The notes under the pieces are model-generated. The model was given only the letters and a program-made list of their open reading frames with translations, was not told the origin of the DNA and ran no database searches. From Linnemannia elongata (lineage: Eukaryota; Mortierellomycota; Mortierellomycetes; Mortierellales; Mortierellaceae), in assembly GCA_036320915.1 (NCBI GenBank), contig JAXBDG010000013.1, forward strand, positions 620,001 to 684,000: a stretch of DNA of 64,000 bases, given 5' to 3'. Positions 1-64,000 of this stretch are shown here, one piece after another. Position 1 is the stretch's first letter. Each line of letters starts with the position of its first letter. The position numbers and the translations under genes are program-made.

Positions 1-49
1 CGAGGAGGGCTAGGAGGGTGAATAGGAGGACTGCTGTTGCTTGACGCAT
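1..49 (-). CDS. 5' end of a secreted or membrane protein (partial)
   Basis: On the minus strand an ATG at 47-49 opens a frame reading MRQATAVLLFTLLALL before the window ends. This is a positively charged start followed by a long Leu/Ala/Val hydrophobic core, as in a secretory signal peptide or first membrane anchor. Nothing of the mature protein is visible, so no function can be assigned. The start is inferred only from the signal-like reading; it is too short to be certain. Confidence 0.4.
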   Translation of the reverse strand, partial: MRQATAVLLFTLLALL

Positions 50-1801
50 GGTTGCTATTTGAAGGAAGGAAGGACAAAGAGAATGTGTGCATTGGGTGAG
101 CGGGTGAGGATGAATATGAGGCGTGGGATGGGGAAGAATAAGGTTGTCGGTATCAATGACTAATAAAGCTTATTCTTACCTTGTTTGGGAATGAGGAAAG
201 GGAAAGGATGTGTGTGCAGAGAAGGAAGGATGGGAGCATGGCACTCCTTTTATACGCGAATCTCTTTTTTTTTTCCTGGTGTTCGCTCCGTTGGTTTTTG
301 CTCATTATTTTTCTTCTTTGTCAGACGAAGCGCGCCTGTCCTTGGCGTAAAAACCTGGGTACTCAGCTGCAGGATTCACAACATGCACACAAACCACAGG
401 AGGAGGAGGAGAAATAGAGCGAACAAGTTTAAAAAAAAAGGTCTGACGGATGATCATGTCGGTTCCCGTTCCTTCCATCTACACACTACTCTTTCTCCTT
501 TCTTCACCTTTTTTTTTTTCTTTTCTTCTGTTTTTCTAATAATAAAAGGCGGCGTTCGTTGTGCAAGACTGCAAACTCGCCAAAAAAAAAGAACAAAAAG
601 CGTTAAAGATGAGGGGGGGTCCTGGCTTTTCCACTTTTGTTTTTTTTTTGTTGTTAACTCGGATACGAAGATGAAGCAAAAACAAAATAAGCAATACCAC
701 TGGGTCATGCACGGTTAGCAAGAAAAATAACAGTAAAACTAAACCCAACAGCCAATTGGCATTCAAGATGTTCATCATTCACGGTGAACTTCAGTCAACC
801 CTTGGTTTTTCGACTTCTGTAGTTTGACATCCAGGGTTTTTTTTTTTTTTTCACTCATTCTCGGGAGGTTTTTGTTTGTTGATGGTCATCCTCCCCTCCT
901 CAAGTAATTTGTGGACTTTCCCTCTGGCTGAAGGACATTAGACCCTCTTCTGCTTGTGGCGTACTTTTGTTGCTGTCGCCGAGCATTGGAAAAGAAAAGA
1001 AAAGAAATAAAAAAAAAAAATAATAAAAAAAAATAAAAAAAAATAAAAAAAAAAGAGAACAACAAGAAGATGCAATCTTGGAAGGTAAGCATGCAAGAAA
1101 ACGATAATCCACTACTCCTACCTACAACCCAATGGCACAAGCTCTTGTAGACATGCATACTCGCTTCAATGTAGACACGTCCCCCCCCCCCCTCTGGCGT
1201 TGATCTCCTTTTATGTTTATCTTCCATATGCATCGGGAAGATATTTTGGTCAAACTAAAACAGACTCGACAAACAAACAAACAAAAAAACACGCGAGGTA
1301 CTCAAAAATAAGAATCAGCGCAGTGTGGCCCCTGCCTTGTGCAATCCTTACCCAATACCCACACGCACATTCATCTAAATTTAAAAATCATTGCACGCCG
1401 TCTGTTTTTTTTTTTTTTTTTGGTCCTTTCTCCCGCGACACGAATCATCAAACAAGCACGAACGCCGATATGGTCTTTGACCTGCGCTGGTAGGTCCATG
1501 AGCGAGCCCACCAATCCCTCCGGCTTGTCGTTTGTCACCATTGTTTTGTTTTGTCACGAGTCGTGACCACGACCTGCGATTATTCGACTACAGCAAGAGG
1601 AGCAAGTTACAGATTAAAAAAACAATCCTCCGTCTGCAAAAACAGCCCTGAGCCTGATACTACTCTTTCCTTGCTAGATCAGGTCAGCATCCTAGCAAAC
1701 ATAAAACACGAAGAGTGAACAAAAACCATGGTTGAGGCTTGGCGTGATACGCGTTCTATGGCCTATGGCAAAAAAAAAAGGCATTGCCATTTCGGTGTTC
1801 C

Positions 1802-1833
<32 letters not shown>

Positions 1834-2801
1834 AAAGAAGGGGGGTATAATTTTCCGGTGCTCAGCGCGCGCAGATGTGTTGAATGAAGAACGCCACTGT
1901 GGACCGTTGAATAGGCGTAACTGTCTTTATGCTACAATAGAGGATATAAGAAGATAAATAACGCGAGACACGACAGTTGGAAGGTAGGATATACCCTTTA
2001 CAATGGCGCAGGTTACAGACACCTAGGCTTAGTAGAAGACAAAAGAGGGTCATGGAATCTAAAAAGATCGGGCGTCTAACCTTTGCACAGACTTCTGTGG
2101 TGCGGAAGATCCATTTCACCGCGCAGCGCAGTAGTATTACATGAGCTTCACTCTATTTGCCCATTCTTGCAAAGCAATAAAAACGAATGGAGAAAGAAGG
2201 TCATGGTATGGTACACGTTTTATTTTAAAGAGGAAGAAAATTGAACAATGAGCGGTATTGCTTCGGGCTGGACGGACGTGACAAAAAAGAGTATACTTGA
2301 AAGAAAGTGATTTTGCTGGTGCTCCTGCTGAAGAAAAAAAAGGAAAAAAAAGACGGGGATGATATGGTACAAGAAGTGATGTCTCTTTCTTTTTTCTTTT
2401 TTCTTTTTTTGTTGTTGATGTTGGCGATGTTGTTGAAGGAAAGGGAAAAAAGAGAAGGTGAAAAAGAGGATGCGGGTGGGCCCAAACATATGGCTGTGAG
2501 AACTTCGCCCCTATCGTCCAATGTCGCCCTCCCTTGCGTGTTGTTATTTTTTGCTGCTGTAGGCTTGTTGGATGCTTGGTTGTTTTTAAAGGATGTATAG
2601 CAGCTCCTGAGCTGCTCGATCCAGATGCCTTGTGTGTTTTTTTTTGGTGTTATTTTGCCGTTGTTGTTTTTACTATCGGTGTTGGTCTCAAATGTCAGTG
2701 GTCTTATCCGTGTTGGCGTCGGTGGTGTTGTCTACAAGGTCGCTGGTACGCAAAGGTGGAGAACGAGGAAAACTAGTATTGGCAGAGTTGAGGACGGATT
2801 C
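50..2801. other. Intergenic, no supported gene
   Basis: About 2.75 kb between the left partial gene and the 3' end of the PRELI gene. It holds many short A and T runs, a 29-nt A run at 1802-1830 and C-rich and T-rich patches. Open frames on both strands are low-complexity (Phe/Ser/Lys-rich) and show no domain or splice logic. I see no RNA gene. Confidence 0.6.
1802..1830. repeat. Long A homopolymer
   Basis: 29 consecutive A in the spacer upstream of the left partial gene. Similar plus-strand runs occur at 7888-7921 (34), 8646-8674 (29), 11536-11562 (27), 14011-14037 (27), 19112-19145 (34), 23878-23911 (34) and 61784-61810 (27). Confidence 0.95.
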
Positions 2802-3842
2802 TCAACAATCAGGCGTTGCTGCTGCCGCTGCCGTTGCGGGTGCCGAAGCGGCCAAGGCAGCGTTCTGACGAAGTCGCTCCAAGATATGGGCCATGCCTTT
2901 CCTGGCCTTGACCGAGTTGTCCATGAACTTGTTGATACCAAATGCTTCGACTCTTCCTGTAAGACCCCACTTGAGTTCACTGATAATCCTTGCCTCTGTC
3001 TTCACTTGTGTCCTGTTATGGTATATATGGTGATGATAAAAGGAGGGGTAAGTGAGTAAGAGGTCCCTGCGTGTGTGTGTGGGCGTGCACAATTGACAAG
3101 TACAGCTATAGTCCTCCTTCTTCCACACAAACTACACTTCCCCCGCATTTTTTGCACTCTACCACCACTGCGTACAAATTGTTGCAATCACATCATCGTC
3201 ATAGCCAACAGCATGAAAAATAAAAGATAGCTCTCCCTCTCTCTTTCTGTTCGTCGTGTTTTGCTCTGTTTTGAACATACCATTTTGGATTCTCGGGATG
3301 GACGGTAAAGGTCTGGGTCTCCTCGACTTGCATTACCCTCACGTGGTTCAAGTTCTTTGTGCGAGTGACCATGGTCTGTGTCCGGGGGTCCACCTCGGAC
3401 TCTTCGATAATATATGCGTCAGGGTTCTTGATAAGCTACTCGTCATAGAAAGGAGAGTGTTCGAGAAGTCAATTGATATGCATCAGGAATGAAGTGTGGA
3501 AATGTGGGTCAGACGAGCTGGGAAGAAGGAGGGGGGGGGGTTATGAGTGCAGTAGTTTGGGAAGTGAAAAAATCATAACAAAGGAAGAGCGAGATCAGAG
3601 CAGAAGCCGGTAATGAAGGAGAGAAGGAGACATACCCCCCGGCCCCATCGAGGGAGGACGCCTTGCTTGAGGATCAGACGGGTGGTGCGGAGGACACCTG
3701 TGACGGGGTCGACTTGGCGATCAACGACATCGCATCCGACGACGTGGGATGCGAACGGGTTTGGATACCGGAGCCAGAAGGCATAAGTGACATTGTCCCA
3801 TGCGTGCTCGAACGAAGATGTGTGCTGGTAAAACTTGACCAT
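2802..3842 (-). CDS. UPS1: PRELI/MSF1-domain phospholipid transfer protein, Ups1-type
   Basis: Three exons, 3842-3636, 3435-3281 and 3012-2802, give 190 residues. All junctions are GT-AG with matching phases 0 and 2. The protein is a PRELI/MSF1 domain from its first residue: MVKFYQHTSSFEHAWDNV, then the conserved RYPNP and 'RTTRLI..GVLPRW' stretches. Exon 2 adds 'VDPRTQTM..TRTKNLNH..VEE' and exon 3 'EARI..LKWGLTGRVEAFG'. The wording is closer to Ups1/PRELID1 than to Ups2/SLMO. In yeast, Ups1 with Mdm35 shuttles phosphatidic acid across the mitochondrial intermembrane space for cardiolipin synthesis. Length fits the family, apart from an Ala-rich tail. It is divergent from Zim17, another mitochondrial factor, across 514 nt. 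Confidence 0.93.
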
Positions 3843-4356
3843 TGTGTGTGATAGGGTTTTTTGTATATATAAGTGTGTGTGTTGAAGTGCCGAGGTGTCT
3901 GTATGTGAGTAAGGTACAAGGAGGGAGTGTAAGGTACAAGGAAGGTATTGAAGAAGTGAGCGATGGGATCGATGAGAGAAGTGGAAAAGAGAAAAAAAAG
4001 ACAAATATGGTGCCGGCTTCTCTCTTTCTGGCCAAAGGGGAGGACGAGAAAAGTGGAAAATGTGCCGTCGGGGTTTGTTGCCTCTCTCCCTCTCTCCCTT
4101 CTTCCGTTCAGTTCACACGAGGGAAAAATGGGACTGCGCTCTTGCATGAAACAGCGTGGCTTAGCAACCCATACCCTCATTCTCTTCCCTTTCTCGATCT
4201 GTACCCCCGTAAACGCTCAAAAAAGAACCAGGAGGAAACTAAAAGAACTTCTCTACTCTCTTCTTTCTTTTTCTTCACCCCCCAACCAACCCTTTCAACA
4301 AAAGGTGAAAAAAAACACCTCCACTCACTGGAATCTTACAGGAAGACAATCAAGCA
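3843..4356. promoter_or_regulatory. Shared upstream region of Ups1 (-) and Zim17 (+)
   Basis: 514 nt between two divergently transcribed genes for mitochondrial proteins. It contains pyrimidine-rich stretches (about 4082-4110 and 4252-4290), as is common upstream of fungal starts. There is a short direct repeat 'aaggtacaagga' near 3912 and 3932. No specific factor site is claimed. Confidence 0.45.
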
Positions 4357-5250
4357 ATGGCTACAAGGACAATCTCCCTCGCAAGACTCGCACAAGCTCA
4401 CGCACCTGCCCGGACAATCTTCTTTTCCGGTGCCAATACCACCGCGGCGGTCCAATGCCGAAGAACTCTGACCACAAAGACCCCTCTGGATACCTCAAGA
4501 GCCATGCTGTCCTCATGGTCTTTCAATTCCAGTCACCCCAGATCAGGATCCCTTGGACTGACACCATCAGCATCATCGACACGGGGCAGCCTGGCACCTT
4601 CAGGACTAGTCATTTTCCGGCCCTACCACGTCACCCTCCGAACCCTCGACCGCCAAAACCGTCTACCCAACAACAACATCGACGACCCCACCTCCACCCC
4701 TGTCGGAGCCAAAGCAATCGATGAACACATCCAGCCCCAACATCAGAACCCCATCCCACCCAACACCGACCCAAAAGCCCGGATGCTCATCGGCTTCACC
4801 TGCACCGTCTGTAACCACCGGTCCCACAAGACAATGTCCAAACACGCCTACCAACACGGGGTGGTTATCATGCAATGCGATCACTGCAAGAACCGCCATT
4901 TGATTGCGGATCATTTGGGATGGTTCAAAAATGGTGGAGTCACTGTCGAGGATTTGGTCAAGGAGAAGGGGGAGACAGTTCAGAAGTTGACCAAGAGCTA
5001 TCAGTTGGTTAAAGATGGCGAGATGGCTCCTTCTGCAGGGACTGGAGTATCGGCGGCATCGGGAGCAGGAGAAGGAGCAGCTCACCCAACGGGTACAGAA
5101 GGAGCTGTGAAGGAAAAGACGGAATTGGAGTTGGCATTGGAGAAGGCCTCGGAGGGGATGCTGGAATGGATTCCCAAGGAGATTCTGGAAAAGGAGGAGG
5201 AGCGGATGAAGAAGAGTCAAGAGACCGTTGATCATACCAAGAAGGCATAA
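4357..5250 (+). CDS. ZIM17: Zim17/Hep1-type DNL zinc-finger protein, mitochondrial
   Basis: Single-exon frame of 297 residues. The first ~40 residues are rich in Arg, Ser and Ala with no acids, consistent with a matrix-targeting presequence. Residues ~143-192 form the DNL-type zinc finger: FTCTVC (C149, C152), KTMSKHAY and IMQCDHCKNRHLIADHLGWF (C174, C177). Family members act in the mitochondrial matrix as escorts keeping Hsp70 (Ssc1) soluble for protein import and Fe-S work. Yeast Zim17 is under 180 residues. This one has a longer linker before the finger and a ~105-residue Ala/Glu/Lys-rich C-terminal extension. Its 3' end converges on BUB2. Confidence 0.93.
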   Translation: MATRTISLARLAQAHAPARTIFFSGANTTAAVQCRRTLTTKTPLDTSRAMLSSWSFNSSHPRSGSLGLTPSASSTRGSLAPSGLVIFRPYHVTLRTLDRQNRLPNNNIDDPTSTPVGAKAIDEHIQPQHQNPIPPNTDPKARMLIGFTCTVCNHRSHKTMSKHAYQHGVVIMQCDHCKNRHLIADHLGWFKNGGVTVEDLVKEKGETVQKLTKSYQLVKDGEMAPSAGTGVSAASGAGEGAAHPTGTEGAVKEKTELELALEKASEGMLEWIPKEILEKEEERMKKSQETVDHTKKA

Positions 5251-5689
5251 TATAGATATTTCTCAATAGAGTCATGATTTAGACATGTCGGGAGGCGTGC
5301 GCAGTAGTGATGACGGCGAATACTTTTATTTGTCAATGAATGGCAAAAAACATACTCAGAGTGAATTAGGGGAATGGGGAGAATGCAAAAAATACTAGGC
5401 TTCTATGGTACAGCAAAACAAAATGATGGCAACAAAACAGACAGATACAAACGACAGATGACAAACAAATGATGAAAATGAAAGTGATAAGCAGCTCAAA
5501 CAACGACAATAACAACAAACAAATACAAACAGAACAAAGGAATAAAACTAAACAATAACAAGAGGAATAACAAATATAAGAGGGGTAACATAAAGCCGGG
5601 TGGGGGAATAGGAAAGGGGTTGGCCGCGGCGATAGGATATAGTAGGAAAGAAGGCGGCAAAAGGTCACCGCGTGAGCCTGTGATACCTC
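5251..5689. other. Convergent 3' spacer between Zim17 and BUB2
   Basis: 439 nt of A-rich sequence (5400-5580 is dominated by 'acaaa' and 'aacaa' units on the plus strand). It should hold the 3' untranslated regions of both genes. No gene is visible. Confidence 0.6.
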
Positions 5690-7886
5690 CTACCAACCAA
5701 TTTTCTCGGCAACGGTAGGATCATAAGGGTGACGAACCAGAAGGTCATACAGCTCGTCCGGCAAGAGTTTGACCATCCGGATCGTCTCCCTGATCACTTT
5801 GTCCGCGTCCAGATCCGGGAAGATTCTCAATAGCTTCATCGGACTATTAGGGTGAATGAGTAGGGTAATTAATAAGTAACAAGTTTGTTAGCTGAGCTGC
5901 GACTAGCAGTTAACAGATACGATGGAACACAAAACGAGAAAATAGTTCAAAAAAAAGTGCTCACCTGGCATGGCTCATGAGTTCGTCGCGGATCAAGTAC
6001 AGCTGGGCAATGATGCAAATGATGTTGAGATGGATGCCCCAGGCAAGCAGAAAATCCCAGAGCTGCATAACTTGATCCAGAGGTGGCGTGCATGCACAGA
6101 TCGTAAGCACCGCTACAGGAAGAAAAATACCCCAAAGTGAGGCAAACAAATATAAAAAGATCATAAACGAGGCGTGATTTAGCGGGTTAGTGAGAGTGAT
6201 ACCTTTTGACAACACTGACAACTACAACTCGGAGGAATTTTGGCGCGAATGTATGGACGATTGAAACTTACAAGGGAAGGCATAGAGCTCTGCCGAGAGT
6301 CGCTTGGACTTGAGGTAATCGTACAACTGGACATCAATCTTGCAGAGACACTCTTCCAGCAGCTGATGGGATTGATCAATCATGAACCAACAGTCGACGT
6401 ATGAGGTTAGTGATCAGTGAAACTAATAAACTCGTCGACGTAAACGCCACCAAAATTTCAAAAACACGTCGACTGGATGTGTACCTTGATGCCGCAGTGG
6501 ACGCCTTGAAGTGTTGGTTGGACATAGAGTGGACAGCAGTTCTTGATAAAGTTGGAGTACGAGTAAAAAGCCTCCATCTCCGTCATCGTGTACAGGAATG
6601 GAGCGGCCAGCACGTTCATGCCCTGTACATATGTGAACGACACATCCGTATCTTGAACCGAGGTTGCTAATATTACAAATGTTGGTGATGGTAAGCAAAA
6701 GTTAGTGTGAGATGAAAGGAAAACGAGCCTGTCATTGTAAGGCGTAGATGCATTATGGCACGTATTAACACATAAAGGAGTAGCAAAATTTCATCCGAAC
6801 AAATAAGAAAAGGTAGTAGCAGCCATTCATTCTTACCTTGGGTACTCCAGGCAAAAGCGCACAGGACGCGGATCAAACTATCCTCCTCGACCACATCCAA
6901 GAACTTACGGTCCGTCGCCAGGGTCCGGAAAGTGTCATTTCGGATCTTGCTGTACTCTTGCGGCTTGCCCTGTTTGACCAAGGAAATGTACTCTTGTGCC
7001 GAGACATGGTGGACCTCGAGGAGTAACTTCCAGACCTTACTTCTGATTGTCGGTTTGTTGGGTTTTGCCTTTGGCATCATTGGCTAAAAAAATGTATGAA
7101 AGATAAACACATACATACAAGATAGCAGTAAGGTATTATCCAGAGAAAGAGAGAGAAGCGAAAAAAAGTAAAGAAGATTAGTTTTTGAGAACGCGAATTG
7201 AGGATGCGGGTATAATATGGACACTTCCTTCCTCTCCCCTCTCCGAACCCATAGCAGTAAAAGAAGACGCTTATGAAGTGCATTAATGTGCACATTTTTG
7301 GCACAAGCGGGTTGCAAAAGGTTGATCCCACACAACTCTTTCGCTTCATACACATCTCACCCAAAGAGTGTAATAATACCCTGGAGGATAACAAAATGAG
7401 TAATGTTACGGATTGGTAGTGTTCGCTTGCTACTGGAAATGGGTGTATGAGCAGCTATGACTTTATCCAACTCGTCTGTCTTTTCTCACACCACAAACAC
7501 ATATCCCCTTCAATTGTTGTGTGCGCAAAAAGAACAAATGATGACACCGAACAATGGGGAGAGCATGTAAGGAGAGGACAACCAAACAAAAAAAAATATC
7601 TCACGGTGTGCAAAGGCCGCCTTCAGCTTCCCCCCTAAGTGGCCTTTCTCTCTATCCCCCTCTTTGTTACGCTTGCACTTCCCGTTGACGTTGTTGATTT
7701 TTTTTTTTTTTGGTTTGTTCTATGGAAGCATAGATCTCGGCGCAAGTGCCTGCAACCCAAGAACAAAACATATCAAAACGCAACTCCAACACCATTCTGC
7801 GTCAAAGAGTCGAATCCCTTTTTTTTTTGGCGAACAAACGGGGGGCAGTGTAAAGGGGAGGCGAGAAGGAAATCTTTGAGAAAACC

Positions 7887-7924
<38 letters not shown>

Positions 7925-8640
7925 CCTCGTCGCCTCCCGTAACACGAAACAGATTGTTACTGAAATTGCTAATTGAATTCCCTCCCTGTTTAGTATTTTC
8001 TTCTTGGCTCCTCAGGGAACGAATCGCCTGAACTTCTAGTTCTCTTTTGTTTTATTTGGTCCTGGGCTCTTTCTTTACGTTTCCCTTCCCACTCCTTTTT
8101 TATACTTTTCATACTTTTTGTCCTACGACACACAACCGAGGCAAATATTTCAAGGGATAGAGAGTAAAAAAAAAAGGAATATGAAGCAAGTTGAAAAAAA
8201 ATACGGATGTATATGTGGGGAGCAGTAGACAAGCAAGCATGCAAGGAAATAAGAGGAAAGATAACTGAGCACGATCCACTCTTTTTGTACCACCATAGAG
8301 ACGAAGGGGGTGGTCCCCTTGTGCCCCATGGTCCGAGTCACACTTTCTTCCCTGATTTTTTTGTGAGATGGAGAAAAAAAAATGAAAGATAGATACGCTT
8401 GCAATCAATGAGCGATTGAAGCAAGGAAGAACAACATGCGGTGGTTCATCCATGCATGAATAAAAAATTAGACCGTTATAGGAAGAACCACGCGCAGACT
8501 CACAAACGAAACGTAAAAAAAGCAAAAAAGTATGAAAGAAACGAAAGAGTGCACGGGGCCCTCGGTTGAAAGGGCCAGGAAGTGAACTAACGAGTGGTAA
8601 AAACATGCACACGATGAACACGATGACAACAACAATGACC

Positions 8641-8677
<37 letters not shown>

Positions 8678-10569
8678 GAAAAGGATAACCCTCCGAGACC
8701 CGAGACATGTACACCAACATCGATAAGGTCTGTTATACTTTCCACTGAGTAAGATGAAAGGGGTGGGGTTGAAAAAGGGCACAAAAAACGAAAAGAAAAA
8801 AAGGTTGAGCCAGACACCAAAACATGATGAAAACACAGACAAAAAGATAGGGAGGATAGCAAGCTGTTACAACTGTTTCCAAGGTTATTAAAAGAATACA
8901 AAAAAAAGGATACAATTTGTTATATGAGTTTTTTTTTCGTCACTTCGTACTGTACCTGTTCAGGAATACCGTAAGCGAGAATCAACTTTCGCAATTCATG
9001 TAACGACCCTGCGATGGCGTCCTCTGTCAGATGCTGTCGTTGAAAAATAGCTTCATATAACGCAGCTGAGTCTTGAGTCGTCATAAGCGTCGTAGGTTCG
9101 GGACTGTCGGAGAGAACAAGAGCTTCGCCGATCGTGTCAGCTTTCATTTCTTCGGCAAAGGCAACCGCAGACTCCTCTCTGTCCTTTTCTTCGACTCCTG
9201 CAGCAGTTTCTTTCAAGAGTGAGCGAGGAGGAACTGCGGGTGTTGTGGTCAACAATGCAGTTACAGCTCCTTCTCCTGCTGCTGCAATGCAAGCAGAAGA
9301 CAGCTTTTCTTCGTCAGGACCAATGCTGCTGCGAGATCGAAGGGAACACCTGCGCGAGCGAGGGGTTGGTGGAGACAATAAGGCTTCATGAGGATGATGA
9401 TCGGTCACGGTGCTGTCGCTATCATTAGAGGGATCATGGCTATTGTCGGGCTGGGGATCGCTATCGGCCATGATGATATAGTCGAGTTGGGTGGACGACG
9501 AACGACGGTGGAGGTGGCGATGTTGGTAATGAATGGATTTGAGATGGTTTGAAGTGCCGACGGAGATGGTGTTGCTGTTGCTGTTACTGGCATTACTTTC
9601 GACGTCGGTCCCATCGCTGCTTGATCCTCTACCGTCTGCACTTTCTTCCGGGTGTCCTTTGTGCAGTTCAAACTTGGTGAGTGGATCAAGTTCATATTGC
9701 TTTGGTTGGTGCTGCTGTTGGGTGGAGGGTTGTTGCTGTTGTTGTGGAGGAAGAAGGTTGTGCTGGAGAGCCTTGGCCTTGACTTTGGCCTTGGCTAGGA
9801 GAGAGGAGCTGACAGTGTATACCTGGCGCTGGGGCATTGGGTCTGGCGAGTAGTAGTAAGGGCTGTGAAGGTGGTGCTGATCATCAACCTTGATGGTCTC
9901 AGGGTCCTTCTCTGATAAGTACGAATCTGGATATGAATCTGAAACCGGTGTTGGTAATGTTGGGGCTGGTGATGGCGTAGATGGCGGCGCAGACGGGTCG
10001 GTGCCTGAACCCGCCAGACGAGAGGTCACAGTCGCAGTCGTAGTCGTCACCAACGGCTTGTCCTGGTCGACAGTGGCGGTCGCACCAACAAGTTGCTTCT
10101 TCTCCACGCGACTGAGGCCGCCGCGATGTTTGGGCGTGGTGGCAGTAGGACTAGTGGTGGTATTCGTCGTAGGGTTGGTGGTGGTGGTATTCGGGGGAGA
10201 GGCGGAAGAAGGGGTAGTGTGGGTGCTGGTGCTAGCAGTGGCCTTGTTGGAGTGAGTCTGGGCAACGCTGGGGGGTATCTTGATGATACGCTGTAACCGG
10301 TTCTTGAGCCGAAGTTCTGAGGGCGAGGTTGTTGTCGATGTCGTCGTGTCGGTCGCAGTAGTGTTAGCTATGGCGGTGGTGCTGGTGGCTGCTGTTGTAT
10401 TCGTTGCTGTAACAGTGGCAGTGACGAGGGACGAGGTGATTGTGGATCTGATGAGTCCTGATTCGAATCCGTTTGGTGAGGTGTGAAGCATGTTAGAAAG
10501 GGACAATAATGAAGCAGGGTTGAGATCGTCAAGTAGAACCACCTCTGTTCTGTCAGCAATCTCCTCCAT
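5690..10569 (-). CDS. BUB2: BUB2/Cdc16-type TBC GTPase-activating protein with a giant N-terminal extension
   Basis: Six exons: 10569-8956, 7083-6837, 6651-6485, 6362-6272, 6112-5965 and 5843-5690; 806 residues. The last five encode the BUB2 TBC domain: 'YISLVKQG', the arginine-finger motif IRNDTFR, 'YVQGMNVLAAPF' (YxQ finger), 'PPLDQVMQLWDF' and 'ELYDLLVRH'. Alone these lack the start of the domain. The 1614-nt first exon ends 'LHELRKLILAYGIPEQ', exactly the missing strand, at donor CAG|GTACAG in phase 0. Acceptor TTTTTAG|CCA at 7083 is also phase 0, implying an 1872-nt intron. Residues ~1-500 are Ser/Thr/Pro/Gln-rich and disordered-looking. Yeast BUB2 is 306 residues; with Bfa1 it restrains the Tem1 GTPase at spindle poles. 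TBC identity is firm; the long-intron join is inferred from phase and homology. Confidence 0.85.
7084..8955 (-). other. Long intron of the BUB2 gene
   Basis: 1872 nt between donor GTACAG at 8955 and acceptor TTTTTAG ending at 7084. It contains A runs of 34 nt (7888-7921) and 29 nt (8646-8674) on the plus strand, T runs on the coding strand, and no conserved frame. A minus-strand frame at 7470-7395 reads 'LPIRNITHFVILQG', weakly like a TBC start, but its only donor is phase 1 and cannot join the phase-0 acceptor, so I left it out. Confidence 0.65.
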
Positions 10570-11923
10570 GAGAGGATGGGGGAGGGGAAGAGAGAGAGAA
10601 AGGAAAGAGGGGGGGAGTTTGGGGGGCTAACAAGAGAGAGAGAGAGGGGGGGGGGGGGGGGGGGGAGGAGGAAGAAAAGGTTGGAAAGGGAAACAAAAGG
10701 AGTGGAGGAGAGTGAAGCACAGAACGAGAGAGAGAGAGAGAAAAGAGCGTGAGTAGGGAAGAAAGGAAGAAGGGAAGAAGGGAAGAGGGAGAGAAGAGAG
10801 ACACAGAGTAACAATGGATATAGATTGGTAAAAAAGGGTTGTGTGTATGTGTATGATATATTGCTGTCTGTTCGCTCTCCTTTTTGTTTCTTTGCGTGTG
10901 TGTGTGTGTCGGATGTATGATTGATTTGAGTGAGCGAGATGTTTATTTAGTGTGGTGGAGGTGGAGGTGGAGAGGACACAGTGGCCAGGAAGGGACGGGC
11001 TAGAGGAGTAGGAGGAGGAGGATATTGACAACGGCCTGAAGATGATCAATAGTGAACGAAGAACACACGCTGGATATTCACAGTGGATTCTCGAAAGGAG
11101 AAGGGAGGTGAATCGACGAGTGGGTTCAGCTGTCGTCGGAGAAGGGGGATTAAATAAGAAGAGGAGAATAAGGTCGTTTGCAGGGGGAGGGAGCGAAACA
11201 AAGTGGATGAAATAAGGATGAACGAACGTGAATGACAAAACAGGAGACAATCCCTGAGCTTTTCAGCCACCATTGATTCAAAAAAGAACTCATGGCCAGA
11301 AACCTTCTCAAAAAGAAAGAGGTTCACTTTGTCAACGAACAGGAAAGAAAAGAAATAGTCCTTGCTTGTTTGTTCATCCAACAGACCTTCAGACGGTGAT
11401 CCCCAGCCTCTCTCGTTTGTTGTTTTGCGAAAAGTACCCAAGGGAGAGATAGAAATATAAAAAAAAAAAATGGACCATAGGCCCAGCGATCAATGCAATC
11501 AACCCAAGGAAAGTAACAAAGTAACGACAACGCGGAAAAAAAAAAAAAAAAAAAAAAAAAAAGTAGGGATAGTTTGCGATGGTAAAAAGTGGGAGGGTGG
11601 GTGCAAGGCAGAGAAGGACAAACTCAAAAGAAAGAAGGAAAGAAAAAAAGGGTGGCCGTGCAGGCTGAACACTTGTCTGTCGTTCTTTCTCATTCTTCTG
11701 TGTCAACAATAACAACAACAAACAACTGGCCGCCTTTCTTGTCCTATCTTGACCTTTTTGGTTTTTTGGCAGGACACGACGGTTGAAAGGGAAGCGACGT
11801 CCATTCTTCAAAAGTAGGGGGTAAAGAAAAAAAAACAAGAGGCGGACAAGGGATCGAGGGATTGAGGGAACAACACTACGACCGAGTGGCAAAAGAAAGG
11901 AAGACAAGACGATAAACCATTGG
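10570..11923. promoter_or_regulatory. Upstream region between BUB2 (-) and the 11924 exon (+)
   Basis: 1.35 kb. Next to the BUB2 start it is strongly purine-rich on the plus strand, with a 20-nt G run (10646-10665), GA repeats (10630-10645, 10725-10740) and further AG tracts; the coding strand is therefore a long C/T tract, typical of fungal core promoters. A 27-nt A run lies at 11536-11562. Minus-strand frames here are low-complexity and not counted as genes. Confidence 0.5.
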
Positions 11924-12065
11924 ATGCCATTGACTTACGATAGCCAAAACAAGCTCATTGAATCGGCCCTGAAGGAACAAGCGCGTGCAAGTTCAAGTGC
12001 AAGTGGTTTGGAACCCTATTGCGAAGGATGGGCGTATCCAGCCGTCTTTGCCCTCTCCTCCTTGT
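11924..12065 (+). CDS. Probable first exon of an unrecognised gene
   Basis: The ATG at 11924 opens MPLTYDSQNKLIESALKEQA, continues through 'GLEPYCEGWAYPAVFAL' and reaches donor T|GTGAGT at 12066 in phase 1. Codon choice and composition look coding, unlike the repetitive surroundings. A fitting second exon is 12139-12178 (acceptor ACAG|CT, donor GA|GTAAGT), which extends the frame with a Ser/Asn/Gly/Lys-rich stretch. I cannot follow the gene further and do not recognise the family. The 'WAYPAVFALSSL' end may begin a membrane helix. It is divergent from BUB2. Confidence 0.35.
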
Positions 12066-13757
12066 GTGAGTATACGCTGTTGATGTGGAGAGTTGATTGA
12101 GATGAGAAGGAAAGTGTAATAGCGGATCAAAAGGACAGCTGAAGCGAACAATGGATCAAGTCAAAAGGGAGAGCGCGAGTAAGTGAGAGAACATTCGTTG
12201 ACTGAACACAAAGAATAAAAAATAAAGGCAATTCTGTTACTTCAACTACCAATTAACAAAGTACTACTAAAACGAAAAGGTGCAACGAATGAACAACAAA
12301 GAGGGAGAAAGAGTAAAAGCGATTCGAGATGCACAAGTAGTCAAAGGACAATAAGCAATCAAGGGTTGGTCAAGTCAAGTACAGGTACAATATACACCAT
12401 AGGAAAAAAAAACTTTTCGCGAATTGCTTTTGTTTGCCTCTTTGTTCAGAAGGGGCGAGAGAGAACAAAGAGCGAGGGGAAGGAGGAGAAAAGAGGAGAA
12501 GGGGAAGAAATTCCAACAGACCCAGGGGTACCTTTGCCTCACTCTCTCTCTTTTTTTTTCTCCTTCCTGTCTCTCCCATTCGCTCGCTTTCTCTCCTGTC
12601 TCCCCTTCTCTCCCACATTGCATTCGCCTTCTCTCTCTATCTCTCTCTCTCAATCTCCGTGTGCTTACTCACCTTCATTGATTGCAAGGAGGCATTAAAA
12701 AGTCAAAAGACAATGACAAAAGGCCAGATGGACAGACTGGCCGACCGAAAAAATAGAACCCACAGGGCAAAGACGCCTTCTGGAACAAGAGGACGCAGGC
12801 AACACAAAAGAACGATGCGACTGCTTGCCTGTTTGACCAGGGGTGAAGAAGGGGCGAGTGGCCGCGGAGAGTGAACGGGGTGGAGAATGGGGAGGGAAAA
12901 GGCGATGCAATGCGTGCAACAATGAGGCATAAAAAGGTAAAGAGGCAAAAGGCAGGCGTGAGAGTATAAGTAGGGAAGCAGAAAAAACCCAACTTCATAC
13001 ACCTATAGGTGAACCGTTGTTTTCTTTGTGAGATCGACTGTACTCCAAGAACTAGCGCAGAAAACCTTCAAGTGGTAATCCGACATTGTGTTCGTGTTTG
13101 GTCTCTTCTGGAGAGGAAAGGACGCACGTTTTTCCTTCTCAATAAGACGGGGTTATGTGTGGAGTCGATCAACCTTGATGAAGATGTACGGGAAAATTGA
13201 GAAACAACCATAGGCATGGTAAGTCAGTCAGTCGGACAGAGAGAGAGAGAGTCAGACCTTGAGGAATAGGGGTAGTTAGTTGGTGGTTATGCATCCCCCT
13301 CCATCCCTTCACATCCCTGTTGCATTCACCCACGTACAACATATGTTTGTGAACACGAAGAAAAACAAAAACAACAACTACTGTATATGTTCACAACGAA
13401 CACGCCGAACACAACTCTTATCTTTGGCAAGTAAGCAAGATGGCGTCGATGACACCTTCTTCCCGATCTTTTCAATTATTTGGACCTTTTTTTTCCCCCT
13501 CTGTATGAACCATCATACTTTGTACCATCATGACAAGTACCATCGCACCAAGTACCTATGCCTGTACCTGATGCTAATCTCCTTTTGTTTTGGAACCTTG
13601 CTTCGGATGTGCGCCGATGCCATAGTCGACACTCTATGCTTCCTTCCACATAACGTGGGCTTTGTCCTACGTCTCCTCGCATTTGTTACTCAAAACCCGA
13701 AGTTTTACGATCCAGCTTTTCTGCTGAAACGTATTCAAGCTACCGGGACACATCCTT

Positions 13758-13910
13758 AAAAATAGCAAATGCAGACAAAGGTTCCCAGACTCCGCTCCTG
13801 TATTTGATCCGTGGTCCGTGTCCTTTAATGTCGATCTTCATTTTGGGACTCCAATGCCTAGGCACAGGCAGGAGAACGTAATCAGGCGGACCATTGTTTT
13901 CTAGGAGACA
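13758..13910 (-). other. Possible terminal exon, minus strand
   Basis: After a pyrimidine tract ending CTCCTAG, a frame runs to a TAG stop reading '..NNGPPDYVLLPVP', 'MKIDIKGHG', 'SGVWEPLSAFAIF'. Composition looks like real protein and the acceptor is good. No upstream exon or family was found, so it may be a remnant. Low confidence. Confidence 0.15.
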
Positions 13911-14009
13911 GAGAGACCAAAAAAAAACCACTTAATCTCAATCTCAAAACACCACCTTTCCCCGCGTGAACCCTTTAGCAGTTTAGCGAATGTCATTTTC
14001 GTTTTGATA

Positions 14010-14040
<31 letters not shown>

Positions 14041-14923
14041 ATGAAAAGAAATGACCCCCTTTGGGTTGACGCGTTTTTTCCTTCTCGCTCTCTTCTCACC
14101 ATCTTCGTAATGAAAAATAGCTTCAATTTTGAACGTCGGACACCCCTTCCCCCATCAAACAATCATCATCATCTTCATCATCATCATCATCATCTTCATC
14201 ATCGAAAGACGAGACCTTTCTTTTTTTGTTTTACTGCTTTGCCATCTTCAATTTACTCGTTCATCCCATCTATCTGCATGCCAAAGGTCAAACAAAAGTG
14301 GAGAAGAAAACAGTAATGAATACAAACCCTCTCTATCTCTCTACTATCTCTTTCGAGGGTGACCATTGTTTGATGCCGACTGTGAGAAAAGGTGCGACAA
14401 ACAGTTCACCTTTATAACAACGGGAAAGCAACAAAGGAATTGAAGCACAAAACAACAAATAAAGTGTTTTTTGTGGGAGAGATAGAACAAGAATCCCTTT
14501 TTTGTGGTTTTTTTTTTCTTGTCTTGCAGGAACAAACGAAAGAGAGGGCAAAGAGTCAGTGGTATAAAATGTAGTTCAAGTAGGAAGACGTACAGGGTGG
14601 CTAAAAGGGAGGAAAACATGGCCATGTAGGGGGGCAAGAGTATACGTATGCAACACTTGTTACCGTATTGTTTTTTATGCCTTGCTTTTTTCTAGTGCCA
14701 AATGTGCATGGGTGAATGACCAGATATTTAATGGCATTGAGATGAGGGGACAGACAAGAGAAGAGAAGAAAAGGGGATGGAGTGGGTGGGCGAATGGTCT
14801 GATTACCCTCTTTTTTTTTCCTTTCTTCTGATATGCAATGCACGGCATGAACAAAAAAAATCAGCCAACAGAGTTATCCTTGCGAGACGGACGACAGCAA
14901 CCCACAAGCATACAAACATACAA

Positions 14924-14967
14924 ACGAACAAACAAACAAACAAACAAACAAACAAACAAACAAACAA
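14924..14967. repeat. CAAA tetranucleotide microsatellite
   Basis: About ten tandem CAAA units, with slightly irregular copies just upstream. A similar short TTTG run lies at 16435-16460 inside the RING gene intron. A simple sequence repeat with no coding content. Confidence 0.85.
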
Positions 14968-15333
14968 TGACCGTCAGGGGTAAACAAGAAAGGTCAGGTT
15001 TAGTAGAAAAGGAAGAAATAATGCAGAAGGGGAAGGGGGGAAGTAGTCGATCCGTATGCCCCTCTTCAGGGTCTTTGTAAGAGTTGGGAGGAGTGAGAGG
15101 ATGACAACACAGAGTGAGGTCCTTTCTGCATGCTCCGCAGTGCTTTTCTACATTTCTTTTCCATTGATGAACTGAGAACAATAGTTTCAAACGGTCATAG
15201 AACAAAGTGATCAGTCACAACCTTGCAGGTCTCACCATAGCTGAAACAAAGACCATCAATGGTCAGTCAGCCGATATTGTTTTTTTTGTGGACACTTTTA
15301 TTTTCAGAAAGGTCCATCGACAAAGCGTCGTGT

Positions 15334-18279
15334 TTAACTGGTCGCTCCCCGGAAGGGTTGAGAACTCGACCCTGCTGGTGAAGAAGATCCCGCTGCTGAC
15401 GGATCCCGCAAGCCTGCAAGCTCCTCGATGTCCCGTTTGCAGAGAGGACAGTTCCGATGCAATCGCAGCCACTCGTCCACACATTCCTTGTGAAAGTAAT
15501 GTGTGCATCTCATCTTTCGCAGCTCCTCATCATCCTCATACTCGCACAGACAGATCGCACATACTGCATCCTGCTCGTCCTCGAAGGTCAAATACTCCAC
15601 CGGAGAGGAACCGGACGTATGAGGCGATGCTGCATCTTGTGATTTGCCTGCCGCTCCTGAGCTCGAACCCTTCTTGCTCTTGCGGAAAAAGCCAAACAAT
15701 CCTCCCTTCTGCCTCCGACGATCTTCTTCAGTCGCAGATGAGGACGACACTGGTTCGGCCACAATCTCTACACTTTGTCCTCCAGGATGGCTGCTCGATG
15801 CTGTTCCTGCTCCTGCCCCTGCACCACCAGAGCCTCGCGCTGTAGCCGGTGTCCTGTATTTTACAATCGGAATAGAGGCGATCATCTCTTCCGTTGCTCC
15901 TTTGATTCCAACAACAGGTCCAAGGTTGAAGTACCGCATCACTCGGAGAACCAGAGGAAGACACAGGATGACGGTCAAGCAGAGAATCACTGGGATGAGG
16001 ATGACAATGTAGCCTAAAACAACATAGACGACCGTAAGGTAAAAAACTGCCGGAGCCGATTCCCGACATGTCGTCCCCGAGAACAAGAAATAGTTGGAGA
16101 GGAAGAAGAGACACGTTCCTGCAACCTCCATGAACGTCCGCTGTCGCTCCAAGTTAATATCCCTGGCCGTCAATGGTGCGCCTTGGACCCGAGGATGCAG
16201 ATGAGAGTAGAACGTGAATGGGAATGTGACGGCTGGAAGCAGAGCATAGAGTCCAATCAGCACTTTCAGATAAGTGAGGTTCGGACTCACACACTGAGCG
16301 TTCCTGTCAATGATCAAGACCGTGGTGGAAGCGACAACCTAAACGCATGGAGGAGTGACAAAAAAGCAAGGCACATACGGAGAAAATGTGAGATGTTTTG
16401 TTCAAATCGGTTTTTAATGGCTCGATTGTTCATTTGTTTGTTTGTTTGTTTTTTTTTGTTTGTTGACGGAGATGTCGTCGCCGTACTTTGCAAAGTGTCC
16501 ATGTCCTTGGGTAAGCGTGGAGGAGGGAAAGTGTGTGTCTGCGTGCGTGGATAAATCGTCAACCCTGGCTAGATTGGTTTAGCCTGTCAGCGCGGTTGTT
16601 GTATCCCAACAACAACCCCTTCCAGTTTCTCTTGCACACCACTTCGTCATCAGAGGGTCATCCGCTACGTGTGCGTAGGTGGGTTCCAATGACCACTTGT
16701 ACAAAAAAGACACGGTGGCATATCTTTGTCCCTATTCGTTGGTTGATGTTGTTGTTTGTCGACTTTGTTGTTACCATTGCTCCCAACAATGCTCTGCTTT
16801 TAATGTTGCACTGCAGCCGATAGCCTCTGTAGTCGTTGCTATTGTTGTGGGTTGTTATCGATGGGTGATATGAATGGGACGGCGTTGGGAATTAGGGTGC
16901 GTGTAAAAGAAAAAAAAAAGAAGTGGAGCCAGGATGGTCGGTGACCCGCCGACGATATTCCTAATCTCCATTGTCAAATAACCCATCCTGGTATTGGCCA
17001 ACCACAGTCGATGGGGCATCCACAATCCCATTGATCCCATGTCCTGAGGAATTTATGCCACTTCAATTGATCGTTCTATAAAGTGCCTTGCGTAGTGTTG
17101 TTGTCACTGCAGATGTCTTAGTCTGTCGCTTACCTTGGCAAAGGTCATGGCGCCAGTGAGGCAAAGGATGATACGAGAGTTCCTTGGAAGGGTGTCCCAG
17201 CGGTCTGAGAAGCGGGCCATCAAGTTCCTTCGGACTCGACGTCCAGCGGGGTTGCCGCCTGCCGAATCGATAGCGAGGTCCATTACCGAGCGAGGACGGG
17301 ATACTGTTCCGTTTGCAGGTTGGGACAAGGCTGTCTCTTGGTCCCTGTCCCTGTCTATGCTCATGCTCATGTTTACGCTTGTGTGATTTATGTCTGATGT
17401 GCTGCTGTTATCGTTGCTATTATTGTCATTGGTGATGTTATTGTTGTTGGTTGAAGAGTCGAGGGCGACATCGATGGAGAGGGGGTGTGACTGTGGCGTC
17501 GAAGTCGACGGTGAGGTCGATGTGGGGTTGGACATGGCCAAGACTGTAGAGTGGAGTTGTTGTTGATGTTGGTGTTGCTGTTGGTGGTGGTATTGGCGTC
17601 GTTGTTGTTCTTGTTGTTGTTGTTGTTGTTGTGTTGGATCAGAAGATGAAGGGAGGGAGGTCGAAGCGAACGAGGGGGAGGAAGGGGTAGGAGAAAAAAA
17701 GGAAGAGGAGGAAGAAGAGGAGGAAGCAAAGGAGAAACGGTGGTCGGTTGGTCCGCCTGCTCCACCTCCCGCTGCTGTTATAGAAGAAGGACGAGAAGAG
17801 GCTGAAGCTGGGGCTGAGACCATCGAGGGTAATTCAAGAGGGCGGGAGAGCATCAAAGGATTGTACGGCGATGAATACAGCGGAGGAGAAGGAGGATGTT
17901 GCTGTTGCAACTGCTGAAGTTGCTGAAGCTGTAGGTGTAGCTGTAGTTGCTGCTGTTGTTCGACTGTAAGAGGAGCACCATTGGATAAAGAGGATGAAGG
18001 AGGAGGGGAAGAGGAGAGTGGGATGATTGGAGGCGGGATATGTTGGGAGTATATGCTGTAGATCGATGATCGGGCCGAGTCAATAAGAGAAGGGCTAGAG
18101 TAGACAACGGGGTAAGGGACAGCAACGGGCGAATAGTGGCGTGCAGAGGACGAGGAAGGGAAGGACGGTGACCGAGACCTTGCACGACGGCCACTTGAGG
18201 ATGATGTTGGCGGGGATGGTCCTGTTGCGGAGGAGTCTGTTGTGGATTGACCGGGGAGGTAGATAGGAAGCGACTGCAT
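15334..18279 (-). CDS. Multi-pass membrane RING-H2 E3 ubiquitin ligase-like protein
   Basis: Two exons, 18279-17134 and 16338-15334, joined in phase 0 across a 795-nt intron; 716 residues. Residues 1-350 are Ser/Pro/Gln-rich, with poly-Gln blocks and His/Gln-rich stretches. The splice falls inside the first hydrophobic segment ('IILCLTGAMTFAK|VVASTTVLII'). Three more follow: 'VLIGLYALLPAVTF', 'VAGTCLFFLSNYF' and a long 'VVYVVLGYIVILIPVIL' block, about four to five helices in all. A Gly/Ala/Ser-rich loop leads to a canonical RING-H2 at about 642-682: CAICLCEY, CTHYFHKEC, CPLC. Such proteins usually ubiquitinate membrane or ER/Golgi substrates; the substrate here is unknown. The RING is C-terminal and cytosolic by inference. 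The family is not one I can name. Confidence 0.88.
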
Positions 18280-19110
18280 CGTTGCCTTTGTCTGTTGTTG
18301 CTGTTGTTTGGTGAAGGATAGGGGTATTGAGAGTATTGGGAGGGGGTGTGGTAGGAGTTGCGGAGGAGGAGTGAAGTGAGGTGAAGTGGTGAAGCCTTTC
18401 TTTCTTTCTTTCTTTCTTTCTTTGTTGTCTTTGTTGTCTTTGTTAGTACAGGGGGATGAAGGAGCGCAAGCCGCGTTGCGAAAGTTAATATTAGGAAGAA
18501 AGTAATAAAACTAAAAAAAAGTGTAAAGAATGAACGAAGAGAGAAGACAAAGAAAAGGGAATGGGTGATGAGTGATGGAAGAGGGGTGAAAGAGACTGAA
18601 AGAAGACAAGAGAGAGAGAGAGAGTGAGAGAGAGAGTGAGAGAGAGAGAAAGGAATAAAGTAAACGTTAAAGTAAGAGAGAGACTGAGACAAAGAAGAAA
18701 AAAAAAAAAAAGTGGTGGCGTGGAAAAAGGGAACGAAAAAATAGAAATAAAGAAACCCGCCTTCAAAGAGTACATCGAGATACAGGCACAATACCAACGA
18801 TGCACGATACCCAAAAGGACAGCGACAATGCAAATCCCCTTGCTTGCCTCATTCTCCCCTTGTGGTTATCTTTCCTTTCCTCCTTCTCTTTCTCTTCTTC
18901 TCTTTCTCCTTCTCTCTCCCCCCACGCCCAAAGGAGATCCTCAACAAAAACAAGAACAACAAAAAACCAGCATCATCATCAACAGCAACAAAGAACGAAC
19001 CATGCATCTTTGTCCGCCTCTCTCTTACACTCGTGCCATGATTGCTTTGCTAACTCGCTTTCTTTTAGTGGTATAGCCCTATAGCCTGGACCAGGACTGG
19101 CACACAACGC

Positions 19111-19147
<37 letters not shown>

Positions 19148-19715
19148 AAAGAACGCAAGGGTCCATACGAAATGCATCATCACACAAGGTTCAAAAATAC
19201 AACATCGTCGACTTTACACTCCCAACTTTGTTTATTTCCTCCGCTCACCCCCCTCGCTCTCACTATCTCGTTCTGCACCTTACATCTTGTCCGCATGCCC
19301 ATCGTTTTAAAATATAGGGGTGGACAACAAAACAGACAGCAACAGGCCAACCAACCAAGGGTCGAAAATGTAAGTGAAAGTAGAAACCAACATGAGATTA
19401 GAGTCTGAGAGCGAAACACAAAGTAAATAAAAACACGAGCACTAGCTTTTTTTGATGAAAAAGGCGTGTCATTCCAGATCCTGATATCGTTTTCGCCTAT
19501 CCTCCTTTCTCTCTTCCTCTCTTCCTTTTCATTGTCAACATGGCTCAAATATCTTTCTTCTGGTGCTCAACGCCGCGATGGAAGTAGAAAAATTTGGGTG
19601 AAATGAATCGGTAATGAGTTTATGTTTGTTTTGTGTTGAGAGAAAGAATACTACAAATGATAATAAAAGGACTACATACAGGGAAAGGAAAGGGAGAGGC
19701 GAGAGAGGGAGATAT
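18280..19715. other. Spacer between RING gene start and BTA1 3' end
   Basis: 1.4 kb. Just upstream of the RING gene lie a CTTT repeat (18398-18421) and AG repeats (18611-18651), so its coding strand is pyrimidine-rich. A 34-nt A run lies at 19112-19145. Long frames at 17853-18833 are shadows of repeats. No gene seen. Confidence 0.6.
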
Positions 19716-22700
19716 CTACTTTTTGATGGCCTTGTAGCAGGACGCATACATGTTGACGCGATCAATAGAAACACCGCTGCCGGGGACACGAATACCAACA
19801 GGCTGGACATCAAAACCATACTTCTCAAACAAAGCATTGTACCAGGGCTTGCGGCCTGCACTCCTCCAGAGAACCATACCGCCCGAACGAATCGCCCTCG
19901 AGACCTCCTTGATCTCCTCCTCCGCATCCTTGGGGTCGAACCAATCCATATGGTCCATCAGTACGGCCTTAGTCAGCTCTCCGTCCTGAAGCGATCCGAG
20001 GACTTCGATAATCGACTTTGTGTGCAACAACATCGCATCGGTCGACTTTTGGGTCTTGAGCGACTGGAACCCTTCCTCAGACAGGTACGACGGGCACGAC
20101 TCGCGCGTGTACTTTCGGTTGACAACCAAGTTATAAAAGTACTGGTCGTTCTTGAACAGCGACCGGTTCATGATCGAGTCAAGGGTGTCGTAGATGTACT
20201 GGACCGCGTTACCCTCGTCCAAGATCAGCTTCATCTGGTTGATTGGCACTCCGAGGGCGTTCCAGAGGAAGGCCGGATGGGAAAGCACCCACCGGACAAG
20301 CCATTCAGGCAGAGTCGACGGCTTGACCACGTTCTCCCAGAGCTGCTCCTGGACTCGAATATCCTCCGTCGTCGAAATCTCCTCCGCGGTCTTAGTCAGA
20401 CCCTTGATCCTCAACAGCCATTTGAACAGTCTCAACGCCAGGCCTGAATATCCAGTCTCGTAGAAGCAATCGTCAAACGTGCTCCTGTTCTTGAACCAGA
20501 ACTGAAGTGCGGTCGATGAGAGCGATGGCGAAAGTTGGTCAATCAAAATCCGGCGGAAATCCTGATGACGACCCTCTCCAAACATTTGCCAGAACTCGGA
20601 GTAGTTCAGGTTGTTGATACCGGCAAGCTTAAGCTCGAGAAGGTGGTTCTGGCATGGGTTCATGTCGACGCAGTGGATCCGACTGGGCTGACCCTTGAGG
20701 GCATACTCGAGCGCATTGTCACCAGCTGACGTGATCACAAACATGACATCGTCTTTTTGGATGTTCAACACCTCGAGGTCAATACGGGGATCTTCCCAGG
20801 TGAAGGCATAGATGTAGGACCGGAACTGAGTGTGACAGGGCAGAGTGGGGTTGTAAGCGAGACGCCATTGGCTGAGCTTGCGACCATAACGGGCTTCAAC
20901 TTGCTTGTCGATCATGGCACGGGTTGAGGCAGACTGGTTGGCACCGACCAGAGTACGAGAAGATCCAACACTGCTAGGGCTGTCGGGTGCCTCGGAACCT
21001 TGGCTGGAGCCAGAGTCGGTCGACATGGAACGGGGGCGAAGGTCGTTAATTTGGAGCTGGTGAAGAGTGGGCTCATCGACTGCAAGACTGTCGGGCGCAA
21101 CTGAAACAGAGGCCTTAAGCTGGGCGATGGGGCTCTGCTGGAGCTCAGAGCGTTTTCGTTGGCCAACCCAGACGTAGTACGGGATCTGGACGAGGTAAGG
21201 GATGATCATGTGGTTGCGACCGTTAATGACCTTCTTGACCTCAAACTTGTGCTCGAGGTACTCACGACGGGACGAATGGAGGTAGACATGGTCAAATGAG
21301 AACCAGATAGTCCAAAAGGTGCGGGTGAACCAGTTGCATTGATAGTTCTCCACGCCGTGGGTGTCCGTCTTGATGATGTTGTTGGAGGCGTAAAAGTCCG
21401 AGACACCGAGGATACCGTGCTTGGGTTCGAGCAGTTCATAGATGCGGTCGACGACAGAGTAGTAGCTGTCCATCATCGAGAGCGAGTAGGACATGGTGAT
21501 GACATCGAACTTGCCGTCGGGGTTGTCGATTCCAGGGAAGCTGCCGTTGAGAGCATCCTCGCAGAGTACAACGACGTTGGACCATCCGAGAGCCTGGAAA
21601 CGCTCACGAGCAACACGGCAAAGTGAGGGGCAGAGATCGACCAGGTAGACACGCTCGAACTTGCTGATGGGAAAGTAGCTGTTCATCTGCTCAATGTTCC
21701 ATCCTAGAGAGTTAAGAGGGAGAGCATTGAAGACATAGTGTTAATATTTGCATGGTAAAATAGGGCGAAGCGAGGTGATGTGGCCAACGTGATCTAATGA
21801 GCTTACCAGTTCCACCACCGAGATCGACCCAGACGGGAGCCTTGTCGGTTCCCGAGACCTTGAGTTGTTCCTTCAGTTGAGCAGCGACGAGAGCAAGTCC
21901 TGTGTGACGGCCACGGAGAAGGGCACTGCGGGTATCATCGAAGACTGAGAAGCACAAAGGAAGGGGGGTAAGGGTTTAGGCGTGGGAGAGTTGAAAGAAA
22001 GCATTGGTCAGATTTATGTAGTCAGAAAGTAAATAAATAAACATGCATCTCACCCAAATGTCCCACTGCCATCATGAAGGGTTGTTGGTAATGTGAATGG
22101 TCTCTTCCTCTTTATCGCTCCCACACTCTCGCTCCTCTTCAATTCACTCCACTCACAAACCCCAACAACAACCGTCCACCATTTCTTTTGCTTTCACGTT
22201 CGCGTAAAGGTAGGTATCCCCCTTCCCTTCCCTCTCCTTTGTGACAAACATCATCATCGTCGATGTCATCGTTCGCCATCCTGACCACAGAATCTCGAAC
22301 GTGTTTGAATTACTAAAAAAAAGTTACGTCCTGCCAACCAGGAAGTGAGCACAAGCCAACTGACAGCAAGAGTACTTCTTCCACTGGCTTGCCTGTTTGC
22401 TTCCATTCGCCTTTACCTTAGAAAAGAACCTCCCGCTGCTCCATCCATCCCCTCCACCTCCCCCGCGCAATTTCCCCCCTATTTTTTACTCTCCCTCGCT
22501 GTTTTTCTCGCCCCCTTCTTCACCCTTTCTAATCTCTACAATGGTGCGGGAACTTATTTTGTATTGCTTGACCTCCTTGACTCTTTCATTCTCTCTTGCT
22601 TTAGGCCTCTTGGTTGATCCATTTTAAAGTGGACTGGCAACTCCCTTCTCATTTTCCCCTGCTCTTGATAATATCGCTCGTTTTGAATTGGATATGATCC

Positions 22701-23337
22701 GTTCACTTTTTTTCTTTTAGTCCCATCTATTTCATCAAGATAAAGTGTACTGGGAAGATACACTTCTTATAATCGCCTCCCTATTTCGCTTTGCAACCTT
22801 TTTGAAAGGTCGTAATACTAAAACCCCATCATTGAAAGACACGAGCGGCGTTGGATGTAAGAGAAATATGGGAGTGGTTGCATGGAAAAGGGAAATGTAG
22901 GGGGTAGAATTGCTCAAAGAAACTGAAGAGGTGACGACTCCACGGACATGAGAAAGATAAGAAACCCAAGACTAATGGGAAGGAATGAAAGAGTAAAAGG
23001 AGCGGGTAGAGATCAGAAACAACTTACTTTCTGCCTGGTCCTTGTAGAAGGCCTCCAAACGACCCTGGGGTGTCGAGACATCGCCGTTCTTGCTCAGGGG
23101 CTTGAGGAAGCAGGAGTAAATAAACTTGAGTGGGGTCTTGATCTGGTCGAACATGGCGATCAATAGCAGGACAAAGGCGGCGGCGGCGCCCAGGAACGCC
23201 AACTGAGAGGTCACAGCCATTTCCTGAGCCTTTTGAAAGTTCTCGGTCGTGTTAAGCAGATAAAGCGCCACCGAGGTTGAGGCCACCATCAGGGCAATCA
23301 TCGAGCCTGAAGCTGGCAGTTTGGCCGAGTTGTGCAT
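19716..23337 (-). CDS. BTA1: Betaine lipid synthase (DGTS synthase), BtaB-BtaA fusion
   Basis: Exons 23337-23028, 21944-21807 and 21703-19716 give 811 residues; both junctions are phase 1. The N-terminus has two hydrophobic segments (about residues 13-27 and 45-63), then 'TRSALLRGRHTG' and the SAM-binding motif VDLGGGTG, split by intron 2. Next come 'VYLVDLCPSLCRVAR', 'VVLCEDAL' and 'DVITMSYSLSMMD', the BtaB-like methyltransferase. After a Ser-rich linker, residues ~410-811 match the BtaA/DUF3419 half: 'SYIYAFTWEDPRID', 'TSAGDNALEYAL', 'CVDMNPCQNHLLELK', 'MDHMDWFD'. Fungal and algal BTA1 converts diacylglycerol plus S-adenosylmethionine to the betaine lipid DGTS at the ER, often replacing phosphatidylcholine under phosphate shortage. 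Intron 1 is 1082 nt, a precedent here for long introns. Confidence 0.95.
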
Positions 23338-23877
23338 TTTGTTTGCTTTAAAGACTGAACGGAGGGTTTTGGGAGGAAGAACGGATCCAATGGATGAATG
23401 TGGTTGGCGAATGTGGAGTAAAAGATCTCAGCTTCTAATTTGAAAGAAAACTCCAGGGTCAGTATTACTTTTCTCTCGGAGAATTGAATTGAAGGACAGC
23501 CATTTTGTAAAAATTGTAAAGACAAAATGACTATGCACAGACAATGGTGGAAGACAATTGATGCGCCGGAGTTTGGAAAACCCAACGAAAGAGAGAGAAA
23601 GAGAGAAAGGGCCATCGAACAATAAGTGACAGACTTACCTATTGACAAACGGCGAGAAAGCTGCGTGTACTTTCGACAAGAAGGAGGAGAGGAAGGATGA
23701 AGACTAACCAAAGAGTGAGGAGATCGACGGTGTTGCTATACTTTTAGAAAGTAAATCTCAAACCAATGGAGAGAATGAGAGATGGGAACTGGCTTGAAAG
23801 AGGAGTGGAAGAGTGAGGGAGAAAAGAAAAGAAAAGAGGATGGAGGAGTGGAAAGAGAAGGCGAGAAAGAAAAGTAG

Positions 23878-23912
<35 letters not shown>

Positions 23913-26735
23913 CAATGTTGTTTGCTTTTTAAGATTGTATCAAAAGTAAAGGAATGCTATGGGCTATGAACAGAAAGTGGCGGATGAAAGTGACACAGAT
24001 AGAATGGTAGAAACTGAAAAAAGGGGAACAGGGAGAGATAACAAACAACAGGGGATGAAGAAAAAAACGTAAGGAAAGTAAAACAAAAAGTAATGAGGAA
24101 GCACAGATGCGAGGAGAGGAATATAGAAAAAAAAAGGAACGTAAGGGACGAGAAGGGAGAGGAAGTCAAAGAGAGAAGAGAAAGAAAGAAGAAAAAGAAG
24201 GGAAAAAAAGGGGGGGGTTTTGTTGTGGTGTCCTTTTCTCCTTTATACAAATTCCATTTGAAGCGCGTTATTTTTTTTACTAGTTCTTTCAAATGTCAAT
24301 TGCTCCTGTTCATTCTTTTATATTGAGCGTTTCTATTCGCGCTTCTACCTCCACCACAAGCACCGCTGTTTTCTTTACTCCATTCAATGGATCCCTGATT
24401 GGGCCGAACAAAAGGGCGAAAGTAACTAAAGAAGGGGGGGATGAAAGGAGGACAAGGAGGAAGGAGGAAGGAGTTCCATCTGCGATTAGACCTTTTCTTA
24501 TTTTCCCTTGTTCCATGTTTTCTTCTACTCGCCTCTTCACTCTTCCCATGCACTCCTATTGACGCTTCCTGTTTTAATCATAACGACCTACACCACAGGA
24601 TTTCAATATAAGGACCTCTCTCTCGTCGAACAATCACCCACAAACTGGCAGTTTCCCAAGTGATGTATGTCTGTGCTTATATTTTCACTCCCTCTTTTCT
24701 TGCACGCCCCTTTCAGCGCAACAACGCAGCTCGAACAAGCGCATCCAAGGAATAGGTCAAGCAAAAAAAAGTGGTGGGGAGGACAAAGAAGGAGGTACGA
24801 AGGGTTGATCGGACGAGAGGTGTGCACAAAGCCTTGGGTAATATGCGTGCGCTGCTTTCTGCGAGAAATGCTTATTTTTTCTCATGTCTGACTTTATCGG
24901 GCCACTTTCAATCAAACAAGTCATTGACAAGCTTGACTGGTCGTGTATACCCTTTGACAACCCCGACTATCACGAGCTGCTCTACCTCAAAGAGAACACT
25001 TTCTTATATTGAAAAAGAGAAAGGGACTAGTCAGCAAACCAACAACTACATCTGAGAGAGGGAGGAGAAGAACGAGAGAGGAGCATGGGGGAATGAGGGG
25101 GGATCACTCGAACGCGATTTGTTGGTTTTTTTTTTGGGTTCTTCTGTGTAGCAGGAGTAACCTAAAGGACGACAAAAAAAGCAAGGTGCTTATTCTCCTA
25201 CTTTCGCGTCCACATTGTCTTCTTCATCCCCAGCAACTTTCCCCCGTCAAGTTTTTCCAAGCACAAGCAGCAATCCTGCGTGTTGACTGGCTGGAAAAAA
25301 TCACAGAGGCCACAAGGAGAGAGAGTCAGAGAAAAGAAGGAAGGTTGTTAGGCAGATGATCGCCGTTTTTCTTCCTTTGTCCCTTATCCAAACAAGAGAG
25401 GCATGAAAAAGCATGAATCAAAACAAAAGAGTAGTGAGCGACGTTGTTTCTTGAGAAAAACGTGTAGTGATTTTGACACTAAAAACAACAGGAATAATTT
25501 ACTCGCTATTCATATTGATGTATCTTCCTTTTCTCATCACTGCTCGTGCCCCTGTATCAAATCTGAATTGGGCCAAAGAGAGTTGGTTCAACAAATGAAG
25601 GAAAAAAAGGGTTAGGGGAGAGGATGGATAGGGACGGCCCGGAGGGGCAAAGAAGAAGTACCAAAATCACAAAGTAAAGAAGACGTACCTTGTCTGTCCA
25701 CCATTTGTTATTGTTCCACATAACATAAAAGAAAAATGGCTCGTTATAGCGAGCAATTGGGCGTGGGTGCGTTGTGTGCTGCGATTGCTCAACTTTTCTT
25801 CACTTACGTCGTGCGGCACAAACACCTAGATGGGCCAGGAATGCTTAAATTGCTTGCTCTCATTGGCCCAAGCCAAAGAGACTGAAAATTATTATCCTCC
25901 GCCCCACTAAATGATCTAGGGGTGGGCGTGGGCCCTGGACTGGCTGATATTATTTTACTCACGGGTTATTTGAGAGGCAAGGCAAATCAACGCGTTCGAC
26001 ATCATCTTGCTTTGACCTTGTCTTCCTTGTCTTCTTTGCCTTCTGTGCTCCTGACTTCTCCATTCCATGACATGTTTTGCTTGCTTAGGCGTTTTGCCTC
26101 TGACTGTATGTATGACCGTGAGTTGTTTTCGTCCTCTTTTTGTTTGGTTTTTGGCTTTTGTCTGCTTCGATAGACCAACATCATACAACCTGATAAGACT
26201 CACACCCATATCCGACCTTAATCGCCATGTGCTCTGTAAGAAGAAGCACTCAAAAACAACAACTATAAAGTGCGGCATTTTGAGATTCCACCATGACCAC
26301 GTCGAGAAGTAAAACAAAAAGACAACTTTCCCTAGATGACCGAGCGAATAGAACGTCGTTTAACTCTAACAGAAAAGAGACAAAGAATAGACCCTCCTGC
26401 ATAAGTTCGATGCAGGAGAAACGTGCGAAGGCCAATGGCTAGACGTCTATCTCCCTTTTTTGGGTCCTTTTTTCATCTTTTGGTCCGTTCGTTGTCTCTC
26501 TCTCTTTCTCGCACAGAGACTGTCTGTGTGTCAGCTCTCCCCCCTTCCTTCCCTCTCTTACGCTGTCTCTTTGTTCGTCTGTCTCCTCGTGTTGATGCAT
26601 GGACAAAACAGGGAATGAGAGAGGAGAGAGGATTGCTACGCCCATCAACAACAAGGAGAGAGAAGGGAGAAACGGTTACTTCTTTGTCATCAAGATAGGA
26701 GTCAAAAATACACACACACACAGACATCTCTCTCT

Positions 26736-26782
<47 letters not shown>

Positions 26783-27189
26783 TTTGTCTCATTGACCCTT
26801 TATCTCCCTGTATCTGTTTAACCTGCTTTCGTTTGTTTTGCAAATAAATACTTATAGATTTCGCGCTTCCGTTCATGTGCCACTTCAGCCGTTTTTCTCT
26901 CCTGTCAACAAGAAAAGAATGTGAAAGGATCATAAATAGGAAAAGAAAAGAATAGAGTAATAAATGGTTCATACGCCAACTATCCTGTCCACGATACGCT
27001 TTCTATTTCTTTTAGAACAAGCCATTTCTCTATGTATCTTCTCCACGACTGTGCCTCAGATAAAATTCAAATAAAAGGGCCTTTGTTCTGCATAAAAAGG
27101 AAGGCATTCTCATGTACCTACTTGACATGCAGGCACCTGTTTTTTTAGTAAGGTTGTTGGGGTGGACGCCAGAGGGCAAAGCATCATTT
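23338..27189. other. Gene-poor A/T- and simple-repeat-rich stretch
   Basis: About 3.9 kb upstream of BTA1. It includes a 34-nt A run (23878-23911), purine tracts (24060-24220) and a CT microsatellite (26729-26770, partly CTAT). Frames are short, Ser/Lys/Phe-rich and without recognisable domains or splice logic. I see no gene and no RNA gene. Confidence 0.55.
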
Positions 27190-27636
27190 TTTTTGTACAT
27201 AATTTTATGTCCCTGAAAAACAGTTCAAAGGATGTATTGGATGTAAATAAAACCACAGACCGAACTCTTCAGTGCACCATCCACCTGGCTCTGCGCAACA
27301 ATTGTCGCTGCACTTCACAACAAAAACGAAAGAAAATAAACTCAATACGAATGAAGGGGATTTTTCCGATCCTCTCCATCAAAGACAACTTTCTCCTTCC
27401 CAGCAAACTCTCCAACTGCCTCCCGTCAGCTGAGCATAGCTCCTTGGTCGCTCCAGGGTAAGTCCGATCCTCATATGTGGCTAGCAAAGCGTCACATGGG
27501 CAAAAATCATCTTGCGTGATTTAGCCGTATCCTTGACTCTAGTCACGACGGGCGCCTGCGTATTTGGATGTTTTGTCCTTGACCGAGACGCCCTATTTTG
27601 CCAAGCTGGCAAGGCACTTTTACTACGCTTTTAGCT
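27190..27636 (-). repeat. Diverged repeat copy A (decayed coding remnant)
   Basis: First of two tandem copies that align over most of their length. On the minus strand both encode related protein ends: here '..KTSKYAG..', 'FCPCDALLATYEDRTYPGA' and 'LGRRKLSLMERIGKIPFIRI'. An in-frame TAA interrupts copy A where copy B has TAC. Both copies end in the same 'actacgcttttagct'. It is a degenerate mobile-element or duplicated gene fragment; no family is assigned. Confidence 0.7.
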
Positions 27637-27649
27637 TTTTTTTTTTTTT

Positions 27650-28148
27650 TTTTTCGTACACAATTTTATTTCTCTGACAAACAGAACAAAGGAGGCATTT
27701 GGAAGTAAAGGGGACTACAGACCAAACTCTTCAGTGAACCATCCGTCAGTCACAGTCCGGTCCGGGACTTGGCTCTGCGCAACAATTGTCGCTGCTCCTC
27801 ACAGCAATAACGGAAGAAAATAAAACTATATACGGATGAAGGGGATTCTTCCCATCCTCTCCATCAATGTTAACCTCCTCCTTCCCAACAAGCTGTCTAA
27901 CAGCCGTTCATCAGCTGCTCGTGGATTCTTGGTTGCTCCAGGGCATGTCCGATCCTCATGTGTGGCTAGCGAAGCGCCACACGGGCAGAAACCATCGTGC
28001 GTGATGTAACCATATCCTTGACTCCAGTCACCACGAGGACCTGTGTATTTGGATGTCTTGTCCTTCACAGAGATGCCCTGGGTCTGCTCCCACGCGATCG
28101 TCGCGGAGCATCGGGGTTTCCAGAGGCGACGGAACTACGCTTTTAGCT
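27650..28148 (-). repeat. Diverged repeat copy B (coding remnant)
   Basis: Second tandem copy, less decayed. Minus-strand translation from about 28130 gives 'RLWKPRCSATIAWEQTQGIS', 'GYGYITHDGFCPCGASLATH' and ends '..LMERMGRIPFIRI' at a stop near 27826. The 'WKPRC..TIAWE...GI' wording reminds me of C-terminal ends of fungal LINE-like retrotransposon ORFs, but that is a weak impression. There is no complete ORF and no reverse transcriptase core in the window. Confidence 0.6.
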
Positions 28149-28266
28149 GTGACTAGGCAAATACTTAAGGGGGGGCCTAGCATAACGTGACAAACGCCAC
28201 CAATTCTTTCAACTCAGTAAGGTTGTGAATAAAAATATTTCTAAATTCTTGGTTCGTATCTGAAAT

Positions 28267-28337
28267 GCGTGGTTGGTTTAGTGGTATAATTACCGCCTGC
28301 CACGCGGTAGACCCGGGTTCGATTCCCGGACCACGCA
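28267..28337 (+). tRNA. tRNA-Gly (GCC anticodon)
   Basis: A full cloverleaf of 71 nt. Acceptor strand GCGTGGT pairs with ACCACGC (28330-28336), followed by discriminator A. The D region carries the A-box-like 'TGGTTTAGTGGTATAAT'. Anticodon arm ACCGC/GCGGT closes loop CTGCCAC with GCC at 28299-28301. The T arm CCGGG-TTCGATT-CCCGG supplies the B box. No intron; CCA is not encoded, as expected in a eukaryote. A T-rich run just downstream (28342-28360) fits Pol III termination. Confidence 0.97.
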
Positions 28338-28374
28338 GTTATTCTTTTTCTTTTCTTTTTACAACTGGGGTTAA

Positions 28375-28785
28375 CCTGTTTGACAACCGGGTTGCTCGAA
28401 TTATTCGACAACTTCGTACTAAGTCCATGGAACTCACTTTTTTCAAGACGAAAACATGGACAGGAGAGGCCAAACTCATGGAGACAGCTTGCTTCCCTTC
28501 GCGCTCCCTCTGAACATCATTTGCGCACCCTCAGAGTAGATCATTGAAGCGTTTTGGCTGAAATTATCACTTTTTAGCTACTGACAAGCCGTGGTGATGA
28601 CGATATGGGACACGAACTCCATGAATTGAACCACAGGAAGCAGGGCAACGAATTGAACACATTAGTAACGAGCTTGTGATATTGCAACAAGGTCCTGTGT
28701 AAAAAAAACAAAAAAAGTGAGTTGGATGGACTTAGTACGGGAGTTGTCGAATAATTCGAGCAGCCCGGGCTGCCAAGCAGAATAT
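28375..28785. mobile_element. Inverted-repeat element (MITE-like) beside the tRNA
   Basis: Two arms of about 70 nt face each other. Left arm 28375-28445 contains CTCGAATTATTCGACAACT (28395-28413), then 'GTACTAAGTCCAT' and 'AACTCACTTTTTT'. The right arm, 28711-28785, is its reverse complement with few mismatches (core at 28742-28760). Between them lie about 265 nt with no coding frame. The size and arms fit a non-autonomous DNA transposon or fold-back element inserted about 40 nt past the tRNA gene. Target-site duplications were not identified, so the exact ends are uncertain. Confidence 0.65.
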
Positions 28786-29243
28786 TCCTTACAACTGACC
28801 CCGGTCACACTAGAGACATGTGCCCTCTTTTTTGCGTGCCCCTTCGTTGCTGTTGTCGCGAGATGTGAAAGTCCATCTCTGTTGAGTGTGTGGGTTTAAG
28901 TTTATGCCTCCTGACGGCATCCCTGATTTTTTTTTGCTGTTGTTCGTCTGTTTTTTCACTCCCTCCTGATTTTTTTCTCTCTGTCCCTGTTCTTGTTCTT
29001 GCTCTTGCTCTTTCTCTCTTCTTTTCTTCCTTCACTCACCCTTCCTTCCTTCCTCCTTCCCTCACACACACACGCAATCCCAGCAATCCCCTCTCTCTAT
29101 AGACCATATACCCCAATTGACAGACGCACGAGCAAGAGGATTAAAAAATCACAACGAACACTACGTACAACCCGAATCGAACGGGGCAGCTGCAGATACT
29201 TACCTAGAAAAGACCCCAACCCTATCCCGCAGGACATTCCACT
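28786..29243 (+). promoter_or_regulatory. Upstream region and probable 5'UTR of the four-TM gene
   Basis: 458 nt ahead of the ATG at 29244. From about 28925 it is strongly pyrimidine-rich on the coding strand (CTTGCTCTTG, TTCCTTCC, CTCACACACACA), a common fungal promoter/leader pattern. Nothing coding is seen. Confidence 0.5.
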
Positions 29244-30892
29244 ATGTCTCACCGCAGGACACCATCCAACGGCGCTATTGCTGCCGGAGGACCAAGTACA
29301 GCTTCAAGCGGAGGAGTAGGAGGAGGAGGGCATAACATCTTTCATCATACAACGCACAGTAACAACAGCATCAACAGCAGCAGCAGTAGCAGCAGCGGAG
29401 GTAGCAAGAAAGTAGGAGAACTGACTGACCACCAAAAGCGGGAGCAGCAACGTCTTGCCGTACTTCTGAACCAGGACCAGCAAAACCAACAAGACCCCTC
29501 TCAAGAACCTCTTGCGCAAGTCAGTACCACCACGACCGGCACCACGACCACAACTGACAGCGGCAGCAACAACAATACCAATAGTAACCATCACCACCAC
29601 GGATCATCCAAATCCCACCGCGCTAAACGCCAAACCCTCCTCACAAAGGCCCTTCTCTCGTACCTGAATTTCTTCCGGATCGTCCAACCGCTCGTCTCCC
29701 TCACCGCCTTCGGAACCATCACCCCTGTCTTGAGTTACTTCCGCACTCAAACCATCTTTCCAACAATCCAGGCAACACTCTACGTCTTCACCGCTACTCT
29801 CGCCTGCTGTTCTCTCTTCTTCAGCATCATCTATCTCATCGACGTGTTGTACCACAAACCTCTCTTCTGGCCATTCACTAACAAGTACTTCCGCCCGACG
29901 AGTAGAGCTCGAATTGGTGGAGATCTGATTATCTGTATGGTCTTCAGTGGACTCTGGTTCCTGTCAGGTGTGGGACTGGTGATTGACACGGTCTGGGTGG
30001 ATTGTGGGAGGTTAATTGGGTTAGAAAGTGTGTTTGCGGATAACCATCGGTCGGTGGACAAGATTCGGCAGGTCTGTCGGCTCGAGAAGGCGACGTTGGG
30101 TCTTGCGGTCATCAGCTGGGCCTGTTGGATGGGTGTCCTCCTCGTTTTGCTTTACGGGTAAGTTTTTCTTCAAAACCGATGGGACAGGGAGAGATGGAAA
30201 AACAAAATTGCTTTCACTCCATCGTCCCACTCCCTCCCTACATGCCCTTCCCCTCTTTACCGTCCATCCCCCCTTTTTTTTGGTCCAGATTTTTTTTTTT
30301 TTTACATGTCAGGTCGAGAATATGGTGGGGTGACCCAAACCCAAAGTATAAGCGTGTGCCACCAAAAGATACACCACACCCAACTAACAAAAACAACAAC
30401 ATCCTCTCTTTCCCCCCTATTTTTGTCACCACTTCTGAAATGACTAGACACTTCTGGAAGAGGCGCCAGGTGATCGCTGAAAGACTTCGCGACAGACTAT
30501 CGCGCAGGAGACAACCAGCAACAACAACACAAGCAGCACCCGAAGGAACAAGCTCTGCCATCGCTGCTCACCCATCCTCAGACGCCGCTGTTGGACGAGA
30601 GGGAGCGATCACACCTTCAGGAGCGTCTGTCATTTCTGGTCGCGGTGTCGGTGTCGGTGGAGGAGCTACACCAAACAACAATAACGGCAACAATAGTTCG
30701 GACCATTTGCAGGTGCCATCGTCACAACAGGATGGTCAACGACGACAGGATTCGAGTGGCGATTACAATTGTCAGGATATGGAGGGCGAAGTTGGATTGA
30801 CGGGCATTATCTGCCGGTATGATGATGAGGAAGGTGGTAGTACTATCGGACAAGGCAGCAGACGTTCTCGGCTACAACAATCCTCTGCCTAG
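29244..30892 (+). CDS. Four-transmembrane, MARVEL-like membrane protein
   Basis: Exons 29244-30157 and 30448-30892, phase 2 at a GT-AG intron of 290 nt, give 452 residues. Residues 1-130 are low-complexity (Ser, Gly, Gln, Thr, Asn, His). Residues ~145-304 carry four hydrophobic segments: 'FFRIVQPLVSLTAFGTI', 'ATLYVFTATLACCSLFFSII', 'DLIICMVFSGLWFLSGVGLV' and 'LGLAVISWACWMGVLLVLLY'. Between TM3 and TM4 is a Cys-containing loop ('VWVDCGRL..VCRLEK'). This pattern resembles fungal MARVEL-domain plasma-membrane proteins. The cytosolic tail (exon 2) starts with a basic run 'HFWKRRQVIAERLRDRLSRR' and is otherwise disordered. Function unknown. Confidence 0.8.
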
Positions 30893-31043
30893 CAAAACTA
30901 GCATTCCCTTTTTCTTTTGAGATCTACCTCCCCATGCAACCAAGAAGGATATGCCAGCAAGTGTATACACATAATATCTTAAAAAATAGCATTATTTAAT
31001 CAGAATGGACCTTTCTTTTCCTTACTCAAACTTGATTGTCATC

Positions 31044-32389
31044 TTACAACTTGGCAGGGGAAGTCTTAGTAGCAAGACCCTCATACGGCAGACCGAGGAA
31101 AGAAGTAATAACTTCAAAGCGATCCGAACCAAAGAACAAATGGGGCTTGTCAGATCCAGCCTTCTTGATGACGAACGTGGGTGCGCCAAAGGCACCAGCC
31201 TCGATCGCCTCGTTGGTGTTGTCAATCAATTGCTGCTTGATCTCCTTGTCTGAAGTTTGCTGCATGTACTTGCTGGCCTTGTCGGCGCCGATGATGGGAG
31301 CGAGGGCGTTGATGAGGATCTCCTGCTGGCTGACATCCTTGTCCTCCACCCAATAAGCCTCCTAACAGGTACAGGGTGGACGAGTATGAGAGAAGTGGTT
31401 AAGGTAAAACAATAAGGTGGTGAGACTTTTATCGTTGAGATCCATGGTTATGAGAGGTGTGAAGAAATGCAAACGCGACTTACGAAAAGCTATGTAGATC
31501 GCGAGAATGACATATGTCCGATCGGAGTTGATGATTCATGTGGCGTAAAGAAACAAAAAAGTAACGGCAAAATAGGGTCCGTTGGTCAGCTCAAAAAAGG
31601 ATTTAACACATACTGCTTTTTCGGGCTTTCACATGGTGACACAAATCGAGGGTGCGACGCTTTGAAAGAAAGTCGATCATAATCATCTCTCTCTTCCCCT
31701 TCTCCAACACCCTTGTGTTGTCGCTTACCTTCTCCACACATTGCTCATAAGTAGCAACAGACTCGGTCTTCTGGATGACCACCAACAGACGCAATGCGGG
31801 GACAGTCATCGTGGGGAAGTTGGAGGGGAAGTTCATGGGGATTCCCGATGCGGTGCTCAATCTGCCCAAATCCTTGAACTATTTTTCCGATCGATAATCC
31901 GGAGAGACGTTAAAGTGTCAATTTGAGTGAATATGAGAAAAAAAAAAGAATTTTTAGGCATGCGCACTTCACATTGATGATGCCATTTGGCGAAACAGTG
32001 ATTTATCCAATTGACCGATTCTTGTCCACTGTGTGCTAGCTTCACGTACCATGTACGCGCCCTTGGCAGCAACATTGGCTGGTGCCTGGTTCTTGGATCC
32101 CTATTAAAAGTAACACCCCAAAGTTGGTGGGGACAAAAGAGAGGGGGTTTGGTGTTAGGGATGAGGAATGAGGAATGAGAAGAAAAAAGGGATGCCCTAC
32201 TTTCTTGCAAACATAAATGGGACCCATGTCTTTATTATTTACACTAAGAACACCAGCCAAGAAGACAGGACGAAGCTCTACATCGACATCCTTCCACTGA
32301 GGCTTGTAACGGTTAAGGAGTTTAACCCCATAGTAGCTATAAGGGGAGACGACGTCGTAGTAGCAAACGATGTTTGAGCGAGCAGACAT
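31044..32389 (-). CDS. GSTK1: Kappa-class glutathione S-transferase / DSBA-like oxidoreductase
   Basis: Four exons, 32389-32243, 32100-32050, 31878-31729 and 31361-31044, all phase 0; 221 residues against 226 in human GSTK1. The thioredoxin-fold start reads 'IVCYYDVVSPYSYYGV', where the SPYS serine takes the place of the DsbA active-site cysteine and is the expected glutathione-activating residue. Then come 'LRPVFLAGVLSGSKNQAP', 'MNFPSNFPTMTVPALR', the cis-proline segment GAFGAPTFV and 'LFFGSDRFE'. Kappa GSTs are mitochondrial or peroxisomal. The end 'SPAKL' resembles a peroxisomal PTS1 (the human enzyme ends ARL), so peroxisomal targeting is plausible. A downstream alternative donor in exon 1 would insert 14 residues. 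Confidence 0.94.
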
Positions 32390-32853
32390 GGTAAATGGGT
32401 GAATGACGATGGAAGAAAAGGAGAAGTAAGAGGAATGAGATGGAGAAAAGTGACGCTGAAGGAAACAAGGAAAGACAAGTAAAGTTGGAAGAGTGAGAAA
32501 GAGAAAGAGAAAGCAGAGAAAAGAAAGATAAAATAAAATAAAAGGTCCTTTCGATCACTCGGCAGAGGTTCTAGGTTTCTGTATATGAAAATGAGAGCTT
32601 CGGCTCGCACGCGTTGTTGGCGACGTTGCGTGTTCCTTTTCCGCCGCATTTGCATTGGTTTAGTGCGTGTGGGTCCATTGATCGTTGACTTATTGACAAA
32701 CAAATGCCCCAGTTAACAAAAGTATATGGGGCGTGAATGTGGGAGAAAGTATCTATTTTGTTTGTTATTATTTGTTCTTTTTGTTCAACAATGGTCAATG
32801 GCGACCCTTCCACTTCCTATCTGCTTCTGATTCGTCAACGTGCTAACATGTTC
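32390..32853. other. Spacer between AP-1 gamma 3' end and GST kappa start
   Basis: 464 nt. The part next to the GST start is purine-rich on the plus strand (32400-32550), so pyrimidine-rich upstream of the minus-strand gene. The rest should carry the AP-1 gamma 3'UTR. No gene seen. Confidence 0.6.
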
Positions 32854-35800
32854 TTAGTAGGCGCCCTCAGGGAATCCTGCAAACTCCGACAGCTCATCAA
32901 CGGGGCCATGGTTGGCAGTGGTATATACGACCTTGAGACGCAGACGAACAGGGGTCTGAAAAAAAGAGAAAATACTACGTATGAGTTCTTGGGGCCATTG
33001 CAATCATTGCTTCTCGGAAAAGCATAAAGTAAGACAAGTACCTTTTGTGGGTTAGCAATCTTGAGGAGCTGTGTGGCATTCACGCCTCCTGCAATCTCGT
33101 TCGCTGACGCAGGGCGCATTTGAAGTTGTTGGGTCTAGTAAAATGGAAAACAAGTTGCACATTAGATGACAGTACCATAAACGGTATTAAAGAAACATAA
33201 TTCATCGCCCCATGAAAAACAATGTGTACCTTTGTCACGGCGGCATGGAATTGAATACCGCTGATAACACCTCCAGAAACAGTCTGGTTGTTATGGAAAG
33301 TGGCGAGGATGTTGACAACGTTAGGGTTGCCGCTGTCACGCTGTGGCGTAAAGACGATAGAGAAACCATTCTTGCTGTAGACGGGATAAGTCTTGTGGCC
33401 AGGGTTCTGGCTGCCTGCAGAGCCATTGCTGTTGGCTGATGCGGTCCTGGTAGCGGCAGGAGCAGGTGTGGGGGAGGTAGCGGTGGCGGCCATACCGCCT
33501 CCAAGAAGGTCCAAAATGTTGTTGCTTGCTCCAGATGATGGAGGCGAAGCAGCTCCTGTTGATCCGAGGCCAGAAAAGAGGTCGCTCACAACAGCAGCCG
33601 AGGGCTTTGATGCAGCAGGTGGGCTCGAAATGTTGGATCCGCCAAACAGGTCGGCGAGTAAGTCGACGTTGTTGGTTGGCCCATTTCCTGAAATTGTAGG
33701 GGTTCCTGTCGAGATCTGCGCGTTGGTGGTGCCCCCACTGGTGCCAATGCCCATCAAGTCCAAAAGAAGCTGTAAACAGGAAACGGATGACGACAAAGCA
33801 TTAGTATATGTCGATACGCGATATTGCATTGCACGCAAATGCCTTGGACACTTACATCCTGGTCACTTGGTCCAGAAGGAGCGGCAGACTGACTGCTAGT
33901 GTTTCCAGAGGCTAATTGCAGAAAGTATAGAAGTGGTGTGAATTAATATTTAAATTCTCACTCTGCAGTGAATAGATACACCCTCAGAAAAATCCAATGA
34001 GTTTTGACCCCTTACCTGCACTGTTAAGACGCTCTCCAGCAATGACGGTCTCCTTGATCTGCATGACGGGCATCCTCTCCAAGACAGCTGGGCGAATATC
34101 ATCATATTGGAACAGGTTTGTAAATTCAACAGCACGCTGCTGGATCTCGACCTCAATTGATGTAGAGAATCCGGCCAACATCTGCTTGACCTTCTCCGAT
34201 GAAGACGCGGACGAGAACCGGGAAGTCAACTTCATGAGAGCAGTGATGATGTACTCGCGAAGGATCTGGTTGGCAAAAGGTCCAGCAAGAATGGACTCGA
34301 GGAGCTCAATAACATCCGATTCGGAAACCTAACAGTAGACAGCATGAGATAATAAGTAAGCTGAGTGGACCTGGTACATCACAAGCAATAGTCCTCACGC
34401 TTGAAAACGTGTCGGATTCCTTACCTCCTTGGCGAGTTCCTCCTCTTCGTAGTTGCCCCCCTGAACAAGAATATCACCGTATTCTCCAATGACCCAAACT
34501 CCAGCCAAAGTAAGCGACTCCTGTGAGATATCCTCCTTGAGGGCTGAATACAACTTCTGGACAGTGTATCCCTGGAGCTCTGAAGTCTGAGTGACCAGAC
34601 GAATGAAAGCAGCCAACATCTCTTCGCGAACATAGTTTCCCGCAAGCTTCAACACACGCAAAACGGTATCAATGTGCCAGCGCTTGTTGGGGGCGAACCT
34701 ATGGGAATCGAAACATAGATATTAGCAACGTTTGTTCGCCATTACATGGACAAGCGGGGCAATATCATTAGCAGAATGATTATAAAATTGAGTATACCTT
34801 TCGGCGGCAAGGCAGATCTTCGTGGTCATGCTGGGTTTGAACTCGTTGTCAGCAATCTCCAAGAATGCCAAAAGTTCGCGAGTGAGGACGCGAACGTTCG
34901 ACTCGTTGATCAAAGAGAAGGAAAGTTCAAGAGCACGGCGACGAATGGAGATGTCGGCATCACGGAGGCAGTCCAAGATAATGTTGCGATGGCGCTGAAC
35001 AGCATTCACATCCAGAGAGATCGACTTGTTGAGGGTGGTCAAGGCGACATATCTATAAAGGTAATATTTCAAATGTAAGTTCGATTGTCCCTTCACTAGC
35101 GGTAATAAAGGCGAGTCCAAATCTGTGTGGGAACGTCCATGTACCTGATGTTGTTGTCTCTGTTACTCAAAAACTTTCCGAGAATGTTGATGGCCAAGAC
35201 ACGGAGAGCGTTATCTGAGGGTGTCTCCATGATGGTCAAAACGGTTTCGTACAGAATCGAGTTGCCGACATTCTTTGAAGACTCGGTGTTGGTGGCAACC
35301 TAGTTGTTACCATTAATATATCAATGAGTTTCCTAAGTTCGTTTTTCAACAAAAGATAGATAGGTTCATCGATCCGCAGCTCATCCAACATGGACATACC
35401 TGTGCTAAAATATCGTTCATAGCCTCACTGCTCTCGACATCGTCCTTGCCGAGGATGCGGAGAAGTCGAAGAATCTTGATCTGAAGGAATGGATCGGTGA
35501 CTCCAGTGACATCGTGCTCGGCCGAAAATCCTGCACTGACGAGGTTCTTCAAATGACGGACAAGGACTGGGACAGCCTTGCGGAAGAGCAAGAGAGTCTC
35601 GTGGGAGGAGAGGCACATTTCCGTGATGAGAGTGATTCCGGACAAAAGAACTCCATGGTTGCGGTCGTTCAACAGCGAAGAGGCGCGCTGAATAAAGTTC
35701 TCCTGAAGGTCAGGGACCTTGCGAATGATCCTGATTGCGCATAAAGCGGCCTAGAGCCATTGATATACAGAAGAACCAACAAACGTGTTAAGAATTTGCC

Positions 35801-36852
35801 ATATTGGCCATTCAATCACTCTCAATGTCTTGCGAACAGCTGTCAGCTTCAATCTTTGCTGTCCTGTATGGCTATGTACCTTCTTCCTGATGTACATGTT
35901 GGAACTACCGAGCAACTTTTCAACCTCTGAGCACAGATCCCGCGACATCTCTGCTGAAGCAATATTTCCCATAGTGCAGAGGGCCAAACCAACGATGTAC
36001 ATGTTGGCGTGGTTCAGATCGCTAGAGGACGAAGAGTCAATGAAAAAGACACATAAAGGAATGGGAAGGGTAAGTGAATTTGTGTTTCGTGACGTGGGAT
36101 ACGCGGATCTTTCAAAACGTGTCAAGCTGAAAATGAATGCTTTGCTGACTCGATTTGGGTGCGTGCTGTGCTTACTTCTTGAGCGAGTTGGTCAAAAGGG
36201 TCAAGACCTCCTGGTTCTCATCCAAAAGCAACATGGTACCAAGGTAGCCCAGACGCTTGTCCGAGAACAAGGGACTGGCAGCCAACTTCAAACATTCGAT
36301 TTGACCAAAGTGGGCAGGGTAACCAAGCATATGGATGTAAAGCAGCTTAGAGATGTTAGAGTGGCGAAGCTCGGTGTTTTCCTCTTTGAATGAAGTGCGG
36401 ATGAATGCCGACTCTTTCTGGATGACAGCACGCTCATCGGCGTGAGTCTTGCAGGCACGGATGGCCTTGATGAGGTCTATGTGGGAAGAGTAGCTGTCGT
36501 GTTAGAGTCTATGGGTCGGCGGTGTATTCTTGCTGTCTTCTGGCAGATGCGGCGACACGGGTGGAGGAGTCGTTTTCATTGAGTCATGGCAACTGAGGTC
36601 GAAGGGGTTTTTTCGTGTGAGATAGAGAGGTAGTCGTTTTTCTTTGCCATGAAGCCAGTTTGCTCGCATGGTGGAGTAGGTTTGATGCCAGAGCTTTTTG
36701 GTGCCTGTGTTGCTAGGGTCATTGCGTCGAGGTGGGTGTGTCCAACTGTGCGAAAGGGAGGAGATGGAAGAAAATGTGCTCCTTGTCGGTTTGTGTGTTT
36801 GCTTGCAAGATGGAGTTGTTGGAAGTGTACCTTTCAGACGGTAGAACACCAT
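32854..36852 (-). CDS. APL4: AP-1 clathrin adaptor, gamma-adaptin large subunit
   Basis: Twelve exons: 36852-36831, 36476-36176, 36021-35880, 35750-35400, 35299-35145, 35052-34798, 34698-34425, 34328-34016, 33911-33856, 33769-33230, 33134-33042 and 32955-32854. Every phase agrees; 867 residues. The trunk is collinear with human AP1G1: '[20 protein letters not shown]', '[15 protein letters not shown]', '[14 protein letters not shown]', '[20 protein letters not shown]', '[14 protein letters not shown]', '[10 protein letters not shown]'. A hinge follows with 'LLLDLMG' and 'DLLADLFGG' repeats (clathrin-box-like), then the gamma-ear ('NGFSIVFTP..', '[10 protein letters not shown]'). AP-1 sorts cargo between trans-Golgi and endosomes. 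Exon 1 encodes only MVFYRLK plus one base. It lies head-to-tail behind the nuclease-fusion gene. Confidence 0.96.
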
Positions 36853-37092
36853 GGTCCCTTATGTGTGAGTAGGTGCCTGGTGGAGTGAAGAAGGGGGGAA
36901 GGATGACAAGCAAGTCAAAAAGAGAGATGATGTAGCGAGATATCGACAGGAGGAGTGCACAAGAGTCGTGTCGAATAGGGTTTATATCTGAAAGCCGTCC
37001 GGCTGCAGGACAATTGGCGCCAAAATGACGTCACCGGAGTGGCGTCATCGTGGAACTAATCCCCACAATCCAGCACTAATGCGTGGTTTCAT
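36853..37092. promoter_or_regulatory. Short spacer with CRE-like palindrome and hairpin
   Basis: 240 nt separate the stop of the nuclease-fusion gene from the AP-1 gamma start. At 37025-37048, ATGACGTCAC-CGGA-GTGGCGTCAT forms a 10-bp inverted repeat with a 4-nt loop and one wobble. Its left half contains TGACGTCA (37026-37033), the consensus for CREB/ATF bZIP factors; the right half is a one-base variant. It may be a promoter element of AP-1 gamma or a structured 3' RNA element of the upstream gene. Confidence 0.6.
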
Positions 37093-40000
37093 TCACGCGT
37101 AAAAATCTAGTCTAAGCTCGGGTCGATTTGCCCTCCTGCCCTTTTCCTGACTGGAAACTGTGGAAGCCCTCTTACGACGTGACGGGGCGCGACTGGAAGA
37201 CCTGCTGCTGCTTGCTGCCGTGGCGCTGCTTGTCGCCGTACTGCTTGCCGCCGTGGTACTGCTTGCTGCCATGTTGCTTGAACTTGTACTGGAACTCGCC
37301 ATCCATGGGTATGATCCATCTGCTGCAAGCGGCTGCAGGTGCTTGGGCCTCTCGAAGGTCTTGAGCCGGTGTAGAACAATCTCGCACATGTTCTGAGCAG
37401 CCATCGTGTCACGATGAAAGTACCGCTTGCACGAGTAGCAATAAAAACTCCGAAGGGTCACTTGCGCAATGAACTCGGTACATCGGGGGCACTTCTTCGA
37501 TGTGTAGTATTCATTAATACCGACTACGACATAGCCTAGGGAGCGCACCTAAACATTGAGAGTCAAAGAGTACATTAGTTTTCAACACTTGAATTATATC
37601 AGCGATGTTATCAACGACTTTGATGACAAAGGCTTACCGTTTGGACAAAGTACGAGAGAAATGTGGAGTGCAATGTCGAAAGCTTGGAGTTGCTGGAAAA
37701 CTGGCCCAAGCCAACTCCAAACAAAATGGGATCCTTATCCTCATTGTCTTCGACTCGTCGACCAAGACTTCCTCCAACCACATTCAGCAACCTCTCGGCA
37801 AGGGCCTGATATTCTGCTTGCTTGGCCCTCTCCAAGTCCCACGCATGCTTCTTGTAACGATTGTCATCCCCAGCATAGAACTTCTTCAGACGTGTCTCAA
37901 CCAGCTCCAACTCCTCCACATAGTTCATAACGCTTCCTGACTGTCCTCTCAGGGGTGGCAAACGGGACTCAAGATCCGCAACAGACTCCTCTTCACCTTC
38001 AGGAGTCACCCCCTTCTCGTACTCGAGCCACCTACGATGTCGAAATACTGGCTGGTAGATAGCCTTCTGCTTAACAGCCAGATTGTAGAAGGGAGGCTGG
38101 GATGAGTCGCCACGCGGATCCGTTACTGGGTCATGAACGGGAGTCGAGACCAGATCTGGCACTGTAAATGGGTTGGTCATCAGTTCATCTGCTGCCTCCT
38201 GACAAGACAAAACGATACCCTCCATGCACAAGCCCCCAGTTGCTTTCTCCTTGCCCTTGCACTCATCGTCCAGATCCTTAGGCAAATACGCAAAGCCACC
38301 GACCACGCAAACTTGACCGCCATCCAAGGTAACGATCTTCATGTCATCTACGTTCTTTCCTGGCCACAACTTGGCGATGTCCTCCTTGGACTGAATGACG
38401 TTGCGGATTTCAGAGAGGTAATAGTCGGACCCGGCAACCGTGGTAGTCAGCCTTGGAGGGAGATCATCCTCGGGTAATCTCCTGAACCGCGCATCTTGAC
38501 GCTCTCGAAGCTTAAAAGCAGTGAGCTGGAGTCTAAATCCATCCGTTCGTAGTGATCCATGGGGTATGTAGCCCTTTTGGTGATAGTCCTTGGGCTTCGT
38601 ACGCTCAACAAATTGAAGGTGATCCTGAATCTCACTCAACGACCGAAGATTGATTGCGGCGCGGTGTCCAGTTTTGCGCCTCTGTCGGTTCGACAGGCCG
38701 GTGGGATCGATGTCGCAGACGAAATTCTTGATTATAAATCCCGGCTCCTTCCCACCGATCCAGGTTTCCAGGTCATTTGTTGAAGTAACAGTGGCGGGGT
38801 TGTCCTGGTCCAATGAAGCCAACTCCACCAGCCTCTGCCGCAACGAGTCTCGCTTCCAAAAGAAGCTAGCCAGTTCTCTCTCTGAAAAAGTAACAAATCC
38901 CTGCTGCGACGAGGTGAGGGGTGTGATCCGCCACTTGTTTGGATGCATGTCGTTGAGAGCAATGAAATTTTCCGCTGCTGATATGTTTTCCTGAATGCTG
39001 AAGTCGATATATGCCTCAACTTGCCCCTTGTCCTTCAGAGTGCACACCTACAATAAAACAGATAAACATCAGTTATATGCTTGCTTGTAATGAGGACCTC
39101 TATTAGAGTAATCGTCAATGGGAATCATATCATTACCTTATCGTACAACAAATGGGTTCCATTACGATAATGCTTCTTGAGTTCAACAGAAAGCTGACTA
39201 GCCGTGGACCGCACCAGCATGCTCGGCGTGAACGACATACTGACATTGATCTCGCCTCGATTCCGAGAGGCATCGAATAGTTCAAGGTCGACCAAGATCC
39301 CGACAAACTTGTCGACTGCTTTACCCATAGCAGAGTTTTTGTTGGGAAGATTCTCCGAGTATAGGTACGTCAAAAAGGTCTCAAGGAACTTCACACATTT
39401 GTCGGTCTCCTCATCAAGATCCGATTGGCCAGCATCCTTCTGACCGCCGTCGAGTCCATTATCTTTGTCAACTTTGGGCTTGATCCTCTCGCAGAGAAAA
39501 TCCAGAACCACTCGCTCATCATCCGATACCGCCTCGCGTCTCGCCTTTAACCGATCAGACTCCAACAAAGCCTCGCCATTTTTCTTTCTCCTAGCCTCGA
39601 CCACCGCATCCTCAATACGAGTCCGCAACGTCTCCAGAAAGCGACCAATAAGGCGTTGGGCCTTCCTCTTGATGTCCACTGCCAGTTGGGAACCCTCCTT
39701 CAGACATTTCGCCACCTCCCCCTGCAGCTCCGGCGAAAGCGACGACACTCGCCTAGTGTTAGCCTCCAACGTTCCGACCTCAAGAGAAACTGTGGGATGA
39801 TGCCAGCCGAGTGACTTAGAGAGCCTCTGCTTGTCAGTCATCTTGGATGCCCTCAGGCCAGCAGCAGATGGTGCCTTGTCCGACTTCTGCTTGTCTTTGC
39901 TGTCCGTGGTGTCAGTGGTGGGTGAGTCACTTATGGAATGGGACATCGCCTTGGGAGCCTTCCACGCGAGCTGCTTGGCTCTTGCAGGAGGCTCATGGCT

Positions 40001-41440
40001 CACGCTCCCCTGGTATCGCTTGAAAGAAAACCGTTGGCTGTGTCGGGGTATTCGTGTCCTAGGCAGTGCTGGATGGCCAAGGTTTTCCTGACCCAAAGGA
40101 GTAAAAGTAGGCTCCTGGGGGAAGCCGGGCTGATGCTCTGAAGGGGTTCCAGAGGCCTTGGAGATCTGTCTTGGCGATTCCACAGTACGGTAGCGATTCC
40201 AGGATCTTGGCACTCGCAGACGTATAATCTCATCACTGGTTTCTCTATATTATTAATCAAGTGTAATGAGAAATAATTCACATGATTGCTTCCTCAAAAT
40301 AAGCTTTGCAAATTATCAGTGAAAATACCTCAGATGCAGCTCCTGTATACGGATGCGTTTGAGCTCGTTATGCCGGGTACACAGATCCTTGAAGTGAAGA
40401 TGCAGTTGCTCATACAGGGTCTGAGCATCTGATGTGGAATCGACTCTGTTAAGTTTTGTTTGACGCTTGTCGATAAACACGCGAATAGAGTCCTCAAACT
40501 CCTTCTTTTCCTTGTTTTTCGAGATGACTCGAGTGTCCGCCAGATAGCTGTGCACCACCTCCTTAGGGTCTATATAATAAAAAAGAAAGACATTAAGCGC
40601 AGTTAGTTCTCAATGTAAAGATAGCAAGAACATTCAGACCTGGAAATAGAAACATATTCGATCATTACCCATGCTGTTGATGGACTTGACAATAGAGAAG
40701 TTCGTGGCTGGACCAAGAGACCAAATATTCTTGTTGTAATCGTTTTTGGACACTACTGCAAGTGCGGTGAGCTGAGCGCGGGTGATGCCGAGGGCCAAGA
40801 GGAGGTCAGGGATGGAGTAAACCAGGATCATGTCGTTTGAAACGGGGCGCCACAAAGTCACGATAGATCCATAGGCGAGCATATCTGAATCACGGGAGAT
40901 GATAATGTCCTCTGGGTTTGCGTCGATAGCGATTGCCAAGTCAGCCTCTGTTGCCACAACCTGGACTGTCCAGCCTCGTTCTGTCATATAATCCGCAAAG
41001 CTCCTCCGGCTCTCCATCGACCAGTAGAAGGAGGAGGCTAAACCTGAGCGGACGTCGGCAAAATGGCGTTTTCTAAGACGTTGATTGTTGTCGATGCGTG
41101 ATTCGAGAGTGGTTAGGCTCGTTGCTGTTTGCTCCAGAGCTTTCTCTCGCCGTTTTTGGCGCTCGGCTGCGGTCTCACTCTTCTCCATGGCCGGGTCCCC
41201 ATCAATGTAAAGAGTCATGTTCAACGCCGTTCCGAACCGACTGACTTCCTTCTCCAGACTGCGGTGGGCGGCGTCTTGCGACATGTTGGAGTAAGAGCTC
41301 CTGATGACATTATAGCACGACCCAAGAACATCCAGTCGCCGTCGACCGTTGGTGATGATGCTCGCGAGTATTGATCGGTAAAGTTGGACAGGTGTGTAGC
41401 CCTTGCGTCGAATGAAAGGGTACCAGTCGAATAGTCCCAT
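37093..41440 (-). CDS. Fusion nuclease: XPG/FEN1-type domain plus Fanzor (eukaryotic TnpB) RuvC domain
   Basis: Five exons (41440-40669, 40569-40329, 40244-39137, 39047-37638, 37548-37093) with agreeing phases 1, 2, 0, 0; 1328 residues. Exons 1-2 hold an XPG/Rad2 nuclease: MGLFDWYPFIRRKGY, 'RRLDVLGSCY' (D37), 'YIDGDP' (D80), 'TEADLAIA' (E165, D167), 'SRDSDMLAYGS' (D184, D186) and helix-hairpin part 'VVSKNDYNKNIWSLGP' (D234). Exon 3 is a basic, helical linker. Exons 4-5 match Fanzor/TnpB: 'GSLRTDGFRLQL', RuvC-I 'IVTLDGGQVCVVG' (D949), 'PILFGVGLGQFSSNSK', 'GINEYYTSKKCPRC' (E1190, C1197, C1200), 'FYCYSCKRYFHRDTMAAQN' (C1214, C1217, D1224). Fanzors are omega-RNA-guided DNA nucleases. The tail is Ala/Ser-rich with a basic NLS-like 'APSRRKRAST'. 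Domain calls are by motif; activity and RNA partner are inferred. Confidence 0.88.
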
Positions 41441-42214
41441 TATGAAGGATACTTCATGTGATGGAAGTAATGGATGTGTCGTAAAAGGACTTGGGGAAGT
41501 AGAAAGAAAAAGAAAAAGTAGGTCGAATAAGAGCTCAAAAGCAGTGAATAAAGATACTGGGTCAAATGATTGTGCCGATATTCAATGTAATTTAGTGTCA
41601 ATTGACAGTAACTGCCGATCCATATTAGGAAATATTTCATGCATAGCTTCAGCCAATAAGAGAATTATGGCGTCCATTGTCCTGCACCCAGCCGTCCCAG
41701 TGACGGCATGGGAGATCTACTGGTCGCTATCACTGGTTCATTTAAGCCAAAAGCGCTGGACGCGTTTTCTTTGGTTCTCCAATTTCCTTTCTCCTTTCCC
41801 TCCACTCGTTCACCTCCCCTCCTCTCCTCAGCTGCATCATTTTTTCATCCATCGCCCCTGTGGTGGCTTCGCACTCTTTCCGCCATTCCTCTTTTCATCA
41901 TTCGTGTATGAACAGCCTTCAGTCAGATATTGCAGCGGCGCCTCCTCTGACACCAACATCCTCTGCTGAACTTGATACTTTGAGGCCCCAACCTGGCTTC
42001 CCATTTTGTGACTGCATTCAGCGTAAACAAAAAGAACGCGTTTCGACTTCTTTGGCCACTCCTTTTTTTTATTTCTTTTTTTCTTTACACTCACACTTAC
42101 ACTGGTACTCTCGTTCACCCTCATAAAAACTCGCCTAATCTCGTCTTATCATAGCCCTCCTACCCAGCAGCACACATTCAACGCATAGGAGTGACAAGCT
42201 AACGTTATTTCACC
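41441..42214. promoter_or_regulatory. Divergent upstream region, fusion nuclease (-) / coiled-coil protein (+)
   Basis: 774 nt. The part near 42120-42214 is pyrimidine-rich on the plus strand; the part near 41480-41520 is purine-rich, so pyrimidine-rich for the minus-strand gene. No transposon-like terminal repeats were noticed. Confidence 0.5.
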
Positions 42215-45200
42215 ATGGGGTCGCATCACCTAACAACAGATGCCTTCAGCGCCATTCCTCTCCCACCTACGCAGTTACATTCACGCCCTCCTACCAACAC
42301 AAACGCATCACTCCAAGCCGCCTCAACCACCACCAACGGATACTTTACACCTTTGCCGGAGCAGCCAGACACTAGTGTCATCAAGAAAGAAGCCAAGACA
42401 CCTAAGGTGAAGAAGGATGGCGAACCACCCAAGGTCGGAAAGAAGCGAGGCCAGTACAAGAAGACCATTCTTCGGAAACAGGCCGAGGCCGAGGCGGCGG
42501 CTGCCGCTGCCGCTGCCGCCGCAGCCGCAGCAGCGGGGGTACCTTACATTACTCCCCGCCCTTTAAGTCCGATCGCTTCAACAGGGCTCCAACCGTCAAA
42601 AACTCACACGACATCATTACCGAGATCAGGGACGGCGAGCCACTCATCGACGATCGAAAGCCTTGCCGTCAAGTCGCAAAAGTCCCGGCACGAGACTCCT
42701 GTGGATCGCACAGCTTTGGAGATGGAGCAGGAGCTTGCCATGCTCGCAGAAGAGGCAGAGGAGGATAGAATACGTAGAGAGGAAGAGGCTGCGGATCGAA
42801 TTCTGAAGCGAGCCCAGGTTGTCAAGGTTAGTTGGACAAAGTCGTTTGATATATTTTAAACGAGCTGTGGTGTGGCTATACCAAACCACGAATCAAATGA
42901 CGTTCGACTTATCATGGCTCTCATTGAATTGAATACTCTTAGCATCTTCGATCACTCAAGTCCAAGCTGGCCACGGCACAGATTCAGATCGGGCATGACT
43001 TGCACTACCAGAGTGTGGATCTCTTTTCGCAACTCTACGACGAGGTTCTTGAAGATATCGGGAAGGACAACTCGGAGATGATGGAACTTCTGAAAAGCGC
43101 ACGCGAGCATGACGGAGAACCACAACCGGACCAAGAAGAGTCGACTCACAGTCACCCGGGACATATGCTGACACGATCCTCGGACAGACCCAAGAAGCAT
43201 GATCTCATCGCTGCACTATCCTCCCCTGCCCCCTTTCCTTCCCGGAGTCAGTTCTCGGATTCGCACAGCAGCTCATCTCGAAGGCTGGAATTTGAGGGCG
43301 GCTTTGATGACGATGGCATGAAGCTCAAGAGATATAGACGAGGAAGGAGCGATGGCCACTTCATTGGCCAGTCATGGGATGTCGGTTCGGGACAAGAAAA
43401 CGGATCTGTTGGAGCCAAGGCGACGACGTTGGGAAAATCGGGATTAAAGCACCAGGACAACGACGGCTCAAGCAAGTCAAAGGTTTATCACCTGGAGGAT
43501 GACGACACTGACGGCGACGATGACGAGGTTGGTATGTCGACGCCAAAGAGGCAGTGCGCCCTCGGGCCAAGGACACGTGAGGAGCTGCAACTTCGGCAGC
43601 GTCGAGAGCTGGAAGAGCTGCAGGCACAGCAACGCAAAGATCAGGAGGAGTTTCAGCGGAAGCAGTTAGATCAGCTCCGGGAGTTGCAGGAGAGGCACAA
43701 CGAGGAGTTTCACAAGTTCGAGGCGGCCAAGGCGAAGGTGTATCAGGAGCACCTGGATGGGCTTGCAGAGAAGCGCCTCAAGATCAGTCTGTCACAATAC
43801 CACCGCAACCACCAAGGCACACCTACCCGTCCAAAACAAAAGTCAGCATATTCCTCCTCGTCCCTCGCATACGAGTTTGAGAGCGGTTTCGATGCATACA
43901 ACAGCGATGCCTTGTCGTCTCCCTCCCGGTCACCATCTCCCCCGCCTCGACATATTTCGCAGCAGCCTCGACAGTCTCATCCTTCCGCGAGAACCCTTTC
44001 ATCGGTCATGGAGCAGTCGCACGCAGACAGGAGGACACTCTCGCCTGTGCCTATGACGAGTACTCCAAGGGCATCCAAGACACCCAGCAGTGTTCACCAG
44101 CTTCCCATGTCGACCATGACGATGGCATTGGCGGCGATGAACGAGAAGAAGAAGCAGCTGAAGCGGGCCAACAAAAAGCAGAGCGAGCACGAAAGAGCAG
44201 CGGAATTGTCTGAAAACGGAGGCTACTCCGGTGGCAGGCTCCAAAGTCCGCCTATTTGGAGTCAGAAGCGAGGGGCTGAGGAAGAGAGGGCCGAGGTCAA
44301 GCGGCGGGCATCATTTGTTAGTACAACATCGGAGTTCCTTTCGTCTACCACCACCGCCACCAACTCACGTCACATTCATCACTCATCAGAGCAGCACATT
44401 CATTCAGGACTTCAACAAGGGTCGCATAGATCCATCGACCAATCTTCACCATTTGCAGACCAAACTGAATTGCCACAGACACCGACACCCAAAGCCCGTG
44501 GCAGGAAGCGAAAGAATACTCAGGTTACCAGAGTGGTTCCAAACGACCAAGACGATTCTTCTCAGGAGACACCATCAAAGACGTCCATTGACTTTAACAA
44601 AGAGCTGCTGAGTCACTTTGACAACTGGAAGCCTGATGAGAAGACGGAGCACTTCTTCGACTTGGTGCTGAGCGATCCACCGGAGACCCATGTTGGCGAG
44701 GCCGATGTGGAGGGATTACTGAGTGTTGGACGGCGACCATCCGAGAGTGCATCAGGCGGTCAGGAAGGGAACGCGACTCCGACATCCAATGCCTTCCGGT
44801 GGTATCAAGAGCAGCAGAGACTGGCGGACGAATTGGCACAGCAACCCAAGATGACGCCGATGCGGCTCAATGGCGAGAATGGCAAAGGAGCCACCATCCC
44901 TGCAGTGTCTGCTCCCATGTCTGTCGCTGGCGACCAGACTCACGGTGGATCACCCTTTGCACAGGGACTTGTACCCGGCGAGGATCCGCTGGCGGCCTTT
45001 ATCGAGCCAGGCAAGAAAACGCGTCAAGTTCGAGGGACTTCGGGTCAAGACCACAACAAGCATGGACGAAGCGCCCCATCCACAAACGAAGATCAGCAGG
45101 GCGGCGTCCACGTCGGCGGTAGCAGTCAAGGAGGCCAGAGTCACTTTATCACAGATTCATCCCCTTTCCTGGAGAACTCACCGATGGCGATGCTCTTTTC

Positions 45201-45288
45201 CGAGGACGGAGCAGACGACTGGAACTTTGGCGCGTTCACCACCAACGGGACGGACGAGTATCTGACCACCGATTTCTTGCAGAAATGA
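42215..45288 (+). CDS. Coiled-coil, probably nuclear protein of unknown family
   Basis: Two exons, 42215-42826 and 42943-45288, phase 0; 985 residues. Features in order: a basic patch 'KKEAKTPKVKKDGEPPKVGKKRGQYKKT' region (about 58-85); a 14-residue Ala run encoded by GCN repeats; an acidic/basic helix around 'EEDRIRREEEAADRILKRAQ'; a conserved-looking segment 'HLRSKLATAQIQIGHD' and 'VDLFSQLYDEVLEDI'; a strong Gln/Glu/Arg coiled coil ('ELQLRQRRELEELQAQQ..'); then Ser/Pro-rich sequence with basic NLS-like 'RGRKRKNT' and an acidic end. It looks like a chromatin or transcription cofactor subunit but I do not recognise it. An AATAAA lies at 45293-45298, just past the stop, and the next gene starts 172 nt on. 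Confidence 0.75.
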
Positions 45289-45460
45289 AATGAATAAATT
45301 CATGTAATTGTGGCTTTGCAAACAAGAAAAAAAAAGCTGGTCCCCTCTTTTTCATTCAAATGATTTCTTGTCCCTTCACTTTTCGACACAACCATCGCTC
45401 ATAAAACTCATTGCATTGGACGCGCTTTCAGGAAAGCAACCCACAGGAGTCAGGAGCCCA

Positions 45461-48200
45461 ATGTCGTCCATTAAAGCAGAGGGAGAAGCTGTTTCGGACG
45501 CACAACCAAGTCCTGTAGTAGCAACCATGTCCTCTGAACTAACACCCACCCCTACAACCATAATCACCACCCCACCTGCACCAGGACCTGGAATCATAGA
45601 CAGTTCGAACTCTACTTCGACCCTCGAGCCTTCCACCCTTCGTACCTCGCACCAAGCTTCTCTCATACCACCCCAAACATTGTCATCACCACCAAAAACG
45701 ATAGTAGAAGCACCTCCACTTTCAGCAATAGCAGCCGAGACACTTCCACAAGCTGACACACCGACACATAGTAAGCCTAATGCAGGAACGAATGGGTCCA
45801 TTTCAGCACCAGCAGCAGGAGTACCAACATCAAGTGTGCATATTCCAGCAACGTTGAATGGACTGGAACGCGGACCTCTCGGCCTTGCACCCGATGAGGA
45901 AGAATGGGTTCGGGACAAGATGGAATACGCCCTACATGAGTAAGTTAGGACACTGCTATTACGCTTTCACAAAGTCCGCTTTTTTTCCTGGCAGGAGCGT
46001 CTTTCTCTTATCTCAGGTCGACTAATACTGTATTTCACACCAAATAGCTTTCAAGTGTTGTCGTTGGCGATCAAGCGGTACCGGTGGCAACTTGGTCAGG
46101 TGCCCAAGGATATCAGTCGATTACAGAGTCTCAAGGAGAAGCACATGGATGATCCCTTTGAGTTCCTTCGTCAAGTCAAATCCAAGGTACGATATATTGC
46201 TCTATCTAGGGTGGTTGCGAATAGATATGATAACTAAGAATTGGACATTGATGATTATTGTTCTGTTTCCTGTTGTTAGGAGTTTCGTTATCCTGAAGGC
46301 CAAAAGACTCTCCCGGCGCCTTCAATCGAGTGGACAAAATACCAATTTCCACCAGCGAACCCTGTCCTTCCAACAAAACCCCAGTCCACCACATTCTTGG
46401 TAAGTGACAATCAAAAGTTGTTTCGATTACTTTTTTGAAGAAGTGGGAACTATACTTACTAAAATATCGAATTATCTATGGTAGAACGCGATGTCTATAT
46501 CAAGCAGCAACGACAGATCCAATGGAAGCAACATTGTATCTCTGGCGCGTAGCAATCGATCAAGAGCAGGATCGCCTTCATATGAGCGTTTGCGGACCGT
46601 CAAGGATACAGCAAGGAGCCTCGGGATCCATGTCAGCCACCACAGCCACTACCAAAATCTCCATTCTACTCAGCAGTACCGTCATGACTCTGGAGCAAAC
46701 GGGGTCGATGAGTTTGCGAGTGCCGGAAACGATATTGACGCATTCTCGCGGCAGGCTTCTCAGGAGGTCTCTCAGGCGGGTTTTGGAGGACACAGTCAGT
46801 CGCCAAGTGTGGCACCAAAGAGCCAGGACATGGAGGGAGTGACATTCACGGGTCAAGACCAGTCCGCCACAGCATTTCGTGCGCGGTCCGCTACAGTCTC
46901 GGAGAGTACGTCGGCACCAGCAGGATCATCGTCGTATTATACAGCAACAGTTGTAGCGTCATCATCATCTTCGACACACCAGCCCTTATCGTACATTGCT
47001 TCAAACAACTTGGCAAATTTTGAGCCCACTCCAGGAGGACCGGCTAATATCACTATCAGTCATGCTCCAGGATTCGCTACCGCCCACCATACCAGCTTTA
47101 ACACCAGCGGCAACAACAACATCACCTATAATCATATGAGCGGGAGTGTCGACATTCAGCCCGGAAGCACCAAGGGCAAGGGTTATTCTCGTGAGGGAAG
47201 CGGCGCGCGTGATGAGCCAAAACCACCATTGTATAACATCCCATGGAGCGACGAGGAACAAAGGCTGCTGGAGAAATTATTGGACGAGTATCCGGATGAG
47301 CCAGTAGCTGCACAACGGTTTCAAAAGATCTCCGCTGCAATGGGAACCAGGACGCCCAAACAGGTGGCGAGTCGAGTTCAAAAGTATTTCATCAAGTTGG
47401 TCAAGGCTGGCTTGGAGGCACCAGGTCGGATGAATTATTCGTTGGAGACGTCCAAGGCCAAGTCAAAGGGGGCACCACCGACTGCCAAGGGCAAGAAACG
47501 GAAAGATGGACCTGGAGGAGAGGCAGCACCCAAGGGCAAGGCAGGTCGACCACGGAAGAAGGATGCTGGCGAGACTGGAGCATCTGGATCAGGAGCAGCA
47601 GGAGGAGGAGGGGCAAGTGGTGGAGGTGGATCGACCAAGAGACAGAAGCCAAAGTCCTTACTGGGATCAGGATCGGGAAGGACTTCAGGCACACAATACT
47701 TGCATTACTCTTCGGCACCGACTGTATATATGAGCGAAGAGGATGATGAGGATAGTGTCCAGGATATGCTTGCTGCCAGTCATACTGTCTCCAGCAGTGT
47801 GCCTGACGGCGGTATCGCCAGTCATATCGGCTTCTCTGTACGTATATATGGAACTTTACTTTGCTCTTTCGGGGGGGAGGAGGGGTTGGACGTGTGAATT
47901 GTGATACTTTGGAGTTCTAACGCATTCCATTTCATTTACTTCAACAACACGTAGTGTGATTCGTGTGGAGTGGACCCGATTCTGGGGATACGGTACTCGT
48001 GCATAGACTGTGAGGAGCTTGGAGGAACAGACTTGTGTGGACCTTGTTACAACTCTGGAGTTTACCACAACGAACTCCACCTGCTGTCACATCGGTTCCA
48101 TGCGATCGAGACCTCCGAAGTGCCGTCGTATAGTCACAGCCAGCCCTACCGGCCGGCAAGTGTAGGACCCAGCGGGACTAGCGGCATCTATCAATCATAG
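45461..48200 (+). CDS. ZZZ3: ZZZ3-like protein with SANT/Myb and ZZ zinc-finger domains
   Basis: Exons 45461-45939, 46048-46186, 46280-46399, 46485-47837 and 47955-48200; consistent phases; 778 residues. After a Ser/Thr/Pro-rich start, residues ~145-235 match the region before the Myb domain in ZZZ3 ('DPFEFLRQVKSKEFRYPEGQ', 'APSIEWTKY'). The SANT/Myb domain at ~497-552 reads 'NIPWSDEEQRLLEKLLDEYP', 'TRTPKQVASRVQKYFIKL', very like human ZZZ3. A basic AT-hook-like 'GKAGRPRKK' follows. The final exon is a ZZ finger: CDSC, CIDC, 'LCGPCY', then 'HELHLLSHRFH'-type ligands. Human ZZZ3 is an ATAC histone acetyltransferase subunit whose ZZ finger reads histone H3. The start was set at ATG 45461, as no ATG lies upstream in frame. 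Confidence 0.9.
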
Positions 48201-48334
48201 CCCTCCGAGTGCCAAATAAACATTTCCAAAAGATGCGTGATAACGCCATTGTGATTTTCAGGGACTGAAAACGTATAAAAAAAATAAAAAAATGAACCCT
48301 ACTTTCTCTCTTCATCTCACATTCACTTTCAACC

Positions 48335-48996
48335 ATGGCTACATACACGCGACCCACCTTTGTCGACGGACATGTCGTCAAGGACCTCTTGGAGGACAAG
48401 TCCAAGGTCCCCGGAAAGGACTACCTCGTCATTGATGTCCGTGATTCCGACTACATCGTAAGTCATTCACTTCTCTTTTTTTTTCTTCCCTGGTGCTCGT
48501 TCCACAAGTTAAGCGACAATAGAGGTGAAGGTCAAAACCACATAAATACCTAAGACCACCACCTTCCTCACTATTTTTCACGCTTATCCACTAACAACTA
48601 CTTCATAACCATCCTTCAAAAACATGAAAAAAATAGGGAGGCCACATCCGCGGAAGCGTCAACATCCCCGCCCACGAGATCCCTGAAAAACTGCCCACCT
48701 TGATCGAGGAATACAAAGACGTCCCCCAACTAATCTTCCACTGCGCCCTTTCCCAAGTCCGAGGTCCCAAAGCCGCCAATCGCTGGGCCGAGGCCCTTGC
48801 CGCCCGTGACGATGCTGATGCTGCTGACGTCGCTGCTACAGAACGCGCGGCGGTCGAGGCGGCCAATAAGGGTTCTTTGACGCAACAGGTCAACATCCTC
48901 AGAGGAGGATTCGGGGAGTGGCAGAAGCAGTACAAGGATGACAAGAATTTGGTTGAGGAATATGTGGCCGAATACTGGATTGAGGATCAGTACTAA
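48335..48996 (+). CDS. YCH1: Small Cdc25/rhodanese-type phosphatase (Ych1/Ibp1-like)
   Basis: Exons 48335-48457 and 48637-48996, phase 0, 160 residues. A single rhodanese fold: 'DYLVIDVRDSDYI' then 'GGHIRGSVNIPAHEIP', and the active-site loop HCALSQVRGPKAA (C77, R83), the HCx5R signature of Cdc25-like small phosphatases and arsenate reductases. An Ala/Asp-rich insertion (about 95-120) precedes 'VNILRGGFGEWQ'. Yeast Ych1 and fission yeast Ibp1 are phosphatases of this size; arsenate reduction (Acr2-like) is the alternative. It follows ZZZ3 by 134 nt and converges on RAD51. Confidence 0.9.
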
Positions 48997-49546
48997 GAGG
49001 GAGGAGAAGACCGTTGATAACAACATCCCAGGAACAGCGATCGTTTTCACGGACAACAATGATATGTCCTTGACGCCGCGCCTTGGCTTCTCACAGACTA
49101 CTTCACCACGTTCTTCGCCATTCCGCCTCCCAAGGACACACACATCTCAAAAAATAAAGAAAACAGCGCAGCTGCAAAAATGACAATCGCCTCTCAATCT
49201 CGCAACGTCAGGGAAATCATGACTTTTCTCGACTTCTTTTTTTTTGTTTTTTTTGTTTTATTAGTTATTTTGATGTTTTTTTTAAAAAAAAGCAATAGAG
49301 TGAAGAAAAGTACAATGGGGGTTTTGAAGTAAGCAACACAACAAAAGTCGGAATGACGTGATTTTTGCCCAGGAAGCTGCCACCAAAAGGCGACGAGACA
49401 GACGAACAAAGGAGATATCGCGTGGAAATAACCTTTGCAACGTATTTTTGGGAGCAATTGTTGACTGTTTGTTTGTTTGGCGCTGAGATGTGGAAATGAG
49501 AACAATTCCTGGTAATTTTAACCAGTGGAAATCGTTGTTTGTCCTC
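48997..49546. other. Convergent 3' spacer
   Basis: 550 nt between the phosphatase and RAD51 stops. It includes T-rich and A-rich runs at 49229-49290, suitable as 3' ends for both genes. No gene seen. Confidence 0.6.
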
Positions 49547-51442
49547 TTAGGCCTCGGTCGCATCTGCGATACCGTGAGGGCCGATCGAGAACTGGGCCTC
49601 AGATTCTGGAAGGCATGGCGAATCGTAAATCTTGCACACGCGATTCTCACCTCTGGCCTTGCGAAGCGACAATCTATTCACACGTATAGACAATGAGAAA
49701 GAAGATGGCGTTGGTATTAAAGCGTGTAGTTAGGTAGATGGACATACCACTTAACAATCTTAGAGATATAATCGGATCAATTACCTTGTCGTTGAGGAGT
49801 GAGCCATAATGTTTCCTCCGATAGGCTTCTTACTGTCAGCGCTAAACATGGCCATTCCATCTACCTGTGCAACCACCTGGTTCGTGATCACTACTGCCAC
49901 ACCAAACTATAGCAAGGTAAATGAAGAGTCGTGTCAGTCGTACTTTTGTCGCAGTTTTCCAATCCTTGCATGCTAACCAACACAAGAACTCAGCCAGAAC
50001 TTCAAAAAAGTAACTCACCTCGTCGGCAAGGCGTTGAAGGTTCCGCAGGAAGCGAGCCATATGCATCTGACGAGCCGAGAGCTCGCCTCTTCCAGAGAAA
50101 TCTGTGCGGTACAACGATGTTGCACTGTCGACAATTAGGAGCGCAAACCTTGACTCTGACATCATCGCTGCTGCCTGCACCAACAGTTGCATCTGATGAT
50201 CTGTATTGTAGGCGCGAGCATACGCGACATTGTCCAATACCTCCTCTCCATTCAAGTTGTATCTATGAACATTAATGCAAGAATAAGCTGTTAGTCACAA
50301 CGTCATAAACCTCGGAAAGGATTTGGTATTAGCAAGTCCCGTTGCCCCAGTGGTCGAACATACCTCTCTGAGATAGCAAGCAGACGCTCGGGACGGAATG
50401 TTCCTTCTGTGTCGATGTACAGACACTTTCCTTCACCACCACTCATACTCACAGGAAGCTACATCCAATTAAATACAACGTAAATGATAAGTACACCTAT
50501 ACACAGCAGTCCGTGTAACCAAATCGAATGAAACCCCATATGAACAAAAAAAGTTACCTGACACGTTACCGCCAACATGTGGCAGAGCTGTGACTTTCCC
50601 GTCCTGAATTCTCCAAAGAGTTCTGTGATGGCACCCGTCTCAATGCCTCCTCCGAGCAACTTGTCCAGTTCTCCTGAACCAGTTGTGAGCTGCAGCATCC
50701 CGCTCCGTCGTTGATGAAACTCTGTTGCTGTAGTGAATCCCATTGGAACCAATCTTGACGCTAATTTTGTCATAGATGCGCCAGGGTGGCGGCAAAAGTA
50801 ATCGGTTAAATAATGTGCTTCTCTCGCATTCTTCTCTGCCCCAAATTATGCGCAGTCCAAAAGGACTCCAAAATGAAAATCAGGTGTAAGTAAGCAAGCA
50901 AGGGTTAGGTACCTTCTGTAATAATTTTATCCGCCTTGGCTTCAGAGATTCCTTTGATGGTAAGGAGAGTCTTTTTGGGCGTGAAGGCGATCGACTCGAC
51001 GGTATAGTATCCTGCATCCTTCAGTTTCTTGACATCCGCTGCTTGGATTCCACACTCCTAAAATATTCACCGAAGCAATACAGAGGGCTGATTAATAAAA
51101 CCGTTACGTTCATATCGTTTCGACATTTTTTTGTAATGAGTACGAGGGACACAGGAGCACAGAGAAGCATTTGGGAAAGTGGGCATTGCATTTACCTCGA
51201 GTTTCTCGGCTGTCGATAAGAAAAGGGCAGATGGGAAATAGTAGAAACTGGTTAGTTGAGACTATAAGAGGAGGGTCTTTGCTGAGGGAAGGACGTCTGC
51301 AGAGAGTTGTCAAATGAGATGGACGCTGTTTGTTGAGTGGTCGAATGACAAGAGGACTAGCTTCCTTACTGAGCATGTGAGTGGCAGCCTCCTCCTCTTC
51401 CTCCTCGATCTGGACGTTGTGTTCTTGTTGTGCGTGCTCCAT
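49547..51442 (-). CDS. RAD51: RAD51 recombinase
   Basis: Eight exons: 51442-51370, 51209-51196, 51057-50913, 50760-50558, 50458-50364, 50262-50019, 49906-49785 and 49673-49547; all phases agree; 340 residues (human 339). Order: an acidic N-terminus; the helix-hairpin-helix region '[20 protein letters not shown]', '[12 protein letters not shown]'; '[17 protein letters not shown]'; Walker A GEFRTGKS (K133, same number as in human); '[13 protein letters not shown]'; Walker B 'LLIVDSA'; '[12 protein letters not shown]'; '[15 protein letters not shown]'; and '[11 protein letters not shown]'. It forms filaments on single-stranded DNA for homologous recombination. Exon 2 is a 14-nt microexon. The wording fits RAD51 rather than DMC1. 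Confidence 0.97.
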
Positions 51443-51853
51443 GGTAGGCGAGTGTATATATGAGTTTGAATGAGTCTGAGAAAGTGGGTGAATGAAAGTG
51501 GAAGAAAGAAGCGAGGTGGTTCAAAGGAGGAGCTGGAAAAGTGACCTTGAAGACACAAGTGAGTCCGCCGAACGCGCTTTGCCTGTTGTTTGCCACCAAA
51601 TCGCACCTAATTAAATTAAGATGGGGTCCGCGGATCGCATCGACGTCAAGGAATAACAAATGAGATGCACTTCCTGCGCTACCCTCCCTGAAGTCGACCT
51701 CAGAACCCAAGCCCAAAAACGCCTTAGCAACACACGCACCTTTACGAAACAAACTTCCCATCACATTCTTTCTTCCACTTTCACTTTCCTCATCAACCCT
51801 CCTTCACTCCCTTCAACACTTCGTGCAACTTCTTCACTCTCTCACTCACTTCA
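51443..51853. promoter_or_regulatory. Bidirectional upstream region of RAD51 (-) and the 51854 gene (+)
   Basis: 411 nt with pyrimidine-rich sequence on the plus side (51760-51850) and TATATA at 51455-51460. A CGAACGCGC motif near 51569-51577 resembles an MluI-box core half, but no functional claim is made. Confidence 0.4.
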
Positions 51854-54215
51854 ATGTCACGCAAGGGAGCTGCCAACTCAAAGTTCGGTCATCTCTTCGG
51901 TGATAGTGGTAAGACAACCTCTTCCTTCCACACCCTTCCACCTCTCCTTTATTTCCTATGACCTCGTATTTGCTATGACTAGGCCAGTGCACCTTGGCAA
52001 AGACAATAGCATGGTCCAAGAACCCAATACGGATAGCGCATAAAAAATAAACACGTTTACCAACCCAATAAACACGCCAATACCCACTCTCCTCCTGAAC
52101 AAATAGACAACTCGTCGGTATCCAGCAGGGAGAGCCGTCTGTCAGGCTCAGGCGACTTGTACAAGGACCCCCTGGCAGCATTCATACCCCCCATCACCGC
52201 AACCACCGCAACAACCCGCGGAGGCTCCTCAACCGCCAAGGCAACCCTTTCACCACCACCCTCAGCAACAGCAACAACAACTACAACAGCCTCCAGGGGC
52301 GGATCACCACCCACCTCAGGATCCAATTCTCGTAGTTCCTCAAGACTTCAGAACCACTCGCTCTTTTCTTCTTTGACTGGAGGTGTTGGTAGTGACTCCG
52401 GAAGCGTTAGTGGTGGATCGTTGTTTGACAGTGCACCTACACCGACTTTATCGGCTGCAAAGCGGGATCTGCTCTTTGGCGATGCTGGTAGCGGGTCAAC
52501 CACTAGCGGCTCGTCGGTGTCTAGGAGAACTTCGACTCCACCCTTGTCCAGGAATAGCACTACGGCAGCCACCCATCAATCATCTTCACGCGTCCCTTCA
52601 CCTCCCATGAGCGGCGCCTCTGCCAGAACCAGCAATAACACGAGTTTCCTGGACGCGGATGCTTCTCCCCTGGGCGGACTTCTTGGTGATTTCGGTGCCA
52701 AGCCCAAGGAGGATGATGATGTGCTGTCACCATTGTCAACAGCTCCCCTGACTCGAACCAACAGTCAAGCTAGTACCAAGAGCCATGATAGTGTCCAAAG
52801 TAGTAGGAGCGCAAGGAGTCAGGATGTTTCTGCGGTGGAACCTTCGGCGCCTTTGAGATCTGGAATCACTACCAAACCCGCAGCATCAGTAACAGGAGCA
52901 GGAGGAGCAGCAGGAGCAGGAGGTGCCATCAAGGAGGTAGCGATATCATCGTTGATCCCATCGTCAGCCTCTTCCTCGATGACCTCGTCGCTTGCCCGAC
53001 GCGCCGTTATAAGGACAAGCATAGACCATTCTCAACGACAGACGACGACCACCACTGCCGCCGAAACATCGCCTGTAATCTCTGACCCAATCTTCAACCC
53101 CCTGACAGCTACACACTCTCAATTGCCCCCCCCTCCCCCTCGTCATTCCTCAGATTGGGGTACACCGCAGTCCATCCCTTCAACAACATCCTCACAATCA
53201 ATTGAAACCTTCCAATCCATTTCTCGCACATCTTCACCCGCTCCTCCAGCTGCACCCGCCGCGGCATCCCGACCTCTGCTGTTGAGCAGGAACGGATTCG
53301 AGCGAGACTATCTTGACAATATCACCTCTGCCTCGTCTTCACCGAGCCCGCTCTCGAAATCGGTGTCGATGATGATTCCAGCGGATGATGACGCGGCGGC
53401 TGCTTTCGCGAGCGACAACTTGTACTCTACAGGACCCGCACTCTCAACACCTTCCTCTTCGAGTATTTTGGATTCTGGATTCAGTCACTCGCGATCCTCC
53501 AGCAGCAACACGACAACATCAGCAGCTACGGGGTCATCCACGGTCGCAGGAGCAGCAGCCATAGCCGCTGCAGCCTCGGTCCTCAGACCAGGTATCGGCG
53601 CTGGGACTGTAGGTCAACCCAAGACACGATCTGGCTTTTCTCTAGGCGAAGATGTAGCAGACAGCTCCAACCCTTGGATGAACACTTTGGTCGACTCTTT
53701 GGAAGAGACCAAGCTCACCCGAGAATCCGCCCCGAAAATCGTCGACTATACCCAATCTGAAGCCGCCTCTGTCTTCACCGCCACCACCGTATTACCACCA
53801 TCATTAACTTCCAGCTCATCTTCAAGTATTCGACGCACGGCTGTCACTCCTCTCCCTCCATCTCTTGAAGATGATATTGGCGGCTTCGAGGATATGTTTG
53901 CTGGCCTTCGATCCTCTTCCTCGTCCAACCGAGGAAGCGGCGCCGTCACACCCACTCCCTCCTTATTCCCCCCCTCCACCTCCTCCACTTCAGCATCATC
54001 ACATCTCAGCAGTGGCACAACAACGACAACACTGTCAGGATCATCGTGGAACGTTCTGGACGCTGTCGAGGCTGCGGCGCAGGACCCTGATTTCTTGGGC
54101 CCTAGCGCGATTGTCAACCAAAGCACGGCCAAGGTTCTAGCCATGATGCAGATGCCCAAGGATGCCCTCGACAAAGATATTTCTGCTCAAGAGGTCTTTG
54201 ATAACCCTTGGGAAT

Positions 54216-54217
<2 letters not shown>
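51854..54217 (+). CDS. Ser/Thr-rich, largely disordered protein of unknown function
   Basis: Exons 51854-51908 (MSRKGAANSKFGHLFGDSG) and 52107-54217, phase 1, 721 residues. Most of the sequence is Ser/Thr/Ala-rich low complexity. More ordered or conserved-looking islands are the start, 'GDLYKDPLAAFIPP', 'LGGLLGDFGAKPKEDDD', 'DSSNPWMNTLVDSLEETKL', 'DIGGFEDMFAGLR' and the C-terminus 'DPDFLGPSAIVNQSTAKVLA' to 'EVFDNPWE'. Acidic-aromatic short motifs of this kind occur in trafficking adaptors, but I do not recognise the family. The stop is followed within two bases by a 46-nt T run. Divergent from RAD51. Confidence 0.75.

Positions 54218-54219
<2 letters not shown>

Positions 54220-54265
<46 letters not shown>
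54220..54265. repeat. 46-nt poly(T) run
   Basis: An uninterrupted T run beginning 3 nt after the TAA of the 51854 gene and about 100 nt before the RhoGAP stop. It is the longest homopolymer in the window and sits in the 3'UTRs of two convergent genes. Confidence 0.95.
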
Positions 54266-54266
<1 letters not shown>

Positions 54267-54366
54267 GTTGTAAGTAAAAGAGTAGAGGGGAAAGCCAGTA
54301 CTGAGAAGCGTGGGTGATATGGTAGTTGAAGGTGAATCAAAATAGGGATGGGATGTTTTATTGTTT

Positions 54367-57300
54367 TTAACTAGGAGGAAGAGGTCGACGCGAGGATGGA
54401 GAGCTAGGGTTGGGGAACGATGCAGGTAGATGGAGTGAAGGAGAGTTGTTGTCGTTGCTGGAAGAGTGTTGATGTTGATGCTGGTACTGGTGAGGATGAG
54501 GGTGAGGAGGAGCTAAAGAAGAAGAAGGGACATGAGAAGTGGTGAGCGCAGCCGCCGACCGACTTCGTTCACGTTCATAGCTTCTCTGTGCAGCAGATCC
54601 TCCGCCAATACTGCTGCCAGTGTCAGTCCGCTGGAGGAAATGGTTTTCGTCGCGACTTTGCGCGCGGCTCCGAGCTCGACTGGAGGGAGATGGGCTGACG
54701 TAGTGTCCAGATCCCGATCCATGACCGTGACCATGACCGTGACCATGTCCTTGACCCTCGGCGAGCGGAGAAGGTGCATGGTGGTTTCCACCACCAGAGC
54801 CATGTGTTCCAGTCGCGCTCTGATGAGAAACATTTCGGACTAACGGCCTGAGTGAAGGTGAGTTGACGGGTGAAGAGTTCCTTGAAGAGTTGCTCCGGGA
54901 TCGTGGTGGCGTCGTGTCCCCGCGGAAGGAAGAAGTTGATCCTTCACGAGGAGATCTGCGCTCCCTGGATTTGGGTGTCGGTGCGGGTGGTGGTAGTTGT
55001 TGTGCGTTATTAGTAGAGTCATGAGTGTGGTTGGATCCAAAAGATCCTTGCCTGCTCCTGGGTGAAGAATCGTAAGGGTGCGAAGGAGGTGGCGGTGCAA
55101 ATGGATGTCCTTCCTCGTGGTCGTATCCGAGGTCTGGGCTATGTGCAGAGTGCTGGTATGGGCGTGAAGATCCGTATGGTGAAAGGTGTTGTTGCTGTTG
55201 CTGTTGGAGGTGATCCGAAGGGAAGTAGCCTTGGTGGAGAGAGTCAAACTGAGGCGAATATCGGTTTCTTGGTGAGCGTTGAGGCGGGCGTGGGGCATCG
55301 CCAGGGCCGGTAGGCTCGAGCGACGCCGAGCTTCCTTGAGAGACCAGACCCCGTCCTTGGTATAATCGATCTGCACTTGGCGTCGGACTGGCCGATGACG
55401 CCGAGGTGAACGATGAGTTGGTAGGGAGGGCGCGCCTGGAAGATGCTCCATGCGAGGGTGAGCCAGATCGAGAGCCGCCCGAGGAAGATGTGTATTCAGA
55501 GGAATGGCCAATTCTCTGAGGAAGGTCGAGAAGATCCATAAGAGATCCCTCGGGTGGAGGAGGAGCTGGCCGTTGGGGAGACTCTCGAGGAATTGGTGGC
55601 GGTGGCTGAACATAGGGGCGCTCGGGTTTGACCCCATCGTTCTCATCAATAGTCTGGTTTGTCATTTGTCCCCGCCATCCAGATCCTGGCGTGCCTTGAA
55701 TCTGGGACGATGTCACTTCCTGGCTCTTATACTTGCGCTGCTTGTCTGTCAGCGACTCGCGTCGCTTCTCAGGCTTGAAGTCGCTGTCCTTTCCTGAGCC
55801 AGTGTCGTGGTCCCTGTTCCTGCCAGAGAAGAGACCCTTGAATTTCTCCATAGCCTGATGTCCACCACCATGGCCTCCGGAGGTGCCATGTGCTGCGTTC
55901 CGTGATCCAGTACTGACAAGGTCTCCGGGGTTGCTCTTGGCTCTAGCGATTGCCATGCCTGGGCTAATATGTCGCTGCCGGGTGACGCCGCCGGTGTGGT
56001 CCGACATCAAGTTCTGAGCGCTCTGTCCTGCGCCCGAGATCCGCCTCAATCCTAGACCGAGTCGTGGTCCCTCTTGATGATGCGAAGGCGGTGGAGGAGC
56101 AATATAGCCTTCATCGTGTTGATAAAGTGGACGATCTGGGATGTGAACATGGGCTGTGGTTGATGGAATAGGGATGTTTCTGCCAGTTCTTGGTAACGGC
56201 TCGCCGAAGTCTTGCCTTGATCGTCCTGATGAGTAGGTGGGTGGTGATTTCATGGGCGCTGGTGGGAGCGTGGAGGCAGATGGAGGAACAGGAGAGTTTG
56301 TTGGTGGCGATGGTTTGAAATCCGCAGGTTCCGTTTGAATAGGAGGCGCCGGAAATTGGATTTCGACAGTCTGACAAAAGATGGATGGCTCTCGATGCAA
56401 GCCTTCGCTCTTGAGTTGCTTTCGAAGGTTGAGATATGATGAGAAGTCGTCGCCAGCATCTTCTGACGAGATGACAGGGGATGTGCTTGCTTTACGAATC
56501 GATGAGGTCCGCTGCAAAGGTTCTAATTTGTCCTCGACCAACCTTGGGTTCTCTGGGATGTCAGACAGATCTATGTTACAGTTCAGGAAGTCGTGTGAGG
56601 ACATTTGGCACATCATTACCGCGAACTCAGCTCCAAGGATAACATGTCTGTGTCGATGCATACCTTGGGTTGCCTCTGAGGCAATAGCCTGAAGATCGCT
56701 TTCGCTCAGCAATTTGGACCCAGTCTTTGACCTCCTACTGGACAGCCTCCGTGCACTAAGTGTCGACGAAAAGATGTTGGAGTGGCTGTGATGGCTGCTT
56801 GTACTGGAGGTGGTTGAGTGACTCCGTTGTGGGGTGTTGCCAGGCAATGATGGGCGGGGTATAATGGGCCTCTGCAAGGACAGTCGCCGTTTAATGGTAA
56901 CATCCTCTGGATCGAAGCCGACTCCCGATCCAGACATGGAATCATAGATCCGTTCGTGGTCAGCTGCTGTAACATATCCTCCATGAAATGTCAATCCTCG
57001 TGTAGGTGGACCGTGAGCAGGACGACCTTGAGACGGGCTTCCGAGTCCAAAGTTGACTACCTCCTCATCGTCTTCGTCAATGTTGGGCTTGGGCATGGTG
57101 AAGCTGCTCTGGTTGTCGATCAGGAATTTGAGAACGGCTGCCGAAGTCATGTACTCTCCTGGCGACATGGCGTGGTTGGGGTGTGATATCACACCAGGTT
57201 GAAAAACAGATGCCAGGTTCTTAGAGTCCATCAGGTTCTCCTCGCTATGATGCGCAAAGATCGACAGGAGGTCCAGCAGATACATGAGGAGACATGCATG

Positions 57301-59089
57301 CGGGGGTGGCAGTTTGCTAATTAATTCCTGATATGCAGCGATCTTTTCCTCATCGTCCGTTAGATTGCCTGTAATTGTCCAATAGATGTTGTTATCCCGG
57401 TTAGTCAGTCTGCTTTTCACTGATGCGTGAGCTCATTTTTACGCTCAATTGTCCTGAAAGTGAGTGACTGAAGAAAAAAAAACGTACGGTGGACATCGCG
57501 GAATTTTTCATAGTATTCGAGGGTGATGACGGGGTCGGGGAGGTGGTTGAGGTATCGGCGGAGGACGTTTGAGGCATCGTGGACCGTGAATCCTGTCCAT
57601 TCCAGCTGGCTTCCGTAGTTGGGAGGGGTGTCGAAGATGATCTGCAATTCGGAGACTCGTTTGGCAGAGCCGCTCACTCGAAAGATACCGCGGGTTTGTG
57701 TCGCTAATTGATTGATTTTAATATTTAATTAGGTTATTAGTCTCGATCCTAAACACGCGAGGACCATTTGAGTCAATCCCTTCCTTTTCATAAACACTAC
57801 TGCAACGATAACAACAACACCAACAACAACAAGGACAAGACATCAAAAATGTCAACAGCACAACAGAGCAACAGCAAGGAGAATTTCTTAATTGAAAAAC
57901 CAAGAGACTCACCTTGTTCCTTCAAGTAGTAGCCGCACTTATTGACGATGGTGGGGATATAGCCCTGACAGCGTGTCTTGCCGTTGATGGTCACATTTAC
58001 AGGAACGCCAGCATATTGGATCGAGTCAACAAGATCAATATGGAAGAGTCCGACTAATAAGATTGAATAAGAATATTAAAAACGCTAATTGTCAGCCAAC
58101 GAGAGAGTTCTCCTGAAAACAAAACCAACAACAGACGGGCCCTTTGACAATCAATAGAAAAGAGAGAGGATGTGTCCAGGGGAACATTGATGGGGCCATC
58201 AGCTTGTTTTGTTAGTTTGTTGCGTAATATACTCTTGTGGGTATCTCCAATGGCCGTTTGTTGTAGAGATGTAGGTGCTGAAACAAAGGAACTATTTGCT
58301 TCTGTTGTTTTGGTGTTTCCAATACAACCCCCCCAACCCTTTTTTTTTTTTTTTTTTTTTTTTTACAAGGCCTTTGTTCAAGAAAGAAAGTAATAAACAC
58401 CACTCCCTAAAGCGACCCTTGCGTGTGTTGTTTATGTGAGATTATCCTCCTGCTCCTCCTCCTTCTTCCTCATCAGACAGCCAGGAATGAATAACAAGGA
58501 CAATCTTGTTTGCATGAATGCCATTGCGCCCAGTTGTCGTTTCCTTGAGGGCGTCCATGAAGAGTGAAGGGTAGAAGGAAAGTAGTTTGAGACAAACGGA
58601 GAATGTAACCCGCGTCTCTTCCCGTTGCTTTCTATCTGTCCCTGGGCGGTGTGCGTTTGTGGGGCTGGCAGCCAGTAAACCGACTCCGTCCCCTTCCTTT
58701 CAGTCCCAACACCAGCCCGATCACGAAAAGGCAGTGCCACCAAAAAAAAAAAAAAATAGACATGCCCACACACCTTCACCACAACTACATCCACAATGAC
58801 AACAAGAGTGAGTCAAAAGCCCTCTCTCGCTATTGTGTATTTTCCTTTCGCCACATCACACGCACCTCCCTTTTCCGCTCCCTCCCCTCTCTCCTCTCTC
58901 TGTTTCCTTGCTATCACCAGGTCACTCCCCACAAAAAAAAAAACTCGCACCTTGACCAGCTCATGGGCTAGCGAATTAATATATTATTTCTTTTCGTGCC
59001 ACCGTGGTAATATTCATTTTACCTTTGACGGCCTTGGTCCCTGTAATATTCTTCCACCACTTCTTGAAAGACACCTTTTGCTGGGCCAT
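54367..59089 (-). CDS. SAC7: RhoGAP of the Sac7/Bag7 type with a long C-terminal tail
   Basis: Exons 59089-59023, 58053-57913, 57703-57488 and 57368-54367, each junction phase 1; 1141 residues. A short start 'MAQQKVSFKKWWKNITGT' leads to the RhoGAP domain: 'VGLFHIDLVDSIQYAGVPV', 'GYIPTIVNKCGYYLKEQA', arginine finger GIFRVSGSAKR (R78), 'VHDASNVLRRYLNHLPDPV', 'LPPPHACLLMYLLDLL', 'NLASVFQPGVI'. The tail (~330-1141) is Ser/Pro/His-rich with many phosphorylatable RRxS-like sites and poly-Gln/His blocks. Yeast Sac7 and Bag7 turn off Rho1 in cell-wall and actin signalling. Intron 1 is 969 nt and holds a 25-nt T run (58340-58364). Converges on the 51854 gene. Confidence 0.92.
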
Positions 59090-60161
59090 GGCTCAGCAGT
59101 CAGGCCAAAAAAAAAAAAAAAAAATAAAAAAGAGAAAAAAAGGAAAGGAAAGGAAAGGAAATAAAGGAAAGAAAGAAACCAAGAAAAATCGAAGGGACAG
59201 AAAAAAGAAGTGAAATAAATATAGACAACTCTGGATCAAGTTGTGATTAGGAATAGTGGAAGTGGTAGTGATGAGATGTTGGTCGTCGTTGTAGTCGCCG
59301 TTGTAGTTGCTACAAATGGTAGTGTGGATGAAGGTGCTGGATCGGCGGTTGCTGGGTGTTCCGATTCCTGTGAGAGATAGCAGACAATGGAAGCAGCAGT
59401 TGCCATGGGCGCAGGGCAGGTAAGGGTCGTTGAGAATGAGCTGTTTGTTTGTAGGATGAGACAGGTGAGAGGAACCGGTGGATGAGGGGAGGGAGAAGGT
59501 ATGGAGGATAGGAATAGAAGGGAGGAGGAGAGGAGATAAAATAAAAAAAGGATTTGTTGCGATGTTGAGAGATGTTCAGTTGAATGGCGATGACGAGAAG
59601 AGAGTGAGGAAGGAGAGAAAGACGCTCGGACGACAACAGGGTGAAATGAAAAGTGCTTATTGGATTCAAGAAATCAAGGTCCAGTCGCGTTGGCGTTTTA
59701 CAATTTTTTCTTTCTTCATTCGATAACGTTAATCGGTCGCAGAGCAAAGAAGAGAATGATAACTGAGTGTGTGTGAGAGTGTGAGAGAGAGAAACAAGAG
59801 GCTAAACGATCTGGGTTGCCAATTGGGCTCCCTCTCTTGTCATTTTCTTCTTCTCCTTTTTCATTACCACATTACCTTACTGCCAACCCTATCTGCCATG
59901 GTTGGATCCCCGGCTGACCCCATCCATCTTGTCCTTTGACCCCATCTATCCTGTCTTTTGGCACTGCACAAGTTAATCAAGCTACTGAACTTGTTTTTTT
60001 TTCTATGCCGTCATCGTGAAATATCAACAACTGCAAAACGTTGGAGCTCACAAAGCAATTGTGTTTTTTTTATTATGTTCAAGAGAGCTTTAGACATAGA
60101 TGCACAAACTTATGTTGCAAGAGGGAGTATAGAATAAAAGCAAAGTGGAAAAAACGTTGCT
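59090..60161. other. RhoGAP upstream region and glutaredoxin 3' region
   Basis: 1.07 kb. The first 120 nt is A-rich with AAAGG units (59145-59170). Further on are purine tracts (59480-59540, 59590-59630), i.e. pyrimidine-rich on the RhoGAP strand. No gene seen. Confidence 0.6.
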
Positions 60162-60811
60162 TTAGATCTTGGCGAGAAGAGTCTTGAGCTCACCAGAATT
60201 GTCGAGCGCAAGGAGACTGTCACATCCTCCGATGTGCTTTTGGGAGATGAAGATGTTGGGCACAGTGCGCTGGCCAGTCAAGGTCTGGAGGTACGCTTGA
60301 ATGTCAGCACCATCCTCGATGTTGTCGAGCTCAAGGATAAAGGCTTTGGCTCCGAGCTTTTCCAGCAGTTTCTTGGCCTTGGTGCAGTAAGGGCAGTACG
60401 ACTTTGAGAACACGACGATAGCGTTTTCGGCTAGAGACAATAGTCCATAGAAGAGACGATAGAGGCGGCGTGTGAGTATGTTGAACGTGTTACAAAACAT
60501 GCGCAGAACAGAATATGAGAAGTTATAGTCTTGCGCAGTTTCTTGCGGGGATCAGCAACAACAAACAACGAAAACATCACGGATGCATGTCGTGTTTTGT
60601 TTGCATTCTCCAGCAGACGAGCCCTCCTTTTAGTGATGCAAGTCCAGGCGATGAGAACAGCATTTATATAATGTGTGTAGTGTGTAGTGTGTAGTGTGTA
60701 GTGTGCGGTGCGAGTGTAAGGGAGCTTACCGATGATAGCATCGACCTTGGTCTTAATTGCGGCGGCCATTTCGGGAGTCAGAGGGGTGGGTGAGGAAAAG
60801 ATTGATCCCAT
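60162..60811 (-). CDS. GRX1: Dithiol (class I) glutaredoxin
   Basis: Exons 60811-60730 and 60430-60162, phase 1, 116 residues. After a short start MGSIFSSPTPLTPEM and a helix comes 'AENAIVVFSKSYCPYCTKAK' with the CPYC active site (C40, C43). Then 'ELDNIEDGADIQAYLQTLTG', the TVPNIFI cis-proline segment (glutathione binding) and 'HIGGCDSLLALDNSGELKTL'. It reduces protein-glutathione mixed disulfides. The N-terminal MGxxxS fits an N-myristoylation site, so part of the pool may be membrane-bound (inference). Shares its upstream region with the ABHD11 gene. Confidence 0.96.
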
Positions 60812-61313
60812 TTCAGTTTTCGGGGGTGGAGCTGACTTTTATGTATTCTGGAATAAAGGGAGAGAGAGAGAGTTGAGGGCGTGAAAAAACGAGTCCGAAT
60901 ATGCTTTATGACAAATTCACCACCACTCGTCCTATCCCTCGTCCCTCTGTCATGTCGCGCATTCGCTGCTTCTGAGTTGCCCACTACGCCTTGTCCTTCG
61001 TGCCCTTCTTCGCACATTCGCTCAGAGTAGTTGAACCGATCACTTCTTTCTCTCCTCTGTTCAGTCTACCTCTGTTGTAAAGGACACTTTCCTAGGGCGA
61101 GTGTTTGTCTAACAATTATGTCTCCGCCCCCATGTTAAAAGCCACTCAACTCTCTTTTAGTGGGGAATGAATGAACCTGATCCCCAACGACACTTTTCCT
61201 CTCTCTTTTGTTTTTTTTGTCCTTTTTTTCCACCTCCTCTTCATTTTTGCTCTCATCCCCTCTCCTCTCACTTCCCTTGCACAACAAATCAGGAACATAT
61301 ACATACACATATA
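60812..61313. promoter_or_regulatory. Bidirectional upstream region, glutaredoxin (-) / ABHD11 (+)
   Basis: 502 nt. The plus-side half (61200-61285) is strongly CT-rich with the leader ending 'acatacacatataATG'. The glutaredoxin side carries GA repeats (60862-60872). No specific factor sites are claimed. Confidence 0.5.
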
Positions 61314-63541
61314 ATGCTCAAACAAATCACACTCCTGCATCAATTGCCCAGGCAATTCATGCCAATCCTCACCCGATCTATCGCAACCTCAACAGGAAAA
61401 CTCACCCATCCCGTCAGCCTGTCCTTCACCGATACCCCCAAACCCTCTCCCCAGGAACACCCTCGGTCACAGCCCATTGTGGTCATGCACGGTCTCTTTG
61501 GATCCAAACAGAACTGGAAGGCTCTATCCAAGGCCATGGCCCATCGTCTGAACACCCGAGTCATCACTCTTGTATGTTTCCTTTGAATTCCCTTTCTTTT
61601 TTAAAATTGATGGAACGGCGTGTGGTTGCACATTCTGAAACGGAAAAATATGTATACTTTGCCCGTTCGAAATATCACTCTTTGCAGTTGTTGCAATCAC
61701 TTGAGCAAAAAAAAGGATACGGTCAATGCAGGATTCGAACAGTCGTGTCCTTTTTGTCAGCAATTGATGTGATATTGGTGGACAAAAAAAAAAAAAAAAA
61801 AAAAAAAAAAGGAGTATGACAAAACATCGTCTTTCTCTCCATGTTCCCTTCTCCTTTCTTTTCGTCCGGAGTAGATCGGATCAATATCAACATCATGAAT
61901 AGCTCAAAGTTTTATTTTTGGGGATGATGCAGTCTATTTTTTTTTTCTCACGACATCTTTCCTCCCTTTGCCTTATTCATGACCCTTCCTTTTTTTTTCT
62001 CCTCATTTCTATTTGTAAATAGGATCTTCGTAATCATGGAGAGAGCGGGCATTCAGAGGAACACGATTATGCCAACATGGTCAACGATGTGGTGCACTTC
62101 TTGAAGGAACAGTCCGTGGATAAGCCTATCGTCATTGGACATTCTATGTAAGGCTGGATTTCTCCTATTTTTCGTTTTAGGAGTCTTAAAGCAAAAGCAA
62201 GGAGGATATTCTTGGGAAAGCATCAATGGATCTATTGCGAACCATAGGCCGCAGAAGGACCGAACAGAGGAAGTGTCCATAGAAAAACAAAGGCGAATTC
62301 ACAGAGAATGAATGAGACGAGATCTGCATTAAAACACCTTGGGACTGTATCGTAGGAATAGGGGAAGGAGACAAGGACGCAAGAAGAGGCACAGACAGCA
62401 AAGGCAAGGACAAGGGACAATGGACAAAGATAAAGGCAGGAACAAAGACAAGTACGCAGGCACAGATTCAGGAACAATGGACGAAAAGGGAGTCCTTCCA
62501 TGGGAGGACACGCGGATAAAAAAAAACACAAGCATGCCATAGGCGCCTCAACTTGAGGGGGTGGATGGGATGAAACCACAAACAGGAGCAGGAACAGGAA
62601 AGGAACAAGAAAAGGAACAGGAAAAGGAACAGGACAGTACAGGACAGGACAGGGCAGGGCAGGGCAGGACGAAAGGGGGGATCGTAAAAAAAGGGAAAAA
62701 AGAGGACCTGCATTGCAATAAACAAACGCAGGGCCTGAATGCAACAAATAAGCAAAGCTGCACAGTGACCGCATCGAGCTCGGGATGTGGTTTTCTTCTC
62801 TTCGGGACGTAAAAAACAAGAGACGGATCGATTGTCAATCGGACTGGAGAGAGAGAGATGGAGATGAATGGATAAAGGAAGGATGATTGAGAGTCTACAT
62901 TCTTTCCTGTCCCCTACCACAGATGTCCTAACCAGCGTTCATACGAACCTTATCTTTTTTTGTATCATATGTAAATATGTAGGGGGGGCAAAGTGGCGAT
63001 GAATTTGGCATTGAAGCACGCTGCACACTTGGACCGACTGGTCGTCGTTGATATGGCGCCCGTCAAGGTCAAGCTGTCGACCGAGTTTGCGAAATATGTC
63101 GGATCCATGAAGGAGATCCAGGACGCAAATGTGAAGAAACAGTCCGAGGCCGATACTATCATGAAGAAGACTGTCTCCGTAAGCCACCCTTTTTTGCCGT
63201 CATATTCATGTGGAAGGTCAATGAGGTGATTATTCTGTATCCCAAGCTAACGCCACCATTTGTCTTTCTGTAGGACTTGGGAGTGCGCCAGTTTCTGTTG
63301 ACAAACTTGAAGAGAGACGCCACAGGGGACGGATACAGTTTCCGGATCCCCTTCGAAACCTTAGGCAACTCGCTCGAGAAGCTGGGCCATTTTGATTTCG
63401 TCCCTGGACAGGACAAGTTTGACGGCAAGGTGCTATTTATTAGGGGCGTTAAGTCCAAGTATATCATGGAGAAGGAGATGGAGGCGATTCGGTCATTCTT
63501 CCCTCAGGCCAGGATTGAGAGTCTTGACACTGGACATTGGG
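61314..63541 (+). CDS. ABHD11: ABHD11/Imo32-type mitochondrial alpha/beta hydrolase (3' end outside window)
   Basis: Four visible exons, 61314-61571, 62023-62147, 62983-63178 and 63274-63541, phases 0, 2, 0. The last ends at donor G|GTAAGT, so the final exon should lie past the right edge. The start is Arg/Gln-rich without acids (mitochondrial presequence likely). The hydrolase core reads 'PIVVMHGLFGSKQNW' (oxyanion HG), 'DLRNHGESGHS', the nucleophile elbow GHSMGG (S127), whose Met codon is split by intron 2, and 'DGKVLFIRGVKSKYI'. It ends in 'LDTGHWG' with the catalytic His. Human ABHD11 protects the matrix 2-oxoglutarate dehydrogenase lipoyl groups; yeast Imo32 is its homologue. Intron 2 is 835 nt. 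Confidence 0.93.
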
Positions 63542-63951
63542 GTAAGTGTGGTTTTGATTTAAGCAAAGGATCAATTGAAGGATTGAGGATTGGGATTGGG
63601 GAATTGGCATGCGCATGTCAGGAATGGCAAGGAAGGACAAAAAAATACAAACAAAAAGGAGTAAAGTAATTGGCTAATTGATCATGACCATGGACCATGG
63701 GAGGGGAAGAAGGCAGGAGAGGCAGGGATGGACAGGGATAGGAGAGAAGGACAGACAGGGAAGGACAGGGGGTGGACAGAGACAGACGGAGAGGGATGAT
63801 TGTAGGACAAAACCTTTTTCTCCCCTTCTCCACCCATCTCTCTCTCTTTCTCCCCTGCTTCTTTCCCCATGGACGACATATTCCTGATCTGATCTGCACG
63901 CTGACATTTTTTGTTTTTGTTTGTTGCGTTGTGTGTGTTGTATATCTTTTT

Positions 63952-63982
<31 letters not shown>

Positions 63983-64000
63983 CTTTTCTTTGGCATGCAT
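63542..64000. other. Intron of the ABHD11 gene continuing beyond the window
   Basis: Starts with GTAAGTG and has no good closing exon. It contains GGACAGG-type purine repeats (63700-63790) and a 30-nt T run (63953-63982). The C-terminal residues of the hydrolase were not found. Confidence 0.55.

Follow-up and report, generated by a model that had tools for sequence, protein, structure and literature searches.

The window analyzed here is a stretch of 64,000 nt from Linnemannia elongata (GCA_036320915.1, contig JAXBDG010000013.1, 620,001-684,000 of the forward strand), and all coordinates given below are positions within it. On its minus strand we confirmed a single gene in which an XPG/FEN1-type nuclease is joined to a Fanzor-like nuclease. 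The first-pass annotation had described five exons joining in frame into 1328 residues, and this was borne out by an intact spliced frame with clean splice sites and no internal stop. Exon 1 (40669..41440, residues 1 to 257) encodes the XPG/FEN1-type nuclease domain with D37, D80, E165, D167, D184, D186, and D234, and exon 2 (40329..40569, residues 258 to 337) encodes the remainder of the XPG part. Exon 3 (39137..40244, residues 338 to 707) comprises a linker followed by the beginning of the Fanzor-like half, which was estimated from the alignment to start at about residue 480. Exon 4 (37638..39047, residues 708 to 1177) continues this half and carries the RuvC aspartate D949 within a DGG motif, and exon 5 (37093..37548, residues 1178 to 1328 plus the stop codon) encodes the rearranged RuvC glutamate E1190, the zinc ribbon cysteines C1197/C1200/C1214/C1217, the RuvC aspartate D1224, and a low-complexity tail.

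The gene lies within a transposable element of 4689 bp (37001..41689), whose ends were set by alignment of genomic copies and which is bounded by an 8-bp target site duplication, AGCCGTCC, read in the flanks at 36993..37000 (gene 3' side) and 41690..41697 (gene 5' side). The alignment of copies also placed the terminal inverted repeats, GGCTGCAGGACAATTGGCGCCAAAAT at the gene 3' end (37001..37026, plus strand) and GGGTGCAGGACAATGGACGCCATAAT, read from the outside in, at the gene 5' end (41664..41689, minus strand); the repeat arms are 31 nt long and 81% complementary. Perfect duplications of 8 to 10 bp were found in six of the eight copies checked and were absent from two, the near-identical copies L014 and L015 having been left out of this count because their 5' end was not readable. 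This locus represents a single copy within a family of terminal-inverted-repeat transposons, with the terminal repeats and target duplication expected of the cut-and-paste kind. Exon 1 was 98 to 100% identical across seven copies, this one included, and the element therefore appears to have been recently mobile. No transposase was found among the long genes inside the element, the XPG-Fanzor gene being the sole one between the terminal repeats; the other frames, known by length alone, reach at most 189 residues from stop to stop. This transposon context, which the first-pass annotation had missed, suggests a likely purpose for the fusion.

Structure prediction, which covered the N-terminal part only, gave a FEN1/EXO1-type fold, as expected from the earlier assignment of this half to the XPG/FEN1 type. 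The complete set of XPG/FEN1 acidic motifs claimed for it was likewise present in the seven residues listed for exon 1, which correspond to the metal-binding positions of FEN1; D167 stands where, by FEN1 numbering, a glutamate is usual. Among 21 relatives, the exceptions were S37 in P0015, N184 in P0011, G184 in P0014 and P0016, and T234 in P0003, gaps at these sites belonging to partial or shortened models. A catalytic residue was replaced in 3 of the 11 relatives with both halves, and P0012, also one of the 11, lacked D234. The segment NDYNKNIWSLGPATNFSIVKSI occupies the expected H3TH place and aligns to RAD2/XPG, with low model confidence at residues 233 to 240. Pfam XPG_I scored 17.7 bits for this copy, below its cut-off of 24.9, and reached an E value of ≤0.01 in 11 of 22 alignment members (best, 2.7e-6). 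Our best explanation, which draws on the predicted fold, includes an N-terminal domain of the 5'-flap/exonuclease type (XPG/FEN1/EXO1 fold). Its sequence identity to FEN1 and EXO1 is about 15 to 19%, and it differs from the FEN1, EXO1, and XPG (Rad2) 5' nucleases in its fusion to a nuclease of the RNA-guided type and in its location on a transposon.

Fanzors are eukaryotic relatives of Cas12. In the C-terminal half, PF07282 (TNB zinc ribbon, CxxC...CxxC) scored 41.9 bits against a cut-off of 26.3. In the PDB, profiles of this half matched only TnpB-like L79, the TnpB-related LaTranC, and, weakly, a single chain of Cas12m and one of GrpE, which is unrelated; the known Fanzor1 structures in the PDB were not reached by sequence with these profiles. 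A glutamate stands six residues ahead of the first CxxC (E1190-YYTSKK-C1197), which is the position of the rearranged RuvC glutamate in the Fanzor pattern described in PMC10711439. The RuvC-I motif is DGG rather than the DPG signature, and the distance from D949 to E1190 is 241 residues, outside the 120 to 160 residues given for Fanzors in that source. This motif was recognizable in 110 of 226 retrieved proteins (111 motif matches), with a middle residue of A in 38, G in 33, L in 33, M in 4, P in 2, and R in 1. Thus, the claim that this half bears the RuvC/zinc-ribbon motifs of Fanzor held for the glutamate and zinc ribbon pattern but not for the DPG signature, and for this reason the half is best regarded as a divergent, Fanzor-like branch. 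From this family resemblance and the conserved 3'-terminal hairpin described below, we infer that it may act as an RNA-guided nuclease.

In the protein searches, joined XPG-Fanzor proteins were found in 11 of the 21 relatives and in five genera. Relatives were restricted to mortierellomycetes among the best 7998 or 8000 candidates by shared words that these searches scored. The XPG and Fanzor halves co-diverge (Mantel r of 0.71, 0 of 5000 permutations, 16 proteins), and both active sites are conserved. The dN/dS ratio of the XPG exon was 0.12 to 0.14 between two subfamilies (dS of about 0.4) and 0.10 to 0.36 in closer pairs, while that of the Fanzor half was 0.16 to 0.55 in seven close pairs and 0.08 in one pair with saturated dS; these ratios indicate that both halves are under purifying selection. 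The XPG/FEN1 plus Fanzor-type architecture is supported by sequence, fold (N-terminal part only), conservation, and selection. A viral origin was also considered and set aside, as tblastn found no relative in two scans of viral contigs, in which a distant relative could escape detection.

At its 3' end the element carries a candidate guide-RNA (omega/reRNA) scaffold (37001..37066, minus strand), a terminal hairpin with a UNCG tetraloop whose 3' strand is the terminal repeat. The hairpin had a z score of ≤-2.65 in six of seven subfamily representatives, and 81.5% of its cells were paired, versus ≤48% when slid; in a control, no comparable hairpin was present at the 5' end of the element. Covariation was modest: on two of five measures, 88 and 110 of 500 shuffles did as well, and RNAalifold alone kept only 13 pairs, of which 2 had changed in both partners. 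The longer fold of this copy (154 nt) was not significant (z of -1.23). An Rfam search gave no fitting family for the hairpin and one chance-level snoRNA match (E value of 0.91).

A motif was found on the other flank. In 12 of 20 insertions, ACGTCAC stood at a fixed place in the 5' flank, compared with 0 of 13 in the 3' flanks; the motif was derived from the same flanks in which it was counted, so that the 3' flanks and other offsets, rather than a binomial value, serve as controls. This copy has CCGTCAC (41700..41706, minus strand), 2 bp outside the duplication and with six of the seven letters. The match was five of seven letters in L029 and L034, and 6 of the 20 insertions had fewer than five at the common offset; the motif was not nearby in L020, L022, L026, and L032 and was shifted by 1 to 2 nt in L058 and L021. 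In IS200/605 elements the target-adjacent motif (TAM) is the preferred insertion site (PMC11870625), and by this parallel the fixed 5'-flank motif may be a TAM. For published Fanzor1 RNAs, the duplication was predicted to lie within the scaffold (PMC10711439). If the same were true here, the variable duplication and not ACGTCAC would adjoin the guide, and the motif would reflect a transposase preference rather than a TAM.

We give an even chance to the following reading, in which the one long gene of the family specifies a protein with two nucleases, the first of the XPG/FEN1 type and the second RNA guided, of the TnpB/Fanzor kind. The gene would be expressed, and the 3' end of the transcript would fold into the scaffold hairpin and run on into flanking host DNA as the guide. 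The complex would recognize the element-free site, either after excision or on a homologue or sister, with ACGTCAC on the 5' flank as the TAM, and would cut it. The attached FEN1-type domain would then trim either the 5' ends or the displaced strand. Repair would thereby be directed toward copying from the chromosome that carries the element, which would be kept or gain copies. The fusion may in this way let the element cut the empty copy of its site, tidy the ends, and be copied back, while movement itself is probably due to a transposase supplied in trans. For TnpB, retention through recutting of the empty site has been described (PMC11870625); for Fanzor, it has been suggested as possible (PMC10432273).

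Some database gene models are split near exon 3/4 (P0017, P0019/P0169, and P0033/P0116), as would be expected if intron retention or separate transcripts yielded two proteins, one XPG type and one Fanzor-like, and the joined form were a product of gene prediction only. We consider this unlikely given the clean, in-frame splice sites, the joined models in the relatives, and the conserved coding middle between the halves, where the alignment's four invariant columns lie (residues 526 to 534). An ordinary decayed transposon gene, its exons joined by chance and with no functional fusion, would fit the stop codons in 13 of the genome's 39 XPG matches and the several TNB matches that are fragments. 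A chance join or pseudogene was rejected on the intact frame, the joined proteins in five genera, and purifying selection, and the near-identical recent copies also argue against it, leaving it next to no probability.

It is also rather unlikely that the XPG-type half serves to trim a long 3' transcript to the mature guide, the Fanzor-like half alone acting on DNA. Finally, the protein might itself mobilize the element: target choice would fall to the RNA-guided half, and the flap nuclease half would open or resolve the ends, without a separate transposase. The presence of no other long gene between the repeats favors this, as does the distribution of terminal-repeat matches, of which 32 of 44 genome-wide are no more than 3 kb from an XPG or TNB match. 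Among the other 12, five solo ends were read, and no autonomous partner with a transposase was found in these five. Three showed short similarity only, and two were remnants with nested elements: L063 holds a pogo/Tigger-like transposase frame, L062 has one that is hAT-like, and L058 contains a pogo-like repeat, as named from the frames themselves and not by profile. In addition, reverse complementing the invariant hairpin segment CGGTGACGT gives ACGTCACCG, which contains ACGTCAC. However, the partner search covered one genome and five of 12 solo ends, and an 8-bp duplication is consistent with ordinary DDE transposases. Moreover, Fanzor elements without a transposase have been reported elsewhere and are taken to be nonautonomous (PMC3627910 and PMC10711439). 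We therefore hold this reading to be distinctly unlikely. An autonomous, transposase-free element whose protein and own 3'-end RNA find the motif, cut, and process the ends, the flap/RNA-guided fusion replacing the transposase, is about as unlikely; its address would be the invariant stretch of RNA CGGUGACGU, which complements ACGTCAC.

The preferred reading, recutting of the empty site with end trimming, can be set against known systems. The first-pass annotation knew of no system with this architecture, and in the open-access literature searched we likewise found neither a description of a Fanzor-XPG/FEN1 fusion nor a paper on Fanzor in Mortierella or Mucoromycota. With Fanzor1 the element shares the TNB zinc ribbon; the RuvC D-E-D set, whose glutamate precedes the first CxxC by six residues; carriage by a eukaryotic transposon that has terminal repeats but no transposase of its own; and a predicted structured 3' end. 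It differs in the XPG/FEN1-type N-terminal domain of about 335 residues, in the long insert between D949 and E1190, in having DGG (DAG or DLG in relatives) where Fanzor1 has DPG, and in its length of 1328 residues, compared with mostly 600 to 700 (PMC11423790). Other fungal Fanzor1 elements (Bao and Jurka 2013, PMC3627910) also combine terminal repeats, a target duplication, and a Fanzor gene with no transposase; the MuDR-like ones have 9-bp rather than 8-bp duplications, and GIY-YIG and restriction-type nucleases occur as separate, unfused proteins within these elements, whereas here the nuclease is fused. IS200/IS605 TnpB elements (PMC11870625) likewise have a favored insertion motif on one side; if the model is right, both systems also take their guide from the opposite flank and recut the empty site. 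They differ from this eukaryotic terminal-repeat element, in which the target duplication lies between motif and element and the protein has an extra, putative end-processing domain. A family that occurs in nature, is under selection, has moved recently, and combines Fanzor-like and FEN1/EXO1-type nucleases would exemplify a programmable cut coupled to end processing. With its target motif, its candidate guide scaffold, and the prediction for empty sites, it offers a concrete and testable handle, in a soil fungus, on what Fanzors do for transposons.

The gene at 37093..41440 on the minus strand has five exons with GT-AG borders, which join into 1,328 codons and a stop with no internal stop codons, as the first-pass annotation had claimed. 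Exon 1 (residues 1-257) contains the core of the XPG-type nuclease, and the zinc ribbon is encoded by exon 5. The gene almost certainly encodes a fusion of XPG and Fanzor-like parts. Automatic gene models in the databases cut the gene near exon 3/4 (P0017, P0019/P0169 and P0033/P0116), and this splitting may have caused earlier surveys to miss the fusion.

The joining of the two halves is real, and it is old. With the full protein as query, at least 21 relatives were returned, all 21 named as genera of the Mortierellaceae, the family to which Linnemannia elongata belongs. XPG residues and zinc ribbon were found together in 11 of the 21 (P0002, P0004, P0005, P0006, P0008, P0009, P0010, P0011, P0012, P0014 and P0016), representing five genera (Linnemannia, Podila, Haplosporangium, Gryganskiella and Mortierella), and the remaining 10 were models that are partial, split or shortened; one of these, P0018, shows the zinc ribbon together with some of the XPG residues. 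All 14 positions (D37, D80, E165, D167, D184, D186 and D234 of XPG; D949, E1190 and D1224 of RuvC; zinc ligands C1197, C1200, C1214 and C1217) are kept in P0002, P0004, P0005 and P0009. Among the 11, a catalytic residue is replaced in P0011, P0014 and P0016, P0012 is without D234, the P0008 model begins past D37, the D37 position is empty in P0014 and P0016, and P0006, P0010 and P0011 each miss a zinc ligand. Across 16 proteins, distances in the XPG half correlated with those in the Fanzor half (r of 0.71; 0 of 5,000 permutations). Searching with the halves separately, a check that the first-pass annotation had proposed, gave at least 87 proteins for XPG, with all species-named ones from mortierellomycete genera, and at least 159 for the Fanzor half, the best 120 of which were nearly all from mortierellomycete genera or unnamed metagenome records. 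Among the matches listed, a Fanzor-half relative from outside the mortierellomycetes was P0171 (Apophysomyces sp. BC1021), on a 1,278-base contig, reflecting either horizontal transfer or contamination.

Within the genome, searches gave 54 matches to the zinc ribbon (TNB) and 39 to XPG. An XPG match lay upstream on the same strand for 34 of the 54 TNB matches, and a TNB match lay downstream for 35 of the 39 XPG matches, two of these being pieces of one copy; about 0.1 was expected. A profile search for XPG in 10-kb stretches around 12 of the 20 XPG-less TNB matches found none; some of these stretches hold truncated members and some hold other Fanzor families. The set of extracted stretches also included one with XPG alone. 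Exon 1 is 98 to 100% identical among seven copies, including the one in the window, and stop codons fall within 13 of the 39 XPG matches. The dN/dS of exon 1 was 0.12 to 0.14 between two subfamilies (dS of about 0.4) and 0.10 to 0.36 in closer pairs. For the Fanzor half, where the figures cover only pairs with measurable dS plus one saturated pair, it was 0.16 to 0.55 in seven close pairs of copies (dS of 0.02 to 0.09) and 0.08 in the saturated pair. Both halves are therefore under purifying selection, the second less cleanly shown. At C23:426391-434882 a pair of XPG-Fanzor elements is arranged head to head, with about 0.5 kb between the XPG exons, and another close pair, in tandem, lies at C4:908939-914459.

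The first-pass annotation had assigned the C-terminal half to Fanzor. In agreement with this, the protein matched PF07282 (TNB) at 41.9 bits against a cut-off of 26.3, its RuvC set is D949, E1190 and D1224, and E1190 lies six residues ahead of C1197, the rearranged glutamate position that, with the DPG motif, is described as a Fanzor hallmark in the available text of PMC10711439. The RuvC motif here, however, reads DGG rather than DPG. A motif of this kind could be recognised in 110 of the 226 proteins retrieved (111 matches); its central residue was A in 38, G in 33, L in 33, M in 4, P in 2 and R in 1. The full-length relative P0004 matched the NCBI guided TnpB model (E value of 2.8e-9) and FEN1/Rad2 models (E values of 5e-4 and 4e-3), with none of these matches reaching its curated cut-off. 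Since the DPG hallmark is absent, the half is filed, on these sequence features, as a divergent Fanzor-like branch and not as Fanzor proper.

Across copies, the alignment spans window positions 37001 to 41689, beyond which they diverge. The inverted repeats at the ends start GG(C/G)TGCAGGACAAT, and AGCCGTCC flanks the window element on both sides; among eight copies with both ends, target duplications were perfect (8 to 10 bp) in six and absent as perfect in two. The XPG-Fanzor gene is the sole long gene inside the terminal repeats, and the plus strand's next long reading frame (42203-42859) begins about 0.5 kb beyond the insertion.

The 5' end could be read for 20 insertions. Of these, 12 carried at least six of the seven letters of ACGTCAC at a fixed place two bases outside the duplication, and 14 carried at least five; at the offset with the next-best mean score, none of the 20 reached six. 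In 40 bases of 3' flank, on either strand, six letters were found in 0 of 13. The window copy has six of seven letters at 41700-41706, outside the 5' end, and the element's 3' end also holds ACGTCAC (37028-37034), there as an invariant segment. The motif is close to TGACGTCA, the CRE site recognised by bZIP factors.

In seven subfamily representatives (z of -2.65, -4.46, -3.29, -3.52, -3.70, -1.52 and -4.21), the gene-sense last 62 bases or so form one long hairpin, whose loop is mostly UNCG. Its 3' strand is the terminal repeat, and its 5' strand has diverged with complementarity largely retained: 81.5% of hairpin cells were paired, versus 35.5 to 48% with the partner slid. Two-sided changes occurred at 4 of 26 pairs, and of 500 shuffles, 0, 88, 11, 110 and 7 attained the observed value for the five hairpin measures. 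RNAalifold, unaided, retained 13 pairs, with both-side changes in 2. Five folds of the element's 5' end gave no structure signal (z of -0.03 to 1.23), and when 154 nt of the window copy were folded, the result was not significant (z of -1.23). The hairpin's invariant CGGTGACGT is the reverse complement of ACGTCACCG, a seven-letter match with a hand-estimated chance under 1% in 62 bases, the comparison being post hoc.

These features suggest how the element might work. In IS200/605 elements, according to the accessible part of PMC11870625, the target-adjacent motif (TAM) is the preferred insertion motif, and excision places it beside the guide-recorded flank, which leads to cutting of the empty site; the same geometry of 5'-flank motif and putative guide flank is present here, with ACGTCAC as candidate TAM and the hairpin as candidate scaffold. 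For Fanzor1 RNAs, the available text of PMC10711439 has the duplication predicted as part of the scaffold, an arrangement that would here put the variable duplication, not ACGTCAC, beside the guide. With ACGTCAC as the candidate TAM, an RNA-guided complex would recut the site left without the element, the fused FEN1/EXO1-type domain would trim flaps or 5' ends, and trimming would favour repair by copying from the filled chromosome. We hold this to be the most likely reading, its whole chain being about as probable as not. SpuFz1 cleavage leaves 5' overhangs, as stated in the accessible part of PMC10432273, and such overhangs may be a sensible substrate for a FEN1/EXO1-type domain.

We rate as new here the extra catalytic domain, carried on a Fanzor-type transposon nuclease that is itself a known kind. 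Full-text searches of the open-access literature, most subscription literature being outside their scope, found no paper joining Fanzor with XPG, Mortierella or Mucoromycota and none combining flap endonuclease, transposable element and Mortierell-, in agreement with the earlier statement that no system with this architecture had been described. The available portions of PMC3627910, PMC10432273 and PMC10711439 contained no mention of XPG-type, flap or Mortierella.

Other Fanzor-type TNB matches occur without an XPG match. One, in the stretch L040 (C17:164000-173999, around 5256-8450), has a transposase frame a few kb upstream that reads as piggyBac-like. Three more (L041, L042 and L043, close to where contigs C32, C6 and C3 begin, and possibly subtelomeric) each lie just downstream of a similar reading frame of 557 to 562 residues. 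The old element copies L057/L063 and L058/L062 are apparently landing sites of nested pogo/Tigger-like elements, and one of them has a hAT-like frame nearby.
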